Shown in pieces: positions 1 to 57,502 of a stretch of DNA of 57,502 nucleotides. The position numbers and the translations under genes are program-made. The notes beneath the pieces are model-generated. The model ran no database searches, had not been told where the DNA came from, and saw nothing but the letters and a program-made list of their open reading frames with translations. The stretch's first letter is position 1; every line of letters starts with the position of its first letter. The DNA comes from an uncultured Lachnospiraceae bacterium (lineage in GTDB: Bacteria; Bacillota; Clostridia; Lachnospirales; Lachnospiraceae), in assembly GCA_902780385.1 (NCBI GenBank), contig CACZFF010000027.1, forward strand, positions 1-57,502, in the 5' to 3' direction.

Positions 1-1
1 C

Positions 2-88
2 GATCTGAAGGGGCATTCATCATCGTTTGTGCCGAAGGAGGTCGGGACGACTGTAAAGGAGGGCCGGGCTCCGCCCGGCATGAACTGA
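2..88 (+). CDS. 3' end of an upstream gene (partial, weak)
   Basis: Frame 2 is open from the window edge to a TGA at 86-88 and would encode about 28 residues ending in EGRAPPGMN. It stops three bases before the next start, which is the spacing expected inside an operon. Frame 1 is also open (to 105), so the assignment is uncertain. Too little is present to name a product. Confidence 0.3.
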   Translation, partial: DLKGHSSSFVPKEVGTTVKEGRAPPGMN

Positions 89-91
89 AGT

Positions 92-787
92 ATGAAAAAA
101 TATGACGCTTCAAACATCGTGGAAGTCAACGGAGTGCGCCTTCATTATGCCGTAGAGGGAGAGGGGAGACCGGTCCTTCTGGTCCACGGCAACGCGGAAG
201 ATCACGATCTTTTTGATGTGGAGATCGGCCAGCTTGTCCGGGCCGGATTTCGTGTCTTTGCACCCGATTCCAGAGGCCACGGAGCAAATGAGCCGCTGCA
301 GGAATATCACTTCGACGATATGGCTGAAGACATGTATCAGTTCATCAAAGCCATGAATATGGACAAGCCCGCTTTCTACGGCCACAGTGACGGCGGTATT
401 ATCGGACTTCTTCTGGAGATGAAGCATCCTGGTACACTGGGGGTCATGGCTGTCAGCGGTGTCAATCTCGTGCCGGAGGGCATTGTGCCTGAATTTATTG
501 AAGAGTATACACAGATCAATGAAAAAGAGCACGATCCTCTGATCACCCTGATGCTGACCGAGCCTCATATTGATCCGGAATCCCTGAGGGAGATTTCCAT
601 TCCGGTCCTTGTGACGGCAGGGGAAAATGATCTGATCCTGCCAAGTGAGACGGACCGTATCTATTCGAATCTTCCGGATGCGGAACTTGTGATCGTTGAG
701 GGGGCGGATCACGGAAGTTATATCGTGGAGAGCGAGATAATGGGAAATCTTCTCCTTGACTTTTTTGCCAGAAGGTGGGAAGAATAG
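92..787 (+). CDS. alpha/beta hydrolase
   Basis: A 231-residue soluble hydrolase of the alpha/beta fold, probably an esterase or related enzyme; the substrate cannot be deduced. The oxyanion-hole HGN motif lies at residues 32-34. The nucleophile elbow G-H-S-D-G-G places the catalytic serine near residue 99. The likely acid is in ENDLI (about 179) and the histidine in ADHGSY (about 206), so the triad is complete. There is no signal peptide or membrane segment, so it is cytoplasmic. The lid region between strand 6 and the acid is short. A weak GAAG ribosome site precedes the ATG. A TGn-extended -10 (TGGTATAAT) follows the gene, so dapA downstream is probably transcribed separately. Confidence 0.85.
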   Translation: MKKYDASNIVEVNGVRLHYAVEGEGRPVLLVHGNAEDHDLFDVEIGQLVRAGFRVFAPDSRGHGANEPLQEYHFDDMAEDMYQFIKAMNMDKPAFYGHSDGGIIGLLLEMKHPGTLGVMAVSGVNLVPEGIVPEFIEEYTQINEKEHDPLITLMLTEPHIDPESLREISIPVLVTAGENDLILPSETDRIYSNLPDAELVIVEGADHGSYIVESEIMGNLLLDFFARRWEE

Positions 788-826
788 ACAGAGGTATCAT
801 TTATCTCGGTTCTTTGTTAAAAATAA

Positions 827-835
827 TGGTATAAT
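827..835 (+). promoter_or_regulatory. extended -10 promoter for dapA
   Basis: TGGTATAAT is a TGn-extended consensus -10. No good -35 hexamer lies 16-18 bases upstream, which extended -10 promoters tolerate. The implied leader to the dapA start is about 105 bases, GC-rich and able to fold. It does not match the lysine riboswitch layout that I know. Confidence 0.55.
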
Positions 836-948
836 GAAATTCCAGCGGCCGCGGTGCTGCAGCTCTGCCGCAGCCTGCAATTTCTGTGCGGAGACAGCTC
901 AGACGGCTGCATAAGCTGTACAAGTCATTCATGAGGAGGAAACAGCAT

Positions 949-1833
949 ATGTCTATCTTTAAGGGATCCGGTGTAGCTCTTGTCACACCTATGAAGGAAA
1001 ACGGAGAGATCAATTACGATTCTCTCGAGAGGCTGATCGAGGATCAGATCAAAAACAGCACGGATGCTCTGGTCGTGGTGGGTACTTCCGGCGAAGCGCC
1101 TACACTGGACGATCCGGAACATCTGGAAGCGATCCGTTTTTCTGCGGAAGTAACGAAAGGGAGAGTCCCTGTTGTCGCAGGAACCGGTTCCAATAATACA
1201 GCCCATGCGGTGATGATGTCCGAAGAAGCGGAAAAGCTCGGTGCGGACGGCCTGCTGCTGGTCACACCTTACTACAATAAGGCCACCCAGGACGGTCTCT
1301 ATCAGCATTACCGCACGATCGCTTCCGCGACAAAGCTTCCCTGCATTGTCTACAATGTGCCGTCCAGGACCGGTACCAACATCCTGCCTGAGACCATGGC
1401 AAAACTGGCCAAGGACCAGCCCAACATCGTGGGTATCAAGGAAGCGACCGGCAATATCAGCCAGGTGGCAAAGCTCGCCAGCCTTGTGGACGGAAAGATC
1501 GATATTTATTCGGGAAATGACGACCAGATCGTGCCTCTGTGTTCATTGGGCGGTTCCGGTGTCATCTCAGTTCTCGCAAATGTCGCGCCTCAGCAGACTC
1601 ATGATCTTGTGATGCACTGTCTGGAGGGAAGATACGAGGAGGCAAAGAAACTCCAGCTTAAGGCACTCCCCCTGATCGAGCAGCTATTTATCGAAGTCAA
1701 TCCCATCCCCGTAAAGGCCGCACTGAACATGCAGGGCTTTGACGTCGGCTCTCCCAGACTTCCTCTGACTGAGCTGACAGATGCCCACAAGGAGTCTCTG
1801 AGGAAGGCAATGATCGAATTCGGCTGCCTCTGA
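949..1833 (+). CDS. dapA: 4-hydroxy-tetrahydrodipicolinate synthase
   Basis: DapA condenses pyruvate with aspartate semialdehyde, the first committed step of lysine and diaminopimelate synthesis in the cytoplasm. The 294-residue length is normal for the family. GTSGEAPTL forms the substrate-binding loop, the proton-relay tyrosine is in VYNVPSRTG (about 135), and the Schiff-base lysine is in IVGIKEATGN (about 164). The ATG at 949 is chosen because GAGGAGG sits 7 to 8 bases before it and the product starts at the usual MSIFKGSGVALVTP. An in-frame ATG at 886 has no ribosome site. Transcription probably starts at the extended -10 at 827-835, and a strong hairpin follows the stop. No other lysine genes are nearby. 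Confidence 0.96.
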   Translation: MSIFKGSGVALVTPMKENGEINYDSLERLIEDQIKNSTDALVVVGTSGEAPTLDDPEHLEAIRFSAEVTKGRVPVVAGTGSNNTAHAVMMSEEAEKLGADGLLLVTPYYNKATQDGLYQHYRTIASATKLPCIVYNVPSRTGTNILPETMAKLAKDQPNIVGIKEATGNISQVAKLASLVDGKIDIYSGNDDQIVPLCSLGGSGVISVLANVAPQQTHDLVMHCLEGRYEEAKKLQLKALPLIEQLFIEVNPIPVKAALNMQGFDVGSPRLPLTELTDAHKESLRKAMIEFGCL

Positions 1834-1881
1834 TATATTTCCCTGTTATTTTAAAAGATCCCATAAAATGTGTATCGAATA

Positions 1882-1917
1882 AAAATGTGCCGGAACAAAA
1901 TGATTCCGGCACATTTT
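1882..1917 (+). terminator. Rho-independent terminator after dapA
   Basis: A perfect 14-bp inverted repeat (AAAATGTGCCGGAA and its complement) with an 8-base loop, ending in TTTT. It separates dapA from rlmD. Confidence 0.85.
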
Positions 1918-2020
1918 ATGTGTCCTGTACATGCAGAAAAGGCAGGGCTTATTTGAATGCTGTATCTTTAAATTTTCATCCTACAGCGTAACCGTGCTAT
2001 ATCACAATGCTGACAGCATC

Positions 2021-2029
2021 TGGTATAAT
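2021..2029 (+). promoter_or_regulatory. extended -10 promoter for rlmD
   Basis: TGGTATAAT, identical to the extended -10 before dapA, lies about 80 bases before the rlmD start. No clear -35 hexamer is visible. Confidence 0.45.
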
Positions 2030-2108
2030 CAACAAAGATTTTTTACAAGTCCTTATGCCCTGCAGAGGGTCTGTCTGTAACCGATAGTGTCCTGAATTGG
2101 AGAGATGA

Positions 2109-3569
2109 ATGAAAAAAGGTGAAATCCTGGAAGGGATCGTAAAACGGGTAGACTATCCCGGAAAAGGAGTTGTTGAGACTCCGGAAGGAATATGTATTGT
2201 AAAAAACGTACTGCCCGGGCAGCGGGTGTCGCTTCGTGTGTCCAAAAAACGCCGCGGCAGGGCGGAGGGGACCCTGCAGGAAGTGCTGGAAAAGGCTCCC
2301 GGGGAAAGGACCGCACCCTGTCCGCACTTCGGTAAGTGCGGTGGATGCATATATCTGAATCTTCCTTTCGAGGAAGAGCTGGAACTAAAGCGCAGCCAGG
2401 TAGTGCGCCTTCTGGAGAGTGCAGTGGACCAGGCAGCACAGCTTTGCGGAGTTCCGGCAGAGCAGCTGGCCGTCTCCAAATGGTTCGAGGGAATCAGGCC
2501 CAGCCCGCAGGAATATGAATACCGCAACAAGATGGAGTATACCTTCGGGGATGAATACAAGGATGGTCCGCTTGCCCTGGGCATGCATAAGCGGGGCGGG
2601 TTTTATGATATCGTCACGGTCGACGGCTGCAGGATCACGGATCCCGATTTTTCCCTGATCCTGAAGACCACCCTGCAGTATTTCAGCAAGGCGGAGCTCC
2701 CTTTTTACCATCGACTGCGTCACACAGGCTATCTCCGACATCTGCTGGTACGCAAGGCTGCCTTTACAGGTGAGATCCTGGTGGACCTTGTGACGACGAC
2801 CCAGCTGCAGCCGGATCTCTCTGCTTATGTGAATGAACTGGTACAGCTGCAGGAAAAGGGGCTTTTGAAAGGCCGTTTTGCAGGAATTCTGCACACTGAT
2901 AACGATTCTTTAGCGGATGTCGTTGCAGACCAGGGGACGGAAATCCTGTACGGAAAGGATTTCTTTACGGAGAAACTGCTGGGGCTCCGTTTTAATGTAA
3001 CACCTTTTTCCTTTTTCCAGACCAACAGCCACGGGGCGGAAGTCCTCTATGATACGGCCAGGAAGTATCTTTCCGAAGGAACAATGGCAGGAAAAGAAAA
3101 AGGAATTGTCTATGACCTCTACAGCGGAACCGGAACCATAGCCCAGCTCATGGCACCCACGGCCGAAAAAGTGATCGGCGTCGAGATAGTGGAAGAGGCC
3201 GTCGAGGCCGCCAAAGTCAATGCCGAAAGGAATGGTCTGACCAACTGCTCTTTCCTTGCCGGAGATGTTTTCAAGGTTCTCGATACCATTGAGGAAAAGC
3301 CCGACACTATTATTCTCGACCCGCCCCGTGACGGAATCCACCCCAAGGCTCTGCCCCGGATCCTGTCCTACGGTGTTGAGAACATTCTCTACATATCCTG
3401 TAAGCCGACAAGCCTTGCGCGTGACCTGCCCTCATTCATAGCTGCCGGTTACAGGCCTGTCAGAGGCGTCTGCGTGGATCAGTTCCCATGGACCAGCAGT
3501 GTCGAGACTGTAGTTCTTTTAAGCAGGGAAAAAGTGAACGCATATGCCGATATCGATCCGGATATGTAA
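2109..3569 (+). CDS. rlmD: 23S rRNA (uracil-5)-methyltransferase, RlmD/RumA family
   Basis: A 486-residue SAM-dependent RNA m5U methyltransferase of the TrmA/RumA class. An N-terminal TRAM domain (about 1-58) precedes a [4Fe-4S] cysteine cluster, C-P-H-F-G-K-C-G-G-C near residues 71-80, with a likely fourth ligand in VDGCRITD. The SAM-binding loop is YDLYSGTGTIAQ. DPPRDGIHP is the DPPR motif, and the catalytic cysteine is in YISCKPTSLARD (about 431). This family modifies U1939 or U747 in 23S rRNA, or tRNA U54; paralogue specificity cannot be told from sequence alone. The ATG follows a GGAGAGATGA context. The gene is flanked by hairpins and looks monocistronic. Confidence 0.92.
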   Translation: MKKGEILEGIVKRVDYPGKGVVETPEGICIVKNVLPGQRVSLRVSKKRRGRAEGTLQEVLEKAPGERTAPCPHFGKCGGCIYLNLPFEEELELKRSQVVRLLESAVDQAAQLCGVPAEQLAVSKWFEGIRPSPQEYEYRNKMEYTFGDEYKDGPLALGMHKRGGFYDIVTVDGCRITDPDFSLILKTTLQYFSKAELPFYHRLRHTGYLRHLLVRKAAFTGEILVDLVTTTQLQPDLSAYVNELVQLQEKGLLKGRFAGILHTDNDSLADVVADQGTEILYGKDFFTEKLLGLRFNVTPFSFFQTNSHGAEVLYDTARKYLSEGTMAGKEKGIVYDLYSGTGTIAQLMAPTAEKVIGVEIVEEAVEAAKVNAERNGLTNCSFLAGDVFKVLDTIEEKPDTIILDPPRDGIHPKALPRILSYGVENILYISCKPTSLARDLPSFIAAGYRPVRGVCVDQFPWTSSVETVVLLSREKVNAYADIDPDM

Positions 3570-3607
3570 AAATACAGGCCTTGCCATGCGCAAGGCCTGT
3601 ATTTTTG
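3570..3607 (+). terminator. Rho-independent terminator after rlmD
   Basis: A roughly 15-bp stem (AAATACAGGCCTTGC and its complement) with a five-base loop, followed by ATTTTTG. It starts at the rlmD stop codon. Confidence 0.85.
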
Positions 3608-3617
3608 TAAGGAGAAG

Positions 3618-3826
3618 ATGATGAAAGCAAAAGAGATGGCAGAAGAATAACTTTATCCCGGTCCGGATAGGAGAAAACTATCGGTTCTTTACCTTCAAAA
3701 ACGCTTCCCGGTATAGTTGCGCAGAAGTCGATGGTGCAGACCCGGTAAACCGTATCTTACTCCTCCACTTCCTCCGGGGTCTTTCCCGGGTTGCCCCAGT
3801 TATGAAGCTCATAATATAGTATTGAA
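3618..3826 (+). pseudogene. possible decayed small gene
   Basis: A good ribosome site (AAGGAGAAGATG) leads into a 10-codon frame starting MMKAKEMAEE that stops at once. The adjacent frame then stays open for about 60 codons to TAG at 3826, with protein-like sequence (IGENYRFFTFKNAS, then PVNRILLLHFL). The second part faintly recalls DUF3786-type proteins, but that is a memory-based guess. The opposite strand also carries a plausible tail (ELHNWGNPGKTPEEVEE), so even the strand is uncertain. The simplest reading is a frameshifted remnant. Nothing else is visible between rlmD and the promoter at 3953. Confidence 0.25.
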
Positions 3827-3952
3827 TTTTATATTCCTCTAAGAATAGATATACCGCATGGTTTCAAATAGGAAATACAGACAACAAATTAATAAGGCTT
3901 TCAATACTACCCTCGGCTACCCTCAGTAAGGAGAAAATAATGTTTTGTGGAA

Positions 3953-3981
3953 TTGACAAACCGGTTTGTGTTTCGTATTAT
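3953..3981 (+). promoter_or_regulatory. sigma-A promoter of the BMP transporter operon
   Basis: TTGACA (3953-3958), a 17-base spacer, then TATTAT (3976-3981): a near-consensus promoter. The predicted leader is about 80 bases. The spacer holds a palindrome (next entry), so this is probably a strong repressible promoter. Confidence 0.85.
3956..3969. promoter_or_regulatory. palindromic operator inside the promoter spacer
   Basis: ACAAACCGGTTTGT is a perfect 14-bp palindrome with a central CG. It overlaps the end of the -35 hexamer and the spacer. Operators with a central CG are typical of LacI/GalR-family repressors. No such regulator lies in the window, so a repressor encoded elsewhere is inferred. 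Confidence 0.55.
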
Positions 3982-4066
3982 AAGAATTCCTGAAATTTTA
4001 TTTTCACCACTGCGGTATCTGCAGAAAGCTGTAAATGTGCCGCAGAAATAAACTGGGAGGAAAAAA

Positions 4067-5353
4067 ATGAAAAAGACACTGAGTATCTTACTCGCATTAG
4101 TTCTTGCAATGGGCCTTCTCGCAGGATGCGACGGCGGCGGTAAAAAAACGGAAAATAATGGCGATGATATCGCACCCAATTCCGTTACAGCTGAGGCTCA
4201 GGGTGAACAGCCCGGCGATGACGATTTTCTGCCTGCTGACCAGGTAAAGGTCGGATTCATCACACTGCATGATGAGAACTCCACCTATGACCTCAACTTC
4301 ATCAATGCTGCAAAGGCTGCATGCGAGAATCTCGGCATCAGCGAAGACAATTATCTCATCCGCACCAACATCCCTGAGGGTCAGGAGTGCTATGACACCG
4401 CATGTGATCTGGCTGATGCAGGCTGCAATATCATCTTTGCAGATTCTTTCGGCCATGAAGATTTCATGATCCAGGCCGCAAAGGAATTCCCTGATGTCCA
4501 GTTCTGCCACGCCACAGGTACAAAGGCTCACACTGAGGGACTTCCCAACTATCACAACGCATTTGCTTCCATCTATGAAGGCCGTTATCTTGCAGGCGTT
4601 GCTGCAGGCATGAAGCTCAATGAGATGATCGAGAACGGCGACATCAAGGAAGACGAAGCAAAGATCGGTTATGTCGGTGCATTCACATATGCAGAGGTTA
4701 TCTCCGGTTACACATCCTTCTTCCTCGGCGCACGCTCCATCTGCCCTTCCGCAACCATGGAAGTTACTTTCACAGGTTCCTGGTATGATGAGACTGCCGA
4801 AAAAGAAGGCGCCAATACTCTGATCCATGACGGCTGTGTCCTGATCAGCCAGCATGCCGATTCCATGGGCGCTCCCACTGCATGTGAGACAGCAGGCGTC
4901 CCCAACGTTTCCTACAACGGCTCCACAGTATCTGCATGCCCCAATACCTTCATTGTTTCTTCCAGGATCGACTGGACACCTTACTATGAGTATGCAATCT
5001 CTGCAGTCGCTGCAGGCGAAGAAATCGATGTAGACTATACCGGCACTATCAGCACCGAGTCTGTTGTCCTCACAGAGGTCAATGAGCAGGCAGCTGCACC
5101 GGGAACTGCCGAGAAGATCGCGGAAGTCAGACAGCAGCTCATCGACGAGCAGGTTTATGTTTTCGACACTTCCAAGTTCACAGTTGACGGCAAGACTCTT
5201 GATTCCTACATGGCAGATGTTGATACCGACGCCAACTTCGAAGGCGATACCGAAGTCATATCTGACGGCTATTTCCACGAGTCTGAGTACCGCAGCGCTC
5301 CTTATTTCGACCTGCGGATCGATGGTATCACTCTGAAAGACGAGAAGTTCTGA
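4067..5353 (+). CDS. BMP-family ABC transporter substrate-binding lipoprotein
   Basis: A 428-residue extracytoplasmic binding protein of the basic-membrane-protein (PnrA/NupN) family. The signal peptide ends in the lipobox LLAGC with the lipidated cysteine at 21, followed by a short Gly/Lys/Asn-rich tether. The mature part starts with VKVGFITLHDENSTYDLNF, the usual BMP opening, and continues through NIIFADSFGHEDFM and IGYVGAFTYAEVISGY. Known members bind purine or other nucleosides, so nucleoside uptake is the likely role. It is first in the order lipoprotein, ATPase, permease, permease, as in B. subtilis nupNOPQ. A GGGAGG site precedes the ATG. A hairpin after the gene probably keeps its expression above that of the membrane components. 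Confidence 0.92.
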   Translation: MKKTLSILLALVLAMGLLAGCDGGGKKTENNGDDIAPNSVTAEAQGEQPGDDDFLPADQVKVGFITLHDENSTYDLNFINAAKAACENLGISEDNYLIRTNIPEGQECYDTACDLADAGCNIIFADSFGHEDFMIQAAKEFPDVQFCHATGTKAHTEGLPNYHNAFASIYEGRYLAGVAAGMKLNEMIENGDIKEDEAKIGYVGAFTYAEVISGYTSFFLGARSICPSATMEVTFTGSWYDETAEKEGANTLIHDGCVLISQHADSMGAPTACETAGVPNVSYNGSTVSACPNTFIVSSRIDWTPYYEYAISAVAAGEEIDVDYTGTISTESVVLTEVNEQAAAPGTAEKIAEVRQQLIDEQVYVFDTSKFTVDGKTLDSYMADVDTDANFEGDTEVISDGYFHESEYRSAPYFDLRIDGITLKDEKF

Positions 5354-5437
5354 TGAACTGATTTTGTGATTATGTGCACTGCCGTAAGCTTTCAGCGAAC
5401 GTCAGATTTATGACTGCACAATGTAAACAAACGATCC

Positions 5438-5470
5438 GGGCTGTCACATGAGCAACATGTGGCAGCCCTT
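5438..5470 (+). terminator. hairpin between the binding protein and the ATPase genes
   Basis: GGGCTGTCACATG pairs with CATGTGGCAGCCC (13 bp, one U-G pair) around a 5-base loop. Only a short T-containing stretch follows. It is likely a partial terminator or 3' stabiliser that raises binding-protein mRNA relative to the downstream genes. Confidence 0.6.
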
Positions 5471-5605
5471 CTTGCATCATTCTGACTGTACAGGCTTTAT
5501 TGTAGATACAGAAACTTGTTCAATCAGCCTAATGCGTATTTTTATCTTCTGTGATAAATTATTAATGTAATTTTTTTAACTTCTGAATCCGGCGGAGGAA
5601 CTGCT

Positions 5606-7162
5606 TTGGATAACACTACACCCGCTGTCGCCCTGCGCGGCATTACCAAGACTTTCGGCACTGTTGTGGCTAATCATCACGTAGATCTGGATATACGGAA
5701 AGGAGAGATCCTTGCCCTTCTGGGAGAAAACGGAAGCGGAAAGACCACCCTCATGAATATGCTGTCCGGTATCTATTATCCTGACGAGGGACAGATTTTC
5801 ATCAACGGAGAGGAAGTCACGATACAGTCACCCAGAGATGCCTTCCGCTACGGAATCGGTATGATCCATCAGCACTTCAAGCTGGTAGATGTCTTCACAG
5901 CGACGGAGAATATCATTCTCGGTCTGGAGGAAAAGGGACGCCTGGACCGTGCTGCTGCATCCAGAAAGATCCGGGAGATCTGTGATCTGTACGGCTTTTC
6001 CATCGATCCCGACCGCAAGATCTATCAGATGTCGGTCTCGCAGAAACAGACAGTAGAGATCGTAAAGGCTCTTTACAGGGGAGCTGATATCCTGATCCTG
6101 GATGAACCTACCGCTGTCCTGACTCCCCAGGAGACAGAAAAGCTTTTTGCCGTGCTCCGGAATATGCGTGCCGACGGCAAGGCCATTATCATCATTACCC
6201 ATAAACTCCATGAAGTACAGGCGCTCTCTGACAGAGTTGCTGTCCTCCGCAAGGGGGCCTATATCGGTGAGATGATGACCAGGGACACCAATCCACAGGA
6301 AATGACCAATATGATGGTAGGCCATCAGGTCTCACTCAACATCCGCAGGCCTGACCCCGTGGATCCAAAGCCCCGCATTGAGATCAAGGGCCTTACGGTC
6401 ACTTCTCCGGAAGGAGTGCTCAAGCTGGACCACATTTATTTTGATATCCGCGGCGGCGAGATACTCGGCATTGCGGGTATTTCCGGAAGCGGACAGAAGG
6501 AGCTGCTCGAGGCCATTGCAGGACTGCAGCGCGTGGAGTCAGGTCAGATCCTCTACCTGCATGATGACGGCAGAAAAGAGGAACTGGTCGGCAGAGATCC
6601 CCTGGAGATCCAGAAGCTGGGTGTTGCTCTTTCTTTCGTGCCTGAAGATCGTCTGGGTATGGGTCTTGTCGGCAACATGGATCTGTCAGAAAATATGATG
6701 CTGCGCTCCTTCCGCGCAGGCCATTCCGTTTTCACGGACCGCAAACATCCCCATGAACTGGCGGAAAAAGTTGTCGAGGAACTCGAAGTAAACACACCCG
6801 GTGTCTCCACGCCTGTCCGACGTCTGTCAGGCGGCAATGTTCAGAAAGTCCTTGTCGGCAGAGAGATCGCATCTTCACCCAAGGTACTTCTGACTGCCTA
6901 TGCAGTACGAGGACTGGATATCAATTCTTCCTATACGATCTATGATCTTCTCAACCAGCAGAAAGAGGCCGGTGTGGCAGTTGTCTATGTCGGTGAAGAT
7001 CTCGATGTGCTCCTGGAGCTGGCAGACCGGATCGTCGTTCTCTGCGGCGGACGAGTCAGCGGAATCCTGGACGGCCGCACAGCTGATAAAAATGAAGTCG
7101 GCATGATGATGACTGAGCTGGGAGGCTCCGAGAGAATCAAAGCGAAGGAAAGAGAAGAGTAA
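5606..7162 (+). CDS. ABC transporter ATPase with two nucleotide-binding domains (NupO-like)
   Basis: A 518-residue fused double ATPase of the sugar/nucleoside (RbsA/NupO) class that energises the BMP importer. Domain 1 has Walker A GENGSGKTT near residue 40, signature MSVSQKQ (a degenerate LSGGQ) and Walker B ILILDEPTAVL. Domain 2 has a degenerate Walker A (GISGSGQKE) and an intact signature RLSGGNVQK. Its Walker B region reads LLTAYAVRGLD rather than LDEP, as is common for the second half in this family. The start is TTG at 5606, supported by GGCGGAGG about 8 bases upstream; no ATG fits. It belongs to the operon with the lipoprotein and both permeases. Confidence 0.92.
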   Translation: MDNTTPAVALRGITKTFGTVVANHHVDLDIRKGEILALLGENGSGKTTLMNMLSGIYYPDEGQIFINGEEVTIQSPRDAFRYGIGMIHQHFKLVDVFTATENIILGLEEKGRLDRAAASRKIREICDLYGFSIDPDRKIYQMSVSQKQTVEIVKALYRGADILILDEPTAVLTPQETEKLFAVLRNMRADGKAIIIITHKLHEVQALSDRVAVLRKGAYIGEMMTRDTNPQEMTNMMVGHQVSLNIRRPDPVDPKPRIEIKGLTVTSPEGVLKLDHIYFDIRGGEILGIAGISGSGQKELLEAIAGLQRVESGQILYLHDDGRKEELVGRDPLEIQKLGVALSFVPEDRLGMGLVGNMDLSENMMLRSFRAGHSVFTDRKHPHELAEKVVEELEVNTPGVSTPVRRLSGGNVQKVLVGREIASSPKVLLTAYAVRGLDINSSYTIYDLLNQQKEAGVAVVYVGEDLDVLLELADRIVVLCGGRVSGILDGRTADKNEVGMMMTELGGSERIKAKEREE

Positions 7163-7281
7163 ATGCGTATTTCCCGTTGACCTGCCTGTGCACCGGAGTG
7201 CTCCGGCATGTCGGGAAGAGTAAAAAGTACGCCGGATCAGCACGCCTTGCTGCCGCTGAACTGTTTCGGAAGGAGAAGGAC

Positions 7282-8481
7282 TTGCATAACAAACCGAAAG
7301 AAGCACTTATACATATGTCAAAGCGCAAAGCGCTCACCTGGTATCAGGCCTGGGGAATCCGCCTGATCGCCATCGTGGCCGCTCTGGTCGTCTGCGCTGT
7401 CATCACGTCCCTCACGACTGGACTGAATCCGATCGAGGTCTATGCGACTATGTTCGCGGGAGCCTTCGGCACGACCAGGCGTATGTGGATCCTGGGCAAA
7501 GAGGTGGCAATTCTGCTCTGCATCTCACTGGCTCTTACGCCTGCTTTCCGCATGCGTTTCTGGAATCTGGGCGGCGAAGGCCAGATCCTGATCGGTGCAC
7601 TGGGAACAGCCGCCTGCATGATCGTATTGGGGGATACGCTTCCGAATGTGATCCTCATTCCTGTAAGTATCATTGCTGCTATAGGCTGCGGCGCGGTCTG
7701 GGCTCTGATTCCGGCACTGTGCAAGGCAAAATGGAACACCAATGAGACCCTTTTCACCCTCATGATGAACTATGTGGCAACACAGCTTGTCGCTTATTAC
7801 GTCATTGTATGGGAAGTCCCCAAGGGTTCCGGCAAGATCGGCATTATCAACCAGTCCACAGAAGCCGGCTGGCTTCCTGTCATTGCCGGAAACCGTTACC
7901 TGCTCAATATCCTCTGTGTTGCCATCATGACGATCGGCATGTATATATACCTGACCTATTCCAAACACGGATATGAGATTTCGGTCGTCGGTGAGAGTGT
8001 TGCGACAGCGCGCTATGTCGGAATTAAGGTCGGCTGGACCATCATCCGCACCCTCATGCTTTCAGGCGCCATCTGCGGATTTACCGGTTACCTTCTTGTT
8101 GCCGGAACAGACCATACCCTGACCACAACTCTGGCCGGCGGCCAGGGATTTACGGCTGTCATGGTCGCCTGGCTGGCCAAATTCAACCCGCTTGGCATGG
8201 TCCTTTCCTCGCTGCTGCTGATCTTTCTGGGCAGAGGAGCAGGAGAAATCGCCACGGCATTTTCGCTCAACCAGTCCTTCGGCGATATCCTTACCGGCGT
8301 GATCCTCTTCTTCATTATCGGCAGTGAGTTCTTTATCAGCTACAAGCTGCATTTCAGGGGAAGCGGTCATAAGGACAAGGATGTTCCTGAAACGTCACCG
8401 AACTCTGTGACTTCCGGGACGTCCGATGGGCAGGATTCCGAAAACAGCAAGGAGAAGAGGGAGGATTCGGCAAATGTTTGA
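7282..8481 (+). CDS. ABC transporter permease, BMP/nucleoside type (NupP-like)
   Basis: About 399 residues with roughly ten hydrophobic helices, in the BPD_transp_2 group of inner-membrane permeases that pair with BMP lipoproteins. Family landmarks are FWNLGGEGQILIGA, NETLFTLMMNYVA and the late VVGESVATARYVGI. The C-terminus is a hydrophilic Ser/Asp/Lys-rich tail. The frame opens at 7177, but TTG at 7282 has GGAAGGAG seven bases before it and gives a short hydrophilic lead. ATG at 7315 (MSKRKALTW) is the alternative and has a weaker ribosome site. The stop overlaps the next start by eight bases, so the two permeases are translationally coupled and probably form a heterodimer. Confidence 0.9.
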   Translation: MHNKPKEALIHMSKRKALTWYQAWGIRLIAIVAALVVCAVITSLTTGLNPIEVYATMFAGAFGTTRRMWILGKEVAILLCISLALTPAFRMRFWNLGGEGQILIGALGTAACMIVLGDTLPNVILIPVSIIAAIGCGAVWALIPALCKAKWNTNETLFTLMMNYVATQLVAYYVIVWEVPKGSGKIGIINQSTEAGWLPVIAGNRYLLNILCVAIMTIGMYIYLTYSKHGYEISVVGESVATARYVGIKVGWTIIRTLMLSGAICGFTGYLLVAGTDHTLTTTLAGGQGFTAVMVAWLAKFNPLGMVLSSLLLIFLGRGAGEIATAFSLNQSFGDILTGVILFFIIGSEFFISYKLHFRGSGHKDKDVPETSPNSVTSGTSDGQDSENSKEKREDSANV

Positions 8482-9472
8482 TATTGTTGCTTTTATCCCG
8501 CGTATGGTCGCCCAGAGTATTCCGCTTATGCTGGGCAGCACCGGTGAAACAATTACACAGAAATCCGGCAACCTGAACCTGGGTATTCCCGGTGTCATGT
8601 ATGTCGGCGCGATCTCGGGTGTCATCGGTTCCTTCCTGTATGAGCATTCCTGCGGCGGTTCTGCAGAGGCCATGAATCCCTTTCTGACGATCGCCATTCC
8701 TCTGTTCTGCTGCCTGCTGGGCTCTTTTCTGATGGGACTTTTGTACTGTATTCTGACAGTAACACTGCGCGCCAACCAGAATGTCACCGGCCTTGCCATG
8801 ACCACCTTCGGCGTTGGCTTCGGCAATTTCTTCGGAGGATCCCTGATCAAACTGACCGGTTCGGATATCCCCTCCATTGCCCTGAGCGCGACTTCCAACG
8901 CTTTCCGCACGACACTTCCCTTTGCGTCAGCAGCCGGAACTGTCGGGAAGCTGTTCTTTTCCTATGGTTTTCTTGCTTACGCCGCGATCATTATTTCCCT
9001 GGCTGCCGCTTATGTGATACGAAGCACCAGAGTAGGGCTGCACCTTCGCGCGGTGGGAGAGAGTCCCGCGACTGCTGATGCTGCCGGCATCAACATCACC
9101 AAATACAAATATGTCGCCACCATCCTGGGATGTATGATCGCAGGACTGGGCGGCCTCTACTATGTCATGGATTATGCCAACGGCGTCTGGTCCAACGACG
9201 CCTTCGGCGACCGCGGATGGCTGGCCATTGCCCTGGTTATCTTTACCATCTGGCGTCCCGACATAGGTATTCTCTCATCCTTCCTTTTCGGAGGACTTTA
9301 CATTCTGTATCTGTATATTCCCACCGGAGTGAATCTGGCTGTCAAGGAACTGTACAAAATGCTTCCCTACATCGTAACGATCATTGTCCTGATCATCACA
9401 AGCATGAGGAACAAGAGAGAAAACCAGCCACCGGCCAGTCTTGGACAATCGTATTTCAGAGAAGAGAGATAA
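8474..9472 (+). CDS. ABC transporter permease, second subunit (NupQ-like)
   Basis: A 332-residue membrane protein with about eight helices, partner of the preceding permease. It carries the family landmarks SGNLNLGIPGVMYVGA near the start and LRAVGESPATADAAGI late in the protein. The ATG at 8474 lies inside the end of the upstream gene (shared ATGTTTGA) and is preceded by GGGAGGA, so it is preferred over an in-frame start at 8426. With the lipoprotein and ATPase it completes an importer probably specific for nucleosides or related compounds. The C-terminal tail is short and polar. A hairpin at 9622 closes the operon. Confidence 0.9.
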   Translation: MFDIVAFIPRMVAQSIPLMLGSTGETITQKSGNLNLGIPGVMYVGAISGVIGSFLYEHSCGGSAEAMNPFLTIAIPLFCCLLGSFLMGLLYCILTVTLRANQNVTGLAMTTFGVGFGNFFGGSLIKLTGSDIPSIALSATSNAFRTTLPFASAAGTVGKLFFSYGFLAYAAIIISLAAAYVIRSTRVGLHLRAVGESPATADAAGINITKYKYVATILGCMIAGLGGLYYVMDYANGVWSNDAFGDRGWLAIALVIFTIWRPDIGILSSFLFGGLYILYLYIPTGVNLAVKELYKMLPYIVTIIVLIITSMRNKRENQPPASLGQSYFREER

Positions 9473-9621
9473 GCGGTACTGAACGGATCTTTGGAAGTTT
9501 CTTTTGGGAACCGATCATCCTATCCCGCCATTGTTCAAATAATGTTCATATTGTTGTTAATAAATATTTTGAATTGTTGATTTACAATGGACAGGGAATG
9601 GCGGAGAAGCCGATATTTGTG

Positions 9622-9657
9622 CGGCAGCAGACTACATGACAGCCTGCTGCCGTTTTT
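9622..9657 (+). terminator. Rho-independent terminator after the BMP operon
   Basis: CGGCAGCAG pairs with CTGCTGCCG across a 13-base loop and is followed by TTTTT. It ends the transporter operon and lies just before the next ribosome site. Confidence 0.75.
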
Positions 9658-9678
9658 CATAAACAGCAGGAGGAGTTT

Positions 9679-10134
9679 ATGGGCAGTTTATGGCAGTCTT
9701 TGATCAATAACAGGATTCTGCTGACCGGTGGGGCCGCCTGGGCCTTGTCACAGGTCCTGAAGATTCTGATTCATATGGCTGTACACAGAGAATTTGTCCT
9801 GGAGCGTCTTTTCGGAGACGGAGGGATGCCGAGCAGTCATTCGGCTACGGTCTCCAGTGTGGCCGTGAAGACAGGACTTTTGTGCGGCTGGGATTCCCCC
9901 GTGTTTGCTCTTGCGGCGATCCTGGCGATCATTGTGATGCATGATGCCATGGGTGTCCGGCTGGAGACCGGGAAACAGGCCAAAGCCATCAATGAGATCA
10001 TAGAGCATCTGATCAGCGAAGAGGATATGTCCTTCGGCCCTGACCAGGCGCTGAAGGAGTTTGTGGGTCACACTCCCCTGCAGGTGGCCGGAGGCTGTCT
10101 GCTCGGAATCATCGTAGGGCTTTTTGTCATGTAG
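9679..10134 (+). CDS. divergent PAP2 family membrane protein (DUF212, YuiD-like)
   Basis: A 151-residue integral membrane protein of the divergent PAP2 family, distant relatives of acid phosphatase/vanadium haloperoxidase enzymes. The motif GDGGMPSSHSATVSS (about 46-60) carries the phosphatase-like Ser-His pair. A second conserved block is HDAMGVRLETGKQAKAINE. Three to four hydrophobic helices are visible. Members are thought to act on phospholipid or isoprenoid phosphates, but the bacterial role is not settled. The start follows an excellent AGGAGGAG site. The gene is probably monocistronic: a terminator precedes it and the next promoter lies about 200 bases after it. Confidence 0.88.
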   Translation: MGSLWQSLINNRILLTGGAAWALSQVLKILIHMAVHREFVLERLFGDGGMPSSHSATVSSVAVKTGLLCGWDSPVFALAAILAIIVMHDAMGVRLETGKQAKAINEIIEHLISEEDMSFGPDQALKEFVGHTPLQVAGGCLLGIIVGLFVM

Positions 10135-10331
10135 TGTTAATAAGATGATGTTGAGGTCAAAAGGTGGTTAAGGGAACACCGTCTCGTCAAGCTGCACAAA
10201 CGCCTTGGGCACGCTCTCGCTCTACCCTCGCTGGCAGTGGTACTATGGCCGCTAAGGGTATTCTGAGCCGTCGGGACAGTAATCGTGCATTGAATAAACA
10301 AGCTCGAAAAACAAGCTTTTAAAATGTAATC
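10135..10331. other. intergenic stretch without a recognisable gene
   Basis: No open frame with a ribosome site was found here. Short self-complementary pieces exist (for example around AAGGTGGTTAAGGGAACACC at 10160-10179), but there is no T tract. On the minus strand a short fragment reads like a protein tail (AFVQLDETVFP, then stop), which may be a gene relic. Confidence 0.3.
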
Positions 10332-10360
10332 TTTTCAAAGGAACTTTAATCTGTTAAAAT
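10332..10360 (+). promoter_or_regulatory. probable promoter of the F420-ligase-like gene
   Basis: TTTTCA (10332-10337), 17 bases, TAAAAT (10355-10360). Each hexamer matches the sigma-A consensus at four or five positions. The start codon is 69 bases downstream, leaving a leader of about 60 bases. Confidence 0.5.
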
Positions 10361-10429
10361 ACTAAATTGGCAGTCGGGGTAAGCCCGCTGGTCTAAGTTA
10401 CTTCACTTTTATTACAGGAGATTAAAGGA

Positions 10430-11632
10430 ATGAGCAATACAGAGCGCAGAGTAGGTACAGTATCCAGAGGCATTCGATGCCCTATCATCCGTCAGGGCGA
10501 TGATCTCGGCGAGATCGTTACAAACAGCGTACTGGAAGCAGCGGAATATGAAGGGTTTTCCATTCGCGACAGAGATGTCATTGCAGTGACAGAGTCCATT
10601 GTCGCGCGTTCACAGGGCAATTACTGCAGTGTCGATGATATTGCGGCAGATGTAAGGGCCAAGCTGGGCGGTGAGACCGTAGGTGTGATCTTCCCCATTC
10701 TTTCCAGAAACCGCTTTGCAATCTGCCTGCGCGGTATCGCTATGGGCGCAAAGAAGATCGTCCTCATGCTTAGCTATCCTTCCGACGAAGTCGGCAATGA
10801 GCTGGTCAGCCTGGATAAGATTGATGCCGCCGGCGTCAATCCCTACAGTGATGTCCTGACCCTTGAAAAATACAGAGAGCTCTTCGGTGTGAACCGCCAC
10901 GAGTTTACCGGTGTTGACTACGTCGAGTATTACGGTGACCTGATCCGCTCCTGCGGCGCCGAGGCGGAGATCATCTTTGCAAATCAGCCCGCTGCGATCC
11001 TGCCTTACGCTGACCATATTCTCAACTGCGATATCCACACCCGCAAGCGCACCAAGAGGATCCTGCTGGCAGCAGGCGCAAAGGTTGTCTGCAGCCTGGA
11101 TGAGATCATGACTGCTCCCGTGAACGGCAGCGGCTGCAACGAGCTGTACGGACTTCTGGGCTCCAACAAGTCCACTGAAGACAAGATCAAACTCTTCCCC
11201 CGTGATGCCAGAGATCTCGTTCTGGATATCCAGAAGAAGGTCCTTGACAGGACCGGCAAACATGTCGAAGTCATGGTCTACGGGGACGGCGCTTTCAAAG
11301 ATCCGCAGGGTAAGATCTGGGAGCTCGCTGATCCGGTTGTCTCCCCCTTCTTCACAGACGGCCTCATCGGCACACCCAATGAGCTCAAGCTCAAATATCT
11401 GGCTGACAACGACTACAAAGACCTCTCCGGCGATGCGCTTCGCGAAGCTATCTCCGAGAGTATCCGCCAAAAAGATGCCGACCTTAAGGGCAGTATGGCC
11501 TCTCAGGGAACAACTCCCCGCCAGCTGACTGACCTGATCGGCTCCCTCTGCGACCTCACCAGCGGTTCAGGCGATAAGGGAACCCCTGTTGTACTCGTCC
11601 AGGGCTATTTCGATAACTACACAAATGACTGA
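10430..11632 (+). CDS. coenzyme F420-0:L-glutamate ligase-like protein
   Basis: A 400-residue protein whose N-terminal half matches the F420 ligase fold (CofE/FbiB class, PF01996 type). That fold adds gamma-linked glutamate to a cofactor using GTP. Supporting blocks are DDLGEIVTNSV, RDVIAVTESIVARSQGN and the late VEVMVYGDGAFKDP with DPVVSPFF. It is longer than archaeal CofE (about 250 residues). F420 is not expected in this type of organism and no cofC, cofD, cofG or cofH lies nearby, so the acceptor may be another molecule. The ATG has a CAGGAG site nine bases upstream. It stands alone between a promoter and a terminator. Confidence 0.8.
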   Translation: MSNTERRVGTVSRGIRCPIIRQGDDLGEIVTNSVLEAAEYEGFSIRDRDVIAVTESIVARSQGNYCSVDDIAADVRAKLGGETVGVIFPILSRNRFAICLRGIAMGAKKIVLMLSYPSDEVGNELVSLDKIDAAGVNPYSDVLTLEKYRELFGVNRHEFTGVDYVEYYGDLIRSCGAEAEIIFANQPAAILPYADHILNCDIHTRKRTKRILLAAGAKVVCSLDEIMTAPVNGSGCNELYGLLGSNKSTEDKIKLFPRDARDLVLDIQKKVLDRTGKHVEVMVYGDGAFKDPQGKIWELADPVVSPFFTDGLIGTPNELKLKYLADNDYKDLSGDALREAISESIRQKDADLKGSMASQGTTPRQLTDLIGSLCDLTSGSGDKGTPVVLVQGYFDNYTND

Positions 11633-11711
11633 TTCCAGCCGGCTTCTGAATAAGTACAAGTCAGAAGTAGTAATTGCCGGAATAAATGGTTCTGTATCCG
11701 CAGAAAAGTAC

Positions 11712-11745
11712 AGCAGGCAGAGGATGATTCCTCTGCCTGCTTTTT
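11712..11745 (+). terminator. Rho-independent terminator after the ligase-like gene
   Basis: AGCAGGCAGAGGA pairs perfectly with its complement over a TGAT loop and is followed by TTTTA. Confidence 0.88.
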
Positions 11746-11798
11746 ATGCATTCATATTTCTCCGTAAATTTTTGTTCCAAAATGTGGCTGTAAAAGAG

Positions 11799-11835
11799 GA
11801 AAAGCAGGGGCGTCTCACTCCTGCTTTTCTTTTTA
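11799..11835. terminator. second terminator, between convergent genes
   Basis: GAAAAGCAGG pairs with CCTGCTTTTC across an 11-base loop; TTTTTAT follows on the plus strand. It lies between the plus-strand ligase-like gene and the convergent feoAB, so it may serve both directions, though the minus-side T tract is poor. Confidence 0.65.
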
Positions 11836-11861
11836 TGACACGGTCAGTGAAAGGTATTATT

Positions 11862-14405
11862 TCAGAGAAAACTGCCTATGATACGGACGATCAGGGCAGC
11901 GATCCAGGCGATGGCGCACTGCCAGACAATCAGGGAGGCAGCCCATTTCATGCCGAGTTCGCGGCGCACGGCGGCAACAGCTGCGACGCAGGGGGTGTAG
12001 AGCAGGGAAAAAACCAGCAGTCCTGCAGCCATCAGGGGTGTCATGACAGAGGTGACACCGCCTTCGTATAAGATCTCCAGCGTGGAGACGACACTTTCCT
12101 TTGCCATGAAACCGCTGATCAGGGAGGTGCAGATCCGCCAGTCCCCCAGACCGATCGGTTTAAAAAGGGGTACGAGCAGACCGGAAACCATAGCCAGAAT
12201 GCTATCAGCGGAATTGTCCACCATGTTGAGGTGCAGATTGAAGTTCTGCAGGAACCAGATCAGGATGGTGGCGATCAGGATGACCGAGAAGGCGCGCTGC
12301 AGGAAATCCCTGGCCTTTTCCCACAGAAGCTGCAGGGTGTTGCGCAGACCGGGGAGCCGGTAATTGGGCAGTTCCATTACGAAGGGGACTGCTTCACCGC
12401 GGAAGAGGGTTCCCTTGTAGAGAAATGCCGCGAGAATACCGGTCAGGATCCCCAGCACATAGAGGCCTGTCATGATGAGGCCTCCCCGTCCGGGGAAAAA
12501 GGCATTGACAAAAAAAGCATAGATTGGGATTTTTGCCGTGCAGCTCATAAAGGGCGTCAGCAGGATCGTCATGCGGCGGTCGCGGTCACTGGGCAGTGTC
12601 CTGGTGGCCATGACGGCGGGGACGCTGCATCCGAATCCGATCAGCATGGGGACGATGCTTCGTCCCGAAAGTCCGATGCGGCGCAGCATGTGGTCCATGA
12701 CAAAAGCTACACGCGCGATGTAGCCGCTGTCTTCCAGAAGAGAGAGGAAGAGGAACATGATCACAATGATCGGAATGAAACTCAGTACACTGCCGACACC
12801 TGCGAAAATACCGTCAACGATCAGGCTGTGAATGGCAGGATTGACATTTGCGGCGGTCAGGATATTGTCTATCGAGACAGTCAGGGATTCGATCCCTGTC
12901 TCCAACAGTCCCTGCAGCCAGGCGCCGATCACATTGAAGGTCAGATAGAAGACGGCCGCCATGATCAGGACGAATACTGGGATTGCCGTGTACCTGCCTG
13001 TCAGGACCCTATCAATTTTGCGGCTCCGAACATGCTCACGGCTCTCCCGGGCACGGTAGACAGTCTGCCCGCAGATCTTGAAGATAAAAGCGTAGCGCAT
13101 GTCAGCGATTGCAGCACTCTTGTCCATCCCGCGCTCATTTTCCATCTGGACAATGATGTGATTGAGCAGCTGCTTCTCATTCTGATCGAGGCCGAGTTTT
13201 TCAAGCAGGAGGCTATCGCCTTCGATGATCTTGGAGGAGGCAAATCGAACAGGCAGGTCTGCGCGCTCTGCGTGGTCTTCGATCAGGTGGGCGACAGCAT
13301 GGAGACAACGATGTACGGCACCGCCGTGATCGTTTTCATCGCAGAAATCCTGCCGCAGGGGACGTTCCTGATAGTGGGCGACATGGATGGCGTGATCCAC
13401 CAGTTCTTCAATGCCTTCTCCGCGTGCAGCGGAGATCGGGATGACCGGAACTCCCAGCAGAGACTCGAGTTTGTTGATGTCAATGGATCCCCCGTTGCCG
13501 CGGACTTCATCCATCATATTGAGGGCCACGACCATGGGTATGTTCATTTCAAGCAGCTGGATGGTCAGATACATGTTGCGCTCAATATTGGTCGCATCGA
13601 TGATATTGATGATGGCCCTGGGCTTTTCCTCCAGCACATAATTGCGGGAGATGAGCTCTTCACTGCTGTAGGGTGACATGGAGTAAATGCCGGGAAGATC
13701 GGTGACCAGAGTATTGGGATGACGGCGGATCGCGCCGTCCTTGCGGCTGACTGTGACACCCGGGAAATTGCCGACATGCTGATTGGAACCGGTGAGCTGG
13801 TTGAAGAGGGTGGTCTTGCCGCTGTTCTGGTTGCCCACGAGGGCGAAGGTCAGAAGAGTATCGTCCGGAAGCGGATCGCCGTCTCCGGGCTGATGGAAGC
13901 GTCCGGCCTCGCCGAGACCGGGATGTTCGGTCTTTGGGCGGAGGGCAGTTTTTTTACTCTCGGCGTTTTCCTCCCTTTTGTTTGCGTGGGAAGCATTCTC
14001 ATATGCGGCGCGCGCATAGGAGGACGGAGCGCTGCTGTCGTCAGCGGACATAGCGCTGTCCCTTTCACTCACGGATTCGGAAGCTGTCTGTGAACCGGTA
14101 TGATGCCCGGCAGGTATGACAGTGATCTGTTGGGCATCGGCGATGCGGATCGTGAGTTCATAACCATGTATACGCAGCTCCATAGGGTCTCCCATGGGAG
14201 CCAGCTGCACAACCGTCACTTCAGAACCGGGTATAACACCCATATCCAGAAAGTGCTGACGAAGGGCCCCTTCGCCTCCGACCTTCGTGATGATTGCGGA
14301 CTGTCCGACGGGAGTTTCGCTGAGTGTGATCGCTCCCGGAATTTTCTGAGGGGAGGCAGATTGTTTTTTCTTCTTTCTGTTACTGTTTTTATGTTCGAAA
14401 GCCAA
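11862..14405 (-). CDS. feoB: ferrous iron transporter, FeoA-FeoB fusion
   Basis: An 847-residue fusion that imports Fe2+. A basic N-terminus leads into a FeoA (SH3-like) domain at about 25-100 (LRQHFLDMGVIPGSEVTVVQ). An Asp/Ser/Glu-rich linker (about 100-185) follows. The FeoB GTPase domain has G1 GNQNSGKTT near 190, G3 DLPG near 235 and G4 NMMD near 297. Next come the GDI helical region and the polytopic pore with gate motifs such as IGFGCSVPAVMATRTL and MSCTAKIPIY. Most bacteria encode FeoA separately; fusion ties the accessory domain to the pore. The ATG follows AAGGAGAA on the minus strand. A promoter with a nearby palindrome lies upstream, fitting iron-dependent control. A 481-codon plus-strand frame inside it is a shadow. 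Confidence 0.95.
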   Translation of the reverse strand: MAFEHKNSNRKKKKQSASPQKIPGAITLSETPVGQSAIITKVGGEGALRQHFLDMGVIPGSEVTVVQLAPMGDPMELRIHGYELTIRIADAQQITVIPAGHHTGSQTASESVSERDSAMSADDSSAPSSYARAAYENASHANKREENAESKKTALRPKTEHPGLGEAGRFHQPGDGDPLPDDTLLTFALVGNQNSGKTTLFNQLTGSNQHVGNFPGVTVSRKDGAIRRHPNTLVTDLPGIYSMSPYSSEELISRNYVLEEKPRAIINIIDATNIERNMYLTIQLLEMNIPMVVALNMMDEVRGNGGSIDINKLESLLGVPVIPISAARGEGIEELVDHAIHVAHYQERPLRQDFCDENDHGGAVHRCLHAVAHLIEDHAERADLPVRFASSKIIEGDSLLLEKLGLDQNEKQLLNHIIVQMENERGMDKSAAIADMRYAFIFKICGQTVYRARESREHVRSRKIDRVLTGRYTAIPVFVLIMAAVFYLTFNVIGAWLQGLLETGIESLTVSIDNILTAANVNPAIHSLIVDGIFAGVGSVLSFIPIIVIMFLFLSLLEDSGYIARVAFVMDHMLRRIGLSGRSIVPMLIGFGCSVPAVMATRTLPSDRDRRMTILLTPFMSCTAKIPIYAFFVNAFFPGRGGLIMTGLYVLGILTGILAAFLYKGTLFRGEAVPFVMELPNYRLPGLRNTLQLLWEKARDFLQRAFSVILIATILIWFLQNFNLHLNMVDNSADSILAMVSGLLVPLFKPIGLGDWRICTSLISGFMAKESVVSTLEILYEGGVTSVMTPLMAAGLLVFSLLYTPCVAAVAAVRRELGMKWAASLIVWQCAIAWIAALIVRIIGSFL

Positions 14406-14502
14406 TGAAGGGTTCTCCTTGTCTGTTATGCCCCGGAATCTGTCAGAAAAACACGGGGAATGATATTTGCTTTTAGTAGCAGTAGTTTCCGGTAGAAGAT
14501 AG

Positions 14503-14510
14503 TTAGCTAA
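14503..14510. promoter_or_regulatory. short palindrome at the feoAB transcription start
   Basis: TTAGCTAA is a perfect 8-bp palindrome six to thirteen bases downstream of the proposed feoAB -10. Metal regulators of the DtxR/IdeR group bind TTAG...CTAA-type sites, so an iron-dependent repressor site is plausible. The palindrome is short and may be chance. Confidence 0.3.
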
Positions 14511-14515
14511 GACAA

Positions 14516-14544
14516 ATAATATAACGCTTTCGGAAATAATGCAA
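14516..14544 (-). promoter_or_regulatory. probable feoAB promoter (minus strand)
   Basis: On the minus strand TTGCAT, a 17-base spacer and TATTAT are found. The -10 is good and the -35 weak (TTG only). The leader to the start is about 100 bases. It runs back-to-back with the promoter at 14559-14587. Confidence 0.5.
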
Positions 14545-14558
14545 GAAAAAAGTCTTTT

Positions 14559-14587
14559 TTTACATTGTGTTAATCACATGCTATAAT
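14559..14587 (+). promoter_or_regulatory. sigma-A promoter of the polytopic membrane protein gene
   Basis: TTTACA (14559-14564), 17 bases, TATAAT (14582-14587). The -35 has five of six consensus bases and the -10 is perfect. The leader is about 165 bases. Confidence 0.8.
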
Positions 14588-14758
14588 AAGGCAGACTTTT
14601 TCCATCGCATTTTCTTTATATATGCGGAATCGTTACGGAATTACATCTGCCGCTGTATTATTCGCTGCATGTTCCGGCACTTTACAGGACATCAACTGTT
14701 CCCCTAAAGCGGCAGTGAGCACATAGAAACCCGGATAAAAAAATGAGAAGGAAGATAC

Positions 14759-16375
14759 ATGGAAACAATAACTGAAACTGAAACAAAAAAAAGCAGGAGT
14801 GTTCTGCTCTGGATCCTGATCGTTCTGGCTCCTCTTATAGCCGGATGGCTGATCGGACTGATTTCCGGCACGAGTCCGCTGAAACTGGATGCCTGGAACA
14901 CGACATGGAGTGATGAGAACGGTTATTACAGAGTGATCCGCACAATGAGATACTACGGAGTCCCTCAGGGAATGACGGGATTCAACGAGATCACCTCCGG
15001 CAATGTACCGTTCGGACCTTACAACCTTTTTTCCTATATTCCCTATTATCTTCTTTCCTTTGCCACGGGATGTACTTCGCACAATTATATTTATATTTGC
15101 AACATTATCATGGCTGTGCTGGCAAATGTTTTCTTTGTCGTCCTTGTCCGTCCGGGCAGGAGGCAGTCATTTCTGACGGCACTCTTTTTCCTCACCCAGC
15201 TGATCGCTGCCAGGTACACCTGGTCGGGAATGGCGGAGGCAAGCTATCACTTTTATATAGTAGTGTTCATGGGACTGGTCATCTGGTATCTGCGAAATCC
15301 TGATGCTTCCGGCCTGAAAAAAACGCTGGCCCTGATCGCAATGGTGGCCCTCACCTTTGCATTCGGTGTCATGCGCCCCTACTTTGCGGCCATGTTCCTG
15401 ATCCCGCTCTATCTGCTGGTCTTCCGCAACAACAGGATCGGCGAGGTGTCACGTTTTATCAGCTCCCTGCTGATTCTTGCGGCCATGTTCGGAACAGTGA
15501 TCCTGATGTATTATTTCATGGGCTTTGTTGCAGAGTATTTTGAAGCCGCACCGGCCATGAAGCTGGCTCAGATTATCCGCGGCGGACAGATCCGGGACAT
15601 AGTCATGGGGCTTGTACAGGCCAACAAAGACGGTGTCCATGCTGCTCTCGACCTGGTGAAAGATAACCGCTGGGCAGGCGGGATCACCTTCCTGTTTTAC
15701 TTTGAATGGATCATGCTTTTCGCAGAATACCTCTATTCACTGGTCAGCAAAAAGAAGGACGGCTCCGCGGCAGTCCTGTTTCTGCTGCTTCTGTCGGGCG
15801 CAATGATCTACGAGGCGGCCATACTGCTCTACAAGGCTTATCAGCTGCACAGAATGCTTCTAGCCATCACGATCGCCTATTCGCTTTTCCTGATCGAGTT
15901 CGGGCATATTCTGTCATGGGTGAATGCGGCAGCTGTGATCGCCTGTGTCGCCTTCTATATCATCATGAAGCCCGCTGCCTTTGCGCTTCCCCAGGTCAAT
16001 GAGGCCAGTATTTCCGCTGAACAGCTCGCTCAATACAAAGGTGAGATGAAAAAGCAGATGCCCATGTACAAGGTGCCGGAAAACGGGATTTTTGAGAGGC
16101 CCGATTCTCTGGAACCTTACTGGCAGAATACAATTGCCAAGATTACGGAAGACGAACAGATCCAGCTGTATTTTGTACTGCCGGATTATCTGTCCCTGAA
16201 TTTCTGCTCCGAGAAATACATGAAACAGTGTATCAAAAATGATGGATTCAGCAGCAGATATATTATGGTCAAAACAGATTCCGAGCTCGACGAAATGTGC
16301 GAAAGACAATACAAACTCCTTTGGGAAGGAGTCAACCATTCCATTTATGACTGCAGCATGAGCACTGCAGAATGA
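14759..16375 (+). CDS. polytopic membrane protein, GT-C-like (function unknown)
   Basis: A 538-residue membrane protein with about ten to eleven hydrophobic helices between residues 17 and 412 and a hydrophilic C-terminal domain of about 120 residues. The first loop outside the membrane contains LDAWNTTWSDENGYYRVIR. An acidic motif in that loop is characteristic of GT-C glycosyltransferases that use lipid-linked sugars, so a cell-surface glycan role is inferred, not shown. The C-terminal part has several aromatic and acidic residues but no motif I recognise. The ATG follows AGAAGGAAG. A secreted SGNH hydrolase gene lies 200 bases downstream, which suggests a shared envelope-polymer task. Confidence 0.75.
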   Translation: METITETETKKSRSVLLWILIVLAPLIAGWLIGLISGTSPLKLDAWNTTWSDENGYYRVIRTMRYYGVPQGMTGFNEITSGNVPFGPYNLFSYIPYYLLSFATGCTSHNYIYICNIIMAVLANVFFVVLVRPGRRQSFLTALFFLTQLIAARYTWSGMAEASYHFYIVVFMGLVIWYLRNPDASGLKKTLALIAMVALTFAFGVMRPYFAAMFLIPLYLLVFRNNRIGEVSRFISSLLILAAMFGTVILMYYFMGFVAEYFEAAPAMKLAQIIRGGQIRDIVMGLVQANKDGVHAALDLVKDNRWAGGITFLFYFEWIMLFAEYLYSLVSKKKDGSAAVLFLLLLSGAMIYEAAILLYKAYQLHRMLLAITIAYSLFLIEFGHILSWVNAAAVIACVAFYIIMKPAAFALPQVNEASISAEQLAQYKGEMKKQMPMYKVPENGIFERPDSLEPYWQNTIAKITEDEQIQLYFVLPDYLSLNFCSEKYMKQCIKNDGFSSRYIMVKTDSELDEMCERQYKLLWEGVNHSIYDCSMSTAE

Positions 16376-16577
16376 CGTAGATACGACTGAGAACCTGTAC
16401 ACTCCTGATCAGGCTGTATCCGGGATCATTACGGCTGACATTTTTGCACCCGATCACTACGTTATTTCACATAATTGATATTGGCAGGATATTTTTTTGA
16501 ATACATTTAAGATTACAGGAAATGAGGACAATTCCGATAAGGAGTCAGTCCGTTTGACGTCCATGAAGGAGACTCTC

Positions 16578-18641
16578 ATGGGCGGTGCAGAAAATGAATA
16601 TGAAAAAGATAGCAGGGAAAATATCATAAAGGGTTCTGTAAAGAAATGCAGACCGGAAACAGTTATGGACCATCCGGGACAACGGAAGAAGAAACCTGTG
16701 TACGGCGGCTGCAGGGCTGCCGCAGCAGGTCTTGCCGGGGCATTGCTGACTGTCAATACAGTCGGGGCGGTTTCGGCATGGCAGAGACCCGGTACTGCAG
16801 ATCTTTCTCCGTCCGTCGGGCAGAGCCGGGTCAGGGCCGGCAGCAGCTGGTGGGGAAAGGATAAAACGGATCAAGAGGAAGAGGGAGAAGGCCGGGATAC
16901 AGAGGCCCTGAACAGATCTGTCTGCTTCTGGGATGAAGAGGAGATCCTGGACCGCTGGAACCTGGATCCGGAAGATTTCCCTGCGGATGAAGAGGAGCAG
17001 ACACCTGATATCCCGGATGAATATGTTCCTTATTTTCAGGAAGTGACATCAGAGGCTATGGCCTGGTATGCCGAAGATACTCCTCCGGAAGCAGATCTGT
17101 CCAAGTATTCTCCCCGGGCGGACGCAATCCGGAAGGCTGCAGTCCATGCTGCAGAGGAATCAGTAAGAAGTACAGCGGACCGGTTTCTGGAAATATCGAA
17201 AAGCATGATATCCTCCGCAGGCGGCGAGGCGGGACAAAACCTGGTCGGCGCCCTGCAGGACGGAGTATACAGCAGGGGCGTGCATGCAGGAACGCTTGTG
17301 TTCGGCACAAACGGCTTCGGGCATACAGACGGTCCTGATTCCCTGATGACGGCGGGAAAACCCAGAAATGACCGGACCAACGGACCGTCTTCCGTGACAT
17401 GGTTTCTGCAGAGACAGAGCAATACGTCTCTGCAGGAAACAGCAGCAGATCCCAACGATCCTTCTGTGCAGACAAATGAGAGCTCTGACCAGGAGAATTC
17501 TGCTCAAAAAGAGAATTCTGCCAAAAATGAGAATTCTGTTCAAAAGGAGGATTCCGCAAGACAGAATATACCGGTTGTTTCTCCGGCTTTCCGCTATCTT
17601 CTGACGGCTCCCTTTGCCTATGACACAGAACCCGGAGTCTATTTGTCACAGAGTCCGGATTCGCTTCCGCTTCCGCCGGGTATCTATCCCTATCCGAAAC
17701 CGGATCAGGCGTCCTCGAAAGACCCTTACCATGAAAGACAGGAGCAGTCCGATGATGGTGACTCCGGCAGCTACGATGACCTTGATTCCGATGGCTTATA
17801 CGATGATGCCTACGCAGAGCATCATGATCCGGATAATGAAAATAACGAGAGCAATGAGGGTACCCGCAGAAAGCTGACGGCGGACGGCAATATCATTCCC
17901 TTCCGTTTTTATACCGGCTCCGGTGACAGCTCCAGGGATTTCCATGAGGGACGAAGGACGATCTTCATCGGCGATTCCAGAACGGTCGGTATGGAAATGT
18001 TCTGCGGCGGGATGCCGGAGGAGTACTGGTCTGCCAAGAACAGCATGGGCTACAGCTGGATGGTCAGCACCGGGATTCCCAATGTCGAACATCTCATCGA
18101 CCAGAACTCGGATGTTGTGATCCTGATGGGTGTAAATGACCTGGGAAACGTGTATAGTTATATTGATCACATCAATATGAAAGCGGCGGAATGGAAGAAG
18201 CTGGGTGCGCGCACATTCTTTGTCTCGGTGACACCTGTGGATGATTCGCGCAGTCCCAACGCCAAAAACTCCCGGATCGAGTCTTTTAATGCATATGCAC
18301 AGGAAAATCTTCAGGATGTCTACTATATAGATGCCTACAGCAGGATCCGGCATTCCTTCGGCTCTCCGGACGGCATCCATTTTGACGCCGCCACATATCG
18401 GGAGATTTACCGGATCATAGAATTCAGTCTTTACCGTGGCTGGTATGAACAGAATGGCCTGTGGTTCTATTTTGACTGCGGGAAACCGCTGACAGGATGG
18501 CAGTACCTGGACGGTCAATGGCAGTATATGGACGGATACGGCGTGCGATGGGTCAAGGACGGGCACGTCGGCGACATGAGCTATATCCCCCTGCCGGACT
18601 TTGATATGTCCGGGGAGAAAATCATCGGTCTTTCCTTTTGA
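16578..18641 (+). CDS. secreted or anchored SGNH-hydrolase surface protein
   Basis: About 687 residues. A lysine-rich leader precedes one hydrophobic segment (GLAGALLTVNTVGAVSA), acting as signal peptide or anchor. A long acidic, low-complexity stalk follows, with an 18-bp repeat giving ENSAQK/ENSAKN/ENSVQK. The catalytic SGNH/GDSL domain has block I FIGDSRTVGMEMF, block III MGVNDLGN and block V DGIHFDAATY with the Asp-x-x-His pair. The tail (NGLWFYFDCGKPLTGWQYLD) resembles choline- or wall-binding repeats. It probably de-O-acetylates a wall or extracellular glycan. ATG 16578 is chosen for AAGGAGA five bases upstream; TTG 16497 and ATG 16563 are in frame but lack good sites. Confidence 0.82.
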   Translation: MGGAENEYEKDSRENIIKGSVKKCRPETVMDHPGQRKKKPVYGGCRAAAAGLAGALLTVNTVGAVSAWQRPGTADLSPSVGQSRVRAGSSWWGKDKTDQEEEGEGRDTEALNRSVCFWDEEEILDRWNLDPEDFPADEEEQTPDIPDEYVPYFQEVTSEAMAWYAEDTPPEADLSKYSPRADAIRKAAVHAAEESVRSTADRFLEISKSMISSAGGEAGQNLVGALQDGVYSRGVHAGTLVFGTNGFGHTDGPDSLMTAGKPRNDRTNGPSSVTWFLQRQSNTSLQETAADPNDPSVQTNESSDQENSAQKENSAKNENSVQKEDSARQNIPVVSPAFRYLLTAPFAYDTEPGVYLSQSPDSLPLPPGIYPYPKPDQASSKDPYHERQEQSDDGDSGSYDDLDSDGLYDDAYAEHHDPDNENNESNEGTRRKLTADGNIIPFRFYTGSGDSSRDFHEGRRTIFIGDSRTVGMEMFCGGMPEEYWSAKNSMGYSWMVSTGIPNVEHLIDQNSDVVILMGVNDLGNVYSYIDHINMKAAEWKKLGARTFFVSVTPVDDSRSPNAKNSRIESFNAYAQENLQDVYYIDAYSRIRHSFGSPDGIHFDAATYREIYRIIEFSLYRGWYEQNGLWFYFDCGKPLTGWQYLDGQWQYMDGYGVRWVKDGHVGDMSYIPLPDFDMSGEKIIGLSF
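17493..17560 (+). repeat. 18-bp in-frame tandem repeat in the SGNH surface protein gene
   Basis: Three clear 18-bp units, each opening GAGAATTCTG, start at 17493, 17511 and 17529, and a diverged fourth starts at 17547. Each encodes six residues of the pattern E-N-S-A/V-Q/K-K/N in the stalk. Since 18 is a multiple of three, copy-number change would alter stalk length without shifting the frame. Confidence 0.85.
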
Positions 18642-18761
18642 TGAAAACAGCCGTCAGACTATTTTGGTGTGTTTTCATAGGGCCGTGACGTAAGGACCTG
18701 TTTCGTTTTTATGGCAGACCATGGTCTGCTCAATTATATGAGATTAACAGGAGGTAGAACG

Positions 18762-20336
18762 ATGCTGCAGGATAAAAAAATCTGGGTCGCCAACAATGAA
18801 GCGGGAGAGAAGATCTATCTTTTGCCTTCCAAAGCCAACCGGCACGGACTGATCGCCGGCGCGACCGGAACAGGCAAGACTGTCACAGCCCGCGTGCTGG
18901 CGGAGGCCTTCAGTGATATGGGCGTTCCGGTCTTCATGGCGGACGTCAAGGGCGATCTGGCCGGAATCATGAGCGCCGGGACGGATTCTGCCGATATGCA
19001 GGAGAGGATCAGCCGTTTCGGTCTGGCTGATGCGGGATTTTCCTTTAGCGGATATCCTGTAAACTTCTGGGATATTTACGGAAAGAACGGTATTCCGCTC
19101 CGCACTACGATTTCCGAGATGGGGCCGATCCTGATGTCAAGGATCCTGCAGCTCAATGATCTGCAGTCCGATATTCTGAGTATCGTTTACAGGATCGCCG
19201 ATGACGAGGGGCTGCTCCTGGTGGATATCAAAGACCTGAAAGCCATGCTCAATTACGTGCAGTCACACGCCAAGGACTATGCGGAGCAGTACGGACGGAT
19301 GAGCAGCGCTTCCATAGGCGCCATTCTTCGTGCCCTGGTGGCACTGGAGGGAGAAGGCGGAGATCTTTTCTTCGGGGAGACTGCACTCAACATTGCTGAC
19401 TGGATGTCGACTTTTGACGGAAGGGGAGTCATCAATATTCTGGATTCCCAGATCCTTTTCAGCAATGGAAGACTGTATGCGACATTCCTTCTGTGGCTGC
19501 TTTCCGAACTTTTCGAGCAGATGCCCGAAGTCGGCGACCTTGACAAGCCCAAGATGGTATTTTTCTTTGACGAGGCACACCTGCTTTTCAAGGATGCCTC
19601 CAAGGTCCTTCTTGAAAAAATCGAGCAGGTCGTAAGGCTGATCCGCTCCAAGGGTGTCGGTGTCTATTTCTGCACTCAGGTTCCGGGTGATATTCCTGAC
19701 AGCGTACTGGCTCAGCTGGGCAACCGCGTGCAGCATGCACTGCGTGCCTATACGCCCAAGGACCAGAAAGCTGTCCGCGCTGCAGCCCAGTCCTTCCGCA
19801 AAAACCCTGCTTTTGACACGGAGACTACGCTGCAGGCACTGGGTACCGGAGAAGCCCTGATCTCCTTCCTGGACGAGGACGGCATTCCCACTGTCGTCGA
19901 GAAAGCTTTTGTCCTGCCGCCCCGGAGCCGCATGGGAACGATCTCGGATACAGAGAGAGAGCAGAGCGTAAAGGGCAGTATACTATATACAAAGTATTCC
20001 CACGCCTATGATCCGGATTCTGCCTATGAATTCCTGGAGAGACGCGGTATGGAAGAAGCTGCGGAAGCGGAAAAAGCCAAAGCCGAAGCCCTCGCTGCAA
20101 AAGAACAGGCCAAAGAAGAAGCCAAAGCTGCTGCCGCCGCAGAGAGAGAGGCACAAAGGGCAGAGAATGCCAAAAAGCGCGCAGCAAAGCAGGTCGGCAG
20201 CACAGTGGCAGGAACAGTGGGACGTGAAGCCGGCAAGGCACTTGGCGGATCCTTCGGCAAATTCGGCAAGACCATCGGCGGAAATCTGGGCGCCAGCCTT
20301 GGCCGCGGGATTTTCGGCACACTGTTTAAAAACTGA
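18762..20336 (+). CDS. HerA-like ATPase, DUF853 family
   Basis: A 524-residue P-loop ATPase of the DUF853 (HerA/FtsK-superfamily) group. It opens with [21 protein letters not shown], followed by Walker A GATGTGKT near residues 32-39. Walker B is [13 protein letters not shown] with a catalytic glutamate. A sensor block [21 protein letters not shown] and an arginine-rich RSKG segment follow. From about residue 430 the protein becomes an Ala/Glu/Lys-rich coiled coil and ends in a Gly-rich tail ([17 protein letters not shown]). Relatives are ring-forming DNA translocases, but this family's role is unknown. ATG 18762 has a textbook AGGAGGT six bases upstream, so an in-frame ATG at 18711 is rejected. 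No NurA-type nuclease is adjacent. Confidence 0.88.
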
Positions 20337-20360
20337 TTGCGCAGCTTATTTGTACATGCT

Positions 20361-20391
20361 TGTACATGCCCCCACCTGAGGGGCGTGTACA
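20361..20391. repeat. hairpin resembling the right end of the 54.5-kb element
   Basis: TGTACATGCCCC pairs with GGGGCGTGTACA (12 bp, one G-U) and is followed by GTAATATTA. The 54.5-kb element ends with AGGGCGTGTACAGTAAC, so the two share GGGCGTGTACAGTAA. It has no T tract and looks like a decayed or solo end, not a terminator. Confidence 0.5.
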
Positions 20392-20460
20392 GTAATATTA
20401 GATCCGGGCTGCCCCGGAATGAATTGCTTCTATTATTCTATTCACTTAAAGGAGAAAAAA

Positions 20461-21501
20461 ATGACTTATCAGGATATTCTTGAAAATGCACGCACATGTA
20501 TCGGACCTCACTGCAAGGCATGTCCTGTGTGCAACGGCAAAGCCTGCGGTTCTAAAATGCCCGGCCCCGGTGCCAAGGGCGTGGGAGATACGGCCATCCG
20601 CAACTATGACGCATGGAAGAAGATCCGTATAAACATGGACACGATCAGTAAAAATGTGAAACCGGATACGACACTGGATTTCTTCGGGCACACGGTGAAA
20701 TATCCCTTCTTTGCAGGCCCCGTCGGTGCAGTCAAGCTTCACTACGGCGATAAACTGGATGATGTCGCCTACAATGACATTCTGGTATCCGCCTGTGCGG
20801 ACGCCGGAATCGCCGCCTTTACCGGTGACGGCACCAATCCCGCTGTCATGGAGGCTGCCTGTGCGGCTATCAAGGCAAAAGACGGTTTCGGAATTCCCAC
20901 TGTAAAGCCCTGGGATGTAAATACCCTCAAAGAGAAATTCGCTCTCGTACAGTCCTCCGGATGTTTCGCAGTTGCCATGGACATTGATGCTGCAGGCCTT
21001 CCTTTCCTGCAGAACCTTCAGCCGCCCGCGGGCAGCAAGACTGTCGAGGAACTGGCCCAGGTCATCAGCGATGCAGGAAAGCCCTTTATCGTCAAGGGCA
21101 TCATGACTGTTGATGCTGCCAGGAAGGCAATGCAGGCAGGAGCTGCAGGCATTGTTGTCTCCAACCACGGCGGACGTGTCCTCGATCAGTGCCCTGCCAC
21201 TGCAGAGGTTCTCTATGAGATCGCTCAGGCTGTGGGCGGACAGATGAAGATATTCGTGGACGGCGGGATCCGTACCGGCACGGATGTTTTCAAGGCGCTC
21301 TGTCTGGGTGCAGACGGCGTCCTCATCGCCCGTCCCTATGTCACCGCTGTTTACGGCGGCGGCGAAGATGGAGTCGCGGTCGTCACCGAAAAGATCGGCG
21401 CAGAGCTTGTCGACACCATGAAGATGTGCGGCGCAGGCAAGCTGTCCGACCTGTCCGAAAAATATCTCTACAGGCCCTCGAATCCCTTCCTGGCATGGTA
21501 A
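20461..21501 (+). CDS. FMN-dependent alpha-hydroxy-acid oxidoreductase
   Basis: A 346-residue TIM-barrel flavoprotein of the lactate oxidase/glycolate oxidase family. C-terminal family motifs are intact: KGIMTVDAARKAMQAGAAG, SNHGGRVLD with the catalytic histidine and substrate-binding arginine, and DGGIRTGTDVFKAL for the FMN phosphate. Unlike classic oxidases it starts with a cysteine-rich segment (C-x5-C-x2-C-x2-C-x4-C), which might bind a metal or an Fe-S centre. It may therefore be a dehydrogenase or lactate-type electron donor, not an H2O2-forming oxidase. ATG 20461 follows AAAGGAG; an upstream in-frame ATG at 20419 has no site. A strong terminator follows. Confidence 0.85.
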   Translation: MTYQDILENARTCIGPHCKACPVCNGKACGSKMPGPGAKGVGDTAIRNYDAWKKIRINMDTISKNVKPDTTLDFFGHTVKYPFFAGPVGAVKLHYGDKLDDVAYNDILVSACADAGIAAFTGDGTNPAVMEAACAAIKAKDGFGIPTVKPWDVNTLKEKFALVQSSGCFAVAMDIDAAGLPFLQNLQPPAGSKTVEELAQVISDAGKPFIVKGIMTVDAARKAMQAGAAGIVVSNHGGRVLDQCPATAEVLYEIAQAVGGQMKIFVDGGIRTGTDVFKALCLGADGVLIARPYVTAVYGGGEDGVAVVTEKIGAELVDTMKMCGAGKLSDLSEKYLYRPSNPFLAW

Positions 21502-21548
21502 AAAGAGCGCTAAAAACGCTCGATACAAAATGAAACGTGATTAACGCG

Positions 21549-21582
21549 GTACCGGATATCATCGGATATCCGGTACTTTTTT
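21549..21582 (+). terminator. Rho-independent terminator after the hydroxy-acid oxidoreductase
   Basis: GTACCGGATATC pairs with GATATCCGGTAC over a four-base loop and is followed by TTTTTTG. Confidence 0.9.
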
Positions 21583-21707
21583 GTACAGATTCATAATAAT
21601 ACATGACAATTTCACTTATTTGTGATAACCTTATTTTTACTGCGCTGTTCTACTGAATATTCATCTGAAATCTTCAGCGCATGGTAAGAAAGGGGGAAAC
21701 TTAAAAC

Positions 21708-23081
21708 ATGGACACCAATGATACAGAACGGAAAGGATTTTCGGGAAAACTGGGATATGTGCTCTCTGCGGCAGGCGCGTCTGTGGGTCTGGGCAATATC
21801 TGGCGTTTCCCGTATCTGGCAGCCAAATACGGCGGCGGAATCTTTTTGCTCGTCTATATCCTGCTGGCACTTACTTTCGGTTATACGATGATCATCGCTG
21901 AGACAGCGATCGGACGCGCGACCGGCAAGAGTCCCGTCGGCGCCTTCAATGCTTATGGAAAAACACCGGCGACCAGATTCGGAGGCTGGATTAACGCGAT
22001 CATTCCCATGCTGATCTGCCCTTATTATTCCGTCATCGGCGGCTGGGTCTGCAAATATCTTTTTGAATATCTGCGCGGAAATGTGAAGGAAGTGGCAGAC
22101 AGCGGTTATTTTGGCGGCTTTATTTCCAGCGGCTATTCCGCTGAGATCTGGTTCATAGTCTTTGTGGCTATGATCCTGATCGTCATCCTGCTGGGAGTGG
22201 AGAACGGAATCGAACGTGTCTCGCGCATCATGATGCCCATCCTGATCGTGCTTGCGATCATGATCTGTATCTATTCCATCTCCCGCCCAGGAGCTTCAGA
22301 GGGTGTAAAGTACTTCCTGATCCCCAATGTCAGACATTTTTCATGGATGACAGTCATTTCGGCTATGGGGCAGATGTTCTACTCCCTTTCCATTGCGATG
22401 GGCATTCTGATCACCTTCGGCTCCTATATGAAAAAAGAAGTCTCTGTCGAGGAATCCACGGTCCAGGTTGAAATATTTGATACCGGCATCGCCATGCTGG
22501 CCGGTCTGATGATCATCCCGGCTGTCTTCGCTTTTTCCGGAGGAGATCCGGAGGCGCTGAGTGCAGGCCCTTCCCTGATGTTTATCACCATGCCCAAGAT
22601 TTTTGCCAGCATGGGCTTCGGTCTGCCCATCGGTATCGCCTTCTTTGCCCTGGTCCTTTTCGCGGCGCTCACGAGCGCGATCGCTCTCACGGAGAGCGCA
22701 GTGGCGACCTTTGCGGATGAATTCCACTGGAACCGCACTGCCTGCACGCTGCTGATCGGAGTGGAAATGATCTTTTTGGGAACCCTGTCCTGCCTGGGCT
22801 ACGGACCTCTCGCCAATGTGACGATCATCGGCATGCAGTTCCTGGATTTCTTTGATTTCCTGACCAATTCTGTCATGATGCCCATAGCTGCTCTGTGCAT
22901 CTGCCTGTTTGTAACCCGCCGCATGACCATCGCCGCAGCGGTGGCGGAGGTACAGCAGGACGGGCATATATTCCGCAGAAGAGGGATCTTCGAGTTCATG
23001 ATCAAATACATCTGCCCTGTATTTATCATCATCATCCTGGCAAGCTCGATCGCCAATGTGTTCGGATTTATTTCCATGTAA
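21708..23081 (+). CDS. sodium-dependent transporter, NSS/SNF family
   Basis: A 457-residue membrane protein of the neurotransmitter:sodium symporter family, which imports amino acids or related compounds with Na+ (LeuT fold). Helix 1 has the hallmark unwound segment VGLGNIWRFPYLAAKYGGG. About eleven helices are visible, the usual number for bacterial members. Other family blocks are MFYSLSIAMGILITFGSY and FFALVLFAALTSAIAL. Substrate cannot be read from sequence. The ATG at 21708 is preceded by AAAGGGGGA. A small GC hairpin (CGGGGC/GCCCCG near 23190) lies after the gene but has no T tract. Confidence 0.92.
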   Translation: MDTNDTERKGFSGKLGYVLSAAGASVGLGNIWRFPYLAAKYGGGIFLLVYILLALTFGYTMIIAETAIGRATGKSPVGAFNAYGKTPATRFGGWINAIIPMLICPYYSVIGGWVCKYLFEYLRGNVKEVADSGYFGGFISSGYSAEIWFIVFVAMILIVILLGVENGIERVSRIMMPILIVLAIMICIYSISRPGASEGVKYFLIPNVRHFSWMTVISAMGQMFYSLSIAMGILITFGSYMKKEVSVEESTVQVEIFDTGIAMLAGLMIIPAVFAFSGGDPEALSAGPSLMFITMPKIFASMGFGLPIGIAFFALVLFAALTSAIALTESAVATFADEFHWNRTACTLLIGVEMIFLGTLSCLGYGPLANVTIIGMQFLDFFDFLTNSVMMPIAALCICLFVTRRMTIAAAVAEVQQDGHIFRRRGIFEFMIKYICPVFIIIILASSIANVFGFISM

Positions 23082-23233
23082 ATGCAGCCTTGCCTGTTCA
23101 CGCCCTGTCGCTGGGGGGGCTGTACTGTGAAAAATGCGCTCAATAATAAGTGTGCATTGTTCAAAATTCAGCAATTGTATATCAATTCGGGGCCGCAAGA
23201 GCCCCGGCAAAGGGCAAATATTTACGAAAGCAC

Positions 23234-23262
23234 TTGTAATGCCATATTATATTTAGTAAAAT
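23234..23262 (+). promoter_or_regulatory. promoter of the EF-G paralogue
   Basis: TTGTAA (23234-23239), 17 bases, TAAAAT (23257-23262). The leader of about 95 bases contains TTTCATAAAAATA twice (near 23305 and 23322). Confidence 0.6.
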
Positions 23263-23364
23263 GGACAAGGACTTTTTTTGAAAGGCTTATTTTTCGTGCG
23301 CTTTTCATAAAAATACGCCTTTCATAAAAATAAAAGTAAGAATAATATGTAGTGGAGGTCAGCA

Positions 23365-25455
23365 ATGAAAGTTTACACAACTGATAAAATCAGAAATGTC
23401 GTTCTGCTCGGTCACGGCGGAGCAGGTAAGACAACCCTGGCAGAGGCAATGTGCCATCTGACAGGCGTAACATCCAGAATGGGTAAGGTCGAGGATGGAA
23501 ACTCCATCTCCGATTACACGAAGGAGGAGCAGAAGAGAGGTTTCTCGATCAAGACTTCCCTGATCCCTGTAGAATGGAAGAACTGCAAGATCAACATTCT
23601 GGACACACCCGGATATTTCGATTTTGTCGGCGAAGTGGAAGAGGCTATCAGCGTTGCGGATGCAGCCATCATCGTTGTTTCCGGCAAGGCCGGCGTCGAA
23701 GTCGGTGCCGAGCGCGCATGGGATCTCTGCGACAAATATAATCTGCCCAGAATGATCTATGTCTCCGACATGGACCTGAACGACACCAACTATGGCCGTA
23801 CCATTGAAGCTCTTACCGAGCTGTACGGACCCAAGATCGTTCCTTTCCATTTCGCGATCCACGAAGGCGACAAGACCACCGGCTGTGTCAGCGTGATCGA
23901 GCAGAAGGGCTACAAGTGGGACGGCAAGAAGTCCACTCCCTGCGATGTTCCCGCAGACTGCCAGGATGACCTTGAGCAGTACCACGAGACTCTGATGGAG
24001 ACTGTGGCAGAGACCAACGAAGAGTTTATGGAGCGCTATTTCGGCGGCGATACCTTCACAGTAGAGGAAGTCGGCGAAGCTGTCAGAGCAAACATCCTTG
24101 ACGGTTCCGTGATCCCTGTAGAGTGCGGCATTTCCACACAGTGCAGCGGCATTGAGAATGTTCTCGATGATATCGTGCGCTACATGCCCAACCCCGCAGG
24201 CCACACCATGACCGGCAAAGATATGAAGTCAGGCGAGGAATTCGTTGCCAAGTTTGACGACGCACAGCCCAAGTCCGCATTCATCTTCAAGACCATCGTG
24301 GATCCTTTCATCGGCCGCTACAGCCTGATCAAGGTCTGCTCCGGTACCTTCAAGACTGATGAGACCGTCTATGATTCCGGTATGGAGTCCGAACTCAGGA
24401 TCGGCAAGCTCTACATCATGATGGGCAATAAGACCAGTGAGATCGGCGAGGTACACGCAGGCGATATCTGCGCACTTGCAAAGCTCGGCGATGCAAAGAC
24501 AGGTGACACTCTGTCCACAAAGGCTCAGCAGATCGTCTATCCTCAGATGGATATTTCCACACCTTATACTTATGTCCGCTACAATGCGAAGAATAAAAAC
24601 GATATCGACAAGATCGCACAGGCAATGGCGAAGATCTCCTCCGAGGACCTCACCTTCAAGATGGTCAACGATTCCGAGAACCGCCAGACTCTGATCTACG
24701 GTATCGGCGACATGCAGCTTGAAGTTGTCAAGAGCATGCTCAAGAACGAGTACAAGGTCGAGATCGATACTGTCCAGCCCAAGGTCGCTTACCGCGAGAC
24801 CATCCGCAAGACTGCTGATATCGATTCCAAGTACAAGAAGCAGTCCGGCGGACACGGCCAGTACGGTCACGTCAAGATCAAATTCGCTCCCTCCGGAAAT
24901 CTCGAGGAAGCTTATGAGTTCGACGAAGAGGTCGTCGGCGGCAGCGTACCGAAGAACTACTTCCCCGCTGTTGAAAAGGGTATTGCCGAGACCGTCCTCA
25001 AGGGACCTCTTGCTGCATATCCTGTTGTCGGCCTGAAGGCTACACTGTATGATGGATCCTACCACCCGGTAGACTCCTCCGAAATGGCATTCAAGACCGC
25101 TGCCAGCCAGGCAGTCAAGAAGGGCATCATGGACGCTACACCCGTCCTGCTCGAGCCCATCGTCTCCCTCAAGGTCACCATCCCGGATTCCTACACCGGT
25201 GATGTCATGGGCGATCTGAACAAGCGCCGCGGCAGAGTTCTGGGTATGAACCCCATTGCCGGCGGCAAGCAGGTTGTCGAGGCGGAAGTTCCCATGTCCG
25301 AGCTCTTCGACTACTGCACAGTCCTCCGCTCCATGACCGGCGGGCGCGGCGATTATATGTATGAGTTTGCCCGCTATGAGCAGGCTCCCGCAGATGTCCA
25401 GGCCAAGGAAGTTGCAGCCCGCGCAGCAGCTCTTGAGGAAGGCAGCGACGACTGA
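23365..25455 (+). CDS. elongation factor G-like translation GTPase (EF-G paralogue)
   Basis: A 696-residue GTPase with EF-G architecture: G domain, domain II, then domains III-V. It is not the canonical fusA product, because G1 reads GHGGAGKTT instead of AHIDAGKTT. G3 is intact (DTPGYFDF). G4 reads YVSDMD instead of the usual NKMD, so the guanine-specifying Asn-Lys is replaced. Domain IV keeps QSGGHGQYGHV, and domain V ends MTGGRGDYMYEFARYEQAP. Such paralogues are known in Clostridia, but their role (recycling, rescue or a special translation task) is unclear. GTGGAGGT precedes the ATG, which has its own promoter and terminator. Confidence 0.88.
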   Translation: MKVYTTDKIRNVVLLGHGGAGKTTLAEAMCHLTGVTSRMGKVEDGNSISDYTKEEQKRGFSIKTSLIPVEWKNCKINILDTPGYFDFVGEVEEAISVADAAIIVVSGKAGVEVGAERAWDLCDKYNLPRMIYVSDMDLNDTNYGRTIEALTELYGPKIVPFHFAIHEGDKTTGCVSVIEQKGYKWDGKKSTPCDVPADCQDDLEQYHETLMETVAETNEEFMERYFGGDTFTVEEVGEAVRANILDGSVIPVECGISTQCSGIENVLDDIVRYMPNPAGHTMTGKDMKSGEEFVAKFDDAQPKSAFIFKTIVDPFIGRYSLIKVCSGTFKTDETVYDSGMESELRIGKLYIMMGNKTSEIGEVHAGDICALAKLGDAKTGDTLSTKAQQIVYPQMDISTPYTYVRYNAKNKNDIDKIAQAMAKISSEDLTFKMVNDSENRQTLIYGIGDMQLEVVKSMLKNEYKVEIDTVQPKVAYRETIRKTADIDSKYKKQSGGHGQYGHVKIKFAPSGNLEEAYEFDEEVVGGSVPKNYFPAVEKGIAETVLKGPLAAYPVVGLKATLYDGSYHPVDSSEMAFKTAASQAVKKGIMDATPVLLEPIVSLKVTIPDSYTGDVMGDLNKRRGRVLGMNPIAGGKQVVEAEVPMSELFDYCTVLRSMTGGRGDYMYEFARYEQAPADVQAKEVAARAAALEEGSDD

Positions 25456-25525
25456 TTATGGATCATAGATCATAGAGCATTCGCTTCATGATCCAACTCA
25501 ATTATAAATAATTGCGGATATAATG

Positions 25526-25557
25526 AGAGCGCACCGGTTTTTCCGGTGCGCTCTTTC
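25526..25557. terminator. Rho-independent terminator between convergent EF-G paralogue and TetR genes
   Basis: AGAGCGCACCGG pairs with CCGGTGCGCTCT over a five-T loop; TTCTG follows. It sits between genes that point at each other and can serve the plus strand. Confidence 0.8.
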
Positions 25558-25608
25558 TGCGCGGACGCGACTCGTTCGCGAACCTGTCGACATGGCGAAT
25601 GCCGCTTA

Positions 25609-26226
25609 TTATTTTCCGCTCAGTCCATTGATCCCGTTAAAGGTAAGGATGCTGAGATTGCGGGACAATTCTTCGATATCCTGTTTACGCCCTGTATTGA
25701 ACCATCTCTGGTAGACAGCAATCATGCCGGAAATGGTATATTCGAGCAGGAACTCAAAACCTTCAGCCTCGGGTCCAATCTGGTCGGCAAAACTCTCCCA
25801 GAGCTGCTGTTTGAGGGGGGCGACGATCTTCTGGAGCAGGGAGGTCTGGCCCTCCGCGGCAAATACTCTTGCATAGAATTCCAGATCTTTTTCGATCAGT
25901 CTGGCAAGGCGGAGAAAGATATCCGAGGGCTCTCTGCTGATCTCAAGAAAATCGATATTATTAATGGCCGAAGCAAAGTCTGCGGCGATCTCGTCTTCAA
26001 TCTCATCTACGACCATGGAGACATCCCCATAATAATTGTAGAAGGTTTTGCGGTTGATATCGGCCGCTTTGGAGAGCTCTGTCACAGTGATCTCGCCAAG
26101 GGGTTTGGAGGCAAGAAGTTTTGTAAGAGCCATGCGGATGCTTCTTTTGGTACGGATGACACGCCTGTCCGCAGCTGCCGTTTTTTGAACTGTTCTCTTT
26201 ATTGTTTTTTCTTCTTTTTTTTCCAT
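25609..26226 (-). CDS. TetR/AcrR-family transcriptional regulator
   Basis: A 205-residue regulator with a very basic N-terminal tail and a TetR helix-turn-helix at about 25-75 (ITVTELSKAADINRKTFYNYYGDV). An all-helical C-terminal ligand domain resembling the Dha/TetR_C type follows. The frame extends upstream to 26703, but that part is a shadow of degV. ATG 26226 gives a normal-sized protein and has GAAGAGGG about nine bases before it. The gene diverges from degV over a 217-base region carrying two palindromes with ACACA/TGTGT half-sites. It probably represses itself and degV. The ligand is unknown; a fatty-acid-like effector would fit DegV. Confidence 0.85.
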   Translation of the reverse strand: MEKKEEKTIKRTVQKTAAADRRVIRTKRSIRMALTKLLASKPLGEITVTELSKAADINRKTFYNYYGDVSMVVDEIEDEIAADFASAINNIDFLEISREPSDIFLRLARLIEKDLEFYARVFAAEGQTSLLQKIVAPLKQQLWESFADQIGPEAEGFEFLLEYTISGMIAVYQRWFNTGRKQDIEELSRNLSILTFNGINGLSGK

Positions 26227-26286
26227 TCCTGCACCCTCTTCCTTTTGAACGGATATAGTTTTTAAATGGACAAGTTTTCCATAAAC

Positions 26287-26304
26287 TGTGTATTTTTCTA
26301 CACA
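26287..26304. promoter_or_regulatory. candidate TetR operator 1
   Basis: TGTGTA-N6-TACACA is a perfect interrupted palindrome 61 bases upstream of the TetR start codon. Its size and symmetry are typical of TetR-family autoregulatory sites. Confidence 0.5.
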
Positions 26305-26348
26305 AATATGTAAAAGCGAGAAGTAAACCACATTTTCGATAAAGCTTG

Positions 26349-26377
26349 TTGTTGTAATGAATATACATTCGTATAAT
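26349..26377 (+). promoter_or_regulatory. probable degV promoter
   Basis: TTGTTG (26349-26354), 17 bases, TATAAT (26372-26377). The -10 is perfect and the -35 matches only in TTG. Palindrome 2 lies just downstream. Confidence 0.6.
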
Positions 26378-26380
26378 AAT

Positions 26381-26390
26381 ACACATGTGT
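26381..26390. promoter_or_regulatory. candidate TetR operator 2
   Basis: ACACATGTGT is a perfect 10-bp palindrome at the predicted degV transcription start. Its half-site matches the one in the 26287-26304 palindrome, so a single regulator could bind both. Confidence 0.4.
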
Positions 26391-26442
26391 TACCTTTGCA
26401 AGTAGTGGTTCTTGTCACCTCGATTGAGAAAGGAAAAAGAAG

Positions 26443-27330
26443 TTGGATAAGCGGAACACTTATGAAATATATGTTGATGCTTCTGTCGACATTGAAAACA
26501 GATATATTGAAGAAAATGATATTCATTTTATTCCCATGAAATACATGATCGATGACAAGGAATATGTCATGGACCGACAGCAGACAGAGGAGGAACTGGA
26601 GCATTTTTATCAGTGCATGAAAGACGGTGCGGTCACCGGTACAAGCCAGATCACTCCTTATACTTACGATCAGGTTTTCCGGGCGGAAGCCGAAAAAGGC
26701 CATGATGTCCTGTACCTGTGTCTTTCAAGCGGCCTGAGCAGCACATATTCGTCCTCTCTCAATGCAGCGCAGGCTGTCATGGAGGATCATCCGAATGTGA
26801 AGATTGAGAGCGTGGACACTCTCGGTGCCACAGGCGGTGTTGGACTCCTTTTGATGCAGGCGATCAAAGGGCGCGATGAAGGGAAGACAGTAGAGGAAAA
26901 CGCTGCTTATCTTAGGAAGATCGCACCTGACATCGGATTCTGGTTCATGGTCGAGGACCTTGAATATCTCAAGCGGGGCGGCCGCATCTCGGCAACGGCG
27001 GCTTTTGCAGGAAATGTCCTCAATCTCAAGCCTGTGCTCAAGATCAACGATGAAGGAAAACTGATCAATATCTCAAAACAGCGCGGAGTCCCGCGGGCGG
27101 TCAAATATCTGATCGAATGCTATGAGGGCGCCCATGACGATACGATCAGCAGCGATGTGATCGTTGCCCATGCCGTCTGCAGGGAGCGGGCTGAGAAAAT
27201 GCGCGATGAGATCATGAAGATCAATCCCAACGCAAAAGTCCAGGTCCTGCCCATGGGTCCTGTCATCGGTTCCCACACCGGTCCCGGCTTTGCTGCGATC
27301 ATCCATTTCGGAAACAGGAATTTCCGCTGA
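26443..27330 (+). CDS. DegV family fatty-acid-binding protein
   Basis: A 295-residue cytoplasmic DegV protein. Known members bind long-chain fatty acids and serve fatty-acid kinase (FakB) in phospholipid synthesis. Motifs are VTGTSQITPYTYDQVF and LCLSSGLSSTYSS for the carboxylate-binding site, and GGRISATAAFAGNVLNLKPVL for the second lobe. The C-terminus GPVIGSHTGPG is typical. The start is TTG at 26443, with AAAGGA eight bases before it and the product beginning DKRNTYEIYVDASVDI; no ATG fits. No fakA is nearby. The divergent TetR gene and shared palindromes suggest lipid-responsive control. Confidence 0.92.
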   Translation: MDKRNTYEIYVDASVDIENRYIEENDIHFIPMKYMIDDKEYVMDRQQTEEELEHFYQCMKDGAVTGTSQITPYTYDQVFRAEAEKGHDVLYLCLSSGLSSTYSSSLNAAQAVMEDHPNVKIESVDTLGATGGVGLLLMQAIKGRDEGKTVEENAAYLRKIAPDIGFWFMVEDLEYLKRGGRISATAAFAGNVLNLKPVLKINDEGKLINISKQRGVPRAVKYLIECYEGAHDDTISSDVIVAHAVCRERAEKMRDEIMKINPNAKVQVLPMGPVIGSHTGPGFAAIIHFGNRNFR

Positions 27331-27361
27331 ATAAAACATATATTTTTCACTATGAACAATG

Positions 27362-27403
27362 ATGCCCTTACGTCAGCCGCCAATGCTGGCGTCAGGGCAT
27401 TTT
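27362..27403 (+). terminator. Rho-independent terminator after degV
   Basis: A 16-position stem with one mismatch (ATGCCCT and ACGTCAGC pairing with GCTGGCGT and AGGGCAT), a 7-base loop and a TTT tail. Confidence 0.8.
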
Positions 27404-27538
27404 CTGTGACAGTGTTGTTACAGTGATCGGGGCAGTCTTGACGAATATACCTTGATTGGATTATTATATTGAAAGTTTGTTTCTGCTATAAAGTGCAGAA
27501 GCAGATATTGATGGTTAACTGGACAAAGGAGCATTAAC

Positions 27539-29947
27539 ATGAGATACGATTTTAAGAAGATTGAGCCGAAGTGGCAGAAGAAATGGGAAGATGCCGGTAT
27601 TTTCAAGGCAGTGGATTTCAGTGATAAGCCCAAATTCTACGGCCTGGTGGAGTTTCCCTATCCCAGCGGAGCCGGAATGCATGTCGGCCATATCAAGGCA
27701 TATTCCAGCATTGAGGTTATTTCCAGAAAGCGCAGAATGCAGGGTTACAACGTACTGTTTCCCATCGGTTTCGACGCCTTCGGTCTGCCCACTGAGAACT
27801 ATGCGATCAAGACCAACACCCATCCCCGTATTATCACGGATAAAAATATTGAGAAATTCTCCAATCAGCTCAAGAGTGTCGGTTTCTCCTTTGACTGGGA
27901 CCGCGTGATCGATACCTCCAGAGATGATTATTATAAGTGGACCCAGTGGATCTTCCGCAAGCTCTTTGACCACGGCCTTGTCTTCCGTGACAAGACCCTC
28001 GTCAACTATTGCCCTTCCTGCAAGGTCGTCCTCTCCAATGAGGACAGCCAGGGCGGCAAGTGCGATATCTGCCACAGCGATGTCATTCAGCTCCCCAAGG
28101 ATGTCTGGTATCTGAAGATCACTGAGTACGCCGACAAGCTCCTGACAGGTCTGGATACTGTTGATTATCCCGAGAATATCCGCCAGCAGGAAGTTAACTG
28201 GATCGGCAAGTCCACTGGTGCTTTCGTCAACTTTACCCTCAAGGATATTGATGAGAAGCTTGAGATCTACACCACCCGTGCAGATACACTTTTCGGTGTG
28301 ACTTTCATGGTCATGGCTCCTGAGCATCCTCTGATCGACAAGTATGCGGACCGCATCACCAATATGGCCGATATCGAAGCTTACCGCGCAGAGTGTGCCA
28401 AGAAGACCGAGTTTGAGCGCACCCAGCTGGTCAAGGATAAGACCGGTCTCAAGATCGAGGGAATGTCCGCGATTAACCCCGTAAACGGAGAGGAGATCCC
28501 GATCTTTATCGCCGACTATGTCATGATGGGATACGGTACCGGCGCCATTATGGCTGTTCCTGCCCACGACCAGCGTGACTGGGAGTTTGCCACCAAGTTC
28601 GGCGTTCCGATCATTGAAGTCATCAAGGGCGGAGATATCTCCAAAGAAGCCTACACGGGCGACGGCGAGATGGTCAACTCCGGCTTCCTCAACGGCCTGA
28701 CCAACAAGAAAGATTCCATCGCCAGTATGATCGAGTTCCTTGTGGACAAGGGCATCGGTCACGCAGGCGTTCAGTTCAAGATGAAAGACTGGGCTTTCAA
28801 CCGCCAGCGTTACTGGGGCGAGCCTATTCCGCTCATCCACTGCCCCAAGTGCGGTGTTGTAGGTGTTCCTTATGAGGAACTTCCCCTCCGTCTGCCCGAT
28901 GTCGAGGACTTCGAGCCCGGTGAAGACGGCCAGTCCCCGCTTGCCAAGATTGATTCCTTCGTCAACTGCACCTGCCCCAAGTGCGGCGGCGCAGCAAAGC
29001 GCGAGACAGACACCATGCCCCAGTGGGCAGGTTCTTCCTGGTACTTCCTTCGCTATTGCGATGCCAACAATGACAAGGCCTTCGCGGACCGCAAAAAGAT
29101 CGATTACTGGATGCCCGTCGACTGGTACAACGGCGGTATGGAGCATGTTACCAGACACCTGATCTATTCCAGATTCTGGCATCATTTCCTCTATGATATC
29201 GGTGAGGTCAACACACCCGAGCCCTACATGAAGCGTTCCGCCCAGGGACTTATTCTGGGACCTGACGGCGACAAGATGAGTAAATCCAAGGGCAATGTCG
29301 TGGATCCGCTGGATATTGTCGAGCAGTACGGCGCAGACACTCTCCGCGTCTATGTCCTCTTCATGGGCGATTACAGCAGCGCAGCTCCCTGGAGTGACAA
29401 CTCCGTCAAGGGCTGCCGCAGATTCCTCGAGCGTGTTGCCGGCCTGACCGAGATCATGACAGACGGACCTTCTCCCGCAAGCCTTGAGACCTGCATGCAC
29501 AAGACCATCAAGAAGGTCTCCGAGGATATCGAGGCGCAGAAGTTCAACACTGCCATTGCAGCCCTGATGACTCTTGTCAACGACATTTACAAGGCAGGCA
29601 GCATCTCCAGGGATGACCTTATCACCTTCCTCAAGCTCCTTTCCCCCTTTGCCCCTCACATCACTGAGGAAATCTATGCGGGCATAGCAGGAGAGGACGC
29701 CGGCTTCCTCACAGTATCCGCATGGCCGGAGTTCGATCCCGCCAAGACCGTCGACGACATGATCGAAGTCGGCGTCCAGGTCAACGGCAAGGTCCGCGCA
29801 GCGGTCCAGATCGCACGTGATTCCGACAAGGAGACTGCTCTTGCGACAGCCAAGGCCAATGAGCGCGTCGCCTCCTTCATGGAAGGCAAAAAGCTGGTCA
29901 AGGAGATCTATGTCCCCGGCAAGATCATCAACTTTGTTGTCAAATAA
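27539..29947 (+). CDS. leuS: leucyl-tRNA synthetase
   Basis: An 802-residue class I synthetase that charges tRNA-Leu. The HIGH motif is HVGH in PYPSGAGMHVGHIKAYS (about 42-58). The CP1 editing domain follows, with TTRADTLFGVTFMV. Zinc-type cysteine pairs (CPSC, CDIC, CPKC) are visible. The KMSKS loop is GDKMSKSKGNVVDP and the anticodon-binding domain ends the protein. Length is normal for the bacterial enzyme. AAAGGAG lies seven bases before the ATG. The roughly 140-base leader is too short and lacks the conserved T-box core, so tRNA-dependent antitermination is not apparent. An 830-codon antisense frame is a shadow. Confidence 0.97.
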   Translation: MRYDFKKIEPKWQKKWEDAGIFKAVDFSDKPKFYGLVEFPYPSGAGMHVGHIKAYSSIEVISRKRRMQGYNVLFPIGFDAFGLPTENYAIKTNTHPRIITDKNIEKFSNQLKSVGFSFDWDRVIDTSRDDYYKWTQWIFRKLFDHGLVFRDKTLVNYCPSCKVVLSNEDSQGGKCDICHSDVIQLPKDVWYLKITEYADKLLTGLDTVDYPENIRQQEVNWIGKSTGAFVNFTLKDIDEKLEIYTTRADTLFGVTFMVMAPEHPLIDKYADRITNMADIEAYRAECAKKTEFERTQLVKDKTGLKIEGMSAINPVNGEEIPIFIADYVMMGYGTGAIMAVPAHDQRDWEFATKFGVPIIEVIKGGDISKEAYTGDGEMVNSGFLNGLTNKKDSIASMIEFLVDKGIGHAGVQFKMKDWAFNRQRYWGEPIPLIHCPKCGVVGVPYEELPLRLPDVEDFEPGEDGQSPLAKIDSFVNCTCPKCGGAAKRETDTMPQWAGSSWYFLRYCDANNDKAFADRKKIDYWMPVDWYNGGMEHVTRHLIYSRFWHHFLYDIGEVNTPEPYMKRSAQGLILGPDGDKMSKSKGNVVDPLDIVEQYGADTLRVYVLFMGDYSSAAPWSDNSVKGCRRFLERVAGLTEIMTDGPSPASLETCMHKTIKKVSEDIEAQKFNTAIAALMTLVNDIYKAGSISRDDLITFLKLLSPFAPHITEEIYAGIAGEDAGFLTVSAWPEFDPAKTVDDMIEVGVQVNGKVRAAVQIARDSDKETALATAKANERVASFMEGKKLVKEIYVPGKIINFVVK

Positions 29948-29998
29948 TGGGTAAGAATCGTATTTAAAAACAGAATTTAAAAATAGTGCAATTTCGTG

Positions 29999-30056
29999 AC
30001 CCCGCATAAGGAGAGAACAGGCCGCCCGGCCGCTGCTTCCTATGCGGGGTTTTTTA
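29999..30056 (+). terminator. Rho-independent terminator after leuS
   Basis: ACCCCGCATAAGG pairs with CCTATGCGGGGT (one bulge) around a GC-rich inner hairpin, followed by TTTTTTAG. Confidence 0.88.
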
Positions 30057-30073
30057 GTAAAAATGAAAACAAC

Positions 30074-30102
30074 TTGACTTTATTGTACTAAATGTATACA
30101 AT
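30074..30102 (+). promoter_or_regulatory. sigma-A promoter of the GntR regulator and icd
   Basis: TTGACT (30074-30079), 17 bases, TACAAT (30097-30102): a strong promoter. The inverted repeat ATTGTA-N9-TACAAT (30082-30087 and 30097-30102) overlaps the spacer and the -10. TGTATACA is nested in it. It fits an autoregulatory operator for the GntR protein encoded just downstream. Confidence 0.75.
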
Positions 30103-30241
30103 AATACATACGCCTGTTATCATTTCTCTACCTGACACAGGACGTCCAGGTTTTACGAATCTGATCTGAAAAGACGTGTCATTACAAAAAGTATTCAGTC
30201 GTATATTCCGCATAGCACAATATGCGGGCAGGGGGGCTCAA

Positions 30242-30937
30242 ATGGATGAGTTTGATTTGAAACGTGAAGTAACGGATAAATATTCACTGCGAGGGAGAGT
30301 ATTTACCAAGATCCGTGAAGACATTCTGAGCGGCAGGTACAAGGAACATGAGGAGCTCAAGGAGATCAAGATCGGAAAAGAGCTCGGTGTTTCCAGGACT
30401 CCTGTGCGTGAAGCCCTGCGTCAGCTGGAGCTGGAAGGGCTGGTGCAGATTATCCCGAACCGCGGAGCATTTGTGACCGGCATTTCGGCAAAAGATGTCA
30501 AGGATATCTATATGATCCGCGCACGTCTCGAAGCACTGTGTGCCCGCTGGGCTACAGAGAAGATCACGAAGGAACAGATGGAGGCGATGGAAGAGAATGT
30601 CTATCTCGCGGAATACCACGCGGGAAAGGGGCATCTCGAACAGATGGTGGATCTGGACAGTCAGTTCCATCATATTCTTTACAGTGCCTGCCATTCCAAG
30701 ATGCTGGAACATCTGCTGATCGATTATCACCAGTATGTCCACCGTGTCCGCAAGAAAACACTTTCCAGTGTCGGCCGGGGAACAGCGTCGAACAAGGAAC
30801 ACAGGGCGATCATGGAAGCCATCCGGGCAGGAAAAGCGGACCTGGCAGAACGACTCGCATGCGAGCATATGTTCAATGCATACGATAACATGGTCAAAAA
30901 CGGCCTGTATGAGATTTATCAGGAAGAAGAGCAATAA
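30242..30937 (+). CDS. GntR-family transcriptional regulator, FadR subfamily
   Basis: A 231-residue regulator. The winged helix at about 15-80 contains [26 protein letters not shown], split here by the usual GntR spacing, with the wing [14 protein letters not shown]. The C-terminal FCD ligand domain has the metal/ligand residues D-x3-H ([10 protein letters not shown]) and later HRAIMEAI and [13 protein letters not shown] regulators usually sense organic acids. ATG 30242 is preferred over 30176 because GGGGGGC-type purines precede it and it keeps normal family length. It lies 94 bases upstream of icd and probably controls icd, perhaps in response to a citric-cycle acid. Confidence 0.9.
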
Positions 30938-31031
30938 CGGAGATTGTGTTATGACATTTCGAAATGTCCGGGAGGTGCCGGCTGTACTGCGCACTCCAGC
31001 CCCCAGGGATGACTCGGAGGAGAGAACAAAA

Positions 31032-32243
31032 ATGAACAAAATTGTGATGAAGACACCGCTTGTGGAGATGGACGGAGATGAGATGACCCGCATCATCTGG
31101 AAGATGATCAAAGACGATCTCCTTCTTCCCTATATTGACCTTAAGACAGAGTATTATGACCTCGGACTTCCCAAAAGGGATGAGACCGATGATCAGATCA
31201 CAATCGACGCGGCCGAGGCAACGAAGAAATACGGTGTAGCCGTCAAGTGTGCGACGATCACTCCCAATGCGGCGCGTGTAAAAGAGTATAACCTGAAGGC
31301 CATGTACAAGAGCCCCAACGGCACGATCCGCGCAGCCCTGGACGGAACAGTTTTCCGTGCTCCCATCCTCGTAAACGGGATCGACCCCTATGTCCGCACC
31401 TGGAAAAAGCCGATCATAATGGCCCGTCACGCCTACGGCGATGTCTACAAAAACGTAGAGTACCGGGTACCCGGTGTCGGCACAGCCGAGCTTGTCTTCA
31501 GGGATGCAGAGGGCAATGAGACACGCCAGGTCATCCATGAGTTCAAGGGCCCCGGTGTCATCCAGGGTCTCCACAATCTGGATCAGTCTATCGAGGGCTT
31601 CGCACGTTCCTGCTTTGCCTATGCGCTGGACCAGAAAATGGATCTCTGGTTCTCCACCAAGGATACCATCTCCAAGATCTACGACGGCAATTTCAAGGAA
31701 ATCTTCGAGAAGATCTATGAGAATGAATACAAAGAAAAATTTGATGCAGAAGGCCTTGAATTTTTCTACACGCTGATCGACGATGCAGTTGCCCGTGTCA
31801 TGAGGTCCGAGGGCGGATTCCTGTGGGCGCTCAAAAACTATGACGGCGACGTTATGAGCGATATGATGGCGACCAGCTTCGGATCCCTTGCCATGATGAC
31901 CTCCGTCCTGGTCAGCCCCACCGGCATCTATGAGTACGAGGCTGCCCACGGCACTGTACAGCGCCATTATTACAAGCACCTCAAGGGCGAGACCACATCC
32001 ACCAACTCCGTGGCGACCATCTTCGCCTGGACCGGCGCCCTGCGCAAGCGCGGTGAGCTCGACGACATTCCGGAGCTCATGGATTTTGCAGACAAGCTTG
32101 AGGAAGCGACCCTGAAGACCATTGAGAGCGGAAAGATGACCGGTGACCTGGCTCTGATCACAACAATTAAGAACGTTGAGAAGCTGGACACTGAGGCATT
32201 CATTCTCGCGATCCGCGAAAATCTGGACAAGATGTTACAGTAA
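31032..32243 (+). CDS. icd: isocitrate dehydrogenase, NADP-dependent
   Basis: A 403-residue enzyme of the homodimeric NADP-ICDH type (the class shared with eukaryotes). It converts isocitrate to 2-oxoglutarate and CO2, making NADPH. Substrate residues lie in [19 protein letters not shown], and metal-binding aspartates in [19 protein letters not shown]. The coenzyme loop is [17 protein letters not shown] with the family's [12 protein letters not shown]. The canonical loop reads IRN-x-LGGTVFREPI, so [13 protein letters not shown] is slightly divergent. ATG 31032 has GGAGGAGA eight bases upstream; longer in-frame starts run into the GntR gene. It supplies 2-oxoglutarate for glutamate and NADPH for synthesis. 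An unusually strong terminator follows. Confidence 0.94.
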
Positions 32244-32310
32244 AGACACACCAGGGCGCGAAGTGTGACGACAAGATTCTCGGCGCAAGATTTTCAAATT
32301 TTCAATAATA

Positions 32311-32360
32311 AAGCCCGTCCGGTCAGTCCTGGAATACAGGACTGACCGGACGGGCTTTTT
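32311..32360. terminator. strong bidirectional terminator between icd and the ABC-F gene
   Basis: A perfect 21-bp stem (AAGCCCGTCC, GGTCAGTCCTG and complement) with a 5-base loop. T5 follows on the plus strand and an A-rich stretch precedes it, so it can end both convergent genes. Confidence 0.9.
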
Positions 32361-32409
32361 ACAACACTCGATTCTGTTACGATTATGCCGTCGCTTTTTT
32401 CTGTATGGT

Positions 32410-34500
32410 TTATTCCTCTTCAGCCAGTTCGCTGAGGCTTTCCCATTGTTCATAGAGAGAGGCAAGCTTTTCGTCAACAGCTTCCCGCTTTGCTGTAAGT
32501 TCGCGGAGCTTGTCGGGATCCGTGCTGTTCTCGGGAAGGGAGATTTCCGTGTCGAGGGATTCGCCCTCGGCTTCCAGCCGGGAAATCTCGTTTTCGCACT
32601 TTTTGAGGTCGTTGGCGATCTTGCGGCGGCGCGCCTGTTCCTCCTTGCGGCTTTTCCAGTCTTCCGCGCCTGCGGCGTTAGAGACTGCCGCAGAGGACCG
32701 GGGGGCTGCCGGGGAAGCCGCAGGACCTGCAGGGCTGCCTGAGGCCGAACCCAAGGGTGAGGCTGCCTGCGGAGCCGTGTCTTTACGGGAAGGGCTGCCG
32801 GCATTTCCTGCAGAGGCGGGAAGGCTGCTGTGCAGATCTGCGATCAGCTTGTCGCCGACCTGAGCGGATTTTTCCACATAGAAGTCGTAATTGCCGATGA
32901 AGCGGTCCGGTACGGATTCGGAATTATTTCCGTGATAATTGACCAGGACTTTCTGTGTGAGTTCCAGGATACGGCTGGCTGTGCGGTTTATAAAGTAGCG
33001 GTCGTGGGAGACATAGAGGACGGTGCCGTCATAGGAGTTGAGGGCATTTTCCAGAACCTCTCTGGAGACGATGTCCAGGTGGTTGGTCGGCTCATCGAGG
33101 ATGAGCAGATTTGCCTCGGAGAGCATGAGCTTGGCAAGGGATACACGGCCCTTTTCTCCGCCGGAGAGCTCGCCGATCAGCTTGAAGACGTCGTCGCCGG
33201 TGAAGAGGAAGGAGGCCAGAAGGTTCCTCACCTCGGTGTTGGTCATGGAAGGATAGGCGTAGGCAATCTCTTCAAAGACCGTATTGCGATCGTCGAGGAC
33301 GTGGTGCTCCTGGTCATAGTATCCGATGTGGACATTGGTGCCCAGGCGGATATGGCCCTGGTCCTGCCCCAGAAGACCGTTCAGGATCTTCAGGATGGTG
33401 GTCTTGCCCGTTCCGTTGTCGCCGATCAGGGCGACATGTTCGCCGCGGCGGATGTGGAAGCTGAGGCCTGAAAAAAGTGAGACGCCGTCAAAGGATTTGG
33501 CAAGGTTTTCCACGGTCAGGACTTCACGGCCGCTGCGGATACAGGGAGTCAGTTTGAGATGCATGTCGTCGTGCAGGGTGAAGGGCTTGTCGACCACCTC
33601 CATTTTGCTCAGCATCTTTTCACGGCTCTCTGCCCGCTTGATGGATTTTTCGCGGTTGAACTGTTTGAGTTTGGCGATGACCTCCTCCTGGTGCCTGATC
33701 TGGGCCTGGTTGTTGAGCCAGGCGTGCTGCTGCTGATCGCGGAGGGCCTTCTTTTTTTCGGCATACACGGTGTAATTGCCGGTAAAGAAAGTGGCGGCAG
33801 CATTTTCGATCTCGATGACCTTGGTGACAGTCCGGTCAAGGAAATATCGGTCATGGGACACAATGAGGATGGTGCCCCGATAGTTGGTCAGATAGTTTTC
33901 CAGCCAGCGGATACTACCCAGATCAAGATGGTTGGTCGGCTCGTCGAGCATGATCACATCCGGGCTCTGCAGCAGAAGGCGCGCCAGGGCGACGCGGGTC
34001 TTCTGGCCGCCGGAGAGGGTCGAGATCTGTTTGTCGAACTCGCTGTCCTCAAAGCCCAGGCCGCGGAGGACACCGGTGATCTCTCCTTTATAGGCATAGC
34101 CGTTCAGCATCTCGAAGCGGTGCAGGAGATTGGTGTAGGATTCGATGAGCTCGTTGAGGGCATTGCCCTTGACGGCCTCCATTTCCTGCTCGTACTGTGA
34201 GAGCTGTCTTTCCATCTCGATGATGTCGCGCTTTGCTTCGAGGGCCTCCTCATAGATCGTGCTTGAAGCATCCAGCCCCTGGTCCTGGGCGAGATAGCCC
34301 AGACGCGCTCCGCCTGACAAGGTGACGGTCCCGCTGTCGGCTTCCATTTCACCGGCCATGATCCGCAGGAGAGTGGTCTTGCCGGCCCCGTTGATCCCCA
34401 CGATCGCTGCCCGGTCTCCCTTTTCCAGGTGGAAAGTAACATTGGACAAAATCGTTTTTTCAACAAATTCTTTTGTAATATGATGACATGCAATAATCAT
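32410..34500 (-). CDS. ABC-F family ATPase (ribosome-associated)
   Basis: A 696-residue soluble protein with two ABC domains and no membrane segment, which is the ABC-F pattern. NBD1 has Walker A GINGAGKTT, signature LSGGQKTR and LDEPTNHLD. NBD2 has GDNGTGKTT, LSGGEKGR and LDEPTNHLD. A charged inter-domain linker follows NBD1. A long Ala/Pro/Ser-rich spacer (about 570-620) leads to a C-terminal coiled coil. ABC-F proteins act at the ribosomal E site in translation or antibiotic protection; this architecture is closest to YdiF/YfmR-type housekeeping members, but subfamily assignment needs alignment. ATG 34500 opens the conserved MIIACHHITKEF. The promoter lies at 34583-34611. Confidence 0.92.
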   Translation of the reverse strand: MIIACHHITKEFVEKTILSNVTFHLEKGDRAAIVGINGAGKTTLLRIMAGEMEADSGTVTLSGGARLGYLAQDQGLDASSTIYEEALEAKRDIIEMERQLSQYEQEMEAVKGNALNELIESYTNLLHRFEMLNGYAYKGEITGVLRGLGFEDSEFDKQISTLSGGQKTRVALARLLLQSPDVIMLDEPTNHLDLGSIRWLENYLTNYRGTILIVSHDRYFLDRTVTKVIEIENAAATFFTGNYTVYAEKKKALRDQQQHAWLNNQAQIRHQEEVIAKLKQFNREKSIKRAESREKMLSKMEVVDKPFTLHDDMHLKLTPCIRSGREVLTVENLAKSFDGVSLFSGLSFHIRRGEHVALIGDNGTGKTTILKILNGLLGQDQGHIRLGTNVHIGYYDQEHHVLDDRNTVFEEIAYAYPSMTNTEVRNLLASFLFTGDDVFKLIGELSGGEKGRVSLAKLMLSEANLLILDEPTNHLDIVSREVLENALNSYDGTVLYVSHDRYFINRTASRILELTQKVLVNYHGNNSESVPDRFIGNYDFYVEKSAQVGDKLIADLHSSLPASAGNAGSPSRKDTAPQAASPLGSASGSPAGPAASPAAPRSSAAVSNAAGAEDWKSRKEEQARRRKIANDLKKCENEISRLEAEGESLDTEISLPENSTDPDKLRELTAKREAVDEKLASLYEQWESLSELAEEE

Positions 34501-34582
34501 GTATGCTTCCTGTCAATAATTTTGAAAAAAACAATAATCAGTTCTGTTTCAGCGAATGCACTGTCAATACAGGCACCAAATC

Positions 34583-34611
34583 AGTTTAATCGGAATCAAA
34601 TAAGCTGTCAA
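34583..34611 (-). promoter_or_regulatory. promoter of the ABC-F gene (minus strand)
   Basis: On the minus strand a perfect TTGACA (34606-34611), 17 bases and TAAACT (34583-34588). It lies just outside the left target-site duplication of the mobile element at 34663. Confidence 0.65.
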
Positions 34612-34662
34612 CGGCTGACAGGGGATGGAGACATTGAACCGTCCCCTTCTGTCTCCATAGTC

Positions 34663-34790
34663 GTTACTATTCACAGTCCCTTCGGAACTGTGATAGTAAC
34701 TTGCGTTTGCCCATTCCAAATGCTCTTCGAGCATGGGCAAACGCCGTTTTACTCGGGTTCACCTCGAACGCGGAGACTGTGAATAGTAAC
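34663..34790. mobile_element. 128-bp MITE-like element with perfect TIRs and 8-bp target-site duplication
   Basis: The left end GTTACTATTCACAGTC (34663-34678) and the right end GACTGTGAATAGTAAC (34775-34790) are exact 16-bp inverted repeats. CCATAGTC stands directly outside both ends (34655-34662 and 34791-34798), as expected of an 8-bp target-site duplication. A third, inverted copy of the terminal motif (ACTGTGATAGTAAC, 34687-34700) makes the left end a hairpin of its own. The core folds into GCGTTTGCCCAT/ATGGGCAAACGC. There is no room for a transposase, so it would be non-autonomous. It lies between the divergent ABC-F and rex promoters. Confidence 0.85.
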
Positions 34791-34827
34791 CCATAGTCCA
34801 ACTGTCTGCCATATACGTTATGTATAT

Positions 34828-34856
34828 TTGACATGAAAAAAAACTAACCTTATAAT
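34828..34856 (+). promoter_or_regulatory. consensus sigma-A promoter of rex
   Basis: TTGACA (34828-34833), exactly 17 bases, TATAAT (34851-34856): a full consensus promoter, 37 bases after the mobile element. A possible Rex half-site (TTGTGAA at about 34875) lies downstream, but no complete palindrome is visible. Confidence 0.9.
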
Positions 34857-34995
34857 GATTTTGGGGTTGTTACTGTTGTGAAGAAGCGCCTTCTGCTTAT
34901 GTACAGGCACACATAAGGGAACAGGGTACTCGTGATTTAGACAAGGGATAAGTATCCGTCATGACGCTTCTGATTCAGGATTATGAGGTGCTTAT

Positions 34996-35655
34996 TTGGA
35001 AGAGAAGGATATTTCACAGGCAGTTATAGGCCGACTACCGAGGTATTATCGTTATCTGAAGGAATTGAAGGATGCGGGGAAAGAGAGGATTTCATCCCAG
35101 GAGCTGAGCCGCATCATGAAGGTGACTGCTTCCCAGATCCGGCAGGATTTCAACAATTTCGGAGGATTTGGCCAGCAGGGGTATGGCTACAATACCAATT
35201 ATCTGTATGATGAGATCGGAAAGATTCTGGGCCTCGATCATACGCATAATATGGTTCTAGTCGGCGCCGGCAATCTGGGCCAGGCGCTGGTGCGTTATCT
35301 GAAGTTCAAGCAGAGCGGTTTCAATTTTGTATGCGCATTTGATATCAATCCTCAGCTGTTCGGACAGACGGTCGGAGGGATACCGATTCGTCCGCTTTCG
35401 GACCTTCAGGAATACGTGGATGCAAATAATGTGGACATCGTTGTGCTGACGATTCCCAAATCCGAGGCCCGCGAGGTGGCACATTCACTTACGAAAACAA
35501 ATATTAAAGCAATCTGGAACTTTGCGCATATTGACCTGGAACTTCCTCCCTCCATCCAGGTGGAAAGCGTTCATCTGCAGGACAGTCTGATGAAGCTGTC
35601 CTACAATATCCACAGGAATTCAGTTTCCACGGACAAGATGGATAAGGATGACTGA
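34996..35655 (+). CDS. rex: redox-sensing transcriptional repressor Rex
   Basis: A 219-residue repressor that reads the NADH/NAD+ ratio. The N-terminal winged helix (about 1-80) includes ISSQELSRIMKVTASQIRQD and the conserved NNFGGFGQQGYGYN. The Rossmann domain starts with LVGAGNLGQAL near residue 93, has the second-strand acid in CAFDIN and ends in the domain-swapped helix. NADH releases Rex from promoters of fermentation and reducing-equivalent genes. The start is TTG at 34996 with GAGGTG six bases upstream; no in-frame ATG fits. It is followed closely by nnr and alr, so one transcript from the consensus promoter is likely. Confidence 0.95.
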   Translation: MEEKDISQAVIGRLPRYYRYLKELKDAGKERISSQELSRIMKVTASQIRQDFNNFGGFGQQGYGYNTNYLYDEIGKILGLDHTHNMVLVGAGNLGQALVRYLKFKQSGFNFVCAFDINPQLFGQTVGGIPIRPLSDLQEYVDANNVDIVVLTIPKSEAREVAHSLTKTNIKAIWNFAHIDLELPPSIQVESVHLQDSLMKLSYNIHRNSVSTDKMDKDD

Positions 35656-35708
35656 TTGATTTGCGCAGGAGTTTTCAGGTGTCTGAGAACAAGGAACAGG
35701 ATTTGATT

Positions 35709-37577
35709 ATGAATCTGGAATATCTGCTGACAGGGGCGGAAATGGCATCATGTGATGCCAGGACTTCCAATGTGATCGGAATCCCTTCACTCGTGCTGAT
35801 GGAACGAGCAGCGCTGTCCGTTGCGGACAGCGTTGATGTTTTTTTGCGCAAAATATTCTCTGGGGCGGGACGCGGAAGACGACCTGTGGTGCTTGCTGCC
35901 GCAGGACACGGCAATAACGGCGCGGATGCTCTGGCGGCGGGCAGGATTCTGCTGGACCGCGGCTGGGATGTACGCTTTTGCAGGCTTTCCGGAAAAATCT
36001 CTCCGGACAGCAGCTTTGCTGTCCAGGAAAATATTTTGCGTCAATACGGCAAAGACGTGGCGGAATTTCCGGACAGTCTCCTGAGTAAAGTTATAAAGCA
36101 TCAGTATTTAACGGGTAAAGCTTTAACGAATACATCTTTTTCTATGGGAGAGCCGGCCGCGGCGGTACCCGATCTGATCATCGACGGACTTTTCGGAACA
36201 GGTCTCTCGCGGGATCTGTCGGGCCAGGCTGCCGAATGTGTGGAGGCCATCAACTTCTGCAGGGATCGTTTTGGAAGCTATGTCGTTGCCGTGGATATCC
36301 CGTCCGGCATTTCTTCGGACGACGGGAGCGTGATGGGATGCGCGGTCAGATGCGATGAGACTGCGACCTTTGCCTTTTATAAGCGCGGACATTTCCTCCA
36401 TCCCGGTACTGTTTATGCAGGCGTCTGCCATCTGGCCCAGATCGGGATCACATGGCGTGCTTTTGAAAAAATGCCCTCTATGTTTACTCTGATGGACGCT
36501 GAAGCGGCAGACCTTCTTCCCGTGCGTGATCCGGGCGGCAATAAGGGAACGTTCGGCAAGGTTCTTATCGCGGCCGGACGCCGCAATATGTGCGGAGCGG
36601 CCCTGCTGGCGGCAAGGGCATGTATGGCTGCAGGTGCAGGCATGGTCAGGATATTTACTCATGAGGCCAACCGCCTGATCATCCAGCAGGCCATACCGGA
36701 AGCTCTTCTGGATACTTTTACAGATGAAGAGACCCCTGCCCGGATAGCCGCAAAACTGCGGGCGTCTCTGGACTGGGCGGATATAGCGGCTGCCGGTCCT
36801 GCCATGGGAACGGACGAGACGGCAGCGGCCCTTCTTTGCGAGATTCTGGAATATGTGCAGGCAGATGGATCCCGCAGGCCTCTGCGCGGTCTTGTACTGG
36901 ACGCGGATGCGCTGCGCCTTCTTGCAAAAGATGATGCCCTTTGCAGTCTTCTGGCGGGACGGCAGCCGGAAATCCCCTGCATCCTCACGCCTCATATGGC
37001 TGAATTTGCCGCACTAGCAGGGCAGAGCGTTCCCGAGTGTATTGCAAACCGCGCCAATCTTGTCCAGGAACAGGCGGACCGCCTCAGGTCAACGATCGCC
37101 TGCAAGGATGCCCGCACCCTGGTTGCGCAGCCTTCACTGCCGACAAAAAAGGAAGGCGTATCCGGGCAAGGAAGTCAATGCGGAGTGGATCCTGTCTGCA
37201 GGCAGTACCTCAATACGACCGGCAACAGCGGAATGGCCGCGGCAGGGAGCGGAGATGTACTGACCGGCATCACTGCGGCTTTCCTTGCTCTCGATTTCAA
37301 AAACAGAACGGCAGCAGATTCTTCTGAAAGATCACCTTTAACCCCTTCTGAAGGATCAGATTTATACCCTTCTGAAGGATCACCTTTCTTATCGGGATCC
37401 CGGAGTGTATTGTTTACCGACGCCGAATGCTCTGATGGCTTCGCTGCAGCTGTTGCCGCTGCCTGTCTGCACGGCAGGGCAGGAGATCTGGCGGCGGCTG
37501 AGTACGGAAAACAGGGGATGACCGCAGGAGATATTGCTGCGCAAATGAGAAAAGCATCTTTCTGGCAAAAGAAGTGA
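35709..37577 (+). CDS. nnr: bifunctional NAD(P)H-hydrate repair enzyme (epimerase + ADP-dependent dehydratase)
   Basis: About 622 residues joining a YjeF_N epimerase and a YjeF_C kinase-fold dehydratase. Together they repair hydrated NADH and NADPH. Epimerase motifs are AAAGHGNNGADALAAGR and DLIIDGLFGTGLS. Dehydratase motifs are GGNKGTFGKVLIAAG, GPAMGTDE and NTTGNSGMAAAGSGDVLTG. Between GDVLTG and the final helix is an unusual insertion of about 55 residues made partly of a 24-bp repeat (SEGS-type units). A smaller insertion precedes NTTGN. ATG 35709 starts the conserved MNLEYLLTGAEM. GTG 35679 (CAGGAG seven bases upstream) is a good alternative and TTG 35661 is weak. It sits 53 bases after rex, linking NADH sensing with NADH repair. 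Confidence 0.9.
   Translation: MNLEYLLTGAEMASCDARTSNVIGIPSLVLMERAALSVADSVDVFLRKIFSGAGRGRRPVVLAAAGHGNNGADALAAGRILLDRGWDVRFCRLSGKISPDSSFAVQENILRQYGKDVAEFPDSLLSKVIKHQYLTGKALTNTSFSMGEPAAAVPDLIIDGLFGTGLSRDLSGQAAECVEAINFCRDRFGSYVVAVDIPSGISSDDGSVMGCAVRCDETATFAFYKRGHFLHPGTVYAGVCHLAQIGITWRAFEKMPSMFTLMDAEAADLLPVRDPGGNKGTFGKVLIAAGRRNMCGAALLAARACMAAGAGMVRIFTHEANRLIIQQAIPEALLDTFTDEETPARIAAKLRASLDWADIAAAGPAMGTDETAAALLCEILEYVQADGSRRPLRGLVLDADALRLLAKDDALCSLLAGRQPEIPCILTPHMAEFAALAGQSVPECIANRANLVQEQADRLRSTIACKDARTLVAQPSLPTKKEGVSGQGSQCGVDPVCRQYLNTTGNSGMAAAGSGDVLTGITAAFLALDFKNRTAADSSERSPLTPSEGSDLYPSEGSPFLSGSRSVLFTDAECSDGFAAAVAAACLHGRAGDLAAAEYGKQGMTAGDIAAQMRKASFWQKK
37322..37393 (+). repeat. 24-bp in-frame tandem repeat in nnr
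   Basis: Three 24-bp units, each opening TTCTGAA(A/G)GATCA, start at 37322, 37346 and 37370. They encode an 8-residue pattern S-E-G/R-S-x-x-x-P. They lie within the extra loop of the dehydratase domain. Confidence 0.88.
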
Positions 37578-37634
37578 AAAAATTGCCGGAGCAGATCTTT
37601 AAACCTTTATGTATCATGAACATGGAAGAAGACT

Positions 37635-38777
37635 ATGAGCAATGAAAGAATCTGTGCGGAGATCGATCTCTCCGCGATCTCTTACAACATGGAGAGCATG
37701 CACCGGAATCTGACGCCCGGCACCGGTATGATCGCCGTTGTCAAGACGGACGGCTATGGACACGGGGCCTGCGCGATCGCGAAAAAGATCGAGCATCTGC
37801 CTTATCTGTGGGGCTTTGCGGTCGCCACATTTGAAGAGGCAAAAGAACTCAGACAAGATGGTATCACAAAGCCCATCCTGATCCTGGGATATGTTTTCCC
37901 TTATTGCTACCAAGAACTTGCCCGGCTGCAGATCCGTCCGGCGGTCTTCCGCGCGGATATGCTGGAACAGCTGGCGCAGGCCGGCAAAGCTGTCGGGCAG
38001 CCTGTCCTCATCCACACGGCTGTGGACACCGGAATGAGCAGGATCGGTATCAGGCCTGATGACACGGGCATGGCTTTTATAGGCCGGGCTCTCGCCCTGC
38101 AGAAAGAGGGCGGCATCGTTTTGGAGGGGATTTTTACACATTTCTCCCGCGCGGATGAGACGGAACTTGATCATACGCATGGGCAGATCGTCCGTTTTTC
38201 CGATTTCTGTGAAAGGATCGAAAAGGAAGCGGGGTACAGGATTCCTTTCCGCCACTGCTCAAACAGTGCAGGTATCATCCGTCTCCCCAGGGCGAATTTC
38301 GATCTGGTGCGGGCAGGGATCACTCTCTATGGCCTATGGCCATCTGCGGATGTTCCCAGGGAGCCGGTCCCGCTGCGTCCCGTTATGTCCCTCAGGTCCC
38401 ATATAGTCTATATCAAGACCGTACCGGGCGGGACCCAGGTCAGCTATGGCGGCACCTATGTGACCAGGAAAGAAGAACGCCTCGCAACCGTGCCCGTGGG
38501 CTATGGCGACGGCTATCCCAGAAGTCTTTCCAACAAGGGATATGTACTCATCCGGGGACAGAGGGCACCTATCCGGGGACGGGTCTGCATGGACCAGATG
38601 ATGGTAGATGTTTCTCAGATTCCCGATGCCCGGGAGGGCGATCTGGTCACCCTGATCGGCCGGGACGGTGACCTGGGCATCACCATGGAAGAGATGGGAG
38701 ATCTTTCCGGCCGCTTCAATTATGAACTCGCCTGTGATATTTCACCGCGTGTTCCCAGAGTATTCATTGACGATTAA
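37635..38777 (+). CDS. alr: alanine racemase
   Basis: A 380-residue PLP enzyme that interconverts L- and D-alanine for peptidoglycan. The PLP lysine is in VVKTDGYGHGA (about 37); the usual form is VVKADAYGHG. The catalytic tyrosine of the C-terminal beta domain is in QVSYGGTYVT, and the substrate-carboxylate region is RVCMDQMMVDVS. The barrel has the expected HTAVDTGMSRIG and HCSNSAGII blocks. The ATG at 37635 follows GGAAGAAG. It lies 57 bases after nnr and probably belongs to the rex-nnr-alr transcript; nnr next to alr is common in Firmicutes. Confidence 0.95.
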   Translation: MSNERICAEIDLSAISYNMESMHRNLTPGTGMIAVVKTDGYGHGACAIAKKIEHLPYLWGFAVATFEEAKELRQDGITKPILILGYVFPYCYQELARLQIRPAVFRADMLEQLAQAGKAVGQPVLIHTAVDTGMSRIGIRPDDTGMAFIGRALALQKEGGIVLEGIFTHFSRADETELDHTHGQIVRFSDFCERIEKEAGYRIPFRHCSNSAGIIRLPRANFDLVRAGITLYGLWPSADVPREPVPLRPVMSLRSHIVYIKTVPGGTQVSYGGTYVTRKEERLATVPVGYGDGYPRSLSNKGYVLIRGQRAPIRGRVCMDQMMVDVSQIPDAREGDLVTLIGRDGDLGITMEEMGDLSGRFNYELACDISPRVPRVFIDD

Positions 38778-38874
38778 AGCCTGTGATGCTATATTTAAAT
38801 GTGGCTTTGCATATGTTTTGCATAATTTTTGCTGGATGCAGATCCCAAATATATATTGATAGTGAGGAAATAAC

Positions 38875-39612
38875 ATGTCAGGACATTCTAAATTCGCAAA
38901 TATCAAGCACAAAAAGGAAAAAAACGACGCCGCTAAGGGTAAGATCTTTACCATCATCGGCAGAGAAATCGCTGTCGCTGTCAAGGAGGGCGGCCCCGAT
39001 CCATCCAACAACTATAAGCTGGCAAAGGTCATTGAGAAGGCAAAATCCAACAACGTTCCCAACGATACCATCGAGCGCGGTATCAAAAAGGCTGCGGGCG
39101 ATGTCGGCAACGTGAACTACCAGTACAATACCTATGAGGGTTATGGCCCCAGCGGTATCGCTGTCATTGTCGATACACTGACAGACAACCAGAACCGCAC
39201 TGCCGCCAATGTTCGTGCTGCTTTCGCAAAGGGAGCCGGCAACATCGGTACTCCCGGCTGCGTCTCCTATATGTTTGACAAGCGCGGCCAGATCATCATC
39301 GACCGCGAAGAGTGCGAACTGAGCGCAGATGATCTGATGATGATCGCGCTGGATGCAGGCGCCGAGGATCTGAAAGAGGAAGAGGACAGCTTTGAGATCA
39401 TCACTTCCGAGGATGATTTTGATGCTGTCAAGAAAGCCATCGATGACGCAGGGATCGAGACCGTATCCGCGGAAGTCACTATGATTCCGCAGAACTATGT
39501 GACCCTGACCGATGAGAATGCGATCAAGCAGATCCGCCGTATTCTCGATATTCTCGAGGACGACGATGATGTCCAGGCTGTATATCACAACTGGGACGAG
39601 GGTGACGACTGA
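38875..39612 (+). CDS. yebC: YebC/PmpR/TACO1-family protein
   Basis: A 245-residue protein with the full YebC fold: N-terminal MSGHSKFANIKHKKEKNDAAKGKIF, then AAANVRAAF-type and GNIGTPGCVSYMF blocks, and an acidic C-terminal lobe ending EDDDDVQAVYHNW. The family was first described as DNA-binding regulators; more recent work links members to translation of proline-rich or stalling sequences. The start is firm because the first residues are invariant in the family, and AGTGAGGAA precedes the ATG. A 12-bp hairpin about 165 bases later may end the transcript. Confidence 0.93.
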   Translation: MSGHSKFANIKHKKEKNDAAKGKIFTIIGREIAVAVKEGGPDPSNNYKLAKVIEKAKSNNVPNDTIERGIKKAAGDVGNVNYQYNTYEGYGPSGIAVIVDTLTDNQNRTAANVRAAFAKGAGNIGTPGCVSYMFDKRGQIIIDREECELSADDLMMIALDAGAEDLKEEEDSFEIITSEDDFDAVKKAIDDAGIETVSAEVTMIPQNYVTLTDENAIKQIRRILDILEDDDDVQAVYHNWDEGDD

Positions 39613-39917
39613 TCGGCCTTTAATGAAGATCGTTCATGACAGAACACATCCTTCAATGGAAACAGCGCCTGTCACCGGCCAATGCATGATGATATGTTAC
39701 AATCACACCTGCACAACCCTCAAAGGGGGTTAAACACATTTGTTATGGGTGTGACCGGTAATGATGCTTTTGACACAGCAGCTTTGCGGTATTTGATACG
39801 CGAAGCTGCTATGTCTATATTTATGGAAAGTCTATATTTTCTATTGGTACGGATCTTTTATTGCTTTTGTAAAAATCTTTTATTTTCTGTTGTTTATGGA
39901 AAGGATACTGCTTTTCG
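39613..39917. other. intergenic region between yebC and the small acidic gene
   Basis: A hairpin (AGCAGCTTTGCG with CGCGAAGCTGCT, 39777-39810, one G-U pair, 10-base loop) is the only clear structure and may act as a weak terminator. A TACAAT hexamer at 39698-39703 lacks a matching -35. No gene is seen. Confidence 0.45.
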
Positions 39918-40133
39918 ATGGATGAGGAAAAAACTTTTGATCCCGAAGCTGCGGGAACAGATCGTGACCGCCCCCAACCGGATACAGGGCGCTTTCTCAA
40001 AAATCCGCTGCCGGTCCCGAAACGCCGTTCCCATGTGCGGATGGAATTTGATCTGATGGATGATTGGGATATCCCTCGCGGGCAGGATCACTTCGATATT
40101 GACATTTCTGATGACGATGATTTTGATATTTAA
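39918..40133 (+). CDS. small acidic protein upstream of ftsK
   Basis: A 71-residue hydrophilic protein with no membrane segment. A central basic patch (RFLKNPLPVPKRRSHVRMEFD) is followed by an acidic tail rich in Asp and Ile ending DIDISDDDDFDI. I have an impression that similar short proteins with KNPLPVPK and a DDDDFDI tail occur before ftsK in related Clostridia, but this is not verified. A ribosome site AAAGGA lies 13 bases before the ATG, rather far. The gene ends 12 bases before the ftsK start, so coupling is likely. Function is unknown; a charged adaptor for the divisome or translocase is only a guess. Confidence 0.6.
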   Translation: MDEEKTFDPEAAGTDRDRPQPDTGRFLKNPLPVPKRRSHVRMEFDLMDDWDIPRGQDHFDIDISDDDDFDI

Positions 40134-40145
40134 TGTAGGATAAAT

Positions 40146-43100
40146 ATGGCACAAACTACCAGGAAAAAGGCGTCCGGAAAAAACACCGGATCCAGATCGA
40201 AAACAAGTGCAAACCGCCGTAAAAATACTTCCGGCAGTGCATCCCGCACCAGGTCTTCCAGGTCGTCTGCTTCCGCAGGCACCAGGACTGCTTCTTCCGG
40301 GAGATCTTCCTCACGTTCCCGGGGAGCAAGAAAGACAGCTGCCATCGAGAGGGCGCGCATGGAAAAGCAGCAGAGAGACCGCGAGATCCGCATGGATATC
40401 GCTTTCTTTCTGATGTTTTTTGCCATGGTCTTTATCTATATCTCTCTGTCGGGATATGGGGCAAATGTCGGAAGGGCAGTCCGCATGATCCTGTTCGGTA
40501 TTTTCGGGATCGGAGCATGGATCGTACCTTTATGGATATTTGTACTCTGTTTTTTCCTGATTTCTCAGAAGGGAGGCAGGCAGATGCCGGTGCGGCTTTT
40601 TGCAGCGGCACTTATCATCCTGCTCATACAGTCTGCCGATCACCTGTATCTGCATACATCCGGCAGGATTTCACTGGATGTGCCCTTTCATGTCAAAGAG
40701 ACCTTTCATCTCTGTGCGGATAACAGTTTCGGCGGAGGAATTCCGGGAGGCTGGTTTGCCCGTCTTCTTTACAGGGCCTTCGGTGTGATCGGCAGCTGGC
40801 TGGTCTATTTCGGAATGCTGGTGATTTCCCTGATCCTGCTGAGCCAGCAGTCTCCTGCAGGAGCGATCAGGACGATGCGGGAACGCCGTGAAGAAAAGGG
40901 GATCCCCAGCTTTTCCGAGCGGCGGGAGATCCGCCGCATACGCAGACAGCAGGAGAGAGAAGCGGCGGAAGAAGAGCGGGAGCTGCGGGAAGCAGAGCGG
41001 ATTCTTGAGCGTGAGGACAGAGCCGCCGCCAGAGCCCGGGAGAGAGAAGAAAGAGCACAGGATCAGCGCAGACGCCGCGGAAGCGGCGGTACAAGATCCC
41101 TTGATCTTGAACACACCCGTCTGGACAAAGGCCAGTCAGGCAATCGTGCACGCGCGGATTCCAATTCCGGCAAAGGAAGACGCCGCTCCGGCGTTATCAG
41201 CAATATGGACAGACGAAGAGATGTCCATGAGATCCAGGTCCTGACAGATGAGGGCAGGGAGCCTCTGACTGTCCTTGCCGCAGGCAACGGTATAGAGCCG
41301 GAAGGGACCGTCTACCGAAGATCCAGGCAGTCTGCTTTCGGCAGTTCTGCTCAGGGAGAAGCCTCCGTGCAGACAGCCGATGATCTTTATACAGGCAATG
41401 AAGGTGTACCCGTAGCAGCAGGGACTGACGCCGGAACATACAATACCGGCATTACTGAAGTGACCGCCGGTATGGGGGATCCGGATGATAATGCCCTTGA
41501 TTTCATAACTGCCGGACATGCCGGACAGGAAGATCCTTCCGACATGCCCTCCGCAGAGACCGCAAAAACAGGCCGGCTGCTTACTGCCGCGCCTGGCAGG
41601 ACCGGCAGGGAACTTACCGCATCACCAGGCGGGGAGCCTGCCGCAGTGCCCGGAAGGGAGCTTAGCGCAGTTTCCGGCTTGGAACTTAGCGCAGTGTCCG
41701 GCAGGGAATTAACTGCAGCGTCCGGCAGGGAATTAACTGCAGCGTCCGGACAGGAAGATTCTGCCGGTCAAAGTTCCTCCGTCCGGAATGCCGGCGGCCA
41801 GCCAGAGGCACAAAGACCGGGCGGGAATACTTTTACTCCTTCTGAGGAGGATCTTCAGGGCATTTCCGTTCACAGGGAGACAGAGGAAGAAAAGAAGGGG
41901 AGCAAGTCTTCCGGACCTTCTTCTGCCGTCCGCAAGGCCGCCAGCTATGTTCCCCCGACATTCACTCTTCTTGAGAGGGGCAGCAGCGGAAAAAACGAGG
42001 AGACGGAACGCGAGCTGAAGGAGACAGCTTACCGTCTGCAGGAGACACTGAGGACATTCGGTGTGCAGGTCACGATCACAGATATCAGCCAGGGCCCTTC
42101 CGTTACGCGCTATGAGCTCAAACCGGATAAGGGCGTCAAGGTCAGCAAGATCGTGAACCTCTCGGATGATATCAAGCTGCGTCTGGCAGCGACTGACATC
42201 CGGATCGAGGCACCGATCCCGGGCAAATCTGCCATCGGCATTGAAGTCCCCAACAAGAAGGAGACAACTGTCTGCCTGCGTGATCTTCTCGCAACAGAGG
42301 AATTCCGAAACTTTAAGGGAAAACTTCCTTTTGCAGTCGGCAAAGATATAGGCGGCAAGAATGTCATCGCGGACATTGCCCGCATGCCCCATATTCTGAT
42401 CGCAGGTGCCACCGGCTCCGGAAAATCCGTCTGCATTAACACCATTATCCTGAGTATTCTCTACAGGACGACACCCGACCAGGTCCGTCTTCTCATGATC
42501 GATCCCAAGGTGGTCGAGCTGAGCGTCTACAAGAAGATCCCGCATCTGATCATTCCTGTGGTCACCGACCCCCGAAAAGCCTCGGCCGCTCTGAACTGGG
42601 CGGTTGCAGAGATGGAAAAGAGATACAAGCTCTTTGCAGCAGCCGGCGCCCGGGACCTGAATGGATATAATGCCATGGCCCAGTCATATCGCAATGAGGA
42701 CGGGGAACTGGAGCGTGAGCCGCTTCCCAGGATCGTCATCATTGTAGATGAGCTGGCGGATCTCATGATGGTAGCCAAGAGTGAAGTGGAGAGTGCCATC
42801 TGCCGTCTGGCCCAGCTTGCCCGCGCTGCCGGTATTCACCTGATCATCGCCACACAGCGTCCCTCCGTGGATGTCATCACGGGTCTGATCAAGGCAAATA
42901 TGCCCAGCCGTATCGCCTTTGCGGTTTCCAGTCAGGTAGACTCCAGGACGATTCTGGACATGGCCGGTGCCGAGAAGCTGATCGGCCGGGGCGATATGCT
43001 GTTCTACCCGCAGTATTACCAGAAGCCGGCACGTGTACAGGGGGTCTTTGTCTCAGATGATGAAGTGACCAGGGTTGTGGATTATATCAAAAAGTACAAT

Positions 43101-43427
43101 ACTCAGGACAGCCACGATCAGGAAATCGACCGTCAGATCGACGATATCGCTGCCAACGGTATCTCCGATATGTCTTCCGGAGAAGTAAAGACAGATCCGC
43201 GCCGGGATGAGCACTTTGCTGAGGCAGGACGTTTTATCATTGAAAAAAACAAGGCTTCCATCGGTCTTCTGCAGCGTGTCTTCAAGATCGGCTTCAACCG
43301 CGCCGCACGCATCATGGATCAGCTTGCGGAAGCCGGTGTCGTGAGTGAAGAGAGCAGCACCCGCGCAAGACAGGTCCTTATGACCATGCCTGAGTTTGAG
43401 GAATACCTGGATAGAGAAGGCGGTTAA
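40146..43427 (+). CDS. ftsK: DNA translocase FtsK/SpoIIIE
   Basis: A 1093-residue septal DNA pump. A Ser/Arg/Lys-rich cytoplasmic lead (1-85) precedes four membrane helices (about 85-235). A long, highly charged and repetitive linker follows (about 240-640), including six 24-bp repeats. The motor has Walker A IAGATGSGKSVCINT near 755, Walker B IVIIVDELADLMM, and the FtsK block IATQRPSVDVITGLIKANMPSRIAF. The C-terminal gamma winged helix (FKIGFNRAARIMDQL) recognises polar DNA motifs. It clears trapped chromosome at division or sporulation. The ATG has only a weak TAGGA site, consistent with coupling to the small gene upstream. The linker is longer than in B. subtilis SpoIIIE. Confidence 0.95.
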   Translation: MAQTTRKKASGKNTGSRSKTSANRRKNTSGSASRTRSSRSSASAGTRTASSGRSSSRSRGARKTAAIERARMEKQQRDREIRMDIAFFLMFFAMVFIYISLSGYGANVGRAVRMILFGIFGIGAWIVPLWIFVLCFFLISQKGGRQMPVRLFAAALIILLIQSADHLYLHTSGRISLDVPFHVKETFHLCADNSFGGGIPGGWFARLLYRAFGVIGSWLVYFGMLVISLILLSQQSPAGAIRTMRERREEKGIPSFSERREIRRIRRQQEREAAEEERELREAERILEREDRAAARAREREERAQDQRRRRGSGGTRSLDLEHTRLDKGQSGNRARADSNSGKGRRRSGVISNMDRRRDVHEIQVLTDEGREPLTVLAAGNGIEPEGTVYRRSRQSAFGSSAQGEASVQTADDLYTGNEGVPVAAGTDAGTYNTGITEVTAGMGDPDDNALDFITAGHAGQEDPSDMPSAETAKTGRLLTAAPGRTGRELTASPGGEPAAVPGRELSAVSGLELSAVSGRELTAASGRELTAASGQEDSAGQSSSVRNAGGQPEAQRPGGNTFTPSEEDLQGISVHRETEEEKKGSKSSGPSSAVRKAASYVPPTFTLLERGSSGKNEETERELKETAYRLQETLRTFGVQVTITDISQGPSVTRYELKPDKGVKVSKIVNLSDDIKLRLAATDIRIEAPIPGKSAIGIEVPNKKETTVCLRDLLATEEFRNFKGKLPFAVGKDIGGKNVIADIARMPHILIAGATGSGKSVCINTIILSILYRTTPDQVRLLMIDPKVVELSVYKKIPHLIIPVVTDPRKASAALNWAVAEMEKRYKLFAAAGARDLNGYNAMAQSYRNEDGELEREPLPRIVIIVDELADLMMVAKSEVESAICRLAQLARAAGIHLIIATQRPSVDVITGLIKANMPSRIAFAVSSQVDSRTILDMAGAEKLIGRGDMLFYPQYYQKPARVQGVFVSDDEVTRVVDYIKKYNTQDSHDQEIDRQIDDIAANGISDMSSGEVKTDPRRDEHFAEAGRFIIEKNKASIGLLQRVFKIGFNRAARIMDQLAEAGVVSEESSTRARQVLMTMPEFEEYLDREGG
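41604..41747 (+). repeat. 24-bp in-frame tandem repeat in the ftsK linker
   Basis: Six units of 24 bp run from 41604 to 41747; the last two are identical and the others diverged. Each encodes an 8-residue unit of the form G-R-E-L-T/S-A-x-S. The array lies in the linker between membrane and motor domains, where length changes are tolerable. Confidence 0.9.
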
Positions 43428-43550
43428 AGACAGGATTTGTATGTGTTCTTTATCGTGATTTATCAGCGGACATACTCAAAGAGCAGCCGGGTATATAAAC
43501 AGGCCCCATTGACTCATTGATGATCAAAATAAAAGACGATCGCGTAATTC

Positions 43551-43610
43551 TGTTATTCTCGCGAGCCTGATACGGGCTGCCCTCAGGGCAGCCCGTATCC
43601 ATGAGAATAA
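43551..43610. terminator. long hairpin after ftsK
   Basis: GATACGGGCTGCC (43569-43581) pairs with its exact complement over a five-base loop. An outer arm (GTTATTCTC with GAGAATAAAC) extends it to about 60 bases. No T tract follows directly, so it may be a processed 3' end or repeat element as much as a terminator. Confidence 0.5.
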
Positions 43611-43762
43611 ACGCTTTTGATTTTCTGCCGGTCCTCAAAAGCGGCATTTACGGGCAGAAAATAATAATAAAGATAACTTTTTGTTGATTTTTTGGATTGA
43701 GTCTGTCACAATATGGTATTATTGTATACATGTTCGTTTTCTCTCTTATTTGACTGATTCAG

Positions 43763-43987
43763 CGGAGCGTCAGTGCATGAATCCGGATTTTTTCTTTTCG
43801 GTTTTTGAGTGTTTTTACTGAATGGAAAGAATCTGCGGTGTATCAGTGCATGGACCCGGATTTCTTCTATTCTGTTTTGAGTGTTTTTACTGAATGGAAA
43901 GAACCGGCGGTGCGGCAGTGCATGGACCCGGATTTCTTCTTTTCAGTTTTGAGTGTTTTTACTGAATGGAAAGAACCGGCGGTGTGT
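43763..43987 (+). repeat. 72-bp tandem repeat upstream of nfnA
   Basis: Two full 72-bp units (43807-43878, 43879-43950) are flanked by a partial unit on each side (from 43763; to about 43987). Units open GAGTGTTTTTACTGAATGG and differ at only a few bases. The period is a multiple of three, and one plus-strand frame reads S-V-F-T-E-W-K-E per unit, but it has only a TTG at its head and no ribosome site. The repeats lie in a 708-base gap between ftsK and nfnA and could be transcribed as leader RNA. Confidence 0.9.
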
Positions 43988-44135
43988 CCGTGAGATGGCA
44001 CATACTTTGCCCGAATCTGCACAAAGCGGGAAAATGGATATGATAATATTTTTACAGAACTTCTATTAACCGGAGTTTTGGATCGGAACCGGATATCTTC
44101 AAGATATAAAAATGTATTCAGAGTAGGAGGAAAAC

Positions 44136-45011
44136 ATGTTCAGGATTCTTAAAAAAGAAAATCTTGCTCCGAACATCTTTCTGATGGACGTGGAGGCTCC
44201 CCGGATCGCGAAGAACGCGCTTCCCGGCCAGTTCCTGATCGTCCGTGTAGATGATGAGGGAGAGAGGGTGCCGCTGACAATCTGTGATTATAATCCAGCT
44301 GCAGGCACCGTACAGATCGTATTCCAGGTGGTCGGCGGAGAGACACAGAGAATGTCTCAGCTCAATGAAGGCGACAGCTTCCACGATATCGTAGGACCTC
44401 TGGGAAAACCTTCCGATCTGACTGAACTTCCCATCGAAGAACTCAAGAAAATGAAGATCTGCTTCATCGCAGGCGGTGTAGGAACTGCTCCTGTCTACTG
44501 CCAGCTGAAGTGGCTCCATGATAACGGCGTGACTGTCGACTGCATCCAGGGTGCCAAGACTAAGGATATCATCATCCTCGAGGATGAGATGCGCGCTGTC
44601 TCCAATCTGCATATCTGCACAGATGACGGTTCCTACGGCATCAACGGCAATGTCACAGTTGCCCTCCAGAAGCTGTATGATGACGGAATGCGCTTCGACC
44701 GCGTTGTCGCCATCGGCCCCATGATCATGATGAAATTCGTATGTCTTCTGACCAAGAAGCTGGGTATCGAGACCATCGTCAGTATGAACCCCATCATGGT
44801 GGACGGCACCGGCATGTGCGGCGCCTGCCGTCTCATGGTCGGCGACAAGGTCCAGTTTGCCTGTGTAGACGGCCCCGAATTTGACGGCCACCTCGTAGAT
44901 TTCGACCAGGCTATGCAGCGCAGCCGCATGTATGCAACGGAAGAGGGACGTCTGTTCCTGAAGGCCAAGGAAGGCGACACCCACCACGGCGGCTGTGGAA
45001 ACTGCGGCTGA
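44136..45011 (+). CDS. nfnA: NfnA: FAD/[2Fe-2S] small subunit of the NADH-dependent ferredoxin:NADP+ oxidoreductase
   Basis: A 291-residue ferredoxin-NADP-reductase-fold protein of the NfnA/sulfide-dehydrogenase-beta type. RVPLTICDY is the FAD-binding RxPLT motif and AGGVGTAPVYCQ the NAD-binding loop. A [2Fe-2S] centre is formed by GTGMCGACRLM and FACVDGPEFDGHLVDF (cysteines about 228, 231 and 245). With NfnB it bifurcates electrons: NADPH oxidation is coupled to NAD+ and ferredoxin reduction, or the reverse. The ATG follows TAGGAGGAAA. The tail is rich in His/Gly/Cys (HHGGCGNCG), which is unusual and might bind metal. nfnB follows after 58 bases. Confidence 0.92.
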   Translation: MFRILKKENLAPNIFLMDVEAPRIAKNALPGQFLIVRVDDEGERVPLTICDYNPAAGTVQIVFQVVGGETQRMSQLNEGDSFHDIVGPLGKPSDLTELPIEELKKMKICFIAGGVGTAPVYCQLKWLHDNGVTVDCIQGAKTKDIIILEDEMRAVSNLHICTDDGSYGINGNVTVALQKLYDDGMRFDRVVAIGPMIMMKFVCLLTKKLGIETIVSMNPIMVDGTGMCGACRLMVGDKVQFACVDGPEFDGHLVDFDQAMQRSRMYATEEGRLFLKAKEGDTHHGGCGNCG

Positions 45012-45069
45012 TGCATGTGATTCATGGATTCAGGAAAAGCTTTCGAATATACAAGGAAGGAAAAAGACT

Positions 45070-46464
45070 ATGGCAGCAAATATGATGGTTAAAGTCCCGG
45101 TCCGTGAGCAGGATCCCAAAGTCCGTGCCACGAATTTCAAAGAAGTATGTCTGGGATACAATAAAGAAGAGGCGGAAGCCGAAGCGGCAAGATGCCTGAA
45201 CTGCAAAAATCCCCGCTGTGTCAAAGGTTGCCCCGTTTCGATCGACATCCCCGGATTTATCCAGAAGGTCAAAGAGAGCGATGTAAAGGGTGCTTACGAT
45301 GTGATCAGCCTTTCCTCCGCGCTTCCCGCTGTCTGCGGACGTGTCTGTCCTCAGGAATCCCAGTGTGAAGGCGTCTGCGTGCGCGGTATCAAGGGCGATG
45401 CCGTCTCCATCGGCAAGCTGGAGCGCTATGTCGCCGACACTGCACGCGAGATGGGCATCAAGCCCTCCACTGACGCGGCTCCCAAGGGCAAAAAGGTCGC
45501 GATCATCGGCTCCGGCCCGTCCGGACTTACCTGCGCAGGCGACCTGGCCCGCATGGGTTATGATGTCACTATTTTCGAAGCCCTGCACAAGGCAGGCGGC
45601 GTTCTGGTCTATGGTATCCCTGAGTTCCGTCTTCCCAAGGATGCGGTCGTGGAGAAGGAGATCGAGAACGTCAAGGCACTGGGTGTCAAGATCGAGACCG
45701 ACTGTGTCATCGGCAAATCCACCACTGTCGACGCCCTGATGAAGGAAGAGGGCTTTGACGCCGTCTTTATCGGCTCCGGCGCAGGTCTTCCCAAGTTCAT
45801 GCACATTCCCGGCGAGCAGGCCATGGGCGTCTTCTCCGCAAACGAATACCTCACCAGGAGCAACCTGATGAAGGCTTTCAGCGACGATTCCAGGACCCCG
45901 ATCATGAAGCCCAAAAAGGCTGTCATCGTCGGCGGCGGCAACGTGGCTATGGACGCAGCCAGGACCGCCCTTCGTCTGGGGGCCGAGACACACATCGTCT
46001 ACCGCAGAAGTGAGGAAGAGCTCCCCGCAAGACGTGAGGAAGTCCTCCATGCCAAGGAAGAAGGCATCGTATTCAACCTTCTTACCAACCCCGTTGAGAT
46101 CCACGCGGATGAGAAGGGCTGGGTCAAGGGTATCACCTGCCTGCGCATGGAACTGGGCGAGCCCGATGCCTCCGGCAGACGCAGCCCCGTTGAGATCCCC
46201 GGCTCCGAGTTCTACATCGAGTGCGACGCAGTCATCATGTCCCTGGGCACATCTCCCAACCCTCTGATCGCTTCCACGACAGAAGGTCTGGACATCAACC
46301 GCCGCAAGTGCATCGTTGCAAACGAAGACAACGGCCAGACCTCCAAGGAAGGCGTCTTCGCAGGCGGCGACGCAGTCACCGGCGCAGCGACTGTCATCCT
46401 CGCAATGGGGGCAGGAAAGGCAGCTGCAAAGGGCATCGACGAGTACCTGTCCGGAAAAGCCTGA
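45070..46464 (+). CDS. nfnB: NfnB: FAD/Fe-S large subunit (glutamate synthase small-subunit-like)
   Basis: A 464-residue flavoprotein resembling GltD. N-terminal cysteines CLNCKNPRCVKGCPVSIDIP and CGRVCPQESQCEGVC hold two [4Fe-4S] clusters. The FAD loop is IIGSGPSGLTCAGDLARMGY and the second dinucleotide loop is VIVGGGNVAMDAARTALRLG. The C-terminal FAD block is VFAGGDAVTGAATVILAMGAG. Because it follows nfnA and no large glutamate synthase subunit is present, NfnB is more likely than GltD. ATG 45070 has GGAAGGAAAAA upstream; an in-frame start at 44995 would overlap nfnA. A degenerate copy of its last 15 codons lies just after the stop. Confidence 0.92.
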   Translation: MAANMMVKVPVREQDPKVRATNFKEVCLGYNKEEAEAEAARCLNCKNPRCVKGCPVSIDIPGFIQKVKESDVKGAYDVISLSSALPAVCGRVCPQESQCEGVCVRGIKGDAVSIGKLERYVADTAREMGIKPSTDAAPKGKKVAIIGSGPSGLTCAGDLARMGYDVTIFEALHKAGGVLVYGIPEFRLPKDAVVEKEIENVKALGVKIETDCVIGKSTTVDALMKEEGFDAVFIGSGAGLPKFMHIPGEQAMGVFSANEYLTRSNLMKAFSDDSRTPIMKPKKAVIVGGGNVAMDAARTALRLGAETHIVYRRSEEELPARREEVLHAKEEGIVFNLLTNPVEIHADEKGWVKGITCLRMELGEPDASGRRSPVEIPGSEFYIECDAVIMSLGTSPNPLIASTTEGLDINRRKCIVANEDNGQTSKEGVFAGGDAVTGAATVILAMGAGKAAAKGIDEYLSGKA

Positions 46465-46478
46465 TAAGAAAAATGAAC

Positions 46479-46546
46479 GATGCCCTTCGCATGCAGCCCC
46501 GGCAGCTGCAAAGGGCATCGATGAGTATCTTTCCGGCAAGGCGTAA
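46479..46546 (+). pseudogene. echo of the nfnB C-terminus
   Basis: At 46499-46546 the sequence P-A-A-A-K-G-I-D-E-Y-L-S-G-K-A-stop repeats the end of NfnB, 82 bases after the original. Over 42 aligned bases six differ, all at third codon positions with no amino-acid change. It looks like the tail of a once functional tandem paralogue of nfnB that was otherwise deleted. CGATGCCCTT (46479-46488) pairs with AAGGGCATCG (46511-46520), so part of it also folds as a hairpin. Confidence 0.7.
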
Positions 46547-46665
46547 AGCGTAATTGCAGAGGAAATAGTACGAGCCTTCACAGCACACATCCTTTGGAGT
46601 TCGGGATTTGTTCGCATGGAATTACTAAGGCTCACTGATGCAAAATAGATGGCCGGGCCAAACTC

Positions 46666-46692
46666 GTATGTCGCATTGAAGATGCGACATAC
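46666..46692. repeat. hairpin after nfnB
   Basis: GTATGTCGCAT pairs with ATGCGACATAC over TGAAG. No T tract follows; it precedes the main terminator by about 18 bases. Confidence 0.5.
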
Positions 46693-46709
46693 TCAGACAG
46701 GGTGGCCCT

Positions 46710-46754
46710 AAAACGCCCGTCCGTGTGGGACGGGCGTTTTGCCGTCTTTTTGCA
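46710..46754 (+). terminator. Rho-independent terminator of the nfn region
   Basis: AAAACGCCCGTCC pairs with GGACGGGCGTTTT over GTGTG. The 3' side of the stem ends in TTTT and is followed by GCCGTCTTTTT. Confidence 0.88.
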
Positions 46755-46800
46755 ATCAGATTCGCCAAGTAATGGAGGATGCAATAGCTGAGAAGTTCAG

Positions 46801-46828
46801 TAAAAAAAATCCGGCCTTGGCCGGATTA
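46801..46828 (-). terminator. terminator of the small membrane protein gene (minus strand)
   Basis: AATCCGGCC and GGCCGGATT form a compact hairpin that overlaps the stop codon. On the minus strand it is followed by a run of about eight T. Confidence 0.85.
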
Positions 46829-47347
46829 ACATAAATATCGTATCTGGGCTTCTCCGGGCACCCGGCTCAGGATGTAGCCTCTTACAAAAGACATATCCTG
46901 CTCGGGAACATAGACGCGAGGTCCGCCGAAGCGTCCTATGAGTTCTATATACTTGCCGGTGACAATCACTGTCCTTGTCTTCTTAAAGCTGAAGATTGCA
47001 CGGGTCTTGCCGGAGCCGGTTTCGATATATTCATCTGTCAGATGATAGATTTCTCTCATCGTGCCCGGCAGCTTGTTTAATCCCCAGCAGATAAAGAAGG
47101 AAATCAGCAGAAAGGCAGCAACACATGCTGCCACTATTGCAAACGACATGAGGTCACTGTTCATCACGGACAGAAAGCCCCCGAAAGCCAGGATAAAGGC
47201 TGCAATAGCACCGCAGATTTTCATGGTCAATTCGTAAGCCCTCTGTTCATATTCCTTTTCGACAGCGCATTTCCAGCGAAAGGAACCGTCTTCCTGACGT
47301 GTAACCTGATCGGGATATTCATAAAGTGTAAACGGTGTTGCTGCCAT
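46826..47347 (-). CDS. small membrane protein with two helices, YcxB-like
   Basis: A 173-residue protein with an N-terminal soluble segment, two adjacent membrane helices (about 42-66 and 70-92) and a C-terminal soluble domain. The C-terminal part (GKTRAIFSFKKTRTVIVTGKYIELIG, read as strands) ends in EQDMSFVRGYILSRVPGEA. The layout of two helices followed by a PH-like beta domain resembles the YcxB group of unknown function; I hold that loosely. The ATG has AAAGGGTG about nine bases upstream on the minus strand. It stands alone, with its own terminator overlapping the stop codon. No partner gene suggests a pathway. Confidence 0.75.
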   Translation of the reverse strand: MAATPFTLYEYPDQVTRQEDGSFRWKCAVEKEYEQRAYELTMKICGAIAAFILAFGGFLSVMNSDLMSFAIVAACVAAFLLISFFICWGLNKLPGTMREIYHLTDEYIETGSGKTRAIFSFKKTRTVIVTGKYIELIGRFGGPRVYVPEQDMSFVRGYILSRVPGEAQIRYLC

Positions 47348-47720
47348 TTTATTTCACCCTTTCTACAACAGGTTTTTTTATATTAGAACGCTGGCAGGAA
47401 CATTTTTATCTTATCATATAAAAAAGTCTCCTGACAGTCACTTCTTAATCACCTGTAAAACTGTCTTTTAATCTGTGTGCTATCTGCCGGGCGATTAATT
47501 GGATGCCAGGGAAAGTTGCAATCCTATCCGTAACCCCATCCGTTTTCATTTTATGTTCGTACTTTATCAGATATATTATGTTATTGAACTGAAAGCTGAT
47601 AGCGGCTTTCCCTTTTCAAGCATGTATTTATATTCAGAATTATTCTATAGGCAAATATAAAGGACTCGGGGCTGCATGCCCTGTGTCTTGGTTTTCTCAT
47701 TTGAAGATAAGCTGATCTCA
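47348..47720. other. AT-rich intergenic region
   Basis: Neither strand shows a gene with a ribosome site. TTATCATATAA (47411-47421) and several T/A-rich runs could hold the minus-strand promoter of the small membrane protein gene, but I could not pick a convincing hexamer pair. Confidence 0.3.
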
Positions 47721-47970
47721 GGGCCTGAACGGTATACATCCTGGCGGAGTGAATATTTCGAGCGTTAGATGTACTTGGCGATGATTATGCGGAGGGCGGG
47801 TAAATTGTCCTTCTCTCAAAGAAGGACAATTTAGCGCATCGCATGTCTGAGTATTCCGTGTTTTCAACACGGAATACGAGTTAAAGCGGCCCGCCCGCAG
47901 CATAAGCAGAGCCCTAGTACATCTTCGCGAAGAAATCCTGAACTCCAAAGGATGTATGCCGCGAAGGCCC
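47721..47970. repeat. 250-bp nested near-palindrome upstream of phoH
   Basis: The ends GGGCCTGAACGGTATACATCCT (47721-47742; split here: GGGCCTGAAC and GGTATACATCCT) and AGGATGTATGCCG with CGAAGGCCC (47949-47970) are imperfect inverted repeats. Inside, AGATGTACT pairs with AGTACATCT, and TAAATTGTCCTTCT (47801-47814) pairs exactly with 47820-47833. GTATTCCGTGTT pairs with AACACGGAATAC (47851-47877). The whole can form a branched cruciform or RNA. No target-site duplication was found. Confidence 0.75.
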
Positions 47971-48017
47971 GTACCCCCTTGCACTCCAAAGGATGTATAC
48001 CGCGAAGGCCCGTCCCC
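47942..48017 (+). repeat. 41-bp tandem duplication at the right end of the palindrome
   Basis: Two copies starting at 47942 and 47983 open ACTCCAAAGGATGTAT and continue CCGCGAAGGCCCGT with two or three differences. The duplication extends the right arm of the 250-bp palindrome. Confidence 0.8.
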
Positions 48018-48138
48018 AGAATCTCTGCTTACCCGGAAACTGAGGCAGAGGTTTTTTTTGCTTGCATGCAGGCTGTGCTTTGACTATTATAGGAAAAGTG
48101 GTATTTTCGCTGTAAAGGTAATTCCGGAGGTTGATTGT

Positions 48139-49176
48139 ATGGAAAAAGAACTGGATTTCAGTGCGGAAATCCAAAGAGATATTTTCGGTATGCAGGATGC
48201 GCATGTCCGTAAAATCGAAAAAGAACTTCAGGTCAGTATTGTCTCCCGAAATGGATCCATGAAGGTGATCGGAGAGGACAGGAATGTGGAGGCGGCGGTT
48301 GTTCTACTGGAGGACATGGCCGGACTTTCCGAGCACGGTTCCGAGGTGACGTCTCAGCAGGTGGACTATGCGCTGGATATGAAAGATGACGCAGAGCCCG
48401 GCATGCTGCAGAAGATGGACGGAGATATTATCTGCCACACTGTGAGCGGAAAGCCTGTCCGTCCCAAGACTGTCGGACAGCAGAAATATATCAATGCGAT
48501 CCGTGACAATCTGATCGTTTTTGCAAACGGACCCGCCGGCACCGGAAAGACATTTCTTGCCATGGCCATGGCGATCACAGCTTTCATGAACGGGGAAGTG
48601 GAGAGGATCATTCTCACCAGACCCGCGATTGAGGCTGGTGAGAAGCTGGGCTTTCTGCCCGGCGATCTTCAGAGCAAGGTCGATCCTTATCTTCGTCCCC
48701 TCTATGACGCTCTTTATCAGATCATGGGCGCAGAGAGGTTCCAGGCAAATATGGAGAAGGGCCTGATCGAAGTGGCTCCGCTGGCTTATATGCGCGGGCG
48801 TACCCTGGACAATGCCTATATCATTCTGGACGAGGCGCAGAACACGACGCCGGAACAGATGAAAATGTTCCTCACCCGTTTCGGCTTCGGCTCCCACGCA
48901 GTCATCACCGGCGATGCCTCACAGAAGGACCTGGCGCCTGACCGCCGTTCCGGTCTGGATGTCGCCATGCAGGTCTTAAAACATGTCGACGGTATCAAAT
49001 TCATCACCCTTGATGCGCGCGATGTTGTCCGGCACCCTCTGGTGCAGAAGATCGTCAAGGCCTACGAAAATTATGAACTGGCGGCCGCCCGACGCAGCAG
49101 AGAACGTCAGGACAAACAGGACCGTTTCGGCGGCAGAATTGAACAGCGGAGAAATAAGCCCGGCAGGAATGATTGA
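48139..49176 (+). CDS. phoH: PhoH family ATPase
   Basis: A 345-residue cytoplasmic P-loop ATPase of the PhoH family. A KH-like N-terminal segment (about 1-85) precedes the ATPase core. Walker A is FANGPAGTGKTFLAMAMA, DLQSKVDPYLRPLYDAL is the family block, Walker B is AYIILDEAQNTTPEQM, and ITGDASQKDL the sensor. PhoH is tied to RNA metabolism and sits before ybeY in most Firmicutes, as here. ATG 48139 is chosen for GGAGG eight bases upstream; the frame continues upstream through the repeat region, which is not coding. The gene leads a likely operon: phoH, ybeY, two flavoproteins. Confidence 0.94.
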   Translation: MEKELDFSAEIQRDIFGMQDAHVRKIEKELQVSIVSRNGSMKVIGEDRNVEAAVVLLEDMAGLSEHGSEVTSQQVDYALDMKDDAEPGMLQKMDGDIICHTVSGKPVRPKTVGQQKYINAIRDNLIVFANGPAGTGKTFLAMAMAITAFMNGEVERIILTRPAIEAGEKLGFLPGDLQSKVDPYLRPLYDALYQIMGAERFQANMEKGLIEVAPLAYMRGRTLDNAYIILDEAQNTTPEQMKMFLTRFGFGSHAVITGDASQKDLAPDRRSGLDVAMQVLKHVDGIKFITLDARDVVRHPLVQKIVKAYENYELAAARRSRERQDKQDRFGGRIEQRRNKPGRND

Positions 49177-49194
49177 GGGCAGAGGGAATAAGCT

Positions 49195-49770
49195 ATGATA
49201 AATCCTGATTTTCATGAGGATGAAAGGATCATTACCGGCGATGCGGAAGGACCTTTTTTTGAACTGGAGGCGGAAATCCTCACCGAGGGTCCTGAAAACC
49301 GGAAGTTTGATTTTGATGCGGCGGAGCTGGCACAGCAGGTCTGTAAGACAGTGCTCACAAAAGAGAACTGTCCTTATGACGCAAGTGTCTATCTGCTGGT
49401 CACCGATGAAGAAGAAGTGCACCGCATGAATCTTGAGTACCGGGGCATTGACAGGACGACCGATGTCCTGTCCTTTCCGGCCCTTCCCTTTGAGACGGAG
49501 TCCGATTTTTCCGCTGTCGAAGAGAACGAGATGGATTATATCGACCCCGATACCGGATTTCTGCAGCTTGGCGATATTGTGATCAATGCCTCCCGCGTCT
49601 GGGAGCAGGCGCAGGAATACGGCCACAGCACCCGCAGGGAATTCGCCTTCCTTGTTGCACACAGTATGCTGCATCTTTGCGGATATGATCACATGACACA
49701 AGAGGAGAGCGCCCGGATGGAGGAAAAGCAGGAGACTGTCCTGCAGAGCCTGGGAATCACGCGCTCATAA
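49195..49770 (+). CDS. ybeY: endoribonuclease YbeY (rRNA maturation factor)
   Basis: A 191-residue metalloprotein involved in 16S rRNA 3'-end maturation and ribosome quality control. The family zinc site H-x3-H-x5-H is complete in VAHSMLHLCGYDHMTQEE. The preceding block RGIDRTTDVLSFP and LGDIVINASRVWEQA are conserved. It has an N-terminal extension of about 30 acidic residues compared with E. coli YbeY. The ATG at 49195 follows AGAGGGA, 18 bases after the phoH stop. The phoH-ybeY order is the classical one, though the usual dgkA/era partners are missing downstream. Confidence 0.94.
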   Translation: MINPDFHEDERIITGDAEGPFFELEAEILTEGPENRKFDFDAAELAQQVCKTVLTKENCPYDASVYLLVTDEEEVHRMNLEYRGIDRTTDVLSFPALPFETESDFSAVEENEMDYIDPDTGFLQLGDIVINASRVWEQAQEYGHSTRREFAFLVAHSMLHLCGYDHMTQEESARMEEKQETVLQSLGITRS

Positions 49771-49882
49771 GGTACTTAGAGGGTTTTAGGCTGTTATGCT
49801 TATACTGTTATGCCCGGCGGAGGCCAGCTGACCCTGTCAGGATCTGCCGGGGCAGTATTCCGGAAAAAACATAAGTCTAAGG

Positions 49883-51361
49883 ATGGCGGATACCATGGAA
49901 AATGCCAGCAGCAGGATTGCCGTGATCGGCGGCGGAGCTTCCGGATGCATGGCCGCAATCGCGGCTGCGCAGGCGGGATGCCGGGTCACGATTTTTGAAA
50001 AAAATGAAAAGATCGGGAAGAAGATATATGCAACCGGTAACGGGAGATGTAATCTGACCAATCTTTTTCTGGACAGTTCCTGTTATCACACGCAGGAAAA
50101 ACAGATTTCCGACGGGGAAACCGGCAGGACGAATAGGGCAAAAACAGACTATGTTTCCAGGATCCTTTCTCTGATCGGACAGTTTTCCCAAGAGGACCTG
50201 ATTCGTTTTTTCAGGGAGGCAGGCGTGCCGGTGCATGACCGCGATGGATATGTCTATCCGAGAACGGATCAGGCGGAGACAGTCGTTGAGGCTCTGAAAA
50301 AATGCATGTGGCAGCTCGGCATACGGATCTGTACCGACTGTACAGTCCTGGGGATCGAGAAAACTGCACAGGGCAAGGGAAGAGATTCATTCTGCATTCA
50401 ATATAGGATCTCCGGGCAGGAAAAGGCAGTTTCAGGGAATCCCGGGAGGGGGAAGAAAAAAAAGAAGGGTAAAGGCGCAGCCGACACTATTTCTATGAAA
50501 GCAGGCCGAAAGCCTGCTGCCAGAGCAGCGGAGCCTGTCGCAGTTGAGAAGCAGGAATCTTTTTACTGTGATGCCGTGATACTTTGTACGGGAGGAATGG
50601 CGGGGCCTGCCTTTGGCTGCAGCGGCGATGGCTATCTTTTTGCCGAATCTTTAGACCACAGCCTGGTCCGGCCGCTTCCTGCCCTGACCCGGCTTGAAAG
50701 CGGAGACTTTGTCCTGCGCCGTGCCGCAGGTGTCCGCTGCCATGCGTCTGTGATGCTGATGAAGGTATGCGGCAGGGAGTATTCTGTCTTCGGCTTCGAA
50801 GACGGCGAACTGCAGATCACGGACAAGAGTATTTCAGGCATTCCGGTTTTTCAGATCAGCGGACAGGCAGCAAGACTCCTTTCACAGGGACAAAAAGTCT
50901 GTGTGCGGATCGATTTTATGCCGGAATTTTCACAGGAAGAGTTTGAGGAAGAGCTGGACAACCGTCTGAGGCAGGACCGCAGTCAGATGCTGGGAGATTT
51001 CCTGCTTGGGCTGGCACACCGGAAAGTGATCGATTTGATACTTGCCCGCGAGGGGCTGCAGGCGGAAATGAAGGCAAGGCGTTTTTCAGACAGGGAACTG
51101 CGTGCGCTCATGCACAAGCTCCGGGCTTTTGATCTGGATGTGACCGGCACGGGAGGCTTTGACCACGCCCAGGTCACCAGCGGCGGCGTACCTCTGTCCG
51201 AAGTGGACGATTCCCTGCAGTCGCAGAAGTGCAGGGGCCTGTTTCTGGCAGGAGAACTGCTGGATGTGGACGGGCGATGCGGAGGTTACAACCTGCAGTG
51301 GGCCATGACCAGCGGCACTATTGCCGGCCGGTCGGCTGCAAGATTTATTCATAACAGATAA
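49883..51361 (+). CDS. HI0933/YhiN-family FAD-dependent oxidoreductase
   Basis: A 492-residue flavoprotein of the HI0933 (BaiN/YhiN) family. The dinucleotide loop is IAVIGGGASGCMAAIAAAQ, followed by the signature KKIYATGNGRCNLTN that defines the family. The C-terminal FAD block is GLFLAGELLDVDGRCGGYNLQWA. A Lys/Gly/Ala-rich insertion (around 185-215) is not usual. Reactions are known for few members (for example bile-acid flavin reduction in gut Clostridia), so the substrate is open. ATG 49883 has no good site; ATG 49895, 12 bases later, has AAGGA at 11 bases and may be the true start. It is 12 bases from the next flavoprotein gene, so they are cotranscribed. Confidence 0.88.
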   Translation: MADTMENASSRIAVIGGGASGCMAAIAAAQAGCRVTIFEKNEKIGKKIYATGNGRCNLTNLFLDSSCYHTQEKQISDGETGRTNRAKTDYVSRILSLIGQFSQEDLIRFFREAGVPVHDRDGYVYPRTDQAETVVEALKKCMWQLGIRICTDCTVLGIEKTAQGKGRDSFCIQYRISGQEKAVSGNPGRGKKKKKGKGAADTISMKAGRKPAARAAEPVAVEKQESFYCDAVILCTGGMAGPAFGCSGDGYLFAESLDHSLVRPLPALTRLESGDFVLRRAAGVRCHASVMLMKVCGREYSVFGFEDGELQITDKSISGIPVFQISGQAARLLSQGQKVCVRIDFMPEFSQEEFEEELDNRLRQDRSQMLGDFLLGLAHRKVIDLILAREGLQAEMKARRFSDRELRALMHKLRAFDLDVTGTGGFDHAQVTSGGVPLSEVDDSLQSQKCRGLFLAGELLDVDGRCGGYNLQWAMTSGTIAGRSAARFIHNR

Positions 51362-51373
51362 TTCAGATAATAT

Positions 51374-53110
51374 ATGATCAGAATTTCACAGCTTCGGCTT
51401 CCGTGCGGATATGCAGAGGGAGCCCTGGAAAACAAAATACGAAAAACGCTGCGTATGGACGGACGGGCTCTGAGATATACCATCGTGAGGCATTCTGTTG
51501 ATGCCCGCAAAAAGCCGCAGCTCTTTGATACATATACGGTGGATGTCGACGCGGGTCTTGGAGCGAAAGAGGAGTCTGCCCTGCTGCGGCGACTGAAAAA
51601 TAAAAACGTATCATTGGCGCAAGGGGCGGAATACCGTTTTCCGGAGAGCGGAACAGAGCCTATGCCGCATCGTCCGGTCGTGATCGGTGCCGGGCCGGCG
51701 GGGCTTTTCTGCGCCCTGTTTCTGGCTGAACATGGTTATCAGCCGCTGCTTATTGAACGGGGCAGGAAAATGGAAGACCGCACAGCGGATGTCGAACGAT
51801 TCTGGGAGACAGGCCGGCTGGACCCTGCGTCCAACGTGCAGTTCGGCGAAGGCGGTGCAGGGACTTTTTCCGACGGAAAACTGAATACGCAGGTGAATGA
51901 CCGGACCGGCCGGTCTGGCCAGGTTCTGCGCATCTTTGTAGACGCGGGTGCCCCGGAGTCAATTCTCTATGAGGGCATGCCTCACATTGGGACAGACCGC
52001 CTGCGGGAGGTGATCCCGCGTATCCGAAGGCGGATCGAAGAGGCCGGCGGACAAGTACGTTTTGAAACAGTCTGTAAAGGCTTTACTTTTGCAGATCCAG
52101 ATCCGGCAGAAACGGATCCTGTTGCGCCCCGCAGGCTGACGGGCCTTACTCTGCGCCCGGCATATCCGCAGCAGGGAAGCTCTTCTCAGACAGATGAATG
52201 GACAGATGAATGGATTCCGGCGGAGGCTGTCGTTTTTGCGGTCGGACACAGTGCCAGGGATACCATAGAAGAGCTTTATCGTGAAAAGATCCCTCTTGAA
52301 CAAAAGCAGTTCGCGGTAGGATTCCGCGTTGCTCATCCCCAGGCCCTTATCGATGAGAGTCAGTACGGAGTCTCTGATCCGGAAGAGCTGCGCAGGATGC
52401 GCCTTACTGCATCCCCCTATAAGCTTACAGCGCGCGCTTCTTCCGGTCATGGCGTCTACTCATTCTGCATGTGCCCCGGCGGTTATATAGTCAATGCATC
52501 TTCCGAGCAGGAGCATCTGTGTGTCAATGGCATGAGTGACGAGGGACGTGACAGCGGCTGGGCAAACAGCGCCATTGTGATCACGGTGGGAGAGGCTGAG
52601 TTCGGCAGCGACCATGTCCTGGCCGGCATGGCTTTTCAGCGCAAACTGGAAAAAAGAGCCTGGGAGATGGGAAAAGGCGCTGTCCCCATACAGCAATATC
52701 AGGACTTTCGCAGCAGTTTTTTTGCTGACGATCTGAAAAAAGATTCAAATGATTTGAAAACGGAAGAAAGCTTTGCAAACAATGCTGTAAAGGGCTCCTG
52801 CCGAAAAGCACCCCTGCACAGGCTGCTTCCCCCTGAACTGACGAAAGATTTTATCGAGGGAATGGATCAGTTCGGACGCAGGATCAAGGGCTTTGACGGC
52901 CGTGATGCGATTGTGGCCGGTATTGAGAGCCGGACGTCGTCACCGGTCAGGATTCCCCGCGGAGATACCTTGGAGTCCACAGGAGCCGCCGGCCTCTACC
53001 CCTGCGGCGAAGGAGCCGGTTATGCGGGCGGGATCATGTCCGCCGCCATGGACGGCATCCGGATCGCGGAGGCGATCGCGCGCAGATACGCGCCTTATAC
53101 AGCAGAATAA
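51374..53110 (+). CDS. FAD-dependent dehydrogenase, COG2509 type
   Basis: A 578-residue flavoprotein of the uncharacterised FAD-dependent dehydrogenase group. A small N-terminal domain (about 1-95) precedes the Rossmann loop VVIGAGPAGLFCALFLAEHG. Family blocks follow: VQFGEGGAGTFSDGKLNT, GHSARDTIEELY, and near the end GLYPCGEGAGYAGGIMSAA. Members occur widely in Clostridia beside phoH or HI0933-like genes, but no reaction is established. The ATG lies 12 bases after the previous stop, with AGATAA-type weak ribosome context, consistent with coupling. A repeat-rich gap of 306 bases follows before proB. Confidence 0.88.
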   Translation: MIRISQLRLPCGYAEGALENKIRKTLRMDGRALRYTIVRHSVDARKKPQLFDTYTVDVDAGLGAKEESALLRRLKNKNVSLAQGAEYRFPESGTEPMPHRPVVIGAGPAGLFCALFLAEHGYQPLLIERGRKMEDRTADVERFWETGRLDPASNVQFGEGGAGTFSDGKLNTQVNDRTGRSGQVLRIFVDAGAPESILYEGMPHIGTDRLREVIPRIRRRIEEAGGQVRFETVCKGFTFADPDPAETDPVAPRRLTGLTLRPAYPQQGSSSQTDEWTDEWIPAEAVVFAVGHSARDTIEELYREKIPLEQKQFAVGFRVAHPQALIDESQYGVSDPEELRRMRLTASPYKLTARASSGHGVYSFCMCPGGYIVNASSEQEHLCVNGMSDEGRDSGWANSAIVITVGEAEFGSDHVLAGMAFQRKLEKRAWEMGKGAVPIQQYQDFRSSFFADDLKKDSNDLKTEESFANNAVKGSCRKAPLHRLLPPELTKDFIEGMDQFGRRIKGFDGRDAIVAGIESRTSSPVRIPRGDTLESTGAAGLYPCGEGAGYAGGIMSAAMDGIRIAEAIARRYAPYTAE

Positions 53111-53115
53111 AAAAT

Positions 53116-53392
53116 ACGTCTATGCGTGCGAGCACGCCCATCCGCGCAGCCGCTTGATCGAACTTTTACGGTAAACTGCCATGGCAGCGTGACTGCCACC
53201 ACCAGAAGAGTAAAAGTCGATTGCTCCGCATGGCGAGGCCATGCTCTCGCAATCGCCACCATGTATTCGACAATCGCTCCGCTTGCCTTGCTGCGCGTAG
53301 CTTTTTGTCTCATACATGGTGGTCCGATCAAATGTCTGCACGTCTGTGCGTGCGAGCACGCCCATCCGCGCAGCCGCTTGATCGAACTTTTA
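53116..53392. repeat. 53-bp direct repeat pair enclosing a cruciform core
   Basis: The same 53-bp sequence, starting ACGTCT(A/G)TGCGTGCGAGC, lies at 53116-53168 and 53340-53392 with one difference. The 171-base core contains GCATGGC/GCCATGC inside CGATTGC/GCAATCG (53218-53255). An 11-bp inverted pair CCACCATGTAT/ATACATGGTGG (53256-53266, 53312-53322) is also present. No coding frame fits. The copy next to proB comes within 24 bases of its start. Confidence 0.85.
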
Positions 53393-53416
53393 AGGTTGAT
53401 AAATTTTTGAATAGAA

Positions 53417-54364
53417 ATGGATGACAAAGCAATGAGCACGAAAGAAAATGACAAAAATGTGCAGAGTGCTGCCGGTGAAGGCAACGTACTCGATGAGAAT
53501 ATGTCTTACAGGCAGGGGCTGAAGAACCGTCAGAGGATCGTCGTCAAGGTCGGCTCCTCCTCTTTGCTGCACAGTTCCACACACCGTCTCGATTACCATA
53601 AGATCGATGTCCTGGTCCGCGAGCTCAGTGACCTGAAAAACCGCGGCAAGGATGTGATCCTGGTCAGCTCAGGTGCAACAGCAGTCGGACGCGAGGTAAT
53701 CCGCCGCACCAGCTCGGGACAGATTCTTGCGGAAGACAGTAAGATCACTGTCAAGCAGGCCTGCGCCGCCATCGGTCAGGCCCGTCTGATGATGATCTAT
53801 CAGCGTTTTTTCACGGATTATAATCAGATTTCCGCCCAGATCCTGATGGATAAAAACGCGATCACGGAGAATCTGAGCAAATATAATCTCTATAATACAT
53901 TCAACGAGCTTCTCAAATTCAACTGTATCCCGATTGTAAATGAGAATGACTCCGTAGCAACCTATGAGTATTCTGTCGGCGATAACGACAACCTCTCTGC
54001 CATAGTTGCCTCTCTTATGCATGCGGACCTGCTGATCCTCTTGTCCGATGTCGACGGTCTCTACACGGATGATCCCCGTGTCAATCCGGATGCGGAATAT
54101 ATCGAGTATGTCCCTCATCTGGACGAAAGCATGATGAAGATGGCCAAGGGCACTACCGGGAGCGAGAGCGGAACCGGCGGTATGAGCACCAAGCTCCAGG
54201 CAGGTGTGATCGCGACTAAGAGCGGATGCGATATGGTGATCGTCAACAGTAAACATATGAGTGTCATCCACGAGGTCGTCCAGGGCCGTAACCACGGAAC
54301 CATTTTCCGCGCGGACCCTGATCCCCTTTTTGATCTGCAGGATTATCTCAGCTCCTCCTACTGA
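53417..54364 (+). CDS. proB: glutamate 5-kinase
   Basis: A 315-residue amino-acid kinase that phosphorylates glutamate in the first step of proline synthesis. The ATP block is RIVVKVGSSSLL, the next is VILVSSGATAVGREV, and the glutamate site is IPIVNENDSVATYEY with DNDNLSAIVA. The regulatory/metal loop GTGGMSTKLQAG is intact. The C-terminal PUA domain of E. coli ProB is absent, as in many Firmicutes. The first ATG (53417) has no clear ribosome site; ATG 53432 or 53501 (MSYRQGLKNRQRIVVK) could be used, since about 30 N-terminal residues are not conserved. No proA is visible in the window. Confidence 0.92.
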   Translation: MDDKAMSTKENDKNVQSAAGEGNVLDENMSYRQGLKNRQRIVVKVGSSSLLHSSTHRLDYHKIDVLVRELSDLKNRGKDVILVSSGATAVGREVIRRTSSGQILAEDSKITVKQACAAIGQARLMMIYQRFFTDYNQISAQILMDKNAITENLSKYNLYNTFNELLKFNCIPIVNENDSVATYEYSVGDNDNLSAIVASLMHADLLILLSDVDGLYTDDPRVNPDAEYIEYVPHLDESMMKMAKGTTGSESGTGGMSTKLQAGVIATKSGCDMVIVNSKHMSVIHEVVQGRNHGTIFRADPDPLFDLQDYLSSSY

Positions 54365-54435
54365 CCGGACAGGAAATAAAAATCCGGCCCAAAAGCGAAG
54401 CATTTATCCTGAAGCGGGAATGAATCAGTGAAAAG

Positions 54436-54518
54436 ACCTCGCATTTAAGGCGGGTCTGTACCGTGACAGCAGTTAATAAGCTACTGTACAGACCCACCTG
54501 AAACGCGAGGTGTTTTTC
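54436..54518 (+). terminator. composite terminator after proB, overlapping the repeat element
   Basis: ACCTCGC and GGGTCTGTAC (54436-54461) pair with GTACAGACCC and GCGAGGT (54486-54511), followed by GTTTTTC. The left arm lies outside the 54480 element and the right arm inside it, so insertion appears to have built or completed the terminator. Confidence 0.6.
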
Positions 54519-54671
54519 GCGCGCTTTTCGCGAAAAACCCGAGTTAAACGGCGAAAATCGCGCGCACAGCGCATTCCCGAGTTAAACGGCGAAAATCGCG
54601 CGCACAGCGCATTGGAATGCGATTTTCGCAACGTTACTTGTACACGCCCTCGATAGGGCGTGTACAGTAAC
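54480..54671. mobile_element. 192-bp MITE-like repeat element (copy 1)
   Basis: The left end GCTACTGTACAGACCC and the inverse of the right end, GTTACTGTACACGCCC, agree at 13 of 16 positions. GTTAATAA stands immediately outside both ends (54472-54479, 54672-54679), as an 8-bp target-site duplication would. Inside are a TTTTTCGCG/CGCGAAAAA hairpin, two 38-bp tandem units (54538-54575, 54576-54613) and a 20-bp terminal hairpin (54630-54674). A second copy begins at 57404. It has no coding capacity. Confidence 0.8.
54538..54613 (+). repeat. 38-bp tandem duplication inside the element
   Basis: Two identical 38-bp units opening CCCGAGTTAAACGGCGAAAA. The copy at 57404 has one unit only (57462-57499), so the number varies between copies. 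Confidence 0.95.
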
Positions 54672-54877
54672 GTTAATAATTCTTCGCATTGAATTGTATT
54701 TTGCATACCATTTACGGGGGATTTGTGATAAACTGATGTTGAGTCAATTTCTCGACCACAAAGCATCGCAAACAGTATTTGAGATCCGGCATATCCCGGG
54801 TTGATCGGCACACTACAGACACAAGGGTGATTTTTTACAGATGCAATAGCCGGATGGCTGCGGAAAGGACGTGCTAA

Positions 54878-55996
54878 ATGACAGAAGCATATGATCAGGA
54901 ACTGGACCTGTCAAGATACGGGTACGTACCGGGAGACAAGTTTGTTGCTTATGTTTCTTCCTATACCAGGGCCGGAAAGAAAAAGGTCGGCATCCGGGTG
55001 TATGATGTCAATGTAGAAGAGGGAACACTGAGCGAAAAGAGTGAGATCTCCATCACGAATTCCTCCTATGTGACAATTTCCCACAATGGCCGTTTCCTGT
55101 ATTCCATCACGGACTTCGGCGTGGAAGCATTCAAGATCATCCAGGGAGGCAATCTTGAGAAGATCAACCGCGGATCCATCAACGGTATGCGCGGATCGCA
55201 TCTTTCCACAGATTATAACGATGAATACCTCTTCGTGTGCAGCTATCACGACGGTAAGATCACGGTGCTGCGTCTGGGCGAAGACGGCAGTGTCGGTGAG
55301 ATCACAGACGAGCTCTTCCTCAAGGGACTGGGCAGTATCGCGGAGCGAAATTTCCGGCCGCATGTACAGTGCGTGAAGATGACGCGCGACAACAAATATC
55401 TGTGTGCGGCAGACCTCGGCATGGACCACGTCAATGTCTATTCCTTCAATAATGTCACAGGAAAGATCAGACAGTGTGCGGTCCTGCATTCTGAACTGGA
55501 GTCTGCTCCCCGCCATCTGAAGTTTTCCAGCGACGGCCACTATCTCTATGTCGTCCACGAGCTCAAGAACCTGATCGATGTCTATTTCTATCAGGAGATC
55601 GACGGAGTTCCGGATTTCGAAAAGATCCAGACAGTACCTACACTCAATGATTATCACGCGACCGGATCCGCCGCCAGTGCCCTGAACTTTTCTTCGGATT
55701 TCAAATACCTGGTGAGCTCGAATGCAGGTGACAATTCTGTTGTCATCTTCAAGATCGATCCCGACAACGGATATCTGGAGAAGGTTCTCTGCCTGCCGAT
55801 CAGCGGCGAGTATCCCAAGGATGCAGCTCTGTTCCCTGATGACAAGCATCTGGTCAGCCTGAACCATGAATCGGATACTATGACTTTCTTCAAGGTCGAT
55901 ATGGAAAAGAAGACAATTATCATGTCCGCGAAGGAGATACAGGTGGATAAGCCCAACTGCATCATCTTCCACAAGCTGCTCCCGGATCAGATCTGA
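54878..55996 (+). CDS. lactonase-fold (6-phosphogluconolactonase-like) beta-propeller protein
   Basis: A 372-residue protein of the YbhE/Pgl-type lactonase family, a seven-bladed propeller. Repeated blade motifs are visible, for example ISHNGRFLYSITDFG, TRDNKYLCAADLGMDHVNVY and FSSDGHYLYVVHELKNLIDVY, with RHLKFSS and NDYHATGSAASALNFSS. Family members hydrolyse 6-phosphogluconolactone or act on other lactones; the substrate here is inferred. There is no signal peptide, so it is cytoplasmic. The ATG follows GGAAAGGA at eight bases. It lies alone between the repeat element and a terminator, with no pentose-phosphate genes nearby. Confidence 0.85.
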   Translation: MTEAYDQELDLSRYGYVPGDKFVAYVSSYTRAGKKKVGIRVYDVNVEEGTLSEKSEISITNSSYVTISHNGRFLYSITDFGVEAFKIIQGGNLEKINRGSINGMRGSHLSTDYNDEYLFVCSYHDGKITVLRLGEDGSVGEITDELFLKGLGSIAERNFRPHVQCVKMTRDNKYLCAADLGMDHVNVYSFNNVTGKIRQCAVLHSELESAPRHLKFSSDGHYLYVVHELKNLIDVYFYQEIDGVPDFEKIQTVPTLNDYHATGSAASALNFSSDFKYLVSSNAGDNSVVIFKIDPDNGYLEKVLCLPISGEYPKDAALFPDDKHLVSLNHESDTMTFFKVDMEKKTIIMSAKEIQVDKPNCIIFHKLLPDQI

Positions 55997-56078
55997 GACA
56001 CATGAGAGAACCGTGTCCTCAGGCACTTTCGTATCCCGCGGTTCTGCTTCGATGAACAAATAATACGAATCATCAGCA

Positions 56079-56116
56079 GGCAGGAGAGATCAGAAAACTG
56101 ATTTCTCCTGCCTTTC
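56079..56116 (+). terminator. Rho-independent terminator after the lactonase gene
   Basis: GGCAGGAGAGATCAG pairs with CTGATTTCTCCTGCC (one G-U) over an AAAA loop, with TTTC following. Confidence 0.82.
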
Positions 56117-56190
56117 AATTTGATTTTCTTGATTGCCGGTTTTTTGAGATTCTTGATGAATCTTATGCAGGGAGGTTGTAAAACAAAACT

Positions 56191-57330
56191 ATGTATGAAC
56201 TTTTGAAACAGGAAGGACGCGCGAAAAGGGCTCGGATGACTACGGTACACGGCGTGATCGAGACCCCTGTCTTTATGAATGTGGCGACAGCCGGCGCGAT
56301 CAAGGGAGGTCTTTCCGCGGATGATCTCCGCACCATTGAGACCCAGGTTGCGCTCTGCAACACCTATCATCTCCATGTCCGCCCCGGAGATGCCCTGGTG
56401 CACCGCATGGGAGGCCTGCACAGATTTATGCGCTGGGACCGTCCGATCCTGACTGACTCCGGCGGTTTTCAGGTCTTTTCCCTGTCGGATCTTCGCAGTA
56501 TCAAAGAGGAAGGTGTCACATTCCGCTCCCATATAGACGGACACAAGATCTTCATGGGACCGGAAGAGAGCATGCAGATCCAGTCCAATCTGGGATCGAC
56601 CATAGCCATGGCCTTTGACGAATGCCCTCCTGCACTGGCGGACCGGGAATATGTTACACGTTCCGTGGACAGGACGACCCGCTGGCTTGCCCGATGCAAG
56701 ACCGAGATGCAGCGCCTCAATCAGCTGGAGACCACCGTCAATCCGCATCAGCTTCTCTTCGGTATCAACCAGGGAGCCATCATACCGGATATCCGTATCG
56801 ACCATGCAAAGCAGATCTCGGAAATGGAACTCGACGGCTATGCCGTGGGCGGACTTGCGGTGGGTGAGACCCATGAGCAGATGTATGACATCCTGGACCA
56901 GACGGTCCCTTACCTGCCGGTCGATAAACCGACCTATCTGATGGGAGTGGGAACGCCCGAAAACATCATAGAAGGCGTAGACCGCGGTATTGACTTCTTT
57001 GACTGTGTTTATCCCAGCCGCAATGGAAGGCACGGAAACCTCTACACGAAAAAAGGCACTGTGCACATCAAGAGCGCCCGCTACGCCGAAGACCCCCGTC
57101 CGATCGAAGAGGGCTGCGGCTGCCCTGTCTGCCGCGGAGGGTATTCCCGCGCCTATCTCCGCCACTTGTATAAGGCCCAGGAAGCTCTGGGATTGAGGAT
57201 GGGTGTCCTTCACAACCTTTATTATTACAATCATCTGATGGAAGATATACGAACAGCTCTTGACCAGGGAAGATTTGCCACCTATAAAAAAGCCGCGATC
57301 GAAGAAATGCACGAGGGCGAGGACCGTTGA
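56191..57330 (+). CDS. tgt: tRNA-guanine transglycosylase (queuine tRNA-ribosyltransferase)
   Basis: A 379-residue TIM-barrel enzyme that swaps guanine 34 for the queuosine precursor preQ1 in tRNAs with GUN anticodons. The substrate-binding aspartate is in ILTDSGGFQVFSL. The nucleophilic aspartate is in FFDCVYPSRNGRHGN. The zinc site is C-x-C-x2-C in GCGCPVCRGGYSRAYL plus a later histidine in GVLHNLYYYNHLM. Length and order are typical. The ATG at 56191 has GGAGGT 14 bases upstream, a rather long spacing. Its usual Clostridia neighbours (yajC, queA, ruvB) are not present within the window; a repeat element starts 73 bases after the stop. Confidence 0.96.
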   Translation: MYELLKQEGRAKRARMTTVHGVIETPVFMNVATAGAIKGGLSADDLRTIETQVALCNTYHLHVRPGDALVHRMGGLHRFMRWDRPILTDSGGFQVFSLSDLRSIKEEGVTFRSHIDGHKIFMGPEESMQIQSNLGSTIAMAFDECPPALADREYVTRSVDRTTRWLARCKTEMQRLNQLETTVNPHQLLFGINQGAIIPDIRIDHAKQISEMELDGYAVGGLAVGETHEQMYDILDQTVPYLPVDKPTYLMGVGTPENIIEGVDRGIDFFDCVYPSRNGRHGNLYTKKGTVHIKSARYAEDPRPIEEGCGCPVCRGGYSRAYLRHLYKAQEALGLRMGVLHNLYYYNHLMEDIRTALDQGRFATYKKAAIEEMHEGEDR

Positions 57331-57403
57331 TGTTCATACCGGCACCAGCCCCGGAAACGCACGTTTTTAAGTAACGGAACAGGAGCAGAGATCGGGATTG
57401 CAT

Positions 57404-57502
57404 GCTACTGTACAGACCCACCTGAAACGCGAGGTGTTTTTCGCGCGCTTTTCGCGAAAAACCCGAGTTAAACGGCGAAAATCGCGCGCACAGCGCATTG
57501 GA
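57404..57502 (+). mobile_element. second copy of the repeat element (truncated by window end)
   Basis: From 57404 the sequence is identical to the element at 54480, base for base, apart from carrying one 38-bp unit instead of two. Identity starts exactly at the terminal G of GCTACTGTACAG and the bases before it differ, so the boundary is sharp. It runs in the same direction, 73 bases after tgt, and leaves the window before its right end. Confidence 0.92.

Follow-up and report, generated by a model that had tools for sequence, protein, structure and literature searches.

Bacterial MITEs have been described as non-coding sequences of 70-300 bp with terminal repeats of 15-30 bp, found beside genes and folding robustly, and a transposase that recognises their ends is able to move them (PMC3733652). 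Folded members of this class are well known, among them RUP, NEMIS, bcr1 and ERIC (PMC3733652, PMC3446304, PMC2267715). The element examined here resembles RUP, NEMIS, ERIC, YPAl, Nezha and EFAR, as that source presents them, in its size, terminal repeats, lack of coding capacity, position next to genes and ability to fold (PMC3733652). Judged by their descriptions, it is set apart from other MITEs in two respects: its apparent partner is IS66, and its core varies by compensatory change among six subfamilies in the genus and in other genera as well. The bcr1 repeats of the Bacillus cereus group are described as intergenic, MITE-like sequences of about 150 bp that have a conserved fold and often lie in UTRs (PMC3446304, PMC2267715). 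Compared by description, and in different hosts, bcr1 and the present element are alike in being repeats of some 150 bp with MITE-like features and a conserved fold. The bcr1 repeat has a duplication and is not known to have a partner.

REP elements are described as short extragenic palindromes thought to be spread in trans by a RAYT (IS200/IS605-like) transposase, and the likeness to the present element lies in exactly these two features, short palindromes and a transposase acting in trans (PMC3733652). REP elements differ in carrying GTAG or CGTC at one end, the GTAG types going with tyrosine HUH enzymes, whereas the present element has true terminal repeats and 8-bp duplications. Among IS66 elements, ISPpa5a and ISPpa7 of Paracoccus are tabulated with 8-bp repeats (PMC3281130). 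The IS66 insertion sequences of the genus studied here have GTTAC/GTAAC-type terminal repeats and 8-bp duplications, as does the element; unlike them, the element has no transposase gene, and neither its hairpin 2 nor its hairpin 3 turned up in the IS66 elements that were examined. No account of a MITE driven by IS66 in Lachnospiraceae was found in the open-access literature. The common view of MITEs is that they are remains of insertion sequences with nothing important inside. Here the interior keeps its fold by paired change, and the IS66 elements that the ends match differ from one subfamily to another, which raises the question of whether a folded core is needed for movement by a DDE transposase or is an RNA doing something.

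The window, that is, the whole stretch of 57,502 nucleotides analysed (contig CACZFF010000027.1 of assembly GCA_902780385.1, from an uncultured Lachnospiraceae bacterium), carries the element in the spacer between an ABC-F gene and rex, which were recognised by profile matches to NF000355 (1.2e-136) and NF003990 (3.1e-92), respectively. The initial annotation had described a 128-bp non-autonomous element with perfect 16-bp terminal inverted repeats, an 8-bp target-site duplication and a third, internal copy of its end. The repeats and the duplication are exact in the letters (Table 1); the internal copy is present, inverted and one base shorter, and can close a 38-nt hairpin; and the exact ends, the duplication and the many genomic copies described below bear out the non-autonomous element itself. 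It is the sole perfect 16-bp inverted repeat within 200 bp anywhere in the window, it has a perfect 8-bp duplication, and 100 first-order Markov simulations produced no such 16-bp inverted pair. The feature beside rex is a mobile element without genes of its own. This copy is a short one: full-length copies of its subfamily measure 154 bp, and it is without 26 bp of hairpin 3.

Table 1. Coordinates of the element beside rex, of the predicted promoters around it and of the other family members in the window (positions are those of the window)
Feature	Coordinates	Strand	Basis or remark
Predicted ABC-F gene promoter, TTGACA-17-TAAACT	34583..34611	-	10/12 match
Left copy of 8-bp target-site duplication CCATAGTC	34655..34662	.	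sequence letters
Element-family member, 128 bp, short form of 154-bp subfamily	34663..34790	+ (hairpin 1 first)	letters, model
Left 16-bp terminal inverted repeat GTTACTATTCACAGTC	34663..34678	+	first 15 bases are those of the IS66-A right end
Hairpin 1 (can form; 38 nt), left end plus inner inverted end copy, one base shorter	34663..34700	+	
Hairpin 2, with 7-nt 5' bulge ATTCCAA at 34713-34719	34703..34744	+	
Hairpin 3 remnant (ACTCGGGTT / CACCTCGA)	34745..34774	+	26 bp of full-length copies missing at ~34759/34760
Right 16-bp terminal inverted repeat, reverse complement of GTTACTATTCACAGTC	34775..34790	-	
Right copy of 8-bp target-site duplication CCATAGTC	34791..34798	.	
Predicted rex promoter, TTGACA-17-TATAAT	34828..34856	+	12/12 sigma-70-type match; starts 30 bp past right duplication
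Second family member, other subfamily, with internal direct duplication	54480..54671	-	own 8-bp duplication GTTAATAA at 54472-54479 / 54672-54679
Third family member, cut by contig end	57404..57502	-	

A genome-wide search for the 16-bp end, which the annotation had proposed, found many copies and disposed of the possibility that the element has no others in its genome. At no more than two mismatches the end had 30 matches in its own 3.30-Mb genome (G000), against one for a reversed control pattern. A MAFFT alignment of 27 sequences was used to construct a covariance model, R1, which in G000 gave at least 91 matches at E<=0.01 and at least 74 at E<1e-7 among the 150 of 953 candidates that were scored; more than 74 such copies are probably present, and at least one of the weak matches repeats a listed copy read on its opposite strand. 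Three of the 74 copies sit in this window. Elsewhere copies are most often 150-156 bp long, most close copies of the window element measuring 151-154 bp, and diverged relatives in other species of the genus keep the same layout. Two copies have unusual structures. In L014 (G000:C14:4919-5111) the right end is tandemly duplicated, with two right ends 25 bp apart; in L214 (genome G449) the left half resembles one subfamily and hairpin 3 another, by eye, a mosaic that suggests recombination between subfamilies.

Within the genus, 11 of 61 genomes, G000 included, score copies, with 13 to at least 49 matches each when 49 candidates were scored per genome; under strict filters the remaining 50 had no R1 match at E<=0.01. 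The ten positive genomes besides G000 are the ten that score best in a nucleotide search with the abc-f/rex region, and the family therefore looks confined to one group of close species. At the level of the order, R1 matches at E<=1e-4 occurred in 6 of 295 genomes. For the bacterial family a core model, R2, was used, with 10 candidates scored per genome; it matched 14 of 397 genomes and, in a search by genus, 13 of 334 genera, each count including G000. The relatives in other genera have the same layout, ends of the form GTTAC...GTAAC or GTAAC...GTTAC, and 8-bp duplications; a script with a fixed centre, which missed truncated loci, found such duplications at 19 of 30 loci, three of the 19 being from G000. 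One hairpin-3 pattern occurred in none of the viral contigs, no plasmid match was found for three elements, and one of these three had no phage match.

The annotation had anticipated an 8-bp duplication around each copy. At model-defined ends, unadjusted, this is so at 8/8 for 47 of 87 rows and at 7/8 or 8/8 for 68 of 87, a count in which the window copy appears twice (as L103 and as WIN). Control comparisons with re-paired flanks reached 7/8 or better in 1.0%. When the joined flanks of copies with duplications of at least 7/8 were compared with every fetched locus, no clean empty site appeared among these loci. The sole match, L173 against L191, falls at the same place in G170 and seems to be produced by the duplication itself.

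At the abc-f/rex spacer, the element lies between divergent ABC-F and rex promoters, as had been claimed, these being predicted from sigma-70-type matches (Table 1); five promoter-like sites were found in the spacer against 1.1 in shuffles. Both predicted promoters have similar letters in several fetched relatives, and the spacer between them varies. The annotation had raised the possibility that the element might insulate or modulate rex; it is upstream of both predicted promoters, and so should be in neither mRNA started there. An identical position in all relatives was an outcome that the annotation had named as speaking against transposition, and the position is not common to all of them. 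Insertions into the same spacer in G010, G026 and G028 differ in position, orientation or subfamily, and the insertions in four species, G000's own included, are apparently independent. No intact element was detected by the model in the spacer of nine genomes (G076, G009, G061, G079, G017, G077, G021, G081 and G068), G061 giving one weak match of 10.5 bits; by eye, G079 has no more than a hairpin-1-like piece and G017 a right-end piece. Contig ends interrupt the G008 and G013 loci. None of the fetched abc-f/rex relatives showed a single intact CCATAGTC; their spacer is too diverged for an empty site with a single CCATAGTC to be shown. These repeats settle in spacers between divergent promoters, of which abc-f/rex is one example. 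The G026 spacer is interrupted by a contig break that has an IS66-B-type end to either side, and both flanks read TGATAGCA.

Searching the end also led to a full-length insertion sequence with matching ends, for which the annotation had advised looking, and it belongs to the IS66 family. This element, IS66-A (C11:51609-54354, 2,746 bp), has ends that match at 16/17 and encodes a protein of 587 aa with matches to PF03050 (9e-14) and NF033517 (1.2e-43); the latter, at 149.7 bits, is below the 180-bit curated cutoff, which marks it as a divergent IS66 protein. The right end of IS66-A coincides with the end of contig C11, and a second copy bridges contigs C53/C37, where 99/99 letters agree on each side and AGGGGCAG stands on both flanks. 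A second insertion sequence, IS66-B (C5:88376-91003), has 25-nt ends that are 88% complementary and the duplication CAAAAATT. Each of the two was assembled complete just once in G000. The duplication is 8 bp long in IS66-A (at C53/C37), in IS66-B and at seven further IS66 loci, the same length as in the element. From other species of the genus, 14 IS66 loci were retrieved. Seven of them are bounded by inverted ends and carry an 8/8 duplication; the other seven are fragments, lie at contig ends or are without a closed pair.

The window-type left end shares 15/15 terminal bases with IS66-A, as scored on a sister copy (L079) whose first 16 bases are identical to those of the window copy, and a cluster-3 element shares 23/24 bases with the IS66-B right end. 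The window copy belongs to cluster 1. When 16 bases are compared, this cluster fits the G000 IS66-A and a related IS66 of G013 best, and over 24 bases its left end fits an IS66 of G003 slightly better than IS66-A (17.2 vs 16.2). For clusters 3 and 6, the best fit of the right ends over 24 bases is to the IS66-B of G000/G026 (means 20-21 of 24). Left ends of clusters other than 1 single out no one IS66, and cluster 2 fits none well. Taken over these comparisons, the element ends appear to correspond to IS66 elements by subfamily, if not perfectly. At L124:1692-1863 a decayed family member directly adjoins the IS66-B insertion, and the IS66-B-type end in G026 also adjoins an element. Both G000 IS66 elements contain a small upstream ORF (L013:2849-3304 and L124:3800-4174) with similar starts (MSIVRYTNKKTG / MGIVKYKNPKTG); the 151-aa product of the IS66-A one has no Pfam match above cutoff.

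Across the family, hairpin 1 is formed by the left end and the inner copy of that end, hairpin 2 carries a 5' bulge (ATTCCAA, ATGCTAA, ATGCACA and similar) between two variable stems, and the base of hairpin 3 is conserved as CTCGGG / CACCTCG. When 86 distinct genus rows were scanned mechanically, 35 showed a hairpin-2 bulge of exactly 7 nt, 17 one of 6 or 8 nt and 3 one of another length, and 31 had no qualifying stem; the bulge is therefore given as about 7 nt and not as strictly constant at 7. In other genera a convincing stem and a bulge of 7 or 8 nt were present together in 12 of the 17 examples examined. With an alignment that had not been fitted to the structure, both sides had changed at 14 of 43 pairs. 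None of 500 shuffles reached its covariation score, and further pair types did not rise above shuffles (213 of 500). In a wider alignment, which was fitted to the model and hence leans towards its structure, both sides had changed at 28 of 43 pairs, and doubly changed cells numbered 228, compared with 63 in shuffles; again 0/500 shuffles reached the score. Shifting the partner by 1-3 columns removed most of the covariation signal in both alignments. Stems change at a rate of 4.3% and unpaired positions at 8.2%, and the five sequences tested fold far better than their own shuffles (z -6.4 to -10.8). The sequences show a three-hairpin core conserved by paired changes.

In a full cluster 1 copy and in the window copy, the fold of lowest energy pairs the two outer ends with each other and lacks hairpin 1, and RNAalifold without a supplied structure also pairs the outer ends; hairpin 1 and end-to-end pairing are thus alternatives. 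A search with 4,227 Rfam models of 17 loci and the window placed no element at gathering score. One sub-threshold match, of mir-2329, lies on hairpin 1 of L052 (28.5 of 90 bits). No element was assigned to a known RNA family: the matches listed at E<=1 or E<=0.1 are RNase P and tRNA beside elements, together with sub-threshold miRNA, snoRNA and HTH-XRE models.

We propose that the family consists of non-autonomous elements, MITEs in the broad sense, which IS66-family transposases recognising GTTACTATTCAC-type ends would move in trans, each transposition duplicating 8 bp of the target. We regard this explanation as very probably correct. Mobilisation by IS66 in particular appears well supported by the sequence comparisons, and we infer that these IS66 transposases cut and paste the element.

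The initial annotation had suggested ISL3 as one family that might drive the element, and ISL3 does make 8-bp duplications. If such a family, rather than IS66, were responsible, IS66 might well be missing from some genomes that carry the element, and with two query proteins no IS66 protein was found in 6 of the 11 element-bearing genomes (G009, G010, G017, G061, G076 and G079). Conversely, IS66 matches occur in 7 of the 50 genomes without elements (G003, G019, G030, G063, G064, G075 and G077), five of which contain closed elements with GTTAC- or GTAAC-type ends. This mismatch is weak counter-evidence, because two query proteins were used and assemblies may lose repeats. The full-length elements with these ends in G000, recovered in searches that covered the end and IS66 proteins, encode IS66-type proteins, have 8-bp duplications and share up to 23/24 terminal bases with the element; ISL3 therefore yields to IS66 as the driver, and movement by another family that duplicates 8 bp is highly improbable. 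The IS66 connection could also mean that the element is an ordinary IS66 deletion derivative, whose hairpins are of no importance. Its ends are common to IS66-A and IS66-B, and in a cluster-5 element all 38 nt of the hairpin-1 stretch align with the left end of IS66-B, at 76% (E=0.009), so that hairpin 1 could itself be an IS66 end. However, the similarity lies mainly in the outer 15-24 bp and the rest of the core has no match in IS66, which leaves a plain deletion derivative unsupported; covariance model and BLAST did not find hairpins 2 and 3 in nine bounded IS66 elements, barring short chance-level matches, and the same layout recurs in other genera with other end types. An origin of this kind is quite improbable. 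An apparent core inside an IS66 of G075, a model match of 18.8 bits at its right end, proved to be an unrelated long terminator-like hairpin plus the shared end. The element works like a MITE and falls within the broad definition; the narrow one, a deletion derivative of an insertion sequence, is not supported by the IS66 elements compared.

Two further explanations concern the paired changes themselves. Template switching can correct imperfect palindromes, and the stems might stay complementary through this mutational process and not through selection; the near-symmetric behaviour of the strands and the few wobble pairs fit such correction at the DNA level. It is nonetheless a rather improbable account, leaving unexplained both the recurring unpaired bulge between two variable stems and the conservation of the hairpin-3 base across genera. 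The core might instead be a structured RNA that serves host or element and is transcribed from the strand that has hairpin 1 last, a reading that we consider unlikely, if well short of negligible. It draws on the strong covariation, on the bulge of about 7 nt in hairpin 2 and on two strand signals. Among one-sided stem changes within subfamilies, A-C exceeds G-T by 44 to 22 (p=0.009 per copy), and, counted per event at three cluster cut-offs, by 41 to 24 (p=0.046), 32 to 19 (p=0.09) and 19 to 6 (p=0.015); A-C on the plus strand is G-U on the other, hence the hint at the strand with hairpin 1 last. Where an element lies between co-directional genes, the sense strand is this one in 22 of 31 cases (p=0.029). 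Against an RNA stands the rarity of G-T pairs: about 3,500 stem cells contain 50 G-T and 76 A-C, and G-U would be expected to be common on one strand if each copy served the host as RNA. Moreover, mean folding energy is equal on both strands, the minus strand being lower in 40 of 81; no element reaches an Rfam gathering score; and the window copy is outside both predicted transcripts. The strand tests are themselves weak, as related copies are not independent and the orientation counts, from 53 usable loci of 76, depend on rough gene calls, the wider counts failing to reach significance (3' side p=0.07, 5' side p=0.12). With weak skews and no strand difference in folding energy, a clear strand for a functional RNA did not emerge.

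Returning to an element moved by IS66, we read its conserved core as a sign that selection acts on how well the element itself spreads, an RNA role being possible, and we infer that the core is kept for the element's movement or tolerance and not for a service to the host by each copy. The hairpins would help the element to move, perhaps by being extruded close to its ends or by binding the transposase or a host factor, and the core would have been carried by different IS66 end types over time; in this part alone we have modest confidence, somewhat short of an even chance. A broader reading, possible and on the doubtful side, is that of a long-lived mobile structured family in one bacterial family. 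Its core, with the bulge of about 7 nt in one hairpin and the fixed CTCGGG/CACCTCG base of another, would be an independent functional module, not cut from a transposon, and would act in mobility or as an RNA favouring spread, with the ends changing to follow whichever IS66 lineage is active.

The two other family members of the window lie towards its far end (Table 1). Beside the second, at about 54430-54470, is what looks like a further degraded end fragment. The contig stops inside the third, such that repeats of this kind appear to break assembly. Contigs C11, C53 and C37 likewise terminate at or within IS66-A. Elsewhere in the window, a Clostridiales-1 RNA (RF01699) was matched at 53211-53392 on the minus strand, with 83.6 bits against a gathering score of 48.
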